Shown: in pieces, positions 1 to 64,000 of the stretch | Numbering within the stretch: position 1 is the stretch's first letter | Layout of the letters: each line of letters opens with the position of its first letter | DNA from: Ricordea florida | Lineage: Eukaryota > Cnidaria > Anthozoa > Corallimorpharia > Ricordeidae | Length of the DNA stretch: 64,000 nucleotides | Direction of reading: 5' to 3' | Assembly (NCBI GenBank): GCA_949710005.1 | Contig: OX453272.1 | Location: forward strand, 18,480,262 to 18,544,261 | Translations under genes and position numbers: made by a program | The notes under the pieces: generated by a model | What the model saw: only the letters and a program-made list of their open reading frames with translations | What the model was told of the DNA's origin: nothing | The model's database searches: none

Positions 1-319
1 TTGTGTTGTAAACAGAGGTAAAGAGAAGTGTATTTACTTGTAAGATGAGAAGTAAACATTTATTTCCGCCTCCGCATCGATCGATTCCGAAAGGATAACT
101 GCAAGATGAGGTCACACTTCACCTTGACGAAGAACGTTTTACCGAAACACGGACAACGCAACAAAAAGCAACACTTGACAATAATCGAAGTAGCGTATCT
201 TAATCGAATTTTTCCAAGTGAGTATTCCTGTTTATCGAAATCAAACAACTCCAAACAGACTTGAAACAGACTCCAAACCGGTATTTAATGAATTACACAC
301 TTTGTCCGTGCTGAAGTCG
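1..319. other. No gene recognised
   Basis: Short ORFs on both strands show no family motif or splice context. Nothing supported here. Confidence 0.5.
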
Positions 320-556
320 TCATGCTGCAGTAGTAGGAGTCCCAGGCATAGTATACACTTCAGAATTCTTTTGTGCCAAGTCCAAAGAGATTGCTTGATC
401 AAAAGCAGTCTTGAGATCCAGTTGTCTGTTTTTCAACAGTTGTTGGCGGATTAATGACGACAAGAGGCCATTAATGAAAGAATCCTGGACCAATTCTTCA
501 CGCTACTGTTCAGCAGTAAAATTATTTGTTTTCTTGACAGGGAATACAGAGTCAAT
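320..556 (-). pseudogene. Ty3/gypsy-like gag fragment
   Basis: Read on the minus strand, one frame gives a run resembling the capsid-region helices of metazoan LTR-retrotransposon gag: REELVQDSFINGLLSS, then IRQQLLKN, then TAFDQAISLDLAQKNSE. The pattern of (D)FINGL..S..IRQ.LL(E)N..L....A.DQA..L..AQ is one I associate with Ty3/gypsy gag in cnidarians. A stop lies just before REEL and another after PTTAA, and no zinc knuckle, protease or polymerase follows, so this is a dead scrap about 70 codons long. No LTR was seen nearby. The assignment is family recognition from memory; the reading frame itself is directly visible. Confidence 0.55.
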
Positions 557-1375
557 GAAGTATCACAATAATATTCAGTTAACACAAATTAAAAATTATT
601 GTAAATCTTTTGAAGGTGAAATCTCGAAGAGTTGATATGAATGCTTGTGTTTACCACAGTGTAAAAACCTGTGTTTTTTTTTTCTTGAGTTGTATTTTCT
701 TAGTCTCTATTGCGTTGTCTTTTTTGTTGTACGTCACTTTTAAACACAATATGTTCTTACACCGAGGATGAGTTGAATGCTCCAATTATTTTTTATTTAT
801 GTTTTTTTCCAATAATTGCATGAGATTCATTGTAAGAAGAATTTTCTGATTAGATATTTTATTGTCTACTGCAGTCATTATTTCATTCCTAGGTAACCAC
901 AATCGAGAGCATTATGAATAGTGCATATTTCAATTTGTGTACTCTCTTCAGTTGCAATGGTACCCCTAGTGGTACATAGAAAAATTCCTCTTCCCTCAAA
1001 GGAGATGCCATATCAACAGAAGTGTGAGATACAATGTCATTACATAAAAAATGGGTGTAAAACAGTTGGATTATACAAAAACTTTGAATAAAGGTTTGGT
1101 AATAGTGAGTGCCGACTGTATAGTATGTGGTTGTGCTATTTTTAGCTCATATCATAAAAACAATACATGTAAGAAAGAGTTATTGAAACCTTAATATGTT
1201 GAAAAAGATTGCTGCACTACATACTCCTGTAAGAAAATAATGTGAAATCAACATCAATCAGTCACAAGTATATACCACATGAAGGTAAGACTTACCCATT
1301 GTGAAAAGGCTATGAAACTTGTTGTCTCTATGCACTATTATTGAAACCTTTCAATCAGAGAATACATACATATAT
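557..1375. other. AT-rich DNA, no gene seen
   Basis: No ORF with recognisable content and no clear repeat structure. A short (AT)n run lies near 1370-1381. Confidence 0.5.
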
Positions 1376-1990
1376 ATATATAGCAAAGAGAAATACTACT
1401 CAGAAATAAGTAATAACATTTGCCTTATTTTCAAATTATCACATTGATCACTGATAATATGGCAGAACCGGTACTTTATAGTGACACTGGGTATATATTC
1501 TGTTGAAAATGCTAAACACAATTGCTAGATCAAGAAAATTTACAATATTTTCACTGTTGCAATGATATCAGATCACATCGTTATAAATGATTGCTATAAC
1601 AACTGCAACTCTCTGTGTTGGGAATTTCTTCAAAATGGAAATGCTATTGTTTTATTATGACAAATACCAACTTACATTCTCTTGTAATCTGTGGGTCGTC
1701 TTCCGATTCCGTTTTTAGACTAATAGAATTATTTTCCAGAGACATCTTCAATCGTTGAAGTCGTTCCTACTCGGTTTCCCTTCTAAGTCGTTTTGCTAAA
1801 TTTAGTATGCCAATATATTTCGTTATGTAATCGTTCACTCGTGTCCTGTATTTCTATCAATAAAACCTTCAAATTCAACACTAACTTGGTTGAATTCCTG
1901 GTCCTTTTCCCTGCTGTTTCGTTTGCCTTTTTCTGGAGCGAGCAGTTGTTGTCTTATCTGTGATTGCTGTCGTTATTCTCCCCGCTGTCG
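1376..1990 (-). repeat. Dispersed repeat R1, copy 1 (inverted relative to copy 2)
   Basis: The reverse complement matches the segment at about 32830-33540 over some 600 bp with many small indels. Shared stretches include AAAGAGAAATACTACTCAGA at one end, GGAAACCGAGTAGGAACGAC in the middle and GGGAAAAGGACCAGGAAT-like sequence at the other. The family is not recognised. No long ORF survives in either copy. The two copies diverge enough to be old. Confidence 0.65.
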
Positions 1991-2604
1991 TTTCCTTACT
2001 GGTGTGATATCACAGGAACTGGACACTACATGCAACACAACAGAAGATAAGTTCTGTAATGTTGATGACTGCACACTTCAAGCAAACCCGATTTCAAGAC
2101 TTTATATGTACATTAGAATGCTTCTAAGTAAAGCCACAATAAGGACACATGAACTAAATTAAGGCCGTAATTTTTCTTTTATTTTCATTGTTTCTTTATA
2201 CTTATTACTTCTAATTCATGACCAGAGATTTTTCCTGTTGCTTTCACATTTAGAATAGCAACTCAAAAAGGGGGAGAGATGTAATGTTCTCATCTAGTAT
2301 ATGCACATGTGTATGTTAGCCATTTCTCACTTAAGCATGTATATATTAGCATGTTATACAAACCTAGGACACAGAAAAAAGTAGGGTGTCGATTACAGGA
2401 TGAAGAGAAAATAAGAATCTTAAGAGTTCAGAACCCAGAACGTTACAACGTGATCTAATGACTCAGTAATTGCGCATTGTAAAGAAATGTGCATTTCAGA
2501 GAAGAAGTAACCAGTGACAAATTCAGAGTACTAATGTCAAGGAATGATTTATTTCTTTAGGATTCAAACATAAAGTTTCTTTATTGTGGAACTCGTATCA
2601 GCAG
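1991..2604. other. No gene seen
   Basis: A small ORF here (about 90 codons) has no recognisable content. Nothing else supported. Confidence 0.4.
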
Positions 2605-2764
2605 CTGCGGTGAGGGTAAAAGGAGGAATGAGTTTGGGGAATGGCATGTGGCATGACTTGCGGAATGGCATAAATATACTTGCGGAATGGCATAATTATG
2701 CCGAATGTAATTTTTTAAAAATAAATTATACTAAAAAAGCGCGCCAATTTTTTTAAGAGAAGCT
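2605..2764 (+). repeat. Left TIR of the MULE-like element
   Basis: About 160 bp, matched by the reverse complement of 6010-6150 with few differences. It contains tandem copies of GCGGAATGGCATAA; the left TIR has one extra partial copy compared with the right. Confidence 0.85.
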
Positions 2765-2809
2765 GCATTGTTAAATACTGCGGGCTCAAACCATCAAGAA
2801 CTGAACAGC

Positions 2810-5800
2810 ATGGACGAGGAAACTTCAAGCAGTAGCAGTGAGTGATTTACATTTATATCTTGCTTTATCCCTGCCATCCTGAGTAATATATAAGCATGAA
2901 CAGCATATTTTTCGTGTTTGAGTTTTAGTTTATTTATTTTGATTGTTTTCGATTCCCAACGTGAGCAAATTTATGCAAATTAAAACGTAAATTAAAAATG
3001 CAAATTGAAAATGTAGATGAGTACGGGAGTTTAAGTCTTACTACACCTGTCCGATATTTTTATCTCAGACGAGGAACAGACGCTGTTGAAGTGTCCATTT
3101 GAGAGGTAAAAGGCTAAAACTTTCATAAATGTTAAGGAAATTGTTTAACAGTTAAGGCCTGCAAATGCCCTTTAAGAGTCCATGTGGTCGAGTAGGATGA
3201 CAAACGGGGCACTTCTTTTGTACTGAGACTGGGGTTTTGTTTTCCCTTATTGGCTGTTTGGCATGTCTAGGATTTTGGTTTAAAAGTTGGAACCACTATA
3301 GTATCATTTGATGCGTTTTTAAAAGTGAATTGAAAGACGAGGAATGTTTTAAATCTCGTTTTGACTTGTGTGTTGCCACATTATTTTGGTCTAGCTTGTG
3401 ACATTTTTGGTGTTTTAGTATTCGTTTAGACTTGCCAAAGGGTCGAGCACAGAGTTTCTTTTCGAAAAATAAAAAGTGGAAGGCTTTTGCCAAAGTCTAG
3501 TTTTCTTAGCATTCTAGTGCCAAGCATGTGGTGAAGAACTTACATCCTATATCCAAGAAAATCCAATCTACTCTCCATTGCAAAAAAAAACTTATGGTAG
3601 CTACATGTTTTGATGAACTAAGTTCTTACAGAAGATTTGGAGACATTCAAGATTGTGAAATCAACTTAAACAAACAAATTTTTCATGTCTTCAATATACC
3701 GGTAAAATAAATATTGTCAAGTTTAAACACTAATGTGAAATGTTAAGTTTGTACAGAACCATGCAACCTAATTTTATTTTTTTCCACTCATAAATTAAAT
3801 GTGCACGATGTTATTTAACCTGACGTCTAACTGTTTGTTTGATTCTTTGTTTGTTTTCAGGAGCTCCATCCTGAGAAATACAAAGGAAGATTATGACAGT
3901 AGAAAGAGTGGGTGCATTGTGCTGAAGAGGAAGTACTACTACCATAAGAGTTGTCCAGATTTCAGAAAAAGGATTGACTCCATTCTAGGTACTGCAAATG
4001 ATGCTTTTTGAGAGCTATTTAAAGCAAACTAACCTAATTCTCTGACATAATGAGCTGTGTTGCTTTCCATCATAGTAATGGTCATTTACTATATTGACGA
4101 GGTTACCACTTAGTTTTGGTTGAGTTCAATAAGTTTTAATGTATTATATATACGTTTCAAATTTAAATAATTATAATATTATTTCTTCAGAAAGTGGAGA
4201 AGTATTATGTCTCTTAAGCTGGATGTCACTTGTTTCTTGTTAGAATATTATTATGTTAACACTGATAATCAGCTCTTCATGAAAGAAAGAGAGTATCAGT
4301 GAGGTCCCATGGAGGATGCTATAACAAAAATATGTTGTCTTTTACACAGATGCTGACGGACAGATATTTAAACATATCATGGTGCAGTACTGGTTTCTTG
4401 GTGACAAACATGAAGTGAAATCTGTGCCCCATGGAAATGCCAAGAAAAACAAAATTCCATTTCAAAGAACAAGAGAAAGCACCAAAACAAATTGCGGGCA
4501 GCAACAACAATGGAACCCAAACGAGCATACAACCAAACCAAAGTGGCTATTGGTAAAACCTCTGACTTGTTATCAGTTGCAGCTGCACCGAGGGACCCAA
4601 TGCAAGCCAAAAACTTTCGGAAAATTTCCAGTGAACCATCTAAGTCCATACAGAGTGATAAGAGTGATAATCACAACCCCTGTGATCCTCTTTTTGCTGT
4701 TCTGCTGCAATGCAAAGAGCAGCAAGGTGATTTGAACACTGCATTTGTTTAAGAGGTTCGTTGTGCTCCAGAACCAGAGGTTGTGTGTGCCACACAACAA
4801 CAACTTACAGACATAGGATGTTTCTGCTGTGATCCTCAGCATTTCACTGCCTCATTTAATGTGGGCAAGTTCTGCTACACCCTAACTACCTACAGACATC
4901 TCATGGTTGTTGACAAAGTAACAGAAAAAAACCCAGTTATGATTGGACCTGTGCTTTTTCACATGAGAAAACTAGAGTCCTCATACAAGCTTCTGGCCTC
5001 AACAATGGTGAACCTGAATCCAAACCTGTCAGGATTATTATCATTTGGAACAGATGGAGAGCTCAATAACCGCAACCGGTTAGCTCAGTTGGTAGGTCAC
5101 CGGACTACCGTGCGGGAGGTTGTGGGTTCAAATCCTCGACCTGACCAACACTCAGGGTCTTTAAATAACTGGGGAGAAAGTGCTGCCTTTGTAATGACAC
5201 CTCCAAATGGTTAGACTTTCTAGTCTTCTCGGATAAGGACGATAAACGTAGGTCCCGTCTCACAGTACTGGTGTGGGACGTTAAAGAACCCACACACTGT
5301 TCGGAAAGAGTAGGGGACGTAGTCCCCGGTGTGATGGTCTATCACTTATTCTGTTATGGGGGCACCTGTGTATCCTACTATTCACTATGATAAGATTGTG
5401 AACTGCGTGGCTGCAATTTGCGCCTTAATAAGCAGTCTGACAAAGTCCCCCACAAAAAGTGTTATAAAGCGCTTTGAGCCTTGGGATAAAATGCTATATA
5501 AATCCTGAATCATCATCATCAATATTGGAAAGGCATTTTCTGATCAATTTATATTTGCAGCACATATGACATGTAAAAAACATTTAGAAGAAAACATAGA
5601 CTCTGCTATGGTACGCATTGGTATTCCAACAAAGATTAGAAGACAAATCCTTTTAGATGTATTTGGTGGACTTGAAGGTGACACACAGTATTTTGGCCTT
5701 GCTGATGCAATCAGTGCCTCTGAATTTGATAACAAACTTGTTCTTGTTGAACAGAAATGGGCTGAATACCATCCCCTGGGCTTGATGTTTGCAGAATGGT

Positions 5801-6009
5801 TTAGACGGAATTCAGTGGGAGTGATGAAAGACAGCATGTTGCGCCCTTTGAGGGAACAATGCCAGCTTGGTTCACCACCTGATTTCTTCTATAACAATTG
5901 CAATGAGTCTATGAACAAGCTGTACCAAAAGTGGTGTAAGGAGTCAAAATCAAGACGCGATCGATGCTTGATTTTTATCATGTTTGAGCCTGCGGTATTT
6001 AACAATGCG
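2810..6009 (+). pseudogene. MULE-type transposase, exon relics
   Basis: Likely first exon starts at the ATG at 2810 and ends at a GTGAGT donor at 2838; a short exon follows at about 3069-3101 (ends CPFER, then GTAAAA). A zinc-finger-like piece (CIVLKRKYYYHKSCPDF) lies at about 3862-3990 and needs a frame change. The core runs from about 4350 to 6009: FKHIMVQYWF, a frame change, DPLFAVLLQCKEQQGDLNTA, a stop at 4750, the MULE-like strand HPVMIGP-type segment (NPVMIGPVLFHMRKLESSY) and the FGTDGE box at about 5046-5063. A SINE interrupts the frame there; the protein resumes with GKAFSDQF and continues to CNESMNKLYQ. The rest of the C-terminus is absent. At least one stop, two frameshifts, the SINE and the deletion make it dead. 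Confidence 0.75.
5069..5518 (+). mobile_element. tRNA-derived SINE
   Basis: The 5' end is tRNA-like, with an A box (TAGCTCAGTTGG, 5081-5092) and a B box (GGTTCAAATCC, 5125-5135), the internal promoter of RNA polymerase III. A long tRNA-unrelated body follows, and the 3' tail is an ATC repeat (CATCATCATC). A 6-bp target duplication TCAATA flanks it at 5063-5068 and 5519-5524. It splits the transposase ORF after the FGTDGELNN segment; both halves stay in the same frame number. The body contains a TTAAAGAACCCACACA-like stretch that resembles conserved central domains of metazoan SINEs, which I cannot confirm. Confidence 0.85.
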
Positions 6010-6150
6010 GCTTCTTTTAAAAAATTGGCGCGCTTTTTTAGTATGATTTATTTTTAAAAAATTACATTCGACATAATTATGCCATTCCGCAAGTATAATT
6101 ATGCCACATGCCATTCCGCAAACTCATTCTGCCTTTTACCCTCACCGCAG
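6010..6150 (-). repeat. Right TIR of the MULE-like element
   Basis: Inverted match to 2605-2764. The outer end is CCTTTTACCCTCACCGCAG. Confidence 0.85.
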
Positions 6151-6289
6151 CAGTTGAACTGATACTGATCTAAAATTGGCATCTTCCCAACGATTCTGCT
6201 GACTACATAATGAATTACTGTATTAAGAGCATATCAATTTACCCATCTCTTGTTACTCCTCTTCCAATGAATTCATCAAGCAGGAGATT

Positions 6290-7300
6290 TGTAATCAGTG
6301 TTCAGTATCTTTTCCTTGTCGGAATGTAGAGATTTATCCCAGTTTTTTATGCAGCAGAGTTTCCTTCTAAAGATGAGAAGTCGAGGGGGCCTTAAGCTGC
6401 CTCAGAACACAAGGTTAAGGAAGAAAAGGGCTCTTTTTGCGTTCTTTAGAGTGTTGTGGATGAATGTAATGGCAATTTGAGGGAAGTGTATTTTGATGCA
6501 CACATCTAAAGGAAGGCACGAAGATGAAGTGTGGCAACTTCAAAGATTATCTTAAAAACTTATGCAAAGTTGCAGAAATCAGCAATAAAGAAGGAGTTAG
6601 GAGCTGCAAGAAACCATCAAGACTCGATGATTATGAATTTCAAAGTCTTACATCTTCTGGCAAACCACCGGCAAAAAAGGCGAGACAACCTCTAGAACCC
6701 TTGTTTGGTGATTGCAATAACTGAAGGTCATTATGGCTTTTAAAATACCACTTGTTAGGGCTAAATCACTATCACAAGGTTACTTTGTGGGCCTACCTAG
6801 CTTTGTCTGAAGTGACGTTAAGGATAAAGTTGAGATTGGCAAGGGAAGTTTTCAGTTGGTCATGAAAGGAAATTACACTCCTCAAGGTAAAGATGTTATT
6901 GTGAAGTTGCAATTATTTGAAGGCGATTGCCAAGGAAGCAAAAATGCTTAAAAGCTTCTGCCATCGGATCAATATGCAATTCATAGGCGTTTGTTCAAAA
7001 CCATTGGCAATAATGATGGAATTTGAGTACTTCGATTTTATTCCCTACGGCCTCAACCATCAGATATCCAATTTGCAAGAATTTTTACACACGCTTGATC
7101 ACACTGAGGGCCAAACGGAAGCTTTTCAACATTTCCTGTCCATGTTTCCAAAGGCTGCAAAGGATGTTGCAGCAGGTCTTACTTTCCTTCATTGAAACAA
7201 TGTCGTGCATTGTCAGCTAAAGCTACAAAACATGTTGGTCAGCAACAGACTGTAGTAAGAATGAAAATACAGTAAAGATCAACTGCCAACTGCCTTTGCT
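6290..7300 (+). pseudogene. Protein-kinase domain pseudogene
   Basis: Pieces in shifting frames line up with one protein. An N-terminal part is at about 6290-6720 (ECRDLSQFFMQQSF; later KCGNFKDYLKNLCKVAE and KKPSRLDDYEF). A kinase N-lobe at about 6820-6940 reads VEIGKGSFQLV (glycine loop) and then VIVKL with the lysine. Next come KEAKMLKSFCHR (C-helix), IGVCSKPLAIMMEFEYF (hinge) and AAKDVAAGLTFLH. The catalytic loop is degenerate: NNVVHCQLKLQNMLVSN where kinases have HRDLKxxN, so the catalytic Asp is lost, and an in-frame stop precedes it. No introns are evident, which would fit a retro-copied gene. Which host kinase it came from is unknown. Confidence 0.65.
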
Positions 7301-7581
7301 GATTGACTGATCATTAATATCATTAATTCATAACTATGTAAGGTGCATTTATTTCAGTCTTTTCTTTACCTATTCATTACTGTTCTGTAGACCTACAAAA
7401 ATATTGTACGATACAGGAACTCCTGACAATCTAGCCATTCATATGTAATATTGCGACCCATTTTTAAAGGTAATGGACCGATTATAACCGACCGATTATC
7501 GATACTCAAACTTTTCTTAATTTTCTACACTTGATTGGCCTGAGTTGCATTAGTGTCGAAGTCCTTCCAACTTTTTTGTTG
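7301..7581. other. No gene seen
   Basis: AT-rich spacer between the kinase relic and the next transposon. Confidence 0.4.
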
Positions 7582-7889
7582 TAGTCCGTGGGCCAGATAG
7601 TGAAACCCTCCCCCCCCCCCTTGGGGATTTTTGCAGACATGTATCATTTCAAAGCTTCACCCAAGGGTATTTGGAAAATGCATGTTTGCACTTGATTGGT
7701 TGGTGGGTGTGGCTGTGCAGCAACATTCCTTTCCTCAACAAAGAGTCACAGGTTACCCACACCAAGAAATGAGTTAACCTCTTCTGAAACACCATTACCG
7801 CAAATATAACACTTAGAGTTATATAAAGTAACATTCTTTTAATCTCATATGCAAGTTAAAATTCTGTATTTTACTTTTAAGTTGCAAAA
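7582..7889 (+). repeat. Left TIR of the 4.46-kb element
   Basis: Matches the reverse complement of 11738-12041 with small differences along the whole length, including GTTAACCTCTTCTGAAACAC and AAGCTTCACCCAAGGGTATT. Confidence 0.85.
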
Positions 7890-7891
7890 AC

Positions 7892-8730
7892 TACCGTAAT
7901 TTCCAGCAGATTACCCGCGGGTAATGCATTAATTTTTCAGTAAACTACCGTTGCTGCGGGTAATATTTTTAAAACAGTAATTATTATAGTACTGACAGAA
8001 GATTACACAAAGATAAGAGTCATTAAATATACCCTTGCAACAAACCTGTGTAATGCCTCATTTGTTTAAACGAGAAACACACCCTATCAACTCTTGTATC
8101 GTGCCTTATTTGCTATAAAATTCTTTTAAACATTGACTGATTATAGCTGATGCAAGTTGGATGAAATGATACAAAAAAATTCCATACAAGTAAATTTTTC
8201 GCACACGACAAAGTATCACATTTGAGTACAAGCTGAGAGTTATCGCTTGAGCAGATGAAATCGGTAACAGAGCAGCAGCACGAGAGTTTGAGATCGAAGA
8301 ATCCATGATCCGTTACTGGCGAAAGAAAGAAGGCTGTAATGACGAAAATGCCAAAGCGTCAACGCACCTGCCGTACTGGTAAAGCGAAGTTTCCTATATT
8401 GGAGAGAACTTTGAAAGAGTAGGTCATCAGCCAAAGAGAAAAGAGCTGTGCAGTCACCAGCGTTATGATCCATTTCAAAGCAAAGGAGTTGGTGAAACAG
8501 ATGAATGTCGCTGAATTTGCTGGTGGTCCGAGCTGCCCCTCACCCCTACCCCATAAGGATCTTTAACACTCGTCCCAGCTTTCTCCCAACCTTACAAAAA
8601 TGGCGCTCAACGATCGATTTTCTTTGGTTTTTTGGTGCAGGTTATCTGCCAGTGCGGGTAATCTGTTGAATCTTTTTTCTCATTTTGGCAAAAAACAACT
8701 GGTGCGGGTAATCTGCCAGAAATTACGCTA
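7892..8730 (+). mobile_element. Nested pogo/Tc5-like element (839 bp)
   Basis: Terminal inverted repeats of about 25 bp: CCGTAATTTCCAGCAGATTA at the left and its near-complement ending in CAGAAATTACG at the right, both continuing into ACCCGC. TA dinucleotides flank both ends, as expected for the Tc1/mariner/pogo group. The TIR core GCGGGTAATCTGCC recurs internally at about 7960-7970 and 8653-8665. The interior keeps part of a helix-turn-helix region but no catalytic domain. Confidence 0.75.
8230..8530 (+). pseudogene. Pogo/CENP-B type helix-turn-helix remnant
   Basis: Plus-strand reading gives NRAAAREFEIEESMIRYWRK, matching the psq-type helix-turn-helix of pogo-like transposases. A frame change leads to GKAKFPILERTLKE and then QREKSCAVTSVMIHFKAKEL and FAGGPSW, which match the second CENP-B-type DNA-binding helix bundle. 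Two frame changes and several stops break it. The DDE core is absent, so only the DNA-binding half remains. Confidence 0.65.
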
Positions 8731-9816
8731 CTGCTGCGCATATCACAAGTTTAAGTTAGCCTTTACTTGGATAAGTAACTAACACCTCTTACGACAAACT
8801 CTTTAAAAAATTCTTGAAAATGTCTAACCTACATGAAATTTTGGTAGTTACTGGCCATTGAGAATGTATTAGCTACTAAATGATGAGTAATCCCTAGTTT
8901 GCTGCTTAAGCGATATGTTCAAGCTAAGGAGACGTCAACAGCGCTTTGTAAGGTCCTCTAAAGCAAAGCACAATAATTTTTTCACAGCACTGCATTTAAT
9001 TATTTTGTTCAAGCCTTTTATGATATATTTGTTGTAACCAAAAAACGTGTTAATCATTTCGTGCATTTTATTTCAAGACGCATATCAAATTTCTCTATTT
9101 GATATCCCATGGGGGACAGTCCCACCTTTTCCCCTATCCCACAATCCTTTGAGACTCAGATTCAGATACGCCATTTTGAAAAAACTGAAAGGTAAGTTAG
9201 TAAGATATTATACTTCTTTGCTCTGTAAAAAGTTTTTTGGAATAAATAAGTACTTATCTTACATTAACAAACAAATTAGACACTGTAAAAACAGCTATCT
9301 TTATTTAAGTCCGGAAAATGAAACTGTTTGATCATTTTTGTCATCGTTAATCTTACCTCCGAAAACTAACTTTGTTCGAAGTCTTTAAAAAATTGCCGTG
9401 TCTATTCAATATTTTACAATTTAGTCATGTTATCAGCTATTTGATTCAATATCTTTTCTGTTTGGAAAGCATTCATAAAATGAATTCTTACTTGTCTTTT
9501 ATCAAAATAACAAAAGAGATGTCAAGGCAAAGACGGTTGCATTTATTTCAGTATGGAAATGGAACTTTTTTATCATTTTTAACATCATTATTTCTTTAAA
9601 AAGTCCTTTAATCAACTTTGTTTGAAAACTTTAAACTGATGCCGTGTGCATTACATGTGTTTACACGTATACCTACTCATATTATCAGCTATTTGATGCA
9701 ATATTTATATATTTAGTTGCAGATGCAAAGAGTTAGGTGTTTTCTTTTTGTGCGGTGCTCTCTAGGGCCCGTTTAAATTCATTAATTGTAAGTTCATTGA
9801 TATTTGGCGATTTCAG
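8731..9816. other. AT-rich interior, no gene seen
   Basis: ORFs at 9047-9331 and 9372-9599 have no recognisable content and an amino-acid bias typical of AT-rich non-coding DNA. Confidence 0.45.
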
Positions 9817-11560
9817 GGATTTTACTGCTTCAGAAACTTCTAATGGAAAAAGAAGACAAAGTTCAGGGTGAAAAGGGTTTGAAGATCAAAAGTCTAAAAT
9901 CAACAAAACGAAAAGGAAAAAAGAAAGTTCAAGGATGCTTCATTCATTTTGCCAACGTCAAGGACAGAAGTATTACTGTTATAACAGAAAAAGCTTTCAA
10001 AAAAATCAAAGCAGCTGCTGAAGTGAGGCAATCACAAGATAGTGAAAACAGACTAGAAAATATTCGCTCAAATATACCAACTGCATTTGTGCCAACCCAA
10101 TATGGATACCATAGGTCTTGTTACCAACATTTTACGAATGTGTCCAGAATAATGAAGTGCAAAAAGGAAGCACCTAACACCAGTTCAGAGTTTGGAGAAA
10201 GTTCAGTGACAAGACGCAGAGTGTCACAACATTTGGCTTTGACACCATCAAGGCTATTACCAGCTGACAGATACGAAAGTCAGGAAAAGAGGAGCACCTA
10301 GTCAAATGTGTTACTAAAGCAGCCGAAGAATCAACAAAGAGGGCCCCAGAGACAAAGGAAGATGAATTCATTTTACTCAAGATTAAGGATATTGACCCAG
10401 TTGCCAAAGAAGCACACTATCATGCTTCGCGCCGGAAAAACTACACTCGTTCAGAAGAAACGCATGATGTACCTAAAAAGGAAGAACTGGGGGGCCAGGC
10501 AGATGTAGAAGCTGCTCAAGCATCTATTTCTTGGTATGACATTGCAACACTTGACTGGTAGTGCTGAAGTCATAACACTGGTTAATCGATTTGGTCATTG
10601 TGCTTTCTACTCACGAGTTATAGAGCTAGAAACAGCTATGTGCAAAGCTATAGATGAGCGACAAGGTGTTATCCCATCGACAATCAGCCCAAACAGAAAC
10701 TTAGTTATCCACCTGTGCTGGGACAACTTTGACTTGATGGAAGAAACACCATCAGGTGCAGGTACGACACATACTGCTCATGGCATTATCATCCAGGAAG
10801 TCTCAACTGCCAAAGAAGACATTTCAGAATCCCCAGAAGATTTTGATCAGGCTAGAACAAAGAGCCGATCTGCGAAATGCACTTCACAAAACATTGAGCC
10901 CTGCTATGCAAAAAAGCAAGGTTGAGCCAAATATAGCAGTCTCTAAGACAGAAGCAGCTTGCACTCTGGATGAAACCAGGGCTCAATCATCTGACAATCT
11001 GTGGTTTTTGTGTCGTTCAGTGGTCCGGCATCACGCTGCTCGGGTTGTCCTTCCATGGGCAGGGTGGGTGTCGTGGACAGGAACAAGCAAGAATTCATCT
11101 GTACAGCAATCTGCTATTGACTATATGGCTCCAGTCTTTGCACCCGTCACTGAAAATACTGACAAGCTACAATGGTGTTGACATGAGCCTTCTTCCACCT
11201 TGTCGTGAAAGTCTGAAAATGCATGTGAGACGAGCAAATTATCAAGCGCTCATATGGAAGAAAGCTGATCAGGCAACACCAAGTATTCTAGGACCAGACG
11301 GGCATGGCTGGAACACTAAGGTCGAAGGTGAGCTTTAAATCTGCTGGACGAACGGCAGTCTCGTGCCTCAGGAACTCGCAGACATCATAACCGGCCCTTT
11401 GAATCCATCTTCTGAGGATGAAGAAGATGTTACTGTCGATTACGAAGATATTTGCGATGTTGTGTTTTTGAAAATGACTTTTGATAAACTTGTTCAAAGA
11501 GAAAATGTGGCTCTACAGGGGACTTTTCATGCACTGAACATGAAACCTAAAACAAAGTGA
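9817..11560 (+). pseudogene. Internally deleted hypothetical transposon protein
   Basis: A TTTCAG acceptor at 9811-9816 opens the first block; its first ATG is at 9843. It is lysine-rich and then reads CFIHFANVKDRSI and YGYHRSCYQHFTNVSR, a Cys/His arrangement that suggests a zinc-binding module. A second block from about 10536 reads VNRFGHCAFYSRVIELETAM and WDNFDLMEETPSGAGTTH. A frame-shifted third block holds WAGWVSWTGTSK. At about 11181 the frame jumps to GVDMSLLPPCRESLKMHVRR, which I remember as the far C-terminus of a protein over 1000 residues long, so a large central part is deleted. The last block (DIITGPLNPSSEDEEDVTV) is acidic. I recognise the family as a recurrent cnidarian hypothetical, but its function is unknown. 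Confidence 0.6.
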
Positions 11561-11737
11561 GGGACATCACTGCCCTGTTACGCTTAAATGTAACACACAT
11601 CTGCTAAATTAATGAAGGGATTAAATTTGCAAAAGGGTTATTCACAAAGGTTTTTACAGTTGTAAAAGTGCTCGATGGCTATTGTCCACTATTTCACATA
11701 TATTCCTCTTTACCTTGTGACATGCACAGTAGTATGT

Positions 11738-12041
11738 TTTGGAACTTGAAAGTAAAGTAGAGAATTTTAACTTACAATTGCAATTAAAAATACTTTACCT
11801 TAAATAACTCTGAGTGTTATTTTTGTCAGTAATGGTGTTTCAGAAGAGGTTAACTCGTTTCTTAGTGTGGGTAACCTGTGACTCTTTGCTGAGGAAAAGA
11901 ATGTTGCTGCACAGCCACACCCACCAACCAATCAAGTGCAAACATGCATTTTTCAAATACCCTTGGGTGAAGCTTTTAAATGATACATGTCTGCAAAAAT
12001 CCCAGAGGGGGGGAGGGTTTCACTTTCTGGCCCACGGACTA
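11738..12041 (-). repeat. Right TIR of the 4.46-kb element
   Basis: Inverted match to 7582-7889. The apparent ORF at 11814-12050 is only a translation of the TIR. Confidence 0.85.
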
Positions 12042-12173
12042 TTGATGTGACTGATTATAACTTGTTGTATAAATCGTTTTCACTCACATGACCAAAATTC
12101 TAGCAACCATCGCTAAACGCCATATTGGTGGGTCAAAAGTGTAAACAAACGGCATAGCGTGATCAGTGTGAAG

Positions 12174-13576
12174 ATGGTATTTTGCTTGATAGTTGGTTGT
12201 GGAAAAAATAGCAGTAGAGAGAAAGGTCTTAGATTTTCTCGAGTGCCATCAATAATTACAAACCAGGGAGACGAAGCAGAGAAATTATCAAGAGAAAGGC
12301 GATCGCAGTGGATTTCGGCTATAAGCCGAGATGATTTAACGGAACAGATTCTTGAGAACGATCGAGTATGCGGCCGACATTTTGTCCCAGGAATCGCAGC
12401 GAAAAGTTGGGACAGATACAATGTTGACTGGGTGCCAACACTAAATCTGGGCCATACAAAGAAGGTTGAAAGGAAAAATCTCGAACAAGCGACAAAGAGA
12501 GGGGAAAGAGCTAATGTGAAAGAAACAAAATGGAAAGAGCAACTAGAGAGAGAACGCGCGCTCAAGGAAGAAGTTGGAGCCAAAAAACTCAAGTTACAAC
12601 ACACGGGTGAGCAAGTTTCTGAAATTTGCTTTGCCAAAGAAGTTGAAAAGCTGGCAGATGCAAGTACACAGACAGAGGAATTCGACTACTAAGTAAATGC
12701 GGTACCAGCGCAGCGACCATTTGGCGAAGAATTTTGCAATGACAACCAAAAGGTACATTTTTACACTGGATTACCTTCATTTGACATCTTGAACACCTTT
12801 TCACTCAAGTTGTTCCCTTTTTAAATCACAGTTGTTGACTCCTTTTCAAGAATTCATAATGACATTGATGAAACTTAAGTTAAACATGCCCTTTGAAGAT
12901 CTCGCTTACAGATTTAATGTTTCTGTTCCTACCGTGTCAAGAACATTTAAGACGTGGATGATTGTGTTGGATGTAGGACTGCAACCCTTCATAAAGTGGC
13001 CAGACCGTGAAGCCTTGTGGCGTACCATGCCTCAATGTTTTCAGCAGGCATTTGGAAAAAAAGTTACTGTAATCATTATTGTTTTGAGATTTTTATTGAC
13101 AGACCATCAAATCTATGTGCACAAACGTTCTCATCCTACAAACATCATAACACTGTCAAAGTTTTAAAGCTTGGGGAGGGAGAACCTCTGACAAGTTCTT
13201 GACGGAGAACTGTGGTATTATAGAGAAATTGTTACCTGGTGATCTTGTCTTGGCAGACAGGGGATTTACCATCCAAGAATTGCTCATGTTCAAACATACC
13301 CAACTGGCAATTCCTGCATTCACACGTGCCATAGACCAGCTGGATCCGGTTGACCTTGAAGAAACGAGAAATATTGCTAATGTTCGCATACATGTGGAAC
13401 GCGTAATTGGTCTTCTACGCAGGAAATATACCATTTTAAGTGGAATCCTGCCAATTGATTTCCTAATTTCTAGTCCTAATGAATCACAAGAAGCACCAAG
13501 TCCCATGATTGATAGGATTATAAATGTATGCTCGGCTTTAGTGAACCTCTGCCCTGGAATTGTTCCATTTGATTGA
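12174..13576 (+). pseudogene. THAP + DDE_4 transposase pseudogene (Harbinger/ISL2EU-like)
   Basis: ATG at 12174 opens a THAP zinc finger (CLIVGC ... CGRHF, C2CH pattern) followed by a charged coiled region up to a stop at 12690. Beyond it the homologous frame continues with [27 protein letters not shown] and a helix-turn-helix ([16 protein letters not shown]). The DDE_4 catalytic domain is broken: [12 protein letters not shown] lies in another frame, the codon for the first catalytic Asp is lost near 13071, and a short deletion at about 13165 removes the strand before [10 protein letters not shown]. The later acids survive in [10 protein letters not shown] and [16 protein letters not shown]. 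The end is [15 protein letters not shown] fused to DDE_4 is known from Harbinger/ISL2EU-type elements. No TIRs were found. Confidence 0.8.
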
Positions 13577-14011
13577 CATGATACAATGATACATCCAGGT
13601 TAGGCTGTCCAGAGCCATCCAGAAGTACCAGATAATTAAGTAATTTCTCTAAACTAGAATTACGAAGGAATTTACAGATAGAATAACAATGAGAAAACAA
13701 TTTTAATTGGAATTTTCATTTTAAAATGAATTTTTGAATTTTAGTATATATATTTTTTTATTTATGCACACTTAGTAATCTTAGTGTTCAGCAATTTGAT
13801 TGGTTCGCTATCTCAAGACAATCAGCAAGTGAATTATGTTGTGCAAGCAAAACAAAACAAATAAAAAAATGGCAGCCATGCACTTGCATTCTGCCAATGT
13901 CTTAGAAACTGAAATTTCACAATTTTGTTTTTGCTGCTCTTGAGATACTCGGTGTGTATAACCTTTACCCAGAGGGAGAAATTTGGAGTCGGTCACTGAC
14001 AACTTGAAGGA
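13577..14011. other. No gene seen
   Basis: AT-rich spacer between two convergent reading frames. Neither frame shows a clear polyadenylation signal. Confidence 0.4.
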
Positions 14012-14581
14012 TTAAATATTTGGAAAGGGTTGCATTGCATGGCCTTGTAAACAATTGAGCAGGTGAGGGCGCATCATTGGTATTGAAAAATGCATTGCTT
14101 GAGGGTTTTGCCCGTACACAAGACATGTAGCAAATGCTATGGCAAAAACCCCACAGTCATCGTTATTTTGTTGCTGCTGAACTGGCAGCTGGTTGATGCC
14201 TTTGTACCTTGGACCAAGTAAGTTTTTGACAAACTCTACAATTTCTTGTGATAGAACTGATTTTGATTGACTGTCCAGGAGATTGACATATCCAGGTGCA
14301 CAATTGATTGATGTAACACATACCCAGTGGTTGTTGTCAACATAAAGAATCTGTACAAAGTCAGATGACACAATGTCAAACTGTCCAATAGGTCCAAGGG
14401 TTGGTCTCTGAAATCCTGTTATTGACTTGTTTACATTTGCTAAGAGGATTTGTGCTTCATGTATGATGGCGCAATCAAGCCATCCCGTAGGTGAAGAAAT
14501 AATGTCAAACTCCTTTTGACCAAGCACTCCCAACGATTTGTGTTTATTAGTTTGAGTATGGCAAGCCGACTGTAGCAACAT
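14012..14581 (-). CDS. Ulp1/C48-like cysteine protease domain ORF
   Basis: An uninterrupted 189-aa ORF. It shows the family layout: GWLDCAIIHEAQILL near residues 34-48, the catalytic His in DNNHWVCVTSI (about 102-112), the Asp in VNLLDSQ (about 118-124), and the Gln/Cys pair in QQQNNDDCGVFAIAFA (about 151-166). Ulp1-type proteases cleave SUMO or related modifiers, and many DNA transposons carry such a domain. Family members of this type are usually part of a larger protein, so this may be a terminal exon. The start used is the first ATG; the minus-strand sequence upstream is AT-rich with no obvious acceptor. It is convergent with the THAP/DDE_4 relic and may belong to the same or a separate element. 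Confidence 0.7.
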   Translation of the reverse strand: MLLQSACHTQTNKHKSLGVLGQKEFDIISSPTGWLDCAIIHEAQILLANVNKSITGFQRPTLGPIGQFDIVSSDFVQILYVDNNHWVCVTSINCAPGYVNLLDSQSKSVLSQEIVEFVKNLLGPRYKGINQLPVQQQQNNDDCGVFAIAFATCLVYGQNPQAMHFSIPMMRPHLLNCLQGHAMQPFPNI

Positions 14582-14720
14582 TCAATAAATTGATATATAT
14601 TCAATTCAATATTTAAAGTGTAAAAGTTGATTAATCGTAAGACAGTACTCAATACGTGAACGCAGAGCGAAGTAGTTGTTGCAGGGGAAAAAAACTCACA
14701 AACAAACTACAGGTTTATCC

Positions 14721-14798
14721 CTACAAACCTGTTTTGTGGTTGCCCACTCATCAGGGGATATCCCCTGATGAGTGGGCAACCACAAAACAGGCTTGTAG
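14721..14798. repeat. 78-bp near-perfect palindrome
   Basis: Arms 14721-14759 and 14760-14798 are reverse complements with a single mismatch and no loop; the centre is GGGGATATCCCC. The arm includes TTGTGGTTGCCCACTCATCA. It sits 45 bp outside the left TIR of the 10.6-kb element. Confidence 0.95.
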
Positions 14799-14843
14799 CA
14801 GTTCAATATTTATATGTATGTAATTTTTTTTTTATTTTTTCAA

Positions 14844-15033
14844 TTTAATATTTATATCTATGGAATATTTTTTAAATCCATTTCATTTAATATGTCTATA
14901 TCTATTAAATTTAATCCCTCTATATTCATTTAATTTAATCTGTTTATATTCATTCAATTCAGCCCGTCAAAATATTAATTTATTCTCTGGGACTCGGTCA
15001 ACTCATGGGATCAGAACGATAAGGGCCTGGGAA
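14844..15033 (+). repeat. Left TIR of the 10.6-kb element
   Basis: About 190 bp and strongly A/T-rich, with repeated ATTTAATTTAATC-like units at the outer side and a unique CATGGGATCAGAA segment at the inner side. It matches the reverse complement of 25281-25469. Confidence 0.85.
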
Positions 15034-15766
15034 GTATAGCGTTTCACGTGTATGCATTTGTCCGCCATTACCAGCAGTGTGTACAGTACAAACAGGCAAT
15101 GAATGACAAAATATCCGAAGTAGCAGGCCTCCTAAGGCGAGCCTCGGATATGCTGCTAACAGTGGATTCTTCACCTACAATGCCTCACAGCGTCGCGGAA
15201 AGCGTTACTAGAGGAAGAAGCATGGTGGACAGGAGTCGGCAAGGAGGAACGTTTAGAACACTTGGTTCTAACGAAAGACTACGGTCTCAGATTCCCCGAG
15301 GAGGAGCAAAAGGTAAACTGAAGCAAGCTGTGCAAACTAAAGGCATCAAAGAAAAACCTTTTGAGTTTGCTCTTCTAAGCTCCAAGGAAGATGACACAGA
15401 AGATGATTTTTTGAAGAAAGAAATGGTTGTAGAAAGGGGCATGGTTACACTCTGTGAACAAGACAGCGAGGCGCAGGTCAGAGAAGAGATCGCATCATCC
15501 TGTGAAAGAAAAATACAATATTATTGGACCGAACGATTTTGAATTTGTAAAAGTAACTCAAAAGAAAATCAGTGTCCTGCATCTAAGCAAACAAACCGAG
15601 TATAACTACGATGTAGTGAAGAAATTGGTTGGCCAGGGTCTCTTGTATATCAGGATTAAAGTGGGCTTCGAGTTCATGCTTAACGAAAACCATACATCCG
15701 ATTTTGACTCTGAGCTGGTGAAAGGTGGAGCCCTGGAGACTAACACCATCCATAGCAACTCTAGTG

Positions 15767-15918
15767 GAACTTCTGGCTTTGTCCCTGGCACCACCAATGG
15801 AACTTCTGGCATTGTCCCTGGCACCTCCGATGGCAATTCTGGCATCGCCCCTGGCATCTCCAATGGAACTTCTGGCATTTTCCGTGGCACCTCTAATGGT
15901 AATTCTGGTATTGTCCCT
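15767..15918 (+). repeat. 33-bp coding minisatellite in the HECT gene
   Basis: Four to five imperfect copies of a 33-bp unit encode the 11-residue repeat GTSNGTSGIVP, with variants such as GISNGTSGIFR. The repeat lies between the N-terminal region and the HECT domain and is a low-complexity linker. Confidence 0.85.
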
Positions 15919-16859
15919 CACAGTGTAGCAGACAACCCTGGCATCTCTAGTATCTATCCCTACACTGTACAACAAGAGGGGGAGCAGAAAACAGAAAGTA
16001 CACATGACTTCTTTTGCCAAATTGTGAATGAGTTCCCACCAGACATAATGGAACCAACAGAGATGCTTAGATATCTGCAGAAGAAAATTGTCTCTGGGAG
16101 ACCATTAGAGGTAACCAATTCATCACGAATCCTTGAAGGAGAGACCAATTTCATAACTGTAGACAGACATAATATTCTGGAAACTACATTTGAGGAACTA
16201 AAGCATGTAGCTGATTCAAGGGTCACCTTTGAAGTTCAGTCTTATGGTGAGCAAGCTGTTGACAGTGGTGGGCCTCGCAAGGAATGGATAAGACTATGCA
16301 ATCAAAAGATCAAAGACACTTTGATAATGGCCTCAAAGAGCACACGTCTGAAGATTACTACTACATTGGTCAAATGGTCTGTATTGCTCTACTTCAAAAT
16401 GGCCAGTTCCCCATGTACATACTTGAAGAAATACTGCAGGCCATTTTTATTAGAGATTTGGAATTGCCTCCTTGTGTCAGAGAGCTCAAATGTGGTATGG
16501 ATACTTTAGGAATTCCCATGTTTGGAAGGAAATTTCCCATGCTTCTTTATCTTCTGAGGCCATCTAGCATTATGAGTTTATCAGTTCGACATCTTTTGTT
16601 CTTGTTGAAACCAGACTTCTCAGAAGAAGGGTCCAACATGCTCATTCATGAAAAAGCTATCTACGGCAAATTTGTGAAATATGTTAGAGATGTGTCAAGT
16701 GGCTGGAGAGTTGTCACCCTTGGAAATGTACTTGAATTTGTCACTGGAGCAAGTGAAGAACCACCCCTCAGTTTTGCAAAGACACCACAAATTCACTTTC
16801 CAGTGGCTGACATCAGAGAGTCCTTGATGACTATAGATAAGGTAAGAAATAAATACTAA

Positions 16860-17289
16860 GTACAGCTACTGGTAGTTTTTGAAAATGTAAGTCAGATTCA
16901 CAAAGGTAATATTTAAAAGTTCAGCTATGAAAGAAACATAAATCCCAAAATCATTTTTAATATAGGATAACAAATAAGGTAGGTAAAATGTGCAAAACCA
17001 GCTGTGGTGGTGAAAGCATTAACCATATTTTAAGTTACCCAGTAAAAGCCAAAATTAGTAGTCAGCATGCCTTGCAACACACTCCAACCAAATCCATTTC
17101 TCATATGGAAGGCAACTACTTTATAGTTTATCATATCTTATCATGCATACAGAACATGTGTGTAGGACTTTTTAATAATGTTAATATTACTGACTCTAGG
17201 GAAGACTTGTCAGCTTCAAACATAATCTGTACTCTTCCTGTGCAAGTTGTGATGTAGTTTTTTTCTGCTTGTTACTTTCTGATTTATCT
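16860..17289. other. HECT intron, left part
   Basis: Intron sequence between the 16842 donor and the Kolobok insertion. The 90-aa ORF here is not supported. Confidence 0.5.
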
Positions 17290-17436
17290 TTAAAGGAGAA
17301 CGGAAGGCTACAGGGTATATTTTTTGTAGCTACTTATGATGAAAGGGAAAACCATAATTTCGCTTTGGGGATGAGGAAAAACAAGTTTTTCGATGTGAAA
17401 ACGGCGTAAAACCAAGCGTTTTGGTCAAATTTGAAT

Positions 17437-17518
17437 CGCCGCCATTTTGTAAGCATTCTCTTCCGGTCACTTCCAAAAAAGGAATGCCAGTCGCCATGTT
17501 GTGACGTCATTGCGCTCA
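17437..17518 (+). promoter_or_regulatory. Left Kolobok promoter motifs (YY1-like, CRE)
   Basis: CGCCGCCATTTTG (17437-17449) resembles a YY1 site and TGACGTCA (17502-17509) is a consensus cAMP-response element, within TGACGTCATTGCGCTCA. They lie 100-190 bp upstream of the ATG at 17625. The same motifs appear in inverted order at the other end of the element. No TATA box was seen. Confidence 0.6.
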
Positions 17519-17624
17519 TGTGGTTCTCTTCTTGATGATAAAAGAAGCGGAGTGGGCTCATAGATATTGGTATTCCAAAAGCAAGCAGAATAGTTTACTT
17601 AGAGAAAGTGGTAGTTTGGTAGCA

Positions 17625-18910
17625 ATGGCCGAGTTTGAACCATATTCATTTGAACCCATGCGAGATCTCTCGGATTCCGACGAGGAAGGAGCTGAAAATC
17701 CGAACGAGATCGCCAGGAGAGGAAATACAGTATGGTGTAGTTGTGGTCATTGCGAAAACTGGGAAAATCAACAGGAAAGAGAATGTCTGTGTTGCCAAGA
17801 GATGGACGAAGCTGTATCTAAACTGTCAGGTGAAAATTATTGAAAAAACGAGAATAAATATTACGATAATGATCGATCGTGTTGTTTCTGTGTGTGTAAG
17901 TATTCCGTGATATGAATTTCTGTGCGATCTTTTGTTTGCGAATTCTGTGATACCATGTTTTCATTATTTGGCTCAGATATGGGAACAGAATATCTCCACG
18001 GCTGTATTACTCAGCATCCTAGTTTTAATACAGTATGCTTGCAAAGAGAGGTGCTGGAGACAGCCATTGTTGGCTTGAGTCAGGCGCGTGGAATACGAGC
18101 GCCGCGAGAACTTAATAATATGTAGGTATCCAAAACAAGAATGTGGGATGTCTGTTCTTGTTACTTTATTTCGCTGAGAAGATATATAATATCTACTGAT
18201 GGCATTCAGTTTTAGTCACTGGCTGAAGTATTCCAAGCTATTTTTATTGATGGAAAAGTGATTTAAACATTATATGCATCAACCACAATAAGCACGTATA
18301 AAACAGTAAGATATGAGCGTGACTTCGTGACCACATAACTGCACCTACAATTGCAAATAATGTTTTGATGAACATGTTTGGAATCACCGTCTTTTACCTA
18401 CCAATAAGTACGATTAAACACCATACACCACAAGCTCTGACACTTTTGAAAAATGTTGGGACAGAGAAATCGCTTACCTTTTAAAATCAAAAACAACAAT
18501 TTAGTGATTCAAGTCATTGTTGTAGTGCTCTCGAAACACGAAACATACACGTTAACTTCATTTCTCAGTTTTTAGTCGTCACAATACAAAATTGGAATAA
18601 AATAGAACCACTCCGCATAATATATTGAGGTTAACTGGCCTAGAAACTGAACTACAATCAACACCTCTGGGGTAGAACTTGATATTTACATGTTTCTTCT
18701 TTCAGAAATTATCGTTATGCAGCTTATCGCCAATTTACATGGTGGGTACATAATAGACTGGGGAGGTATGTCCGAAAAGTAATCCCTGCTTGCGTTGTGA
18801 AAGCAATTAGAGGAGTCTATCCTAATGCTGATGGGAATTACACAGGTTTTCGAAACCCTGATGAAAGCTACTCGGAGGTGGACTTATCCTGGATACAAGA
18901 AACTGTGTAA
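17625..18910 (+). CDS. P2X7 'ballast'-like zinc-binding protein (184 aa, 3 exons)
   Basis: Exons 17625-17829, 17977-18121 and 18706-18910 join in phase (phase 1, then phase 2) at GT-AG sites to give 184 residues. The order of features follows the zinc-coordinating cytoplasmic domain of vertebrate P2X7 receptors: FEPYSFEP at the start; an acidic stretch DSDEEGAENPNE; WCSCGHC (about 47-53) and CLCC as Cys clusters; CITQHPSFNTVCLQREVLE in exon 2; YAAYRQFTWWV; then VIPACVVKAIRGVYPNADG and NYTGF in exon 3. There is no membrane segment or channel domain. It is probably a transposon-encoded nuclear or cytoplasmic accessory protein. The CDS end overlaps the 3' end of the opposite transposase by 43 bp. 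An alternative donor at 18127 would put a stop codon in frame, so the GTAGGT donor at 18122 is preferred. Confidence 0.85.
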
Positions 18911-21494
18911 AAGAAATATAATAAAACTTTGTTCAGTTGGCTGAATTGAAACGAGATGTGTTTATCGATCAAATCCTCTTTCGCTGGCCTTGCTGTAGGA
19001 GCAATGTTCGGTGCTTCAGGCCTTAGGGGAAGGGCAGGTACCTCAATTTGTCTCCTCTTAAATGCCAGTAGACCAGTCATAAGATCTCCCAAAAACTGGT
19101 AAGACTTCTCTTCATATTGAGGCTTTGCAACCCATCCCTGACTTCCCTTTGGAGAGACAAATTTGTGTTTCTTTGCACCCTCCTTTGTCTGGGCTTGGGT
19201 ACGTCCCACATTATGATTGTGGTCGAGAATAGCAAGTTGAGTACGTGCCCTCATGCCTTCGTAGGAGTAGTGCTGCAAATTTTTGCAGTACTTCTTTGCC
19301 ATAAGGCCATGATACATTTCCAGGATGATTGTATGGATGAACTCAGCAAGCATTGCGATGTCCTTCAGAAGCGACTTGTTCCAGGCAACCTCCTTCAATG
19401 CATCGTGGGCGGGACTTCCAACTTTAAGCCATTGCTTCCGTTGTTCCGTTTCTCTTGGGATGGGTGGATGCGCGCACTGATCGAAATGCTGACAGCCATC
19501 CCAGTGGTGGATGTTGGCCGTGTGGTACACTATGGATTTCCATTTTTCAACACATTCGGTGGCATTACCCTGTGAGGTTTTTGCGCACCACCACAAGTGA
19601 ATTACAATAGCATGTACCCATGGTTTGAGGGCCGCACATGGTTTTGTCTGCGTCTTTTTGGTAAGTTTCTTTTGCACAGACTTAGCCATGTGCCAAACAT
19701 CAAAGTTATGCTTGATATTCGGCCTCTCTTTTTTCATATGCGCTCTCACTTGTACATGCCTGTCAGTTGCAAGTTTGGAAATGGTGACATTTTCGTCTTG
19801 CAGGTGATTTAGGCAACGCTTTAATCCCTCTAGCTCCATTCCATTTGAATTCTTAACTTCGGTTACTTGTACTAGTGAAAAGTCAAGCACTTTTGATGAA
19901 GTTGTGTCCACTATGCTGTAAGTCCCGTATTTTGCCGAGTGGCCCGGACTATCACAGCGACCATCACCTCCTGCCACAACCTCCGTGTTTCTCACTTCGT
20001 TTAACATCTCCGCTTGATGTTCAGTGAACTTTTTGTTAACGATGGGGAACAAGTATTTTTTCTGAGTGAAGTTGAAGTTTCTTTCACTGAAAAATTGGAT
20101 GTTACTTGCTTTTGCAACATTAGCAAAGTTACCGTAATCATTCCCTGTAAAGAGAATTCCAGCACTTAGAAGTAAATTTCCTGCTGCCATCGAACTAACA
20201 AAGGGTTGTGTCTGCCACCGCAGTGGTTTTTCGCAGCAGGCAAGGGTTTCAATGGTCGCCAGGGAACCTTTCGTTTTCAGAGTTACGTTTCTTACCTCCC
20301 GTCCACAATTGGGACAGTGAACACATTGAGAGAAAAGCTCTTTTAGTTTGCTTTCAAACACTATAAACTTTCTCTCCTCGTGAAGATCTCCGCAGTTTTC
20401 TTCAAGCCAGTTGTTGGACTCCTTTTCCACCTCATCATCACTGTCATCATCATCAGCCGGAACTTCGCTTTTCGTGTCACAACGCTCTATTTCCTCGAAG
20501 AAATCGCTGTCTGGGTCGTCTCCAAATTCTGATTCATCAGACTCGGACATCTCCGGCAGCCATTCATCGTCACTTTGCTCTTCATTGCATTTTATTTCCA
20601 TCTCGGTGAAATCTAGTTCCTTCTTGGGTTGTGCAGACTCCCTAACATCAGCATTCTGCTCGTCCGGGTGATCACTGGAGGACGCGTAGCTATGGTCATG
20701 AAATACAGCGTGCTGAACGTGAGCTAAGGGAATAGATTTCACCTGAGGGAAGTCGATGGCAAAGGGTATGTCCGTCTGGCATGCTTGATCCACTGTGGTT
20801 ACAACAGTTTGACTACAGCAGTCGACTGAAAGGGTCCAGAAATTCAATTTTCTTTTTTTTCGTTTCGGCTCGGAACATTTCATGACACTTGACCGCACTG
20901 CCTTAGATGTCACGAAACCTTCGTTTGGAAAATTATTTGCAGCCTGAACTTGTTCACTGCTTTCCAAAATTTGATCGAGGGCCTGAAATGTTGAATACAA
21001 ATTCAAGAAATAAAGGTCATTTGCTGTTTCTGACCCTGCACATTTGAAAAAAAAATCGACATTTATCTTGTCTTTACTGTTTCCTTTGTACGCACTCTGA
21101 TAGAATTAGTATTTACGCCGCTCTCGTACAAATACCAAACGCCACTTACCTCTTCATAATGAGCTTTACGTTTTCGGCGTTCACTGGCAGGCCTTTGGCT
21201 TGAGTTCTTCTTGTGTGGAAATTTAGTGGGGATAGCATCATCCTTTAAGCTGCCGCGTTTTGGGGCTTTACCGGGCAAAAGCACTTGCCTGTAGTCAATT
21301 TCGAAACACCATGGTTCAAAATGATCTGAACAGATGTGGCAGTTTTTCAGTGGCGGTAGGTTCTTTCTCTTTATCTGAGCCAGCCATTTATTGAGCTGTC
21401 CTTGATCTTTCAGTGGAAAGCGATGAAAACTTATTCCTTTCTTCGAATCTCTGGGAGTTCTATTCGAACAACCTACCACGACGCATTGAACCAT
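18868..21494 (-). CDS. Kolobok transposase (THAP + DDE, 819 aa, 2 exons)
   Basis: Exon 1 is 21494-21150 (115 codons) and begins MVQCVVVGC. It holds a THAP C2CH finger (C...C, FHRFPL, CHICSDHF, LLPGKAP) and ends at GTAAGT. Exon 2 is 20982-18868 after ATTTCAG, in phase 0. It starts with ALDQILESS, has a DQACQTDIPF motif, a long acidic region, a CPNCGREV zinc-type motif and then the catalytic core. Candidate DDE acids are Asp in AGGDGRCDSPGHSAKYG (about 455), Asp in KLATDRH or NFDVWHM (about 522/543) and Glu in IILEMYHG (about 670). The core layout with SPGHSA and KHNFDVWH fits Kolobok transposases. No stop or frameshift interrupts it. THAP binds the element ends; the DDE core cuts and joins DNA. 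Confidence 0.9.
18920..18926 (+). promoter_or_regulatory. Polyadenylation signal of the P2X7-like gene
   Basis: AATAAAA starts 10 bp after the stop at 18908-18910. This implies a very short 3' UTR that lies inside antisense transposase coding sequence. Confidence 0.55.
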
Positions 21495-21518
21495 TTTGAA
21501 ATTTGGCGCGTATGCAAG

Positions 21519-21577
21519 TGAGCGCAATGACGTCATGCTCAGCCGCCGCGCCTTCAAAATGGTGGACAAGATGGCGG
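21519..21577 (-). promoter_or_regulatory. Right Kolobok promoter motifs (CRE, YY1-like)
   Basis: The reverse complement of TGACGTCATTGCGCTCA lies at 21519-21535, with CAAAATGGTGG (21555-21565) and AAGATGGCGG (21568-21577, YY1-like). They sit 25-85 bp upstream of the transposase ATG (21494) on the minus strand and mirror the left-end motifs. Confidence 0.6.
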
Positions 21578-21981
21578 ACATACAGCGTGTCTCTTTCGTG
21601 GGCTTTTTTCCGTGTAAAACAACCTTGCAATGGCCGTTAAGGTACAAAAACTGTAATTTTAACTCAATTAGTACTATTTAATTTCTTATAAAGGTGACTA
21701 AAAAATGTCGTTTATGGCCTTCAGTTCTCCCTTAAGTGCTACATACATGTACACTCTAACATCTACCACAAAATAATTTCCTTTCTCAGCAGGTAACTGA
21801 GGAATCAGAAGAACCACCTCAAAAGAAGAAACCCATTAGGCATTTCATGCCAACTTCTCATACCTGTTCAAACACATTGGATTTGCAAAGAGGAAATGCA
21901 GTTCTCCCTCTCCCATCAGATGATGAACTATTCAAACTGTACGACCTAGCTTTCAAGAATAATTACTTTGGCGTTATGTAG

Positions 21982-22837
21982 ATCAAGGAGTTAACAATCT
22001 GATTTTTCCACTGTTGCTTGGCAACACCAGCCACTATGTTTATAACAGTTAGTCAAGCATTGTAAACAGTCATGCAGTTCACTTTTGACCTGTGTTGGTT
22101 TCTGTGCATGATCTTCATGCACTTTACTAAATATCGAAACAGTAGGGTGGATTTACTTTAACTGTGAAATAGCTACTAAGCAATTTTATACCATAACACT
22201 AATTCCATTGTTTTCTTTTCTTTAGTTTTGACTATCACCAATTGTGGGAGACTTTCACAGTTAGAATAAAATCACTCTTTTTTTAGTGGACAATTGTTTG
22301 CACCTTCATTAATTTTGTTTTCCTTTGTTTAAAATGTTACAAATGCATTTTCATTTTCATTTTTCTTTGTTTCATTTATTGTCATAATTTAAAACAAAGG
22401 AAAATAAAACTCAAACTGGTTTTAACAAAATTGTTTCTTATCATTATGTTTATTGATTCTTGTATAATACTTGGCAACTAGTCTTTGGCAGTGGCAGTAG
22501 ACACTGAAAAATCAAACAAAAGGATAATGTTATTACATCATCATAATAACAGTACACTTAACTACACAATGCAAGGTTATTCTTATTAGGCAGCACTGGC
22601 TCCTTGCAATGTATTGTATTGTACACATACAATTTGCTGTTACTGTTTTAACAATTTCATTGTTCCAAGGTTACCTATAACTTGTCAATAGCCGAGTTCT
22701 TCAGATGCTGTTGAAAAGCCCATTTTCACCCATATGGCTTTGTAACTGTGTGTTATTGTTTTGAAGTAATCAGCTTCTTTCCAAACAATAAAAGCAATCA
22801 AAAAAGCCAAATGAGAGAATATGAGCTTTAAGATGGT
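21982..22837. other. 3' flank of the HECT gene, no other gene
   Basis: AATAAAA at about 22265 could be the HECT polyadenylation signal. The remainder is AT-rich. Confidence 0.5.
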
Positions 22838-23258
22838 AGCAGTTTACAACAGTTTCCAGCTATTACACTTGAATGGGTCAGTACTACAAATCTTTATCAG
22901 TGGCTGCTACAATAATGGTATCAAACAAGTGCCCAGTCATTGCTAAATACGTTGTAGTGTTACTGGTTACCATAACAACAGCATAACCTGTTTAGAACAC
23001 CCTTACCTTAACTTTTGAATCATAACTCAATAATAACAAATGGAGGTCATTGAGCTTCTTTTTTGACTTAAAAGCACTTATAGCTAAAATTAAATGTGTT
23101 TTTACAGGTTATGCTATTGTTATGGTAACCAGTAATGTTAAGAAAACAACCACATTTTGTTCAGCACTGGCTTTTGTTCGATGCCAGTATTGTAGCAGCA
23201 ACTGAGAAATGTTTAGTAGCTGGAAATTGATGGAAACGGCTATTAGCCACCTTAAGTT
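22838..23258. repeat. Long imperfect inverted repeat
   Basis: Arms of about 150 bp (22838-22995 and 23104-23258) share TTACTGGTTACCATAACAA, AGCATAACCTG and GTTTCCA...TTTCCAGCTA on opposite strands around a spacer of about 110 bp. It may be a foldback MITE inside the larger element. Adjacent segments at about 22640-22715 and 23425-23510 form a degenerate direct repeat (TGCTGTTACTGTTTTA). Confidence 0.7.
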
Positions 23259-23547
23259 GAAGGTATAAGAAAGGGAAATACCAGTTTTTAAACTGACATG
23301 AGATTAGTAACAGAATGTTAAAATTTGATGATTAAGGATCATAACAAAACTCATAAGTGCACAGCTTAAGCCTATTGTTAGGTGCCTTACTGCAAAAAGT
23401 GCTTGTACACATTTTTTTTCTGCTGTTACTGTTTTAAAATTTTCATTGCTCAATAAGGGTTACCAATTAACTATTAAGAGTTGAGTTCTTAAGAGATGTT
23501 GATAAAGTTGAAGTGAATATTAATAAAACAATGCTCCATTAATAATG

Positions 23548-24568
23548 TTATTGTGATGCATATGTTCCAGAATCAGCAAGCTGTTCATGTCTCTGAAATA
23601 CTAGTTCTAAAGCTCCGGTATAGATATCTCCACCCATTTCAGTTGGTGGTCTCAGGGGATCCAGATGTTCGAAAACAAAGGACTTCAGTAAATCTCCATG
23701 GCTAAGATCCACAGGGTCTATGACAACATGATTATCTCTCTCAGTGGGGGATGGTCCCTGGGGGTCATATCCATATATTTCCATATCAGATGGCTCTTCG
23801 TCTAGCAGTCCATGTGATAGTGGATTGTCAGCATGGAACGTGCCATTTGCCCATATTTGGTATGGTGACCAGTTTCCCTCTGTGTGTACTTTGTGGTGAT
23901 TAAAGGCTTCACAAAACTCGTCACATGCTTTGTTGATTATTGGAATGAAGATTAAGTGAAGAGTAAACACATGAATTGGGTTATCAATGTTGAGGATACC
24001 AGTGGACTCCATAGCATAGAATAGATAGTAATAAGGGTGACATACACATCTAAAGACATCTCTCCATAATCTTTCAATGCGCTGGTTGTGTGTAGAGGGA
24101 CCAGCAATAAAATCTGCACATCGTAGTGCAGTATTCCGTGGATCCACTCTTGCCATGCTTTCTCTTATCCTTTTTCTTTGAATTCAAGCCAAGTGCTTTT
24201 ATGTAACCTCCAACATAGCCCTGTCCAGTAGTTCGTCCATGATCGGAAATAAAGCCTCTCACGAGTTCCTCGTCAGGCAAATGATGAAATCCTGTCATGT
24301 TTTGCAAACCATATTCTTCTACTCTCCTCTGAATCGTCCACCTCGAAACACCCAACATTTTTCCAATCTTAATTCAACTAAATCCCAATTCTCGCAATTC
24401 TTCTAACATCTCAGCAGGAATGTCAAAACATGGTCTTCCAGGAGTTTCCTTTTCCTCTTTTCCTGAGGCAAAACAATTTTCAGCGACAGTTTCTGGGGTG
24501 ACAGGCTTACCGTATTCGCACGCGTATAGGCCGCACTCGTGTATAAGCTGCACCCCGAGTTTTGCCAT
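23548..24568 (-). pseudogene. Integrase-core transposase, catalytic centre deleted
   Basis: ATG at 24568 (MAKLGVQLIHE). A helix-turn-helix region follows with ELRELGFS, then an in-frame TGA near 24380 in a position where relatives have Trp, then IGKMLGVSRWTIQRRVEEYGL and ISDHGRTTGQGYVGGYIKALGL. A frame change and an internal deletion remove the two Asp strands; the frame resumes at FIAGPSTHNQRIERLWRDVF, which keeps the catalytic Glu region (NQRIERLWRD). It then reads IFIPIINKACDEFCEAFNHH and GNWSPYQIW, the usual C-terminal part, and a variable tail. The family is related to retroviral/IS3-type integrase cores and is common in cnidarian and fish genomes. It cannot be active. Confidence 0.8.
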
Positions 24569-24716
24569 ATTTCTTGAAAAAAAATTCACTCGTTGTTAAA
24601 AACGCAAAGGCCTGGCGAATGCCAAGTACCATCAAGATATTGTTATTTGTTTATATGACAAAATTCATCGCGATAAATAATCTAAAACAGCATGCATTTG
24701 ATCGAACAAACAAAAC

Positions 24717-25233
24717 TGTGTCAACTCGATCGTATGAAAGTTCATGTTGCGTTTCTTATGCAGTGTTTGTTGTTCTCAGACTTTGTTTTCGTTAGAAACA
24801 AAGCTCAGATGTAAGTACACATAACGGATAAATTATTTGGCAGAAAAATCAATGTTGAATCTCAAATTTAATATAAAACATAAGCATAGGAGACATGCGA
24901 TCGCTACTTTGGTGTACTTGTACTCGCTTTGTCACAGATATGTTAATGGAGATTCTGGCAATTCCACATGCGTGAATCATTTCTTTGTTATGAGAAACAG
25001 TGAGACTCCTCAGATTGTCTCTGAAGGATTTACTGACTCAGTGAGGTGCAGGGATCAAACTTCAAGACATTCGTTTCGTTCACACGCAATCGTTATTGGT
25101 TGCTAAGGTTTACTGAATGAATCAAAGATGGCGGCGGATTGTGTCGACTCGCACGAGGGTTTATGCTGTGTTTTCTATGTAGTGTTTGATGTTCTTGGAC
25201 TATGTTTTCATTGGAAACCAAGCTAAGTTGTAA
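24717..25233. repeat. Degenerate direct repeat pair upstream of the integrase gene
   Basis: Segments 24717-24814 and 25138-25233 align in direct orientation (TGTGTC...CTCG, TGTTGTTCT/TGATGTTCT, GTTTTCGTTAGAAACAAAGCT/GTTTTCATTGGAAACC-AGCT). They sit between the integrase start and the right TIR. AAGATGGCGGCGG at 25126-25138 resembles a YY1 site. Confidence 0.5.
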
Positions 25234-25280
25234 TTAAATGTAACTATCGGGTCCGCCATATTGTATTTTCAATGATTCTT

Positions 25281-25469
25281 TCCCAGGCCCTTATCTTTCT
25301 GATCCCATGGGTTGACCCAGTCCCCGAGATTAAATGAATATTTTGACGGAATGAATTGAATGAATATAAACAGATTAAATTAAATGAATATAGAGCAATT
25401 AAATTCAATAAATATAGACATGTTAAATTAAATGGATTCAAAAAATATTCCATAAATATAAATATTAAA
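25281..25469 (-). repeat. Right TIR of the 10.6-kb element
   Basis: Inverted match to 14844-15033. The outer edge reads ATATAAATATTAAA. Confidence 0.85.
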
Positions 25470-25503
25470 GCAGATGAATTAAACAAAAGAATTGAAGGTG
25501 AAG

Positions 25504-25795
25504 CTACAATCCTGGCCAAAACGTTTGGGACACTTTTTCTTTATTCTGCAAACTGAGCATTCCAATGTATCCCCCTCCCCCCCCCCCCCCCCCACGGACA
25601 ATGTTGGTTTTCAGGAGTTACGGATGTGTCACAAATATTCTACAGTTAAAGGACTTCAACATTGATTGGGGGGGGAGGGGGCAAAATCTTTCTAAGGCTG
25701 TATTTATAAGTGTAAATTGTTGGTTTCTAGCATCTTTCACGCAAAAAAGCGAGAACAACGGCAAGTGTCCCAAACTGTTTTGGCCAGGATTGTAG
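25504..25795. mobile_element. TA-flanked MITE with matched C and G tracts
   Basis: TIRs of about 30 bp: CTACAATCCTGGCCAAAACG then TTTGGGACACTT at the left, and its complement at the right with one extra base. Taking TA as the duplicated target gives CAATCCTGGCCAAAAC ends, as in mariner-type MITEs. Inside, a C tract (25571-25593, interrupted once) and a G tract (25668-25681) are exact complements over 14 bp. No protein is encoded. Confidence 0.8.
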
Positions 25796-25865
25796 TGTCG
25801 CTCGTCATGTTTTGACTTCAGTAACATGGAACAGGCCGGTAAGTCCACCATCTTACTCGAGTCAC

Positions 25866-26595
25866 TCTGAATTTCAGCACTGGAACGCAAAGTTTTGTGG
25901 ATGCAGCTGCAATGTCTGCTCAGTTTACAATGCTGAGTTTAGAAACATGTTTCGCGGGCAAAACTTTAGAAACAATTAAAGGTTTAGGGTATTCTGAAGC
26001 TGCTTACGAGGCTGCTAAGTCGAGGTTGTTGTTAAAATATGGTGGAAATCATCAGGAAATTCAGTGTCATGTAGACAAGTTACTGTAATAAAAATGAAAC
26101 CAATCAGAGAAGAAAATGCCAAAGAATTGGAAAAGTTTGTAGACACGCTAGAGTGGGCAGTGATTAATCACCAGGAAAACAATTGAGTGGCGGATTTAGA
26201 AGTGGGAACTTTGTACCTTATTATCCTTGAAAAACTGCCTGAGAAATTATTGTCACAATACATTCGCTGGGTAAAAGAAAACAGAATGGTTGAGTCTCTA
26301 ATTAAACTTAAAGATTGGACTGCAGAAGAAACTGAATAACAGATTTATGCCACTAAAATTAAACATGGCTTTAAGTCAGAAATTTCAAGCGGGAAATTTT
26401 AAGACAGAAGAAGTAAGTCTTTTGGAATTAACCAAACTGACAAGAAAAAGAAGGGGGCAAACAAGGTTTGTGGTGCAAGCCATGCTGTCTGGAATTGTGG
26501 TATTTTGAAGTGTAGAAATAATAAGTAAAAGCAAGGACTCTGTTACAGGTGTTTGGGTGATGATCATCTGGGCTTAGCTCTTGCCGGACAAGTTA
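25866..26595 (+). pseudogene. BEL/Pao-like retrotransposon gag relic
   Basis: The reading starts near LSLETCFAGKTLETIKGLGY and EAAYEAAKSRLLLKYGG and continues past a stop with EENAKELEKFVDTLEWAV and TLYLIILEKLPEKLLSQYIR, then WVKENRMVESL. After further stops it ends with a Cys-rich tail (NKVCGASHAVWNC ... QGLCYRCLGDDHLG), a zinc-knuckle pattern. This order matches the DUF1759-type gag of BEL/Pao elements. At least four in-frame stops break it. No protease or reverse transcriptase follows. Confidence 0.7.
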
Positions 26596-26599
26596 AACT

Positions 26600-27189
26600 T
26601 TAACTTTACGAGTGACAAAGTCGTTCGAACAGTTCGTGAAAAATGTCGAACGGCTGACTTATACGAAGTCTAAAGTACAGATATCTCTGGTTTCATTAGG
26701 CGCAATTTTGTAATTTAAACGTTGAAATTATCTTCCTTTGAAGAAAGTATAGTTTACTTGCTGCGCTGTTTTGCGAAGTTAATTTTCTTGCTAGGGAAAG
26801 TTGTGTCACTCGGAATGTGTTGGAAAGTAGGTGTTTGTTGTTTTTCGAAACATCTAAAGAATTGCCAATTACCTTTTCAGGTAACTCTCCAATGTATTAC
26901 CTGATTTGTCAACGCATTTTCGGAGATTGAAGGAGCTGAATGCTTTACATACAGTCGTGTTTGAGGGTCAGTATATTATTTGTCTGCTAAGACTAAACTA
27001 ATTTAAACTTCAACAGCACAAGGTCCAATGCACTGAATAGAACCAGGATCTTCGAAGATAATAATCACATTGAAAATGAAAGTGTTTACTGCTTCCAGTT
27101 GCTTTGGAAATGCTTTCTTCCATGAAGTATGAGAATTATGGGAGAATAAAGATGGCCGCTTGAGATTCATGCGTGGTGTAGTCTTACTA
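26600..27189. other. No gene seen
   Basis: Contains isolated CGTTCGAAC-type motifs (about 26622-26650) related to the array that follows, but no ORF of interest. Confidence 0.4.
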
Positions 27190-27315
27190 AGTCGTTCGAA
27201 TGGATGAGTGTTTCTTCCAAGCAGACGACCAAGTAGTTCAAACGGATGAGTGTTTTTACTTAACGAGTCATCAAGCCGTTCGAACGGATGGGTGTTTTTT
27301 CCAAACGGGTGATCA
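27190..27315. repeat. Three tandem 42-bp repeats
   Basis: Three imperfect copies of a 42-bp unit containing CGTTCGAACGGATGAGTGTTT. Its reverse complement shares CATCCGTT..GAACGGCTTG with the 43-bp array at 38996-39190. Confidence 0.8.
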
Positions 27316-27666
27316 AACTAAAAGAGGTTGACACGTTCTGATGCGAAGTACTATGCATATATGACGAAAGCGTGACTTTTTCACGTGTGAGTAAATTTGA
27401 AACTTTATGCAAATTAGAGGCGTCACAACATGATTGTTATCTCACTGTATTTGCTGTCTGAAGTATTCGAAATAAGAGGAACGCACAAGGCAAACACATT
27501 AGATCTCGACGTTGAGAAAATCATTCATGTTCTTATCACAACATACCGGTAATATTTTTCTCGTATTGCAGGCAGGGTAGAATTTACGAAAGCCGTTGGC
27601 TTCCGTACGCGACTTTCAAGTTTCTTTGATTACCGTTTGTTTAGAAACACAAAATATTTTTGGAAT

Positions 27667-27817
27667 GATTTCCGCACAGGTCCCTACTTCATTATGCATA
27701 CACGACAAATTAATTATGCATTCGCGCTATTGTTTCGAAGAACAATACGTATGCCCAAGGGAATCGAATATATACATGGCTAATTTCTACTTACAGGATC
27801 CAAAAATTTGGATCTAA

Positions 27818-27853
<36 letters not shown>

Positions 27854-28066
27854 TTTCTTTGCTCTTTTTACTTACACCGTGTATGTTCCATTTCGTCCCA
27901 GCTTTCCTCTTTCGATTCCCTTGTCCTGTCTATCTTTTTCAGGTACGCTTTCCTTTTTCTGTCCTTTTCGTCTCCCGCAGTGTGCCTTGAACTCCGTACC
28001 ACTGTAAACCTCTGGATTACTTGTCCCTGTTCTAGACCACTGAGCTAACGAGTCAAGTTGCTGATT
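27667..28066 (-). repeat. SINE-like dispersed repeat, copy 1
   Basis: About 400 bp, repeated at 50414-50830. On the minus strand it starts with a tRNA-like head: A box TAGCTCAGTGGTCTAG and a degenerate B box (GGAGTTCAAGGC) near 28048 and 27998. It then has a (GA)n tract (CT run at 27823-27854 on the plus strand) and ends in GCATAATGAAGTAGGGACC. The end coincides with the Merlin TIR. Confidence 0.65.
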
Positions 28067-28266
28067 CTCGTCTTGATTTTAATATTTATTTGGAATTCTA
28101 GACGTCAATTTACATAACAATGAAAAGTAATGAAATACGCGTGTCGTGCCGACCACCTACCATCCCCCGTGCTGCACACATTAAAAAGCACAATGCACGG
28201 AAGAGTATACCTCCTTGTGATTGGAGCATACTTTAAGCGCAATTTTTATGCACGAGTTCATTGCAG

Positions 28267-28273
28267 TATAAAA
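28267..28273 (+). promoter_or_regulatory. TATA box of the Merlin transposase gene
   Basis: TATAAAA lies 46 bp before the ATG at 28319, which gives a 5' UTR of roughly 20 bp if initiation is about 30 bp downstream. Confidence 0.6.
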
Positions 28274-28318
28274 TCTTTGAGTCGACGGTAACCCCTCTCT
28301 TAGACGGCAGCATCGAAA

Positions 28319-29233
28319 ATGGAGCCAAGGAGATTAAATTTATGGAAACTTTCGCAACTTCTGGCCGATCACGAGCGGTGCATAGAGTGGTGCAAAGAGC
28401 ACAATCTACTCTCGTCGTCAATGAAATGCCCTAAACCTGAGTGCGGAAACGCACTCAAATGGCAATGGCGAACTGCATCGGGAGATGGATTTGTTTGGCG
28501 ATGCTCTACAAAAAACTGGAATGGACAAGCTTCAATCCGCCAGAAGTCATGGTTTTCTGGTAGTAAGCTTTCCCTTGCAAAAATATTAGCCCTAACTTAC
28601 GCTTGGGCGCACAAATTCACCACAACACAAGCAGTGCACGAAACCGCTTTAGATGAAGAAACCACCTCGACAGAAACGGTGATAGATTGGTATAACTATT
28701 GCCGGGAGGTTTGTGCAGACAGAATAATGAAACAACATACGAGGCCGATAGGCGGTCCTGGTACAACTGTTGAGATTGATGAGTCCAAGTTTGGCAAGAT
28801 GAAGTATCACAAAGGTCGCTACATCGAAGGACAGTGGGTCTTTGGTGGCATTTGCCGTGAAACCAAGGACTGCTTCCTTGTTCCGGTAGAGCGTAGGGAT
28901 AAAGAAACACTCTTGCCAATTATCCGCGCTCAAATATTACCTGGAACACGCGTGATGAGTGACATGTGGAAAGCTTACGATTGCTTACAAGACGAGGGCT
29001 ATCATCATCTCACAGTTAACCACCGCCTAAACTTCGTCGACCCAGACACGCGTGCTCACACACAGAGCATTGAAAGTACATGGTGGGGAGTGAAACGAAG
29101 TATGCCTCGTACAGGAACATCCATGGGTCTGTTTGAAAGCTACCTACAGGAGTGGTTGTGGCGTCAGCAAAACAAAAGTGATCCATTCGGAAACATCATT
29201 GAGCATATCGCTGATTTGTACAATGTGCGATAA
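28319..29233 (+). CDS. Merlin (ISXO2/IS1595-like) transposase, 304 aa
   Basis: One uninterrupted exon. The N-terminal zinc-ribbon-like part has CPKPEC (about 37-42) and VWRC (62). The catalytic domain has Asp154 in VEIDESKFGK, Asp215 in MSDMWKAYD and Glu252 in TQSIESTWWGVKR, the expected DDE triad of ISXO2-like transposases. The C-terminus (YLQEWLWRQQ) is typical. The length is normal for Merlin. ATG at 28319 follows a TATA box and has a purine at -3 (GAAAATGG). Cut-and-paste transposition is the family role. It looks functional at the sequence level. Confidence 0.9.
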   Translation: MEPRRLNLWKLSQLLADHERCIEWCKEHNLLSSSMKCPKPECGNALKWQWRTASGDGFVWRCSTKNWNGQASIRQKSWFSGSKLSLAKILALTYAWAHKFTTTQAVHETALDEETTSTETVIDWYNYCREVCADRIMKQHTRPIGGPGTTVEIDESKFGKMKYHKGRYIEGQWVFGGICRETKDCFLVPVERRDKETLLPIIRAQILPGTRVMSDMWKAYDCLQDEGYHHLTVNHRLNFVDPDTRAHTQSIESTWWGVKRSMPRTGTSMGLFESYLQEWLWRQQNKSDPFGNIIEHIADLYNVR

Positions 29234-29720
29234 ACCTCTCTATGCACCGTTCGTGATTCGGCTGGAAAGAGCCGTGGATTATACCGGAAAGAAAACAAAC
29301 CTACACTTTGCAGTGCTTTGGTGAATTAACAAAGAGACGAAGGACAATTTTAAGAGCAAAAAGAAGGTAGGCATTCAGTTTCTGCGAACTTTTATTTAGT
29401 TTGTCTCTTTCGTATGTATGACTTTAGAGTGTATTTATACAACGATTTCTTATAACTCAACGTCTTTTGATTATTTTGACATTGACAAATGGCAAAAATT
29501 GCAGGAAAACTGCAAAAATTCCGTTAGAAATGTTCGATTTTCCGTATTTTAGTCGGAAATTGTAAGGATTTTTTTCAAGTCCAGATAGACTTAGAAAAAA
29601 AACTTCTAAGAAGAACAAACAAAGCGCAACAGTCCCGAAGGACATCTATTGTTATCGCTATTGTTTTGTGGAAACAAAGGAGCGTATGCATAATGAAGTA
29701 GGGACCTGTGCGGAAATCTT

Positions 29721-30021
29721 GCCATATTTTTCTCTGCAAAAGCTTTCTGTCTGTAAGAATAACTCTGCAAAAAGTTCTAATAGAAATTTACAACATCGTA
29801 GCGTATAATTTGTTTACACACGTAGTCTTTGTGGTTCAGTGCACAAGATTCGAACGAAGGTTGTCTTCGCTCACAGATCACATTGTTCGAAAATTGAAGA
29901 TGATATAATTATTAAATCTCTTCCCACTGCAGTGGCTTATCTTATGGACAACATTGCGAGCAAGCGCTGAACATTTCCACGAACACGGCATTACGAATTA
30001 GATCTGAACGGTTTGACTAGA
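29721..30021. other. No gene seen
   Basis: Spacer without recognisable content. Confidence 0.4.
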
Positions 30022-30248
30022 CGCAACTTCTTGCACCTTCTTGCGTCTTGCGATAAGATTCATAAGTTCTTGCGGCTTCTTGCGCTTAGATTTTCAACTT
30101 CTTGCGGCTTTTTGCAGTTAGGCTTCTAACTTCTTGCGTTTCGAATGTTCTTGCGGTTAAACCGCAAAAATATAACATTTTTACTTCTTGCGGCGGATTG
30201 CATGTTCTTGCGGCGCAAGAACTTCTTACGCTTCTTCTTGCGCGTGCA
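30022..30248. repeat. Array of TTCTTGCG motifs
   Basis: About 18 copies of TTCTTGCG or one-base variants at irregular spacing of 8-30 bp, many as AACTTCTTGCGGCTT. The array includes the inverted pair TTCTTGCGGCGCAAGAA at 30206-30222. Confidence 0.8.
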
Positions 30249-30262
30249 TTATTTTAGGGCTG

Positions 30263-30592
30263 TACTGTAGCTCTGCACCAGGTGAAGGAAACAGACCTAC
30301 AGGTATGTTTATGGACAAAGAATCTGAATTTTTATCATTTCCTACAATTTACTGTGGACAAACCAAAGCTGACAATAAGGAAAGGACAATACCTGTGCAT
30401 TACAGTACAGTGCGCAAATGGGAACTAAGAAGATTTGTGGATCTTAAACTTCAATTGCTAGTGTTTTGCGTTTGTAAACTGCATCAAACTGGACTGTCTA
30501 CAGATCTTGACGGGAAATTTTTATCACCTGTTCAAATTCATAATTGGTGGTTCAAACCCTCTGACACACCAACATTGAAGCTTGATGACTAA
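30263..30592 (+). pseudogene. Helitron-helicase-associated protein fragment
   Basis: APGEGNRPTGMFMDKESEFL, then FPTIYCGQTKADN and VPVHYS-like segment (IPVHYSTVRKWELRR) match the region just before the Helitron helicase-like domain in large cnidarian Pif1-type proteins. After WELRR the similarity is lost. No helicase motif follows. Confidence 0.5.
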
Positions 30593-31243
30593 TCATGCAA
30601 CGTTTGAAACCCAATTTGAACATTTAGATGATTCAACTTCTTGCCTTTATCAAACTGGGTCAAGTCCCAAGAGTGACCAACATCAAACTTCTCCTCACAA
30701 TAATTTTATCAATACTTCATCAAGAGAAAAGGTTATGAAAATAAAAAAAAAATGATCATCAAAAGGAAATAACTTTGATGTGTTAACAAATTCTCCCAAC
30801 TTAGACTAAAAAAAATGTATAGAAATCAGTCAGGAGAATTTGTATATGGATATTGGGGATTAAAAGGATTATCACTATCAGATAGTTCACAGGGATGTCC
30901 TGGATACCCTACACATTCCACTCGGTTTCACTCATGGCCCCACGCTCCTTTTTGGGCACAATTCCCCAAGCTCATCTATTGTGGATGAGTTTAACCTCAG
31001 AGAAAAGCAGGTTTTGTTTAATTTTAAAGGGTTCCATGCTGTTTTGCAGCAGAGAGTTTCCCTAAACTCACGAAGCAGTTTTTTGGCTTACTGGTGAATA
31101 GATAGTGTCCATGTGATAAAAGTTTCAAATTCACATCTTCTAAATTGTTGACACTATGCCAGATGAAATTTAGTGAATACATTTTACCCCTCTAGTGATT
31201 TTGATATTAATGTAATAATCATGACATTGTTTTCTTTCTTCAG
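30593..31243. other. No gene seen
   Basis: AT-rich. It ends in a polypyrimidine tract and CAG (31241-31243) that could be a splice acceptor for the next entry. Confidence 0.4.
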
Positions 31244-31647
31244 CCTTGCCAGAAAATAAAATGTGGAGTGTTGAAACCAGTCATTCAAAAATGTACAAGT
31301 TGATCAGTGTCAGGAAAGATATGACATCAAAAGAATTTATGGAGAAAATTGGCAAGCTTTTTAACATTTAACTGGGCTACTTTTCTGTGGGCTACAGCCT
31401 TCCTCAAAATCAAGAAATACAAGTAGAGATTGACGTGGATGACTTAGAGGGATTTAGTAATGCATACTGCCTCCTTCCCAGTTTCTCAAAGTTAAAAGTA
31501 GTAATGAAAACAAAGATTTCTGGGAACCTTACGCTTGCAGTAGGTAACCGAACAGTGCGAAACAAGGAAGTTGTGTCGGAAGAAATAAAAAGAGAAATGG
31601 GTCTTCATGATGAGGAGGGAAAAAGAATCAAAGTAGGACTATGGTGA
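31244..31647 (+). pseudogene. Unrecognised exon-like ORF with one stop
   Basis: After a TTTCTTTCTTCAG acceptor the reading frame gives LPENKMWSVETSHSKMYKLI and FMEKIGKLFNI, a stop at 31369-31371, and then 86 codons (NQEIQVEIDVDDLEGFSNAY ... SEEIKREMGLHDEEGKR) to a stop at 31645. The composition is protein-like: charged, with amphipathic helices. I do not recognise the family. It could be a terminal exon with one nonsense mutation. Confidence 0.4.
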
Positions 31648-31919
31648 ACTTGTGGATATGTTTACAAAACAGAGAAAAAAGAAATAATTTAAAAATTAAT
31701 GAGGTGTTTTTTCAGAGTTGTGATTGAATGAACTTGAAGATAATTTTAATAATCTATAATCACAACATAAAAGTGACCAGGGAGCTGAGTAGCTTTTTGA
31801 AATAAACATACAGTGAGTACATGACGCCAATCATTTGACTACACTAGACATCAGTTATAAGGCAGGTGGCAAGCATACAGTTGTTAATAAATTTGATAAC
31901 TTAACATAAGGGTACAGGA

Positions 31920-32129
31920 TTAAATGGCACCGAAACCAAATATAGTTCTGGTATCCTGCTGCTCACTGTCTGTGTGTCTTATAGTTTTTGTCTTATAGTT
32001 TTTGTTGTCTACAAGTCTATTCAATGTATGCAACAGAAATATCCACCTTGATTCTGCAGCTGATAATGAACAAAACCATGTAGGATAGCCCAGCTGACGT
32101 GATGATCTTAAAATCCTTAAGACTCTCAA
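31920..32129 (-). pseudogene. Helitron helicase-like domain scrap
   Basis: Minus-strand RQLGYPTWFCSLSAAESRW and LLHTLNRLVDN match the 'RQLGxPTxFxTLSxAdxxW' motif of the Helitron helicase-like domain (PF14214 type). It is about 40 informative residues long with nothing on either side, and the orientation is opposite to the fragment at 30263. Confidence 0.6.
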
Positions 32130-32438
32130 TCCTTTATCAAGTTGAATTAGTTTATTTACATTACCATCTCATTTTAGGTTATCAGTGGTATATATATTCA
32201 GTGTTGCACTTAAAAAAAATCACACTTGCCATCATTAATACAGCAATACATCTTTGTTTTTATCCTTATAACTTCTTGTTTTTACAATGTAAACATGATG
32301 AGTCACACAACAGTAAGCAAAACAGGTAAGCCTATTTTTCCAACATGTCTACTTCAACACAATCTAGTTCACTTCAAGGTAAATTCGGAAATCAATAGAC
32401 AGAAAACGTTTCATTGTAACGGCTTGTGGTGTATTGTT

Positions 32439-32580
32439 CCTCGCGAAGCGAGGCCGAAGGCCGAGCGTAGCGAGGTTTCTAATCGTGTCGCTTTCGGTCA
32501 GACCACGTGGCTCGCAAGCCCGAGTAAATCGAGCCGAGAGTTTTTATATATGTATCTATATATATATATATATTTTTAAG
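32439..32580. repeat. Palindromic GC-rich block and (AT)n microsatellite
   Basis: CCTCGCGAAGCGAGG (32439-32453) is a hairpin; the next block GCCGAAGGC..GCGTAGCGAGG repeats the motif. TATATATATATATATA lies at 32558-32573. Confidence 0.7.
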
Positions 32581-32814
32581 GTGTCCGTTCGCAGGCCAGG
32601 TTACCCGGCAACATTACTCCATGTGAAATTCCGCCATTAGGAATTCCTTGAATGATGTTTTGAAAATAATGTGAGTTTTGTGGAAACCGATTTCACTCGT
32701 CTTGGAAATACATCCCAGGAAGAAGATCTGCTACATATGCAAGAAAGAATGGCGAGAGATCGTCGTCGAGTAAGTTTGAATGCCGCAAAAATCGGCACAC
32801 GTGAAGCGGCGACT

Positions 32815-33540
32815 CAAAGCAGAGATTGAGAAACGACGGTAGAGACTATAACAAGAGACATCGCAGCTAAGACAACAACTGCTTGCTCAAAAAAACAAAG
32901 GAATCAGCAAGGAAAAGGACCAGGAATACAATCAAGTTACCATCGAGTTAGATTGGAAATTGAATTTGTTATCGATAGAAACAAAGACTCGTTTTAGGTA
33001 TACGGGACCTGAGCGAGCGATTACATAACGAAATTGGCGAACAAAATTTAGCAAAATGACTTAGAACGGAAACCGAGTAGGAACGACTTCCAGCATGCAG
33101 ACAGAATCAGAAGACGAACGACAAAACAGATTACCATATCGTCGTGAAAAAAGTGCCAGGAAAGGGGAAACAGAAACCAACCGCAAAGAAATGAAAGATG
33201 ACAGTCACGTAGTATTAATACCGCAATGAGAATGCAAGTAGGTATTTTTCGTAGTGAAACGATTGCCTTCCATTTGAAAGAAATTCCCAATACAGAGATT
33301 GAGGTTGTGATACTGCAAGTATTTATAATTATGTGATCTGATATCATTGCAACAGTGAAAATATATTGTAGATTTGTTTGATGTAGCAGTTGTGTTCAGT
33401 ATTTTCAACAGAAAAGATAAGTGAAACAATAAGTGACTGGTTCTGCAATATTATCACTGATCAATGCAATTATTTGTAAATAAAGCAGATGTTATTACTG
33501 ACTTCTGAGTAGTATTTCTCTTTGCTCTATTTCTTTGCTA
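32815..33540 (+). repeat. Dispersed repeat R1, copy 2
   Basis: Inverted partner of 1376-1990. Stops occur in all frames and the family is not identified. It extends from a GCGGCGACTC-like region to CTCTTTGCTCTATTTC. Confidence 0.65.
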
Positions 33541-35382
33541 CATATAAGCTACTGCGATGGTCAGTTAATGTCATTACCTACATATATGTATTACGTAATC
33601 AAAAAGTTTGTTGGGACAGACAAGTTCCATTGAGCCATTTCAAAGGTTTTTACCTTTGAGTTTCATGTATCCCTGGGAATTACTCTCTTAGCACCCATCC
33701 TTTTCCCACAAATGAAAAGTTAATTTAAGTTAATTTAAGCCCTTTGCAAAATTAGGCAACATCTTAACCTTTTTCCTTAATGCTGTTTAATTCATTTTTA
33801 TGATGTCAAATATTTAATAACAACCATAATATACAGTTGACCTTTTACACTGGAAAAACCCTATAAGCGAGAAACTAAAGTTTGTAATGCTAAAATTTTT
33901 AGCGATTTTTCTTATATATTCATTGCCACAGGTCAGACAGGTCAGGAGTTTGGAGGTCATTACCAGGACTAATTTGTGACTTTTCTACTTTTTTTGGGTA
34001 AGGGAAAAAGTCAGGGAATTTAAAGATCTTATGGCTGTGACAACCATGACTAGATTCTAAGCTTAAAAGAAGAAATGGTATTGTTCAGAGTTGAGTAATT
34101 TTTACTTTATATGAGACAAACCCTATTCAGAAGAAAAAGAGAATTGCTTGTAGTAGTAGAGGAACAATACCTTTTCCAGGTTATGACATACACCCCCACC
34201 CCATAACAGCGGTTAAATATAAAAAATAACAATACTAATAATAATATCAATACCAGTAGTAATATTAAAAAATGATAATGATAATAATACAATCATAATA
34301 ATCATGATAATAATTGCAAAAAATGAGAAAGTACAAAATATAAAAATAATATAATAATAAGTAAATACATAAATTGGTTTTTCATCCCTCGTAGGAAAAA
34401 CAATTAGGAGTCCTTTAAAAACTAGCTTCGCGAGGTTTTGCGGGAGTCGTATTTCTAGTATATAATATAACGCTTAATACATTTTCTACATGACTTACTC
34501 TTTTCGAACCCTGGTTCTCCGTCACGGCATGCGCCTCTATATTTAATGGTAAGCGTTGACATACTTCTTGACCGTCCCAATACTTTTCCAACTCCATTCC
34601 TGTTAGTACTAACACTTAAATCAGTAGAAAAGTCCTCCATGCGATGTTTCTTATCCAGGTTGGCCGCAGAAGTTCTTCGGTTTCACATCATGGATTCGTC
34701 AATTTATTCTGTTTTCAGTAGTAGTTTCGTTCAATAACGAGTACTCATTTCGCTCAAATAAATTCTCATTCAAGTGCTAATTTCGCTCTATGAGTTCTCA
34801 TCAAAGCTTACTACATTAGCAAGAGATTTTCTCATCTTCAGATCACTTTCGAGCCAACTGAAATTCATATACTGCTTGTAATCTTGGGGGCGGTCGATGG
34901 CGGTTATCATCTGTTCACGTTTAGCGCCTGGCCGAGTAAAAGGCTCACGAAATTCAGTCTCCAAGTTGGTCATTGTCCTAACTGGAAACATTTAAACTCC
35001 TTTTGATTTTAGTAAGACCGCTAATGAATCCCTGTTAGTGAGGTTGTTTATGTCGCGCGTCTGAGTTTCAAACCTTTTCACGTCGCAATTTCGGAAGGTC
35101 GAAGGTCGCTGTCGTAATTTCCCGTGAGCGGCTCGTTGTTCGTCGCCATTTCAGGTCCTTTATGTCGCCGTTTCAAGGCCACGTCGCTTGTCGAAATTTA
35201 CCCCTAACAGGGCCTCGCTAATCGTCCTCTTAAGCTACAAAATCATTACAAACTCTGGCAACGGTACGATACACTTTCAGCGTGAACTTTCATCAACAGA
35301 CTTCCGTGACTTCGGTCACAACAATTGTCGTCTTCATATCGGTGCCCCCGAGTTCTATCCGACTAATTACGAAGATGTCTAC
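33541..35382. other. No gene seen; AT-rich with trinucleotide microsatellite
   Basis: An AAT/ATC-rich microsatellite is at about 34217-34320. ORFs here show no recognisable content. A region near 35060-35210 has several CGTCGC-type words but no clear array. Confidence 0.4.
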
Positions 35383-35416
35383 ACTGGAGTGAGTGAGTGA
35401 GTGAGTGAGTGAGTGA
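35383..35416 (+). repeat. (GTGA)n tetranucleotide repeat
   Basis: About eight tandem GTGA units. Every unit creates a GTGAGT splice-donor consensus, and stops (TGA) occur in all three frames, separating an upstream ORF from the zinc-finger ORF. Confidence 0.9.
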
Positions 35417-35909
35417 CAATTTGCATATCAAAGTCCCCACAAAAACTCGCAAATACGCTTCGCGTATCCACGAGTTAAAAAGGGGTTGTGTTAATGCGAA
35501 ATGGACAGCAAAATGCTTGGAATTGATGGAAGCCGATCCCCGGTTTATGATGGAGTTTGATAAGGTCCAAAGTGGAATTGAAAGGACATGGGGAAGCAAG
35601 CTCTACTTGCTTAATCCTTTTCAAGCCGTGTGCCCGATATGTGGAGAAATACGTGTGCTATCAAAAATGAACCAACCGCTAGAGATTATGACGCATATAA
35701 AAAAAAAACACTTTAATGTAAACGAAGCCAGTGAAATTGCCATCAAAAGGATGAAAGCTTGGAAAGAAAACAACTTCATCACCAAAGGACAGTTGAATGA
35801 TGTGACACCATTGGCTCCAGGACTTTTCAAAGATCCTGTTTCTGTTACAGACAATCCCATGGTCAGGGCTGCTGTCCTGGCCCGTGGCATTGATGAAGGG
35901 GCAGTCTAA
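35409..35909 (+). CDS. N-terminal part of the NHL-family gene, with C2H2-like finger
   Basis: The ORF has no ATG at its upstream edge and begins directly after the GTGA repeat. It reads AKWTAKCLELMEADPRFMME and FDKVQSGIERTWGSKLYLLN, then a finger CPICGEIRVLSKM...IMTHIKKKH (C-x2-C ... H-x4-H), and DVTPLAPGLFKDPVSVTDNP. From memory, large cnidarian NHL-repeat hypotheticals start this way. The ORF ends at 35907-35909. It could be the first coding exon, but the link to the next block is inferred. Function unknown. Confidence 0.5.
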   Translation: MSDNLHIKVPTKTRKYASRIHELKRGCVNAKWTAKCLELMEADPRFMMEFDKVQSGIERTWGSKLYLLNPFQAVCPICGEIRVLSKMNQPLEIMTHIKKKHFNVNEASEIAIKRMKAWKENNFITKGQLNDVTPLAPGLFKDPVSVTDNPMVRAAVLARGIDEGAV

Positions 35910-36384
35910 CTTAAGTCATTCAATGTTGTTACATGTATTTTCAATTTTTAAAATAATACTTTGAAAGTCAGCCAAAAAAATGTTGCACCCAGCCTATGTT
36001 TTTTAAGTCTACATGAATGGCCTTTTGGTTGACAAACCCTTTTCTATTTCAAAAGTAATGGTACCAGTAGCTGAATCACTGACTAGAGAAACCCAGGGAT
36101 TTGAAATTGATTTTGAAACCAAAGAACATATTTGTCAGGAAAATGAGCATTCTCTTTTATTTTATGTTCATGATGAAACATGATTATTAAAACAAACAAA
36201 AACCAAAACAAATAAATCACTGTTCTTGGGAGGTTTTGTGAATATTTTTAAAACCAAATGACAAGAAGTTTTTCATTACCAGAGATAAAATAAAATTCTG
36301 ATTGGCTGATTCCTACAGTGTATTAAGGTTTACAATGCACAGTTTTGATTTGCATGCAATTTTTTTTATGTTTACTTAAATTAT

Positions 36385-37793
36385 ATGCAAAAGCAACCAA
36401 AAAAAATTATATATGCATTGAAGAAAAAGAAGTTTGACTGCCCCTTCATCAAGAAAGAGATTGAGCATGATTACTTGGGACACTGGCTGCAGCAGTTAGT
36501 TGCTGCAGGAATGGTTGACTCAAGCCATCTTCTATATCAGGAGGTTGATGCCTTCATGACTGAGCAACTGCGTCAGCCATACCCCATCACGGACTGGCAA
36601 CAATGGCCCACATTATATAGCTTCTGTCAGTCACTTTCATCTGTTGCGTCTAGAAAGGGCTACAACTTTTATGTTGGTGAAAAGAGATTTGGTATGAAGG
36701 ATCAAAAAAATGAAATTGCGCCAGTGCTTCGCTACTGTCATCCAGGGCCATCATTATCTACCTTAGATAAAAGAAAGCTGAACCAGTGCTGCAGACAGGT
36801 CCACATCTTGCAAATGTGTTTCTCTTAATCCAAATGCTCCAAAGTTTAGACGGAGTTCCATGTTTTCAGAACGACAAAGTTTTAAAGTTTTGGGGTATAA
36901 TGCACTATGATGGCATGCCCCTAAATATTGGAACATTCCCAAGGATTGAAGGCAGAGAGGTTATATTTGATGGAATAAAACCACATTTACCATTACATCA
37001 AATGAAAGAACTTCAACAAAATGGCAGTGGAGCCCTCAAGAACTACATTTCTGAACACTGTACTTGGATTTCTGAAGTAAAAGAGTATGACATCACAGAT
37101 GCAAGTGGTTCCTTCTTCATAAATGCATTTACAGAATATGGCACAGCACAGAGTACTTCAGACACTATTAAGACAACGTTATCAAATGTCATCAAAAGCA
37201 TAACCGTTTGTGTGGCTTGTGTCAAAGATGGTGAACACAAAGACTGTCATTTCACATCTTTAACTGATCCATGTAGCGGGTGCAAACCTTTACAACAAAT
37301 GGGACAAAATATATGTTGTACAAGTTTCAAGATCATACATGTTTCCTCCGATCAAGCATCTGCCCAGAGGAAAGCTCATATTGAGTTAAATGAAGTGTCA
37401 ATCAAGGACATCAGAGACAGTATGGTTTTGGGATGCTGCATTTTTGTAAAAATGCTATATCAGCTGTAAGAAACTACAGACTGACAGATATGGCAGACAC
37501 CTTTAGTGTTTCTATGCTGACATCCATATGGGCCTCAAATTCAGAAGAAAGCAAAAGAATGAGGAAGGTCGCACCTGCAGCAGTGTTCTCCTTTAAAGAT
37601 CGCCACAGTGATGAGTTGTGTTACCAGACCGTATCTAAAGACTTGGAACAAATTCTACAGGAAACAAAAGATGTACTTGCGACATTGGTCCCAGAACAAT
37701 ACAGAACATTTTCTGCAGAAGCAAAGACACACTCTCTCCTAGGTCGTCCTCTGTACAGTACAACTAATGCAAATGGTGATTTCTTGTTCACAG
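36385..37793 (+). pseudogene. Middle part of the NHL-family gene, frameshifted
   Basis: Block A (to about 36800) reads FDCPFIKKEIEHDYLGHWLQ, ITDWQQWPTLYSFCQSL and RYCHPGPS. A one-base shift near 36800 leads to block B (GPHLANVFLLIQMLQSLDGV ... PHLPLHQMKELQQ ... YGTAQSTSDTIKTTLSNVIK, a Cys-rich stretch CVACVKDGEHKDCHF). A second shift at about 37435 leads to block C (HFCKNAISAVRNYRLTDMAD, DRHSDELCYQTV, LVPEQYRTFS, ANGDFLFT), which ends at a GTAAGA donor at 37794. The exon-exon phase with the next exon is correct (phase 1). Two frameshifts suggest loss of function. No enzymatic motif is visible. Confidence 0.65.
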
Positions 37794-38331
37794 GTAAGAA
37801 ATTTGTGTGTAAATTCAAATATTCCCTTTAGTTTAACATGTCTATCACAAGTGCTGTGAGGTTGTGAGAACTGAAATAGCTGGGGTTGTTTTTTTTTTTC
37901 CAGGACATTGAAAATATAAACAGAAATATTTAAGTCAGTAGAGTGGTTATCAGTTGTGATTACTCTGATGAATCACAGACAGTCAACACAAGCCAATCAA
38001 CAACAACATTGAATTGCCAATTTTTAAGACACGTAATAGCAAATTTTATTTTCTCTATCCTAAGTTGAACACTATCCTTACAGATTCAGCTTTTGGACAG
38101 TTTGGCCACAAATTAAACTAATTGCAATAATAGTGGAATAGTTTTGAGAACGTGAAGTTAGTTTTCTGAGTTATATTTTGTTGGTTGCTCTATTGAAGCA
38201 TACTTCGAATCTTCATGTGAAAAGGAACAATGAAACAGCAATACATTGAATTCATTGATTCATGATATCGTACAAAAATTTAAAGTTAACAAAATAATTT
38301 GTATTTGAAATGATTTTTTTTTAATTAATAG

Positions 38332-38412
38332 ATGCTGAGTTTGAAGTTGTTGTAATGGCAAACAGACATATTCCACCCAAATGCATTGCAATTGGAAAAT
38401 GGGATGATCCTG
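38332..38412 (+). pseudogene. Small NHL-repeat exon
   Basis: An 81-bp exon between AG at 38330-38331 and a GTGAGT donor at 38413. It encodes DAEFEVVVMANRHIPPKCIA and IGKWDDP and keeps phase 1 on both sides. It continues the beta-propeller strand pattern from FLFT. Too short to be seen as a long ORF. Confidence 0.65.
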
Positions 38413-39753
38413 GTGAGTAAGCATTATATTGTAAATGTATTTCTTGAGCTTGAATATGAGTCCAGTTCAAACAATAATTTTATCTTTTGTTTTTCTGTCA
38501 TTACCATTGGCTAGTATATGGTAAAAAATCACATGTACAATGCATCTGTGTGCAACGCTCTCGCCCAACTTGGCCCACAAAATGACTGTACTCTAGACTT
38601 CTCAAGAATAGCAGAAGAAATCACGATGATGAGTAGAATTTTTGTCGAGAGCGGGAGGCAGAAATTGTTTTGTTCTTGCAAGAGACAAGAAAAAGAACGA
38701 TTAGAATAATCTTCGAAGAAAACTAGTCAAAAAGGAAAAATTCTGGCTGAGTTTCTGTTCCGCGATTTAATTCGCTTCGCAAAACAGTTCTAAAGTAGCG
38801 GTCTTTTCTTCCTTCGTTATCAGTCTCGTGCAGTAAAAGCATAATTATAAGCGAAGAAATCTTTCAGAATATCTTTACCTTGATTTCGCTACGCAAGACA
38901 TTTCTAAACAAAACAGTCTTTCCTTTGCTTATAACATTAAATCGTGCGCAGTGAAAACACAGAAGCAAAAACAAACATTTTCGTCAGCCGTGCATGTATC
39001 CGTTTGACTGCATCCGTTCAAAAATTTTCTTCATCCGTGTATCCGTTTGACTGCATCTGTTCAAAAATGGTCTTCATCCGTGTATCCGTTTGACTACATC
39101 CGTTAAAAAATTTTCTTCATCCGTGTATCCGTTTGACTGCATCCGTTCAAAAATCTTCTTCATCCGTTTTGAACGGCTTGGCTATCCGTTTCTCATCCGT
39201 TCGCTTGCCGTGCGTTCGCTTGCTGTGCGTTCATTCCTAAGGAACGTTTTCGCGTGAGAGGTCACACATATTAAACACCACTTTGGGTGGCACCATATAC
39301 TGTACATATAATAGCTAAAAGTCAGGTATTTAAAAACATGGAAAAATAAAATGGACTCTAAACCCTTTAGTCGGTGGACTATCCAAGACACTTGGTGCAT
39401 CATACACTGAGATCTAGAATCCAAGAGGCGGAACATGCCTGATGAGGCTGAGTTTTCAGCGAAATTTATAGCAGATATACAAATATTTTTAATATTTTAA
39501 CTCCAAAATTGCGTTCAAAGGATAAATAAGACAGAGAATGTCGAAAAATTACCGAAGTTTATCTAATTCTTTTATCGCTTCGACGAAAGAACTTTCTGAA
39601 GCATAAACCCTTTAATTGGAGAACAATGTACCTTTTGTTCTATTAAACCAACAACGACATACATTAGCAAGACAGACAAGTCTGTTTCCAGAAATCATGT
39701 GCTTAACAGTTGTATTAAAAAGGAACTTAATAGCTTTTGAATCCTTTCTTTAG
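38413..39753. other. Intron of the NHL-family gene
   Basis: Holds the 43-bp tandem array and otherwise AT-rich sequence. The ORFs at 38518-38709 and 39182-39436 are not supported. Confidence 0.5.
38996..39167. repeat. Four tandem 43-bp repeats
   Basis: Four copies of a 43-bp unit beginning GTATCCGTTTGACTGCATCC and containing TTCAAAAATTTTCTTCATCC-like sequence. Identity between units is high (one to four differences). A CATCCGTT..GAACGGCTTG tail follows at about 39161-39181. Confidence 0.95.
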
Positions 39754-41560
39754 GACCAGCCCACTCAAACCCAATGCCATCATCAAAAGCTTCTTTTAGA
39801 CATCCTGCTGGGATAGATGTGATGATATGTTCCCCATCAAAAAAGGAAATCTGCTTTGTTGCTGATTCAGGGAATCATGCAATTCGTTATATTGATGGAG
39901 TGCAAAACATTGAAGGCCCTAAGCTTGTTGGTACTCTGGCAATCCACCCTGTTGCAGCAAATTGGAAACCTGAGGGACTGGCAGTTCTCAATGCACAAAC
40001 ACTGGCTGTAACTGCAGGAGACAGTTTGTTATTGATACAGCTAAATGAGGCACTTTTGCATGGACAAATGACCAACATTGTCAGCACACTCTCGTGTCCT
40101 CATGGTCTCTGCCCGAATCCAGTAAACACAGATGCAGTCTTAGTTGCTGACAGAAATGTTGTCAAAGAGATCAATATCACATCAAAAGAAACTGTGATTA
40201 TTGCGCGAGGTTTCCAGACAGCGTTTGATGTCTCTTCAGCAGCCAATAAACAAATTGGCATCACAGATGTGGGCTCCCACAAGGTAACAATGTTACAGTG
40301 GAATGATGATCAAAAGGAATGGGCTAAGACAAAAGTTGTTGGAAGTGGGACAGCTGGACCAAGAGATGGAAAAGCCAGTAATGCTGAGCTCCACGAGCCT
40401 ACAGGTGTCACATTTGACTTGAACTCTGCCATCATTTGCTGCATTGGAGGAAAGAGCCATGGGTGCATCAAATTGTATTCAGAACTTGCATTTGCAACAA
40501 CATTTATGGCAGCAATTTGAAATATATATGATGCCACTGGATTCTTACCAAAGAAGGAACAAAACAAGAGCAGAAAAACAGATGCAACTGTCAAATCACC
40601 ATTTATATCCGGAACCCACAAGTTGATTAACAGTCTCTCATTTCTGGAAGGCATAATGGCTAAAAGGAAAGCTTACCTTCACAAGAATGGACTGGATGGT
40701 ACAGACGGGTCTATGTACTCCAAGACATTAGAAGGTTTTGCACAAATGGTAGCCTTATTAGAGAGCCACATACGTGCAATGGATGACCTCGAAATGGATA
40801 CAACTAATGTTAACTTATATGCTTTTGTGAACGAGTCAAGGAAAGAACATAACTTTGCCAAACACAAACAAAGTGGTCAGTATCGCCATCCCACAATGCA
40901 GCAGTACAGCAGAACAAAAGGTGGTGACGAGGAAGAAGTAATCAAAAAATCTTGCAGGTGTCCTCATTCATAATTGTCATCAATCACTGTAATAAAAGAA
41001 TTCAAGAGAATTAAAGATGATCTTCAGCCAGAGCAAGTGAATCTGACCCACACTGAGAGGGAGAAAGTTAAAGAAGATCTAAAGATGGCCAGAGCTCTGA
41101 ATACACTAACTAAAGCAATGCCAAGTCAGAATGCAAGGGATGTCTACCGGTCAAAGTGTGGGTTTGCACCTTGTGTAGTTGATCAGCTTGACTCCACACT
41201 CTTTCAGTCCACAGATGCAAACCTAAGATACTATCCAAGCTTTCAACAGTTGATGACCAAGCTCAGTACCAGTGAAAATGTTCCATCCACAACTGGACTC
41301 AATGAGGATTACCATCTCATTCCAGGGGACATTGTGGCCGTGAATCCTGGAACAGAAGATGGCATTCCAAGTGGAGACAAGTGGTGGCTCCTACAAGTAA
41401 GTAGGGGTCTCCCAACCAGCAAAACATCCAATGGCTGCCATGTTTCAGGATTTTGGCTTGAAATGCTTCCTTCTCTTCAGCAGCCAGACCATGGTTGTGC
41501 CCTGAGGCTGCAGAGAGGTAATGTTACGATCTACTATGGGAGTTTGATAAAAACCTATGG
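39754..41560 (+). pseudogene. NHL-repeat region of the gene, two in-frame stops
   Basis: After a CTTTCTTTAG acceptor one frame runs through the whole block: FRHPAGIDVMICSPSKKEIC, FVADSGNHAIRYIDG (an NHL strand), GLCPNPVNTDAVLVADRNVV, IARGFQTAFDVSS, GIT DVGSHKVTML and GPRDGKASNAELHEPTGVTF, which are successive NHL/beta-propeller blades. TGA at 40518-40520 falls just before NIYDATGFLPKKEQ. TAA at 40971-40973 falls after KKSCRCPHS. The frame then continues (NARDVYRSKCGFAPCVV, YHLIPGDIVAVNPG, DKWWLLQVSRG, VSGFWLEM) to TIYYGSLIKTY, where a hAT element interrupts it. NHL propellers usually bind proteins or RNA; the role here is unknown. Confidence 0.75.
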
Positions 41561-42369
41561 CAGGGCTCGACACTAACTTTTTACACCAGTTTCCACTTTG
41601 GAAAGTAGACTTCAAATTTTACTTTCCATCTCAAAATTTTACTATCCAAAATGGATTACAGTTTCATAGTTGCTAACCATGTTTAATTAATAATAAAAAA
41701 TCTTACTGTGTGTCTCAGCATTGTTTTACTTTAGTCGTTAAAAAGGGGACGCCTCATCCTAGATCCACCTGACCACCAAAAATTCAGCCCAGGTTGAGGA
41801 TCAAACTCCGCAGTGGTAGGCCCTTCAATACGAATCCTCATGAGGCAGTCTAATACTTCAACAGGCAAACATGATCTCCAGTCTGACTTTATTTTACCCA
41901 TTACTGAGAAACCTCGCTCACAGCATGCTGTTGACAGCGGTAGAATCAGCGTAATTTCAGCCAAAATAAGGACATTGGGAAATCTGTTGCTATGGTGGGT
42001 AAGAGGAAGAGGAATCCAAAATGGCGTTATACGTATTGCACCATACCACGTGTGTTTATAGTACCCAGATCTCCTCGGGAGTTCTCTTGATCCAATATGG
42101 CGGAGAATGGACAGGAGAATGCGAGAATGTTGTAAATTTGTCTTTTTAAGACGAGTAGCCATTATCATATGGTTATTTGTATCATTTTCTTAAAATTTTA
42201 CGCACTTTTTTTCACTCAAGCCTTTTAAGCATAAAATTTACTTTCCACCGAAGCCCAAAATTTACTTTCCAGATCGGGTAAGTATTTTGGTTCATTTTCG
42301 TTTTTTTACTTTCCAAGTAGTAAATTTACTTTCCAGTGGAAATCGGGAAAGTGTTAGTGTCGAGCCCTG
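41561..42369 (-). mobile_element. hAT-type element (809 bp) inserted in the NHL gene
   Basis: TIRs start CAGGGCTCGACACTAAC at both ends and continue with GTTTCCACTTT/GATTTCCACTGG variants. The direct repeat TATGG flanks it (41556-41560 and 42370-42374), so the target duplication is 5 bp rather than the usual 8. Removing the element and one TATGG copy rejoins the host frame at KTYG. Internally it repeats TTTACTTTCCA several times. It keeps only the last part of a transposase, so it is non-autonomous. Confidence 0.9.
41731..42168 (-). pseudogene. hAT transposase C-terminal dimerisation domain
   Basis: A minus-strand 145-aa ORF ends with the hAT dimerisation signature: FPNVLILAEITLILPLSTAC then CERGFSVMGKIKSDWRSCL and LDCLMRIRIEGP. 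The N-terminal two thirds of the transposase (zinc finger and catalytic core) are missing. The first 60 residues are unrelated filler from the element's subterminal region. Confidence 0.85.
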
Positions 42370-42797
42370 TATGGCAAACTTACTGTCATACCTGTCGAAG
42401 AGCTTAATACTTGCTGGGAAAATGGCTTTGTTGTCTACAAGCTGACGGATGATTATGTCCGGCATCTGGATAAGGTATCAGATGACTTCCGGATGACTGT
42501 TTCTGTTCCTGATGTCAGTTCAACTTGTGAGGAGGATGAACATGAAGAAGTAGATGAGGAAACTGAGAGAGAACTTGTACACCTTCACGAAGTGCAAGAA
42601 TTACACTCAACAAGAAGAAGGATAATCCGGGATTCAAATGGTCAACAGATAACTTCGTATGCACAGCTGAGTGGGCACAGACAAAATGTCTCAAGGAGAA
42701 CCAGAAGGACACACCTACACCTGTACTGCAACTGGACAATGACAACATTGCAAGTGCTCAGAAAAATTCAAGCACTTCTAACATTGAGCAGTGACTG
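42370..42797 (+). pseudogene. C-terminal part of the NHL-family gene
   Basis: The frame resumes after the hAT with GKLTVIPVEELNTCWENGFV, VYKLTDDYVRHLDKVSDDF and an acidic segment EEDEHEEVDEETERE. A likely one-base shift near 42630 moves to WSTDNFVCTAEWAQTKCLKE and TPTPVLQL, ending with a stop at about 42795. AATTTGGAC and AT-rich sequence follow. Confidence 0.6.
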
Positions 42798-44095
42798 ACA
42801 TTTAAGCCTGATAAATTTGGACATATAGTATAAAAGAGCAGCTGAAATCCTTTTTCTGCACTGTTATGGTTGGAATTTCTTAAATTTAAGCACTTTGGGA
42901 GCCTAGGAAACAAACCATCTTGTCCCCAGGGTGTGAACTACAGTGCACCCCCCAGGTGAGCATTATATTTAACAATTATCCTGTGAAACCACACAGAATA
43001 TTGCCTAATCAGACGATATTCCGCAAGATTGAGCAGGATAATTGTTTTATTATTCAACAAATTGCCAACAAAATTGATTTTGCAGTGAGAAAAACTGTGG
43101 TCGTGCAGGGCTTTGGGTATGGCATGAATTTGTTGAATAATAAAAGCTTATATTATACAGTGACTAAAAAAAATTTTTTTGAAGAGAAATTTTAGGAAAG
43201 ATTTCTGCAGAGCCCCATTCTTGATTCAGTGTATTTCATACCAATACAAACAACAATCGTAGGAAAAAAAACAAGTCAGGAAATGGTAGGCATAATGAAG
43301 TATGGGTTTACAGAAATCTTGTTAAATTGTGTCTGAGATTCACAGTTATTCTGTGTTAGGGGTTGGAATATTGGCAAAAGTACTCAGAAAAATATCAATT
43401 CCCCATCCCTTGTCTGACACACCCTGGGGACACTCGTAGGTGTACAAACAGCTGCAGTGAACTCTCTCTGAACAGACACTCTATAAAAAGATGCCCTCTA
43501 AGGCCTAGTTCAAACAACATCAAACTTTTCATGTACCAAACCTAATTCCTCCATTCAGCTATTTAGATCTATGGAAAGGTCAACGTCTGCATCAGTTACG
43601 TTTGACAAGTGGAATTTAGGTCGACAGCATGGGTTGGTCTGTGCACGTCTTCAATAGAGAGTTAATTGATTTACGGCATTTCAAAACATACCTAACAAGG
43701 TTAAAAGGCTTAGCTTACCTGCGTGTGATCCATTTCGAAACTTCTCAATATTTAAACATCAATTTTTGCACGAGCTCTCTTCCTTTTCTTTATAAATTTT
43801 TCCCTTCATCTTGAAAATTTCCTAAAATACATCTCGAGGACAGATGGGTTGAACGAGAGGGCCCTGGGAAAGACACGAGTTACCAGTATCTTCTGGGTAA
43901 TTTTCAAGATGGCGAACGAAGCTGGCGATCAATGTAAAAAATGGGAGCTTTAGCAATCGTTTATTCAGTGAAGGGCTAAATGAAACAAGTCTTTATGAAA
44001 CATGGATTATGTTTGCTAGGCAAACTACAATGTGAGCCATAGAACTGAGCCATACAGGATGTCATGTTGAACCAATGTACAAATCTCCGGTGAGA
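42798..44095. other. No gene seen; one hairpin
   Basis: The 19-bp inverted repeat TTTTATTATTCAACAAATT (43045-43063) / its complement (43137-43155) surrounds an about 73-bp loop and may be a small foldback element. No protein is supported. Confidence 0.5.
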
Positions 44096-44215
44096 TTGAG
44101 CGAGTTTGTGCGAGATAACGCGAGTTTAGGCGAGTTAAGGCGATTTAAGGATAATTGAACATAATCTCAAGTTGCGAGTTAAGGCGAGTTAGGGCGAGTT
44201 AAGGCGAGCTAAGGT
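44096..44215. repeat. Array of GCGAGTTAAG-type decamers
   Basis: Roughly a dozen copies of GCGAGTTAAG and one- or two-base variants (GCGAGTTTAG, GCGATTTAAG, GCGAGTTAGG), mostly at 10-bp steps. It is interrupted once by GATAATTGAACATAATCTC. Confidence 0.85.
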
Positions 44216-44339
44216 CCCAGAGTAGGCCTATCCTCAGAGAAAAGTTCAGCTTCTAAATCTCCAGCGAGGAAAAAACTGTCCATAGTGTTGGTGAGGCAAG
44301 TGTTGGACAAGAAGCACAGTGGTCACAACATGAAGCCAG

Positions 44340-45215
44340 CGTCTTGCGCCTAACGATAAGACGAAAATTACTGTCCCCTGGAGAAAGATTCATCAAAGAA
44401 AAACATCATGCTGTTGAGGAAAAACTTGCCGAAGCAGCTGAAAAACGAAAAGTGCTAGAAGATTGTTACCAAAGAATAAAAGAGGCTGCTTCCAAAAATA
44501 ACCTTACTGGCCAATGATGCAGTAATTGCCATTACCGAAACCATACTGTTCACAGTTGTCAGATGGAAAAGTGCGAGTCAGTATTTTTATGTGGCAAAAT
44601 AACGCGACATCCTGACGAAAAGATGAAGCTCCAAGAGCAGAAGAACAAAATAAAAGCATTAGAAACATCAGCAACTAAACTTGAACAAGAACTGAGGTCT
44701 AGGGAGCAGCTTTTGATAGAGTGCAGGGGTCTGTAAACAAACAACTAGAAGACATGCTACTCAAAGAATACCCTGAAGAATATGTCCAAAATAATGCAAG
44801 AAATTGGCTGAAAATTCAACAGGACATTGCGTTTGTGAAGAAATCATTTAAGGGACCGCCTCGACGAAAAATTGTGAAATCTCTCCTTGAGAGAAAAAAG
44901 TCTGCTGAGAACGACAAACACCTTGGACTTAAGAGTCTTCCAGAACCTGGCACCACCGCAAACAGCTCAACTGCTGATTGCTTGCAAACCAGAGTCCGGC
45001 TTGGAAGCTACGCTGTAACTTTCCCTGATCGGCAAAACTTTACTAGCTCAACCAGTTTCTGCTTGTCGCCAAGTACAGCAGAGGAAGAGGAAAAACAGCT
45101 TTGCATGGCTAAACAGTTGTCTCTTGGTTCCATACCATTTGATAATGGCGATAACATTGAAGAAAGTGAGGAAGGGGCCAATATTTTGCTGTCCTTCAAG
45201 TCTTCAAAGGAATGA
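44340..45215 (+). pseudogene. Zinc-finger/coiled-coil protein relic
   Basis: The reading runs LTIRRKLLSPGERFIKEKHH and AVEEKLAEAAEKRKVLEDC, then a stop near 44517. In another frame it gives a Cys/His cluster (CSNCHYRNHTVHSC-like, MEKCESVFLCGKI) and the coiled coil KALETSATKLEQELRSREQL. A one-base shift near 44716 leads to SVNKQLEDMLLKEYPEEYVQ, NNARNWLKIQQDIAFVKKSF and a Ser/Glu-rich tail ending SFKSSKE at 45215. It adjoins the LINE ORF directly and might be part of its ORF1 or an unrelated host fragment. I do not recognise a named family. Confidence 0.45.
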
Positions 45216-45236
45216 ATGAAACTTTGACTTTGAATT

Positions 45237-48008
45237 TGTCATCTTAACGTGCGAAGCCTCGTCAATAAGATCGATGAAATCAGGGTGTTCTGCGAAACCC
45301 ACAACCCGCACGTTTTGTCTTTGAATGAGACTTGGTTAGATTCATCAATAAACGACGGCGAAATCCAGCTTCATGGCTACTCGCTTGTACGAAGGGATAT
45401 TTCACGCCGTAAAGGTGGTGTTCTTCTATATGTCTCCTCAAACCTTGAGTACAGGGTGTTTCAAGATCCCGTGTATGATCAAACGGATCTCCAATGTATA
45501 TGGATGGAAATAACACCTCCCAAAAGCAAAGGTTTTATTCTTTGTTCTTGTTATCGCCCGCCAAATGTGGATAATGAGCTGGCTTATGTTGTGGGCTTGA
45601 GAAGTATGCTAACAGAAGTGGCTGATTGTGGAAAGGAAATTGTCATTACTGGAGATCTGAATTTCGACTTGAAACAATCGAATAAACCCGCATCCACAAA
45701 GCGTTTTATTAACATGACTAAAGAGTTCGGCCTTCTGCAGATTGTTGACAAATATACTCGCGTAACTGAATATTCGAAGACCTTGATCGATTTATTCTTC
45801 ACAAATCGACCTGACCTTTACATCTCGGGAGTAATACCAGTTGGTTTCAGTGATCATTCTGCGATTTTCGCGGTTCGAAAACTTCATCGCTTGAAACCGC
45901 CTCCCCCGAGGATAGTTGAGACCAGAAATTTTAAACATTTTAATCGCGTTGCTTTTGTTGAAGATCTAAACAAGGTTCCTTGGTCCTTGGTGAATTCCTT
46001 TTCAGATGTGGAGGACTCATGGGACACTTTTAAACAGCTATTTACTGAAGTTGCTGATTCTCATGCTCCAAAAATCCACGTGCGAGTTAGGGGACAAAGG
46101 GTACCATGGTTGACAAGTGAGGTGAAACAATTAATGAAAGAAAGAGATTACTTTCATAAACTTGCGCTGAAGACTAACAATGAATCTCATTGGAGTTCCT
46201 TCAAGCGCCAACGTAATGTGGTGACTCTGAAGCTCAGAAGAGGGAAACAACGGTATTTTCGTGACCAGTTTCTAGCGACTAAAGAAGACCCCCGTGGGAC
46301 TTGGAAAAACTTGAAACAATTGCTTGGCGGGTCGAAAAGTACTGGACCCGTTACGTGCTCTGCGAATGAAGTGAAAAATAAGTGCAATATATTCAATCAC
46401 TATTTTGTCTCTTGCGCGGAAAACCTAAGGTCGACCAATCGATCTAGTGGGCAATCCTTTTATAAATGGTTACCTCAACAAGAACATTCAGGAGGTTCGG
46501 AGGTTCGAAAGATGCTTAAAGAATTGAAACCAAGGAAGGCTACTGGTATTGACGGTATTCCATCTCGTTTACTTAAAGACGGAGCCGATGCCCTGGCCAC
46601 ACCGTTATCTGCTATCTTTAATCTTTCTATCCAACAAACTGTGATCCCCGCGGAATGGAAAAAAGCGAAGGTAACCCCTTTACACAAGTCAGGTGCAAAG
46701 GATAACCCCCAAAATTATCGCCCCATATCAGTACTGCCTGTAGTATCTAAAGTCCTTGAAAGGCTAATACACAAGCAGCTCGCAAGTTATTTTGACGAAC
46801 ATGGCTTGTTATGTATGTCACAATCCGGTTTTAGAAGAAAACACTCAACTGAGACAGCTGTCACCTACTTCGCTGATGAAATTCTTATGAACATGGATAA
46901 GGGCGAAGTCACTGGCTCCGTGTTTATCGACTTGGCTAAGGCTTTTGACACGGTTGACCATGAGATATTGATTAGTAAACTGAAGTACTATGGTGTTTGC
47001 GATGAAAGCCTACCGTGGTTTGCGAATTATTTTTCGCGAAGAAAGCAAGTTGTGTGTATTGATTCTCAATCATCAGAGGAGCTTGAAATTACTTCTGGAG
47101 TGCCTCAGGGGTCCATTCTAGGGCCCCTGTTGTTTATTGTCTACATTAATGATTTACCTCGTTCTTTGAAACATTGCTCAGTGAACATGTACGCAGACGA
47201 CACAGCTATATATCTTGGTAGTCAAACTGTAGATACCTTAAATACTTATTTGAACCAAGATCTTGAATGTTTAGCCGAATGGCTAGAGGACAATAATCTT
47301 GTCTTAAATGTTACCAAAACTAAATCCTTGTTATTTACTTCTCAAAGGCACAAAGAGCGCGATTGTAAGCTAAGTTTAATTCTTCTAGGAAGGAAAATAT
47401 CCTGCGTGACTACCTTCAAATATCTAGGTGTCGTTTTTGACAACTTTATGACCTGGAAGGCTCACGCGGATTATGTGTGTAAAAAGGTGGCATGCAGAGT
47501 TGGTATTTTGGGCCGCATTAGAGGTTTCTTGACAAAAGAGGTGTCTATACTAGTTCACAATACGTTGATTCTGCCATTGTTTGATTATTGCGATGTTGCT
47601 TGGAGTGGTCTGTTACAACAAGACCAGGATAGATTACAGCGTCTACAACACAGATCGGCGCGTATAATTACGTGTTGTTCACGCTCCACTGAGGCAATGA
47701 ATCAATTACGTTGGTCGAGTCTTTCCAAGAGACGCTCTTATCATAAGGTCAAGCTTGTTTTTCTTTGTCTAAACTCTTTAGCCCCTAGTTATTTCTTGGC
47801 ATTTTTTACCAGATTTTCGAACATTCATAGCTATTCCACCAGGCAGAGCAGTAGGTTATTGTTACCTAGGGTGAAATCAAATTTTGGAAAAAACACGTTT
47901 CTTTTCAGTGGAGCAAAAATTTTTAATGAGTTGCCCACTGACATAACAAAAGCACAAGACACACAGACTTTCTGCCGCCGTGCAAAAGGGTTTTTATTAT
48001 CGAAATAG
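45237..48008 (+). CDS. LINE endonuclease-reverse transcriptase
   Basis: About 923 codons without interruption. The apurinic-type endonuclease domain has LSLNETWLD (near 24-31), ITGDLNFD (near 133-140) and GFSDHSAIF (near 200). The reverse transcriptase has ITSGVPQGSILGPLL near 612 and the catalytic MYADDTAIY near 645, plus FIDLAKAFDTVDHEI. A C-terminal domain ends CRRAKGFLLSK. The frame has no ATG before the endonuclease; the upstream limit is a TGA at 45231-45233, so initiation may depend on a frameshift from the preceding ORF, or the copy is 5' truncated. The catalytic residues look intact. Confidence 0.9.
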   Translation, partial: CHLNVRSLVNKIDEIRVFCETHNPHVLSLNETWLDSSINDGEIQLHGYSLVRRDISRRKGGVLLYVSSNLEYRVFQDPVYDQTDLQCIWMEITPPKSKGFILCSCYRPPNVDNELAYVVGLRSMLTEVADCGKEIVITGDLNFDLKQSNKPASTKRFINMTKEFGLLQIVDKYTRVTEYSKTLIDLFFTNRPDLYISGVIPVGFSDHSAIFAVRKLHRLKPPPPRIVETRNFKHFNRVAFVEDLNKVPWSLVNSFSDVEDSWDTFKQLFTEVADSHAPKIHVRVRGQRVPWLTSEVKQLMKERDYFHKLALKTNNESHWSSFKRQRNVVTLKLRRGKQRYFRDQFLATKEDPRGTWKNLKQLLGGSKSTGPVTCSANEVKNKCNIFNHYFVSCAENLRSTNRSSGQSFYKWLPQQEHSGGSEVRKMLKELKPRKATGIDGIPSRLLKDGADALATPLSAIFNLSIQQTVIPAEWKKAKVTPLHKSGAKDNPQNYRPISVLPVVSKVLERLIHKQLASYFDEHGLLCMSQSGFRRKHSTETAVTYFADEILMNMDKGEVTGSVFIDLAKAFDTVDHEILISKLKYYGVCDESLPWFANYFSRRKQVVCIDSQSSEELEITSGVPQGSILGPLLFIVYINDLPRSLKHCSVNMYADDTAIYLGSQTVDTLNTYLNQDLECLAEWLEDNNLVLNVTKTKSLLFTSQRHKERDCKLSLILLGRKISCVTTFKYLGVVFDNFMTWKAHADYVCKKVACRVGILGRIRGFLTKEVSILVHNTLILPLFDYCDVAWSGLLQQDQDRLQRLQHRSARIITCCSRSTEAMNQLRWSSLSKRRSYHKVKLVFLCLNSLAPSYFLAFFTRFSNIHSYSTRQSSRLLLPRVKSNFGKNTFLFSGAKIFNELPTDITKAQDTQTFCRRAKGFLLSK

Positions 48009-48190
48009 TTCTTAGTGATTGTCTCTTAGTATTAAGTATTGTAAATAGATTTCTAACGTAGTTCTTAGTTTTTAAAGTGTACATGAATTTGTATTTTTAA
48101 CTTAATGTTATCTATACAGGGCCCCCATGGATACCAGCCTTTGAGCTGAACGGGCTACCCTGTTTAAATAAAGTTTTACTTTACTTTACT
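45237..48190 (+). mobile_element. LINE (jockey/CR1/L2-group) with intact ORF2
   Basis: Starts at the endonuclease (CHLNVRSL) and ends with a short 3' UTR that has a stem-loop-like segment (AGGGCCCCC ... GGGCTACCCTG), AATAAAG at about 48168 and a TTTAC repeat tail at 48174-48192. The 5' end is either truncated or fused to the relic just upstream. A short tandem tail rather than poly(A) fits the CR1/L2 group. Confidence 0.8.
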
Positions 48191-48839
48191 TTGTACGGTA
48201 TTTTAAGTAGCCTGTGTGCTTTATTAACTGTTCATAACTTTACTGTTCTTGTAAGATCATAACTAGTTTCTGCCATGTCGACATCTTTTTTCTTTTGTCA
48301 TTTAAGCAGTAAAATGTTAGGATGTTTTGAAACTTTTTGTCGAAATTGCACATCGATTGTCGTTTTTTATCATGTGTACGTTTATGCAAGCACAAACTTA
48401 TCTACTGATCAATTAAACTAGCTGTTTTGTCCGATAAATTCAATAAATGGAAACGAACTTTAAGACAATATTGACTTATTATTGTAGTTGAATATTTGAT
48501 GGGGTATTATTCTGCGCTCGTAGTGTGTTCACGCCATACTATTTCATGCAAGCGAATGCACACAGCGAGCGTCCTCTAAGAACCGGACTTTCTAAAAATA
48601 CTGTAATGAAAAAAACTCTTGACAAATACATTCGGAATTGTGTTAGTAACAAGCCTTTTTACTTTAGGCTTTTCGCATTACATATTGTGATAATAACAGA
48701 GCAAAATTTGGCGGAAAATAAAACCGGCGAAACATTTCAAGTTTTATTTTTAGTAAACAAATTTATAGCCGAGTTTCACACAATTAAGTACAGTCTTTGG
48801 CAATAACATTTCTGGGTCAGATGACTACAATATTTTACT
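48191..48839. other. No gene seen
   Basis: AT-rich spacer. The 93-codon ORF at 48525 has no recognisable content. Confidence 0.4.
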
Positions 48840-49900
48840 CTATTTCTCACTCGTCCATGGCAATAACAATAGTACTGTATTTGTTCTTAAATGACAGTTC
48901 TGTCTCTCAAAAAAATATCCTACATGCTTGTAGTAGCCGAACGCGTCGGCCGCTGTTACATCCCCGATCGCTCTCAACACTGTGTATTCCAGGTTATCCC
49001 ACACTAGTTCCTGGTATCTGTACTTCAACAAATATTTCAGCCTCGAAAATACCTCCTCAACAGGATTCAGATCTGGTGAATACACTGGGAGGAAAAGAAG
49101 CTCCATTCCCAAATCATTTAGGAAGTTCGCAGAGCTCTTTCCGCTTCGCCATGATGCGCGGCTAAATTGTCCACCACAACAATGTTGCCAACTTCAAGAA
49201 TTAGTCTTATTGGATCAACTGTTTGGGAAACCTCATCAAAGAATCGTAAAAACTGTGGAGAGTTTGACGCTCCTTGTATGATGTTTCCATATTTTACTCC
49301 ATCATACCCAACCAGAAAGTTCAGGGTGAGGTTTGCAGTAGACAAGTATCTTCGCGCTTCCACGCAATCTTCAACGAAAGGTGAGAGACCAAAGCTTCTG
49401 TGACTGGCATCAGGCAGTTGAAAGCCTGACTCATTGAAAAACTTAACAGAGAAAGGATCTTTGTCTTCTAAATAGTCAATGTACAACTGAGTGCACACTA
49501 TATTTTTGGGAGTAAAACGCTCCGACGCACATTTCCCCAATCTTTTTTGGGAATAGTTGCGGCCACTTGAAAGTTTGTTCCTAATATTTTTGTTGATGTT
49601 GACAGTTCTCCGCAGTCACCGTGAATGGCCAAATCATCACGCAGTTCTTTAAGAGAGGACGAACCTCTTGGTTGCACCATGGTCTCTAACAGAATAGTCT
49701 TGGAAAGTACACTTAAGAACTGTTCGAATGTGATTCAACTTTTTGGAAGCCGTGCTTCCAGTCAAGTTGTACTGCTTAACGATTTTTGAAACTACAGCCT
49801 TACTGATGCGTAATCTTCTCCCAACTTCTGGAAAACAATAATCCTGCGCAAGTTCTTTTACTTGATTCCGCAAATCGCTTGAAAGTGGGACACATTTTTG
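48840..49900 (-). pseudogene. Tc1/mariner-type transposase pseudogene
   Basis: From the 5' end (49900) it reads a helix-turn-helix LRNQVKELAQDYCFPEVGRR and LRISKAVVSKIVKQYNLTG, followed by pieces in other frames (GSSSLKELRDDLAIHGDCGE). The next long piece holds SVKFFNESGFQLPDASHRSF, VEARRYLSTANLTLNFLVGY, and IVVVDNLAAHHGE with the second Asp. A frame change near 49115 leads to MELLFLPVYSPDLNPVEEVF with the Asp-Leu-Asn-Pro-Val-Glu box, then LKYLLKYRYQELVWDN. The order matches Tc1/mariner DDE transposases of a type common in cnidarians. At least three frame changes kill it. TIRs were not found. Confidence 0.75.
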
Positions 49901-50413
49901 ATAATTTCTTGCTTTCTAGTTGATAGAAAACATCTTCCCTTTGAGCAGTGCTGAGAAGGATAACTTCACATTTGGGTGGGAAAACTTCAAAGTTTGACGT
50001 CACATGAAAACATGTTTTGAGTGCGTGCGTTCACGGGTAGATGCAATTGACTGTGAACAAATTCAAAAAAGTGCAAGTATCTCTTTAAGAAAGGGCAAAA
50101 CCAAGGGCAAGAAATACACTGCTGGTGATCTAAAATCGGATGATAATGTAAATAAACTAATTCAAGTTGTGTGAAGTGTTTAGAGTATTAAAGAATCTGA
50201 GAGGATCACCACCATGTGTTGTGTTGGCCGACACATTACCGACAGTCTACCAACAGGTCACCGACAATTGGCTGACAGATACCTTACCATGGTGAAATCG
50301 TTATATCTGTGTTGGCTTTCAACAGATATAACTTGGTAAATGTTGTCCGCGATTGAAGCCAAAATAGCTGACTTAAAACGATAGAAAAAAAAAAATCTCT
50401 ACACGTGTTGCAA
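49901..50413. other. No gene seen
   Basis: Includes a short hairpin GTTATATCTGT...ACAGATATAAC (about 50311-50335). Confidence 0.4.
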
Positions 50414-50567
50414 TGGAATGATTTCCACACAACCCCCTAATTCATTATGCATGCAGGACAAATTAATTATGCATTTGCGCTATTCTTTTGAAGAACAATA
50501 TGTATACCCAAGGGAATCGAATATAAACATGGCTAATTTGTACTTAAAGGATGAAAAAAATCTCATT

Positions 50568-50613
<46 letters not shown>

Positions 50614-50830
50614 ACTTTGCCCTTTTTGCTCACACCGTGTTTGTTCCTGTTCGTCCCAGCTTTCTTCTTTTGATTCCTTTGCCCAGTCTATCTATTTCAG
50701 ATCCACTTTCCTTTTTCAGTCCTTTTTTGCCTCCTGCAGTCTGCCTTGAACTCCGTACCTAGGTAAACCTCTCAAATACTTGTCCCTGTTCTAGACCACC
50801 GAGCTAACGTGTGACGTTGCTGATTCACAT
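50414..50830 (-). repeat. SINE-like dispersed repeat, copy 2
   Basis: Aligns with 27667-28066 over its full length, including the TTAATTATGCAT block, the (CT)n run (50575-50611, longer here) and the tRNA-like head at the right end (minus-strand TAGCTCGGTGGTCTAG, about 50807). Both copies stop at the same place beyond the head (TTGCTGATTC), which argues for a discrete element. Confidence 0.75.
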
Positions 50831-50984
50831 AGGCAACAATGCGAACACTTAGTCCCTTGCATCTGATGACGTCACATACAAATTTGTATGCCAAATTAGA
50901 TACCACAATGCTGTAATAAAGAAGCGTGTCCGTGATTAGTGTCAGTATCTTGCTGCCAATCACTGTAACACCAATGTGTTACAG

Positions 50985-53330
50985 TTTACCCATGAACTTG
51001 GCATCCTGTCTTCTGCAGAACAGTCTCAGCCCCAGCAGCTTACCTCTGATACTTCTTTGACCTCAGAACCACCTCTTTCTTCAAGACAGGCACAACCCCA
51101 GCCCTTCCCTGGCACATCCACAATGCCCTGTGAATTTACTCCTTCCCCTTTGCTGGTCATGGAATCGCTGCCTACCACTTCTACTTCTTCAAGACAGACA
51201 TCTGGTGAACCTGCCTCTGCTCCTTCAGAGCAGATTCAGGTGGTAATCCAGCCTGACCAGGAATGTAAAATAACATTTGACAATTTTGATATTTATCAGG
51301 AAGTGCACCACATGACTAAGCAAAACCAGAACAAAGATACATTATGTCACAGTAATGAGCACTGAGAACTGAATAAGAGGATCACATCTTCGACGTGATG
51401 GGCCCATTTGTGACATAACTGCTTTGGAAAATGGCAAGTGTGTGCCTGATCAAGATGATCATACAAAGCAGAGGAACCATTACACAGTGTTGGTGGCAAG
51501 GATAGTCACTGCCAACATTACATGCCTTGAACGCCTCAACAAAGTGGTCAGAAAGCATATTCCACATCGTTACCAGAAGGAAACAGCTCAAGCCACTGAC
51601 ACAGTGAGTTATTTATTAATATGAAAAATGTTTGATGGAAGCTTTCTGTAAGGCCCCAAAGATAATTATTATTGTAAGGAGACTGACTTACTTTAGGCCA
51701 CCTTTACTAAGAATTTTGGGGACCCACTTACAAGAAGCACTGTCCAGCTCAAGTTGCAAAATTAATATTTGTTTGGCTTCCCATTGTTAAATGCATTGTA
51801 GATTGAAATCAATTCAAGTTAAATTTTTTCAATCAAAGTTAGAGTAATTCTAAATTTCCTTTTTTTTCTTAACTCTCATTATTCTTAGTCATTTACAAAG
51901 ATGGCAAGAAAACAATGGAAATGTCATGTAGGTTTAAAACACTTTAACCTGGATGTGATTTGAACCCAATACATAAGGGAACTTAAACTTATTGTTTGCC
52001 CTCAATGTGACATTAATTTTAAGTTGATTATAATTTCTTGGAATCATGACTACCAAACAATGTGAAAGACCAATCTTGTTATAAGAAGTAAAAATGGACA
52101 AGAACCATCTTATTATATTAAGGGTTAATGATAAAAATGTCAGAAATTAGCCATTAAATTATCATATATTTTTTTTTAGACTTTCCTTGGTGTACTCTGT
52201 CATAATGAAAATAGTGCAGATGGGATCATAGAGATTTTACAAGAACTCCACAACTATGTTCCGTACACTAGTGATGATGAGGAGAGGGTTTATGCTGATC
52301 AGGGGGTTGTTGGTGATCAACTCACAGTAGAAAGAGCTGTAAATGGACACGCGTTGATGAGTAATGGTTTCACAGCAGAAGAATGGCTAGAAAGACTACA
52401 CTTTGAGATTACAGACTGGCATGCTGGTAATAAATTTTTGCCTACGTGTATACTGTAGAAATTTACATTGACTGCTTTAAATGCTCTAAAAAGGACACCT
52501 CTCTTATGAATCCCTCTTTAAAAAGCCCTCTATCTAGAACTTTAACTTTTAACAAGCTCCTCCTCCTTACATATAACGAACTGTCTTGCCTGACAATTAA
52601 AATTATTCATGATAATATTTTAGGTTGTATTTGATAGCCTATATTTTCAAGCCTCCTCCAGGGACAAGTGCACTATGTACAGTGACCGCAATCTCAACAG
52701 ACAAAATGTTAAAGCATGTGTTGACTCTGCAGTGAAACCAGCCCACAGTTTCTTTGCCGCTGCTTGAAAGCAAGAGTGATTGCTGCTGCTTTGGAAATCC
52801 TACATCTGAATTCCATCGATGACACCTGCGATGCTGTTCCCAAGGCAGATGCTCCCAATACATCCAAAAGACAATTCTTACAAAAATTAGCCAGTCAGAT
52901 GGTCACTGAGCACATACTGAACACTGCTCAAAATGTAGCGCTGGCAAACAGAAGTGTTCAGGAGAACAGTCAACCCCAAAATGCAGGATCAGAACACTCT
53001 GGTGATTCTGATAACATGTTGGCCTATCAGAAAGCACTTATGGAGTATGGATTTCTACTGTTCAACTTCAAAGATTCTGTGAGTGAAGGAGATGGTGACA
53101 GGAATCTACGCAGTTGGAAATTTTTCTTACTTTATCTTAAAAATGACAAGCGCAGCACAAAGTATGCTCTACAAGCATTGTACTTATTGTTTCAAGTGAA
53201 TGCACTTCTGAGCCCAAAAGCAGCCCATGAACTGAATTGGAATCGGTCTGTAAAGTTAAAGAACTGCCTGGGTGGAACATCGGCAAGACCCTCATGCCAG
53301 CCCACATACAAGGCACTATTATCTTAAACA
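50985..53330 (+). pseudogene. DUF6589-type protein, broken gene
   Basis: Exon A (after TTACAG at 50984) is Pro/Ser/Gln-rich and then reads ITFDNFDIYQEVHHMTKQNQ. A stop at 51363 and a frame change precede GPICDITALENGKCVPDQDD and VRKHIPHRYQ, up to a GTGAGT donor at 51604. Exon B (52180-52426) reads TFLGVLCHNENSADGIIEIL, GVVGDQLTVERAV, FTAEEWLERLHFEITDWHAG. Exon C (about 52641 on) reads DKCTMYSDRNLNRQNVKACV, a shift near 52765, KARVIAAALEILHLNSIDDT, NLRSWKFFLLYLKNDKRSTK and YALQALYLLFQVNALLS. The blocks GDQLT, HNEN, SWKF and KYALEAL are hallmarks I associate with DUF6589, a family of unknown function common in cnidarian repeats. The C-terminal part is missing. Confidence 0.7.
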
Positions 53331-53385
53331 TACTATATGCATGTATACACGAAGTGATAAATGTACCTACCTCCACTAACACTTA

Positions 53386-54859
53386 CAGTACCGCTCAAAG
53401 GTAAGTTGACAGTCACTCGCGAGTTGCAAAACTCGAGTCGAGACTCGATTCTCGATCCTCGAAAATTTCGAGAATCGAGTCTCGAGTCGAGTTTGCCGAC
53501 TCGCGAGTTAAGTCTTTCGAGTTTCGAGTCGAGAAAAATAATGAGCTTCCTGGAATAACTAAATTAACTGAATGAAAAGCGTTTGTTGGTGCCGTGGGAA
53601 TAAAGCGTGCCGAGTTTAAAGTGTCAAGTGGTTAGGGAGATTAAAATGCTGTGCGACCGGTTTGGATGTGTCTCAGTCAACTTTCTCAACGTTGCATGGT
53701 ATCCAGTCAATTCGTTCCATGGTCAGATCGTTCCACAAAAAATAGTACGGTAGTTTTGCTACAAAGTCATTTCGCTGCAAGTCGTATCAATATATCATTC
53801 GAAGGCACGGCAAAATTTACAAATGTATCAAGGAGAAGCGTTACGTTTACTGAGAACAAATTCGGTTAAAGAAATCTTCGAGTAACAAGTCAGCAATTCC
53901 GAATCTTAAAAAGACTCTACTAAAACACTTGTACCTCATTTATTGTTTGTTGATGCAAAAGCTTACAAGTGTCCGGGAGCAATTTTCCCTTGTTACGCCG
54001 CCATGAAATCAAAACACTTACGAATTTTGCATAGGCGTTATAGTTAATTACGATTCGTTGTTTGAAATAAAGTGAGGCTGTTTTCAACATCAGTTGTTGT
54101 TTTGGAGAATAATTGTCTTGTTAGGTTGTGTTGTATTAGAGGTTGTAAAGGCCGTGAGTTGCGTTACACGAATATAAACAATTCGACTTTGGCTTGACGC
54201 ATGCAAATTTGTGCACGTGAAAATGCAAGCGCTAGCTAGGCGGTTGATTTTCGCTTCCTCAACGACTTGTTCAACTTCTTGTGATAAATAAATGGTGGCC
54301 GATTTGTAGTATTTCATGCATACATATATTTTGGACATGCACTTGAAAAAACATGCGAATAAAGATTGTCATTACGATCGTGTTTCGAATGGAGTTCGGC
54401 TAAATAATAATTACTATATCGCCCGCGGGGTCCTTTCTTCCAAGTTTATACGACAACACGTATTTCCTTGTTGAATACAGTACAAGTAAAGGTAATTGTG
54501 AGATGATAATTCGTATTTCATATGAGGGAGTAACTCGTGACGTTTCAATTCTGGTAAGATATTCAAGATATTTTTTTTTCTCGTCGCGAACCAAGACACC
54601 ATGCTATAACTTTGAGTGGACATCAACAAGTACAAACAACTGAATACTTGCGTGCGAATGGTTATTGTTCTTTCTTCGAGAGATTAATCACTAATTTGAA
54701 TTTATGAATATTCTAGATATCTCGATTCTCGATACTCGATTCTCGATTCTTGATCCTCGATTCTCGCGTCTCGAAACTCGACCGTCTCGACCTTCGCGAC
54801 GCGAGAATCGAGTTTCGAGGATCGAGTCGAGACTGTCAACTTACCTTTGAGCGGTACTG
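53386..54859. mobile_element. 1.47-kb TA-flanked element with TCGAG-rich ends
   Basis: TIRs begin CAGTACCGCTCAAAGGTAAG and continue TTGACAGTC; TA flanks both sides (53384-53385 and 54860-54861). Directly inside each TIR lie about 130-bp blocks made almost entirely of CTCGA, TCGAG and GATTCTCGA words (53413-53545 and 54718-54835). The 1.15-kb centre is AT-rich with no recognisable protein. It resembles a non-autonomous Tc1/mariner/pogo-type element by TIR and target site. Confidence 0.85.
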
Positions 54860-54959
54860 TACTTACCTTCACTTGTGCTCACTGTCCTTCACTAGTACTC
54901 ACTGTCCTTCACTAGTACTCACTTTCCTTCACTCGTACTCACTGTCCTTCACTCAACAG

Positions 54960-56108
54960 AGCAAAAGATTGATGGAGAGGGGCTCATTATGCTGGCTACC
55001 AAAGGCAGTGAAGATCAACTTGTTGCTTGTGGACTTAAATTAGTAGGCGACCAACTCAAGTTAAGAAAGTTAGTCGAGCAACTGCAGGTGCAAGATTCAG
55101 CTGTAGAGTCATCATCCCCAGTGGCAGTGAAAAGCAACAAGCCATCTGGTAAAGCAATAAGTTCAGAACTTCATAAAAGAGTCTACAATGCCAAGTAAGT
55201 TGTCCAAGCTTAATAGTTTACCTCCCGACAATTTTATACAACTGTACACAAAAAATGTACATAGAAAATTACGTTTAGTGTAGTCGGACTGGATCACAGT
55301 TAAACTTACCGCTTCCTTGATAGTTGAACCGCTGACTAACGAATGAAAAGATTGAAGGAGCACAGGGTGGTTAACTGGATTCTTTTAAAGGAACTATTTG
55401 TTGTATTTTGTTTTCATACAGGAAGAAAGCTGTACGTGCTGCAGCCATCACGAAGTGGCCTGGAAATTCCATCCCCAATTTCAAAAAGAGCTCAACAAGC
55501 TTACAGGAACTTTCAGACTTAGTGGATGAAATTGCTGAAGAATGCTCCTACCCCCCAGTGCGGTTTTTAAAACCCCAAATACGGCAACATATACTTGATA
55601 TTTTGAATGAGCACAGGAGAAACATCAGGAAAGGACATGACTACACTCAGGTAGCTATCAGTATTTATTACCATTGTTTTCACGCATTTAATTAATGATG
55701 GATAAGGATGTATTCAACATGCCATCCAAGCAAGTAAAACTACTTTACTGAAAAAAACGATGATGTTGAGGCGGTTTGGTTTAACAACTACAATGCAAAT
55801 TAAATTTTGGCTACAAGATAAGTTCAGCAAGCAATTCCTTTATTAGCACCCCAGGGTCCAGTACAAGTGAACTTTATTTTGAACAAAGATCAGGACCTTC
55901 ACTGGATGATAATAAACTGCCAAGACAAAGGGACACTGAGTAGCAAGTAGTATCTTATACTAGATAAGATAAAGAATTATAGCCAAGCAAATTGCAATCA
56001 TTATTTATTATTACCTTATAATATCAGGTTGACAAACGGACAATTAAGAAGAGAAAAGTGGGGCATGATGTAAGCAGTGATTCAAACACTGATAGCCAGG
56101 GAGATGAA
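54960..56108 (+). CDS. SAM-like domain exons of a hypothetical protein
   Basis: Exons 54960-55194, 55422-55650 and 56028-56108 have matching phases and GT-AG borders. Exon 1 reads QKIDGEGLIMLATKGSEDQL and LKLVGDQLKLRKLVEQL, the second half of a SAM domain (helices 3-5). Exon 2 reads AITKWPGNSIPNFKKSSTSL, then VDEIAEECSYPPVRFLKPQI and RQHILDILNEHRRNIRKGHD. Exon 3 is basic then acidic (TIKKRKVGHDVSSD). The N-terminal half of SAM must be in an upstream exon not found. SAM domains mediate protein oligomerisation. It may belong to the same decayed gene or element as the DUF6589 unit upstream, but that is unproven. Confidence 0.55.
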
Positions 56109-56558
56109 GTAGGTGAACTGAGTTGTACTATACGCCATATTTTAATAATGTTTGCACCACTTGATACCTTTTTGTGTGGCAGAGTGTGTTTCTGCCAGTA
56201 TATTGTGTTCGGCAAGCAACATGTTTAAAGCAACATGCATCAAGGCATCAGTATTTTTGGTTTAGGTACATGACTATAAGTTAACACTAATCATAAGAAT
56301 ATACCTCTTGATCGATCTGCACTAAAGCTCTGAAATTATTATTGCCCACTAAATTTGGTTCCAGACAGTTGACTTGAACATGAGCTCTCTTGCTGTTATT
56401 GCTACTGTTAAATCATTGTAACCTAACCATAATGAAAAATAAATAAATGATGTTACACAAAAACTCAACATTGTTTGAAGGAAATCTTTTTAAGGCCATG
56501 AACTGTTAAGCTGTGTAAAAACCTAAATGGTATTATTCTCCAAAACTCAATATCTGAA
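56109..56558. other. No gene seen
   Basis: AT-rich DNA between the SAM exons and the LINE. Confidence 0.4.
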
Positions 56559-59500
56559 ATGCAAAAACCAAAAAAAGGCATATTTCAGCACAAAAGTAGT
56601 AAAGTATCGATGTGCAGGTCAACTTTGCGGTTGTCAACAAGCATGGTGGTTGTGAATTTTGCTGCTCCGTGTTTTTTAGTTCTTTTGGCTTTATTTTTAC
56701 GACTCTGCCTGCTGCAGTCCCATGAAACAAATTCCAGTTGCATCCATAGTCATACAAACTCGACTTTCAGCACCGGAACTACATCCCACTGGGTCAAACT
56801 GGCGGCTTGCTGGCAGAAGAGATCCACGAAATGGTCCGCCATCTTGGAATCTTCGTGTCGATCTGGTGCTGTCTTCTTTAATCTTCTGCTTCTGTGTGGA
56901 GATGTTTCGCTTAATCCTGGCCCTGGTGTAAAGTATCCATGTGCAGTGTGCGCTGAGCCTGTTAAATCCAACCAAAAGGCTGTTCAATGTGATTAGTGCG
57001 ATCGTTGGCATCATGCACGATGTTGTAATATTAACAACCCTGTTTACGACGCCCTAGCTAATAGCTCTTGCATGTGGATCTGCTGTGATTGTGGCCTTCC
57101 CAGCTTCTCCAGCTCTCTTTTTGATTCCAGCAGTGATACCCTGACCAGCAATTTTTTTTCGCCCCTTGACGATATCACATCAACTGCCCGTTTTTCTTCT
57201 TTCAATTCAACAACAAGTGACGGCGAGCCCTGCGCTTCATCAACTCCTTGTAGACATCCGCCAACTTCGCGAATAGATGGAATGAGCTTTACCGCAACTC
57301 AATCACAAAAGAATGGTAAAGCATCACAATGTACCTCCACATTACGAGTGTTGTCATTAAATTGTTGCAGCTTGAGAAGTCATTCGAAGCGGCTACATTT
57401 CCAACTCATGGCTGCAATATACAAGCCTGATATTATAAATGCAAATGAGACCCATATTGACAATTCAATCTTTTCATCGGAAATTCTTGGTGGCAACTAC
57501 ACGATTTTTCGAAAAGACTGTAATCGTAATGGTGGTGGTGTATTAACAGCTGTCTCCAACAAATTGATTGCGACCCACGAAAGTAATCTGGACTCCAACT
57601 GCGAGGCAGTTTGGATGAAAATACATGTTGTGGGAAACAAACCACTCTACATTGGATCCATTTATAGAACACCAAATTGCGCTGTCGAACCTTTGGACTG
57701 TCTGGATCAAACTCTGTCCAGCCTCACAGCGAAATCTCTCCCAAATATAGTACTTACTGGTGACTTCAATCTGCCAGATGTCGTCTGGGACGAAGAAGGG
57801 GGATACTCGCTAAAACCTAGCCCCGCCTATGGTACTGAAGTAAACACCAAGCTGCTTGATATCATAAACGACCACTCTATGTCTCAGCACGTGAAACAAC
57901 CTACACGTAAAGGAAATATTCTTGATTTAGTACTCTCAACCAACCCAAACCAAGTAAATAATGTCCAGTTAGTCGACGGCATGAGCGATCACGATGCAGT
58001 TCTTGTGGATATTACCTTGAAACCGTCCTTTAACAGAAAACAACCGAGGAAAGTTTTCTTGTTTAAAAAGGGCGACATTGAATCCGCTCGAAAAGTTTTG
58101 GAAACACGCCTAGGCAATTATCTTACTAACAACCCACAAGATAAATCAGTCAACGAAAACTACAACTTCTTCACAGAATCAGTTCTTAAGGTTATGAAGG
58201 AGTACATCCCCCAAAAGAGACTGGGATCGCGCTGGAATTTACCGTGGTTGAATAGTTCAATCAAGCGCATGATACGTAAGAAACAAAAACTATATAACAG
58301 AGCACGCAAGTCAAATAATCAAGCTGATTGGAGAAAGTTTAAAGACCTACGTAAAGTAATTAAGAAAAGGTTGTCTATCGGTCATGATAAGTACTTGCTG
58401 GACCTCCTAACGACCGATGACATGGGCCTGGAAAATCGTAAACCTACGATAACCAAACGATTCTGGACCTACATAAGATCTAAAAGGCAAGACAATGTTG
58501 GTGTCACTCCTTTGGAGCTCAGCGATGATGTGGCGTCCGATAGTCGGGAGAAAGCCAATTTATTAAGTAATTACTTTAAGTCTGTCTTCACGAAAGAAGA
58601 CCTGCAAAACACGCCCCCTGAGGCTACCAGCCCGTATATGGATATACCACCTATCCATTTTAGCACCGTGGGGATAACGAAACTTCTTCAGAAGGTGAAC
58701 TGTAAAAAAGCTAATGGTCCTGACGGAATCCCTTGCCACATATTAAAGGAGGCTGCTACTGAATTAGCTCCTTTTCTACAGTTTCTGTTCACGCAGTCGC
58801 TCCACACGGGCTCGGTTCCCCAGGACTGGCTTAAAGCGTCAGTAGTGGCCTTATACAAGAAAGGTAGCAGAAGCCTAGCGGAAAATTATCGACCGATCTC
58901 TATTACGTCGGTGCCTTGTAAAATTATGGAGCACATTATCTTCCATGAAATGATGTCCCACCTTGATTCAAATCAAGTGTTAGTTAACTACCAACATGGC
59001 TTTCGCAAAAAATTATCATGTGAAACTCAGTTAATCTGTACAGTAGAAGAAATAGCTCACTCCCTTGATAAAGGTGAGCAAACTGACCTAATAATCATGG
59101 ACTTTTCGAAAGCCTTTGACTCGGTTCCGCACCAGCGCCTCCTGATGAAACTGCGCTAACGCAATGGCTCACGAGTCGAAGCCAATCAGTTGTTGTTGAT
59201 GGGTACAACTCCTCGGAAGTGCCAGTTCTATCAGGGGTCCCCCAGGGAACAGTTCTCGGTCCCCTCTTGTTTCTCTTATACATTAACGACCTAGGAGAAA
59301 GCTGTACCTCTAGGATGCGCCTTTTCGCCAATGATACTCTAATCTACAGCACTATTGAGTCTTACAATGATGCCGCTAAACTGCAGTCAGACCTAACATC
59401 ACTTGAAAATTGGGCCCAGAAATGGCAAATGAAATTCAATCCCAGCAAATGCCACATCTTAAAAATAACAAGGAAGAAAAACCCTACTGAGGCTAACTAC

Positions 59501-60146
59501 ATACTTATGGGAAAAGTTCTAGTTTCGGTCACCCACCACCCTTATCTAGGCGTAGAATTATCCAGAAACCTCGACTGGGTCCAGCATGTTAAATGACAAA
59601 GTCATGAAGGCTAATCGATCTCTCAGATTCCTCCGGCGAAATCTGAGCAGTTGCCCCATGGGAGTGAAAGAGGCAGCCTACAAAGCCCTTGTACGGCCTC
59701 ACGTGGAATACGCCAGCTCAGTTTGGGACCCACATTTAATAAAACACGTCAAGCAAATAGAGGGAGTACAAAGAAGAGCTGCACGCTTTGTAAAAAATTG
59801 TTACTCGAGGGAGCCGGGAACAGTTATGAACCTTCTGCACGATTTACACTGGCTACCCCTAAAGGTGCACAGAACAATTTGTCATCTGATTTTATTTCAC
59901 AAAGCGATTCATGGCGCTGGTGGTCTGGCCTTTCCTGACTACGTTATGAAGCGCAGCAGACACTTAAGGAACTCTAACCTGAACAAGTTCATCGAACTGC
60001 AACCTAATACTGAGTCTTATAAGAATAGCTATTTCTGCAGAACTATTAAAGACTGGAATGCTTTACCTAGCGAAATTGTTAATATTAAGTCCGTAGATCT
60101 TTTTAAAAAAGCCTTATTTGAGTATCTTAGTCGTGACAAATTTTAA
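56559..60146 (+). pseudogene. LINE polyprotein: PHD-like finger, endonuclease, reverse transcriptase
   Basis: The frame opens with a hydrophobic segment and then LLLLCGDVSLNPGPG, a 2A-like motif at 56901-56924. A Cys/His finger follows (CAVCAEPVKS, QCD, TAG stop at 56994-56996, CDRWHHARCC, CMWICCDC). The endonuclease has LRVLSLNCCSLRSH, NETHIDNS, LTGDFNLPDVVW and MSDHDAVLV. The reverse transcriptase has KANGPDGIPCHIL, NYRPISITSVPCKI, IIMDFSKAFDSVPHQ, a gap with lost codons near 59155, LSGVPQGTVLGPLL and RLFANDTLIY, where the second box should be FADD. After a frameshift at 59590 the C-terminal domain ends KKALFEYLSRDKF. PHD plus endonuclease plus RT is the usual CR1/L2 order. Confidence 0.85.
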
Positions 60147-60290
60147 TATTGTATAATAATCGATGTATTTATTTTATTTTATTTAATCTTATCTTCCTTA
60201 GTTAGGCGTCTTGCATGATGGTAACCCCTTTGCAGGACTATAAATTTTTGAATATAGGTTGAATAAAGTATATTATTGATGACAATAGCA
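56559..60290 (+). mobile_element. CR1/L2-like LINE, defective
   Basis: One long protein frame, with a PHD-like finger, endonuclease and reverse transcriptase in order, runs to 60146. The 3' UTR ends with a TATATTATTGATG repeat (60270-60303). The element has one stop in the finger, an internal deletion at about 59155, a frameshift at about 59590 and a mutated catalytic box, so it is inactive. The 5' boundary is not defined. Confidence 0.8.
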
Positions 60291-60960
60291 GTATATTATT
60301 GATGGTTAATTGTAATAAAACATTGATTAAAAACCTCATTATGGTATTTCAGCAAAACAAAATATTATTATTGCCTGTCAGATAGTTTTACGTTGAATAC
60401 CATTAATGAAACCAGGAACCATCAATGTTTTTATTAGAAGACACAAAGTGTAAAATGGTACAAACCCATAATGGTATTTCTAAAAAACACAATAATGACT
60501 ACCGGTACCACAAAAAAACATCCCTAAAAAAACATTGTCATTGTGCAAAAAAAAAAATTATGTAATACTTAAAACCCACCATGCTTTTTTCATTAAACAC
60601 ATAAATGGTTAATTTTTAAGGGTAACACTTAATGGTATTTCTGCAAAACAAAATAATGACTGTCTGATATACCACAAATGGTTTTCTTGTAAATACCATT
60701 CCTGTGAAATAACCCATTAATGTTATTGTGCAAAAAAACATTATGTGGAATGCTTAAAACCCACCATGTGTTTTTAATGAAACACATCAATGGTAAATTA
60801 GTACCATTAATGTTATTTTTATAAAATGGATATAGTTCTGCTCTCACGTTAATGGTTTTTTGCATGTGTTTTCACTATTTCCCATTCAAAAACACAGGAA
60901 TGCTTTTTTGGAAAATTTTCCTGTGTTTTCCAGTCACATGTTAATTTTTAAATACTTGTT
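60291..60960. repeat. AT-rich degenerate repeats (AATGGT words)
   Basis: The phrase AATGGTATTTC followed by AAAACAAAATAATGACT or a variant occurs at about 60341, 60471 and 60631; AAACCCACCATG occurs at 60571 and 60757; CATTAATG/CATCAATG words are dense. It looks like an old tandem array with unit length varying between about 130 and 190 bp. Confidence 0.6.
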
Positions 60961-60975
60961 TTCCTTCTTTTGCAG

Positions 60976-62047
60976 TTGTGGCAATGGAAAGCAGTGAAGA
61001 TGTAAAGACATGTAAAGAAGAGGTTCTAGAAGAGAACGAAGAAGTGCTCATGGAAAGCTCTCAAGATGAAAAGGTAGAACAAGAAGGGGGTGTAGAAGAG
61101 AATGAAGAAGTGCTCCTGGGAAACTCTGAAGATGAAAACGTAGATGAAGAAGACGGAGTGGAAGTGAAAGAAGTGGTTGTTGATAGCTCTGAAATTGAAA
61201 AGATAGATCTTGTCGGTAGAGTTACACAGAGAGACCTCATCACAGATGGCAGTACTGCTCAGTCTGAAAAGATGGAAAAACCACCAGATGAGCTAATTGG
61301 ATATTTACACAACATTTCACCAGTTAAAAAAGGCCAATATTTTGATTTTCAAATCCAGTGTAGGGAGAAAACAATAAGGTGTCTGTTTCTCCCCACCTAA
61401 ACAGAAGCGCTTCAGAGACTACATCGAAAAACCAATAAAACTGAAAAGTTTAAACTTGACACACGCCATGACAGTGATGACATTTTAATGGGCCATGATG
61501 TCTCTCTTGATCTGTGTACAGATGTCGACTTCAGCAAGAGAGAAATGCCAACAACAATGAACTTGGCACTTGTTAAATCTGTATGTGTTGGTCAACTAGT
61601 TACTTTGACAGCCAAAGTGGAAAAATAATTGCCAGCAAAGGAGTCTCCATCAGGACTGAAATAAAGAAATGCTGTAATAGTGGATCCCTATGCCACCATG
61701 AAATTGACTCTGTAGAGCAGCTTCACTGAATCAGTCACTGAGGGAAAGACATACACATTTAAAGATCTCAGTAAAAAGGGACAGACTAAATGGTGACATT
61801 TGTCAACACAGCAAAGGATGGATCAACTAACAGCCCTGCAGAAGACTTCAAAGACCCATTAGCAATCACTGGCGAAATACCAGATGAATATATTTACACC
61901 ACTGTAGTGGACGAGATAATAGCCATTGAACGTGTTGACCACTATCTGTCTTGCTGCAAATGTCAAAAAAAGATTGAACTTAGCCAAGGAACCCTTATGG
62001 CAGAATGCAAAAAATGTCACATAGTCCATCATCAAGGAAAAAACTAG
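60976..62047 (+). pseudogene. OB-fold (RPA-like) and zinc-finger protein pseudogene
   Basis: After a CTTCTTTTGCAG acceptor the frame starts at VVAMESSEDVKTCKEEVLEE. Three acidic repeats follow (EENEEVLMESSQDEKVEQEG type), then VGRVTQRDLITDGSTAQSEK, PDELIGYLHNISPVKKGQYF and FDFQIQCREKTIRCLF, the first strands of an OB fold. A stop at 61399 and further stops break the next OB domain (SVCVGQLVTLTAKVEK). The final piece reads AITGEIPDEYIYTTVVDEII and a zinc-binding CCKCQKKIELSQGTLMAECK then KCHIVHH. The order acidic region, OB, OB, C4-type finger resembles RPA1-like proteins found in cnidarians. It is non-functional as it stands. Confidence 0.6.
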
Positions 62048-64000
62048 AAATGAATCAACAATGGATAAAGCATCAATCCATGCTTTCCTTTTGTACCTTC
62101 CGCAAAAACTGAAGGTGACCTATCATAAGAAATCAAGACTTATAACAGATATAATATTGCCATAGGTCATTGTTGCCAAATGCAAAAGACCATAAAAGCC
62201 AGGAACATATCGCCATAAAGGCAACTACATGGACTGTTTTGTGATAAATTACTGTTGATATTAATTATTAAATTTTGTGACTAGTATTTTATGAGAACCT
62301 GCCAGATGTTGACAAAAATATGTTTACTATTGAAGTGCTCAATATCAATTTGAAATTGTTGTTTTACAGTGTTAATACGTTTTTCATATTGAGCAATTGT
62401 TCCATTAAAATCTTAAGTTCGAGTAAAAATTGGTTACAGACACGTTCCTGTTTATCCATGAACTGTTTCAGACAGCATGTTTTGTTGTACAAGTGTTGTT
62501 TGAGTCTTAAGTCATTTCTTATTAAAGGTTGAGTTAAAATAATTTACTCATTATTTTTGTATTGTCTTTTAAACAAGGATAAATAGCAAGGAGAAGGTTT
62601 CTTAACAGCGCTAAACAATGCGCTGTACTGAACGCATAGTGCAAAGTCATTATCTTTCTTGTTGTCACTCTAGCAAGTTTTATGCCTTTAACCAGTTTAA
62701 TATTGTGACTCTCCAAAACCTCATTGCTAGCTAATGGGACTGTTATCTTACTTCACCCTAACAGACCAGTACCTACTCTGGCCAATCACATAGGTCACAA
62801 AGCAATCCACTGTCCAATCAAAATTCAAAACAATAACACGAAACGCAGGAAAACTTGCGCAAGCAAGTCACGATTGGTTTTGGTTTTTCTTCTGATTGGT
62901 TGCGAAAGCGGTGCAAAGTTAGCATAGCAATGCAAAACCAAAGTCAACGCAAATTACTCTTGACACTCAAGTGAAAGTGACCCTAAGCAGTAGGCAAGTA
63001 TAGTCTAACCAACCTCAAATAAGCTGTCACTTGGTGTCCGATGCATAGAAATACAAGTACTTATACTGCAACTTTTAAGCAGGACACAATGTTACGCTGA
63101 CTTGATGCAACCTTACTGCCCTGCAACACTGTTAACCTAACGAGAAACTTTTTCAATAAAATGCAAAACAGAGAGAAGTAGCAATCACAAAGTTTAGTTA
63201 CTTCACTGCAGTGTAAAAGTTGTTAGCTAAGTTCAAGTGCAAATTGATAACCTGTCTTGTTCCGACATTTACATTTGTCTTCCACATCTGTAGCCCACAC
63301 ATGTACCCTACGGGTACCTATTTTTTTATTCTGAAATAGGCTAAGATTTTAGAGAACCAGGGGGCACAACCCCACCAAAAAATTCCTAGGAGTACCCCCT
63401 TCTGGGATTTAGGAGCAGGGTGAAAATCATGTCATCATAATCATCACGTAGAATATAACGTTGGGTTGAATGATTAATTTTGGTTATTATTCACGTATAG
63501 GTGAGTAATCCCTTCCCCCTAAATACTCCTTTTTTATTTTGCGGAAGTCTATACGGGATCCATACACCGACTTGTATTTGCTATTCATGTGCAATGCAGA
63601 TATTACTCACAAAAATAGAGGTGGAAGGTGTTCACAGGTCAAACACGACTCATAAACTCGTGATAAAGTGATACGTGACCTTATAGTTTTGCTCTAACGG
63701 GGATATCTCCCAGCAATTTTGCTGTTTTATGTGAAATGATGGGAGGCTTGTTGCATATTTCTCTCTGTAGTGGTTGATCTTGAATTAAGTGCCATTTGCT
63801 CATTAAATTGTTTTTAAGGATTTAAGGTTCGGCAAAGCAGGGTGGTATGTGGTAACAAAAGGCAGAATTTTCTTTCGCACTTCATTGTTCTTTTGTAAAG
63901 CCGACTTCCATTCGGTAAATTTAACCTCAGAGGTGATTTTTAAGTTAATTTTGAAGTTAAGCAGTTAAAGAGTTAACTGTAGTTTTGCATTCTGTTGCTA
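62048..64000. other. No gene seen to the end of the window
   Basis: AT-rich. The ORFs at 62320, 62534 and 62724 show no recognisable content. A CCAAT-box cluster is noted separately. Confidence 0.5.
62782..62899. promoter_or_regulatory. Cluster of four CCAAT boxes
   Basis: CCAAT occurs at 62782 and 62814 on the plus strand, and ATTGG (minus-strand CCAAT) at 62873 and 62895, within 118 bp. It could be an NF-Y-type promoter facing out of the window, but no transcription unit is visible. Confidence 0.3.

Follow-up and report, generated by a model that had tools for sequence, protein, structure and literature searches.

Why should a gene resembling the cytoplasmic tail of a receptor, P2X7, lie beside a transposase gene between matched TTAA sites, and what might its product do there? 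The question is raised by a locus of Ricordea florida, within a 64,000-nucleotide stretch of contig OX453272.1 (the window), for which a first-pass annotation had proposed an intact Kolobok transposon with a P2X7 ballast-like accessory gene, here termed KolX. The features of the locus are collected in Table 1.

Table 1. Features of the element, by position in the window.
Feature	Position	Strand	Remark
TTAA target-site duplication, left copy	17290..17293	.	read directly
Left terminal inverted repeat	17294..17308	+	13/15 same as right end; 5'-AG = RR
CCGCCATTTTG motif upstream of KolX	17439..17449	+	in the orientation of KolX
17-bp motif TGACGTCATTGCGCTCA	17502..17518	+	107 bp ahead of KolX ATG
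KolX exon 1	17625..17829	+	EPYSFEP motif, acidic stretch, WCSCGHC, CLCC
KolX exon 2	17977..18121	+	CITQH
KolX exon 3, including stop	18706..18910	+	YRYAAYRQFTWW ... VIPACVV.AIR ... YTGF
AATAAA shortly after KolX stop	18920..18925	+	
Transposase exon 2, DDE core	18868..20982	-	as read, the final ~29 codons form a frame-shifted tail
Transposase exon 1, THAP domain	21150..21494	-	Pfam E=1.1e-18
17-bp motif TGACGTCATTGCGCTCA	21519..21535	-	25 bp ahead of transposase ATG
CCGCCATCTTG motif upstream of transposase	21567..21577	-	in the orientation of the transposase
Right terminal inverted repeat	21717..21731	-	element finishes CC-3' = YY
TTAA target-site duplication, right copy	21732..21735	.	read directly

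The element spans positions 17294-21731 of the window, flanked on each side by TTAA. Both the exact TTAA duplications and the matched terminal inverted repeats of the first-pass annotation are present, the latter with 13 of the terminal 15 bp identical between the left and right ends and an alignment that is patchy past ~14 bp. All 28,594 pairs of TTAA sites in the window with a spacing of 0.3-10 kb were compared. Six of these, the element included, reach 13/15, and the other five belong to two long, unrelated inverted repeats, in whose arms they lie. A 4-bp TTAA target-site duplication is a feature of the Kolobok superfamily, as are termini of the form 5'-RR ... YY-3' (PMC9587614); we read them in this element as AG...CC.

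The insertion lies in an intron of a HECT gene, with HECT exons on both sides, which Pfam recognised only after manual splicing of the flanks (the raw flanking open reading frames gave nothing); such an insertion was not met in the KolX literature covered. Within the window there is no second copy of KolX, of the transposase or of the element. Searches of viral contigs with the transposase and alignment A3, and of genome contigs with alignment A3, returned no relative. Since no second DNA copy was found, the linkage of KolX to the transposase across copies rests on one match together with the literature. The only other match in the window is a 32%-identical THAP at 12174-12389.

KolX consists of three exons, with every intron GT..AG, and its spliced product of 184 aa matches the Pfam family P2RX7_C (PF20478) at E=2.5e-17, scoring 63.9 bits against a gathering cut-off of 23.5 bits. 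This is its only Pfam domain, the P2X channel domain not being matched. Taken singly, the exon 1 reading frame matches P2RX7_C at E=3.5e-4, under the Pfam cut-off, exon 2 has no Pfam match, and the exon 3 reading frame matches at E=1.2e-9. Rat P2X7 is matched by the KolX sequence at E=3e-7 and by the KolX family profile at E=9e-16. The window copy keeps 22 of the 22 near-invariant residues of the family, and the three Cys clusters that coordinate zinc in the P2X7 ballast (consensus in Rump et al. 2020, PMC7016195) have their counterparts in KolX, where WCSCGHC, CLCC, CIT and IPAC are all found. A fold prediction of moderate confidence, made for the KolX relative P0001 rather than for the window KolX, returned 36 rows in Foldseek, of which 14 had E<=0.001, and each of these 14 was P2X7 (TMq 0.47-0.50, rmsd 3.5-10.4). 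The splicing, the Cys clusters and the C-terminal blocks are thus as the first-pass annotation described them, and by its sequence KolX is a member of the P2X7 ballast family. Nor is the gene restricted to one locus: two protein searches, pooled, gave 141 distinct KolX-related proteins, and those with a name belong to corals, anemones, hydrozoans, a sponge, ticks, a bivalve and an annelid. In several cnidarians relatives are annotated 'P2X purinoceptor 7-like', labels which probably denote transposon genes and not receptors.

The transposase gene converges with KolX. The 819-aa reading proposed for it is possible (exons 21494-21150 and 20982-18868) and contains the expected THAP domain and DDE core, but it is not the uninterrupted gene that had been described. 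The window DNA does contain the conserved C-terminal end of the family, only in a different frame; the 819-aa reading instead continues into an unrelated tail, 43 bp of which overlap KolX. Furthermore, 3 of the 75 near-invariant transposase residues are changed; one change lies three residues ahead of the presumed catalytic Glu, and one of the three is mild (Ile to Val). The claim that neither gene carries a stop or frameshift therefore fails for the transposase, while KolX still reads intact. With the transposase showing decay, the mobility of this copy is doubtful. Recent activity of the family is possible, given that one transposase relative, the 12-sequence cluster P0046, is 96% identical over 90%, and one KolX piece (P0007) 97% identical over 36%.

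In P0166 numbering, D155, D222, DVWH (243-246) and E370 are each at least 90% conserved, and from their position D155, D222 and E370 are the presumed catalytic residues. A DDD/E transposase with C/DxxH, here DVWH, between the second D and the E is a further Kolobok feature. In a structure search the core matched RNase-H-type folds, with ISCth4, integrases, Hermes and similar among the matches listed; no P-element structure is among the best 50 rows, which has no bearing on the difference from the P element. A PDB search with the transposase profile, by sequence only, gave one match at chance level, and a viral fold library gave 0 of 114 rows at E<=0.001. We made the assignment to Kol0 by encoded features. 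KolX is encoded beside the transposase, the arrangement that defines the Kol0 lineage (PMC9587614), and zinc-finger-like C/H residues (H307, C318 and H320, at least 90% conserved, within HHWDGCQHFDQCAH) lie between C/DxxH and E, as in nearly all Kolobok lineages except Kolobok1 (PMC9587614). KolobokP/E/D/5 are marked by a second CCHC finger that follows the first D (PMC9587614); by eye none is present in the D155-D222 stretch, which fits Kol0. On these features, the element is very probably a Kolobok DNA transposon of Kol0 type, represented by one genomic copy, and the THAP/DDE transposase, the P2RX7_C match and the predicted fold of the relative bear out the original description of an accessory gene of P2X7-ballast type carried by a Kolobok element.

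It is important to note that the further suggestion, that the P2X7 tail derives from such an element, is right but is the published view. According to Kojima & Bao 2022 (PMC9587614), the KolX proteins of Kolobok elements in the Kol0 lineage have the P2X7 ballast fold, and P2X7 arose when a P2X4-like gene was joined to KolX, so that the derivation is not new; vertebrate P2X7 would, as they propose, have reused the KolX module as its cytoplasmic ballast. The main additions of the window copy are one more example, the PYxFEP motif of KolX and the upstream motif shared by its two genes. Judging from the KolX and P2X7 literature as met here, rather than from a dedicated search, both motifs look new.

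The two TGACGTCATTGCGCTCA copies form a perfect 17-bp sub-terminal inverted repeat, one copy upstream of each gene, and by this common motif KolX and the transposase would be expressed together. The CCGCCATTTTG motif we take to resemble a YY1 site. The transposase would bind the element ends via its THAP domain, and its DDE core would cut and join at TTAA. KolX, with a presumably rigid zinc-stabilised C-terminal module and a disordered acidic N-terminus bearing the conserved PYxFEP motif, would be a small accessory protein acting in trans, linking the transposase complex with a partner, host or self. Our best guess, tentatively held, is thus that the most likely role of KolX is that of a protein adaptor. 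We consider it improbable that the transposase cannot do without KolX as its partner, with PYxFEP recruiting a specific host factor and the ballast fold serving as a protein-docking (or degenerate nucleotide) module. If true, it would mean that a surface already used between transposon and host was adopted by P2X7, in keeping with the reported behaviour of the P2X7 ballast, which is said to act fairly independently of ATP binding (PMC9859053).

Other roles for KolX have to be weighed against that of an adaptor. By analogy, KolX might be a guanine-nucleotide-binding cofactor, providing in trans a function that is built into the P element: the P-element transposase, also a THAP enzyme, needs GTP to position the transposon ends and uses it through an insertion domain (PMC7776569), and the only solved KolX relatives, P2X7, bind GDP/GTP (PMC7016195, PMC9859053). 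Among those of the 141 related proteins with a readable motif (114 or 97), the R546 equivalent is R in 102/114 and the R578 equivalent R in 96/97. However, at the remaining rat P2X7 contacts, the H547 equivalent is Y in 87/114, the R574 equivalent V/I/L in 94/97 and the K583 equivalent E or D in 63/97, and the window KolX has R, Y, V, R and N at the R546, H547, R574, R578 and K583 equivalents, which is not the P2X7-type site. Rump et al. (PMC7016195) give the same residue loss in a smaller set, yet in their view GDP binding may persist. We have marked this reading down on residue conservation at the nucleotide site, and think it quite unlikely. A nucleic-acid-binding or DNA-handling protein, making contact via the basic/aromatic block RYAAYRQFTWWVHNRLG...R.VIPSC...IR, is conceivable but doubtful. 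The most conserved part of the KolX family is Arg- and aromatic-rich, and accessory proteins for DNA processing, nucleases and a helicase, occur in other Kolobok lineages (PMC9587614), but the Foldseek rows for P0001 included no DNA-binding protein or nuclease that rose above noise, no catalytic signature was seen in KolX, and its N-terminus is acidic.

The converging genes and their shared upstream motif suggest co-regulation, and a zinc-stabilised module with an acidic tail could also suit a protein that regulates or represses the transposase, or one that counters host silencing, instead of a reaction cofactor; we regard such a role as unlikely. It is hardly credible that the 184-aa gene is a P2X7-like or nanor-like host gene that sits between TTAA sites by chance or hosts the transposon. 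Cnidarian annotations point that way, and Rump et al. treat such genes as host genes (PMC7016195), but KolX and the transposase both lie between matched termini with target-site duplications and have the 17-bp upstream motif in common, the surrounding host gene is HECT, and KolX is the published Kol0 gene (PMC9587614). As the adaptor that we favour, or in another role, the intact KolX is a natural stand-alone ballast whose part in transposition a simple assay could address; PMC9859053 describes the P2X7 ballast as having no known function.

Compared with known systems, the element resembles Kol0 (Kolobok-1_XT type; Kojima & Bao 2022, PMC9587614) in its TTAA duplication, RR...YY termini, DDE transposase and separate KolX of cytoplasmic-ballast type, and differs in the frame-shifted C-terminus of its transposase. 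KolX shares with the P2X7 ballast the Cys clusters, the R546 and R578 equivalents and, as predicted for its relative, the fold, but it lacks the channel part of the receptor and the GDP-contact residues other than R546/R578, and bears the N-terminal PYxFEP motif. Like the Nanor/ZCD proteins described across animals by Rump et al. (2020, PMC7016195), KolX is a short ballast-domain protein that stands alone, yet those are treated there as host genes and KolX lies within a transposon. The transposase, finally, has the THAP domain and RNase-H DDE core of the P-element and THAP9 transposases, and may differ from the P element, which has a built-in GTP-binding insertion domain (PMC7776569).

The 184-residue KolX protein, encoded by three exons with GT..AG borders, matches the Pfam family P2RX7_C with 63.9 bits (cut-off 23.5; E=2.5e-17). 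All four of its matches in the PDB sequence set are to P2X7, the best having E=3e-7 and improving to E=1.6e-16 with a profile of 12 relatives. We also predicted the structure of a coral relative, P0001, which is 78% identical across 91% of the window protein, using 22 other relatives as the alignment (mean pLDDT 71.5, pTM 0.67). Foldseek returned 36 rows for this model; the 14 with E<=0.001 are all P2X7 (TMq 0.47-0.50, rmsd 3.5-10.4), and the other 22 have E >= 3. Since the Pfam, PDB sequence and predicted fold matches all lead to P2X7, the first-pass annotation was right to recognise a P2X7 ballast domain in this gene. KolX retains all 22 columns invariant among 12 relatives, which in a single copy cannot demonstrate selection.

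A first search gave 45 KolX relatives from 61 candidates, and a search with a 12-row alignment gave 136 from 1,889 (120 among the matches listed), together at least 141 distinct proteins. The best named matches are among stony corals (Oculina, Acropora, Pocillopora, Stylophora, Porites and Montipora); others come from Actinia, Exaiptasia, Actinostola, Hydractinia and Clytia among the remaining cnidarians, and from a sponge (Corticium), ticks (Ixodes, Hyalomma), a bivalve (Solemya) and an annelid (Capitella). The gene is thus not peculiar to this locus; had it been, that was to have counted against the first reading. Several relatives carry the database label 'P2X purinoceptor 7-like'. One predicted protein, P0207 (304 aa), has a reverse-transcriptase piece (PF00078) N-terminal to its KolX domain, and may be read-through of a nested insertion. 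Linkage of transposase and KolX in another copy rests on one pair, P0034 (KolX) and P0055 (transposase), whose longest contigs are equal in length at 566,324 bp, and on the literature.

In the sections covered here, Kojima & Bao (2022, PMC9587614) assign KolX of the Kol0 lineage to the cytoplasmic-ballast fold, trace P2X7 to the joining of KolX to a P2X4-like gene, and regard Nanor as probably a domesticated KolX. The proposal that a KolX-type element was the source of the P2X7 tail agrees with this view, and hence was already known. Stand-alone ballast proteins across animals had been found earlier by Rump et al. (2020, PMC7016195), who report, in the part covered, that ballast genes across invertebrates have two linked markers next to them and that one tick protein combines THAP ('TAHP') with a ballast domain; both findings might reflect transposon neighbourhood rather than ancestral synteny. 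Our conclusion is that the original observation is correct, that the element type is known, and that this copy is a further member showing some overlooked decay.

Both genes had been read as free of stops and frameshifts, yet the transposase is frame-shifted at its C-terminus and altered at 3 of 75 core columns. Aligned with 21 of the 120 relatives listed (3 rows stop short), its C-terminus diverges from every row that reaches it, and the family's conserved tail is found in the window DNA in a different frame; a small deletion or insertion would therefore most simply explain the shift, which would in turn account for a reading that extends to 819 aa and overlaps KolX by 43 bp. By pattern, this tail ends 78 of the 120 relatives listed, the other 42 having no pattern match. 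The core columns lost (among 75 with 97% or higher conservation in 25 or more of 35 relatives) are a mild Ile to Val change, Lys to Asn, and Gly to Ile. The lost Gly stands three positions N-terminal to the putative catalytic Glu and is kept in 98 of 99 pattern-readable relatives out of 120 listed. Recent activity does not follow from intact genes here, but the family may have had a fairly recent period of activity, because close relatives exist: transposase P0046 (96% identity over 90%) and KolX piece P0007 (97% over 36%). Separately, TQT occurs within the first 250 residues of 71 of the 120 transposase relatives listed (P0046-P0165); as a candidate motif it resembles those that bind dynein light chain LC8.

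The element's terminal 15 bp are inverted repeats identical at 13 of 15 positions. Among 28,594 TTAA pairs spaced 0.3-10 kb across the whole window, six reach this match, the element's included, and the remaining five all fall in the arms of two long inverted repeats distinct from the element. The termini, 5'-AG ... CC-3', agree with RR...YY, the Kolobok form according to the covered part of Kojima & Bao (2022, PMC9587614). A 17-bp perfect inverted repeat, TGACGTCATTGCGCTCA, lies 107 bp upstream of one ATG and 25 bp upstream of the other, with each copy pointing the same way with respect to its gene; at up to 3 mismatches these are its only copies in the window, a number equalled in 1 of 100 shuffles. 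Beside both stands the motif CCGCCATNTTG, found 5 times in the window (0.05 expected), 3 of them outside the element. Both motifs presumably bear a likeness to CRE and YY1 sites.

With HECT-type exons on both sides, the element seems to sit in an intron of that gene. The flank peptide joined across the element, with donor and acceptor borders chosen by hand, matches PF00632 (E=3.7e-6, 27.2 bits, cut-off 23.9) over a span that includes the joint; Pfam gave no match on the raw, unspliced flanking ORFs, and the joined peptide no noteworthy match among PDB sequences. The region is abundant in mobile elements. The long inverted repeats, with arms 80-96% complementary, are perhaps other DNA transposons, and the neighbouring THAP and DDE_Tnp_4 domains perhaps another THAP-bearing transposase gene.

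Features of the element and its surroundings (window positions)
Feature	Position	Strand	Details
Kolobok element	17294-21731		4,438 bp; TTAA copies at 17290-17293 and 21732-21735
HECT-type ubiquitin-ligase-like gene, flanking exons	16263-16856 and 21760-21978	+	PF00632
Long inverted repeat	2598-2791 / 5982-6157		arms 57+91+43 nt
Long inverted repeat	7610-7894 / 11732-12017		arms 189+94 nt
THAP domain	12117-12689	+	E=6.5e-10
DDE_Tnp_4 domain	13151-13573	+	E=1.6e-28
Integrase core (rva_4)	23551-24183	-	
ISXO2-like (IS1595) transposase domain	28304-29230	+	
Endonuclease/reverse-transcriptase ORF	45234-48005	+	924 aa

Presumably the transposase would bind the element ends through THAP, and cut and join at TTAA through DDE. 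For KolX, we tentatively favour a co-expressed accessory adaptor as the likeliest role; that it handles DNA is doubtful, and that it acts as a regulator unlikely. In most KolX proteins the N-terminal part contains a PYxFEP-like motif and, after it, an acidic stretch rich in Ser. Of 50 proteins in which the first and the last Cys landmark are both present, 41 have [YF]xFEP; several of the remaining 9 show near-forms, as do ticks and Solemya. A short conserved motif within an acidic tail suggests a putative docking segment. Rump et al. (2020, PMC7016195) call the N-terminal parts of ballast proteins 'variable', without obvious homologs, and the sections of PMC9587614 and PMC7016195 covered make no mention of the motif.

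A guanine-nucleotide cofactor is attractive because the P-element transposase, likewise a THAP protein, uses GTP (PMC7776569, in the part covered), but we regard it as less likely still, given that most nucleotide contacts are absent from KolX. Pattern-read from 141 proteins, leaving out those without a match, the equivalents of the rat P2X7 contacts R546 and R578 are Arg in 102/114 and 96/97, while that of H547 is Tyr in 87/114, that of R574 is Val, Ile or Leu in 94/97, and that of K583 is Glu or Asp in 63/97. In the part covered, Rump et al. (2020, PMC7016195) report that GDP contacts besides R546 and R578 are not kept outside deuterostomes, and our counts show the same pattern of GDP-contact loss as their smaller set.
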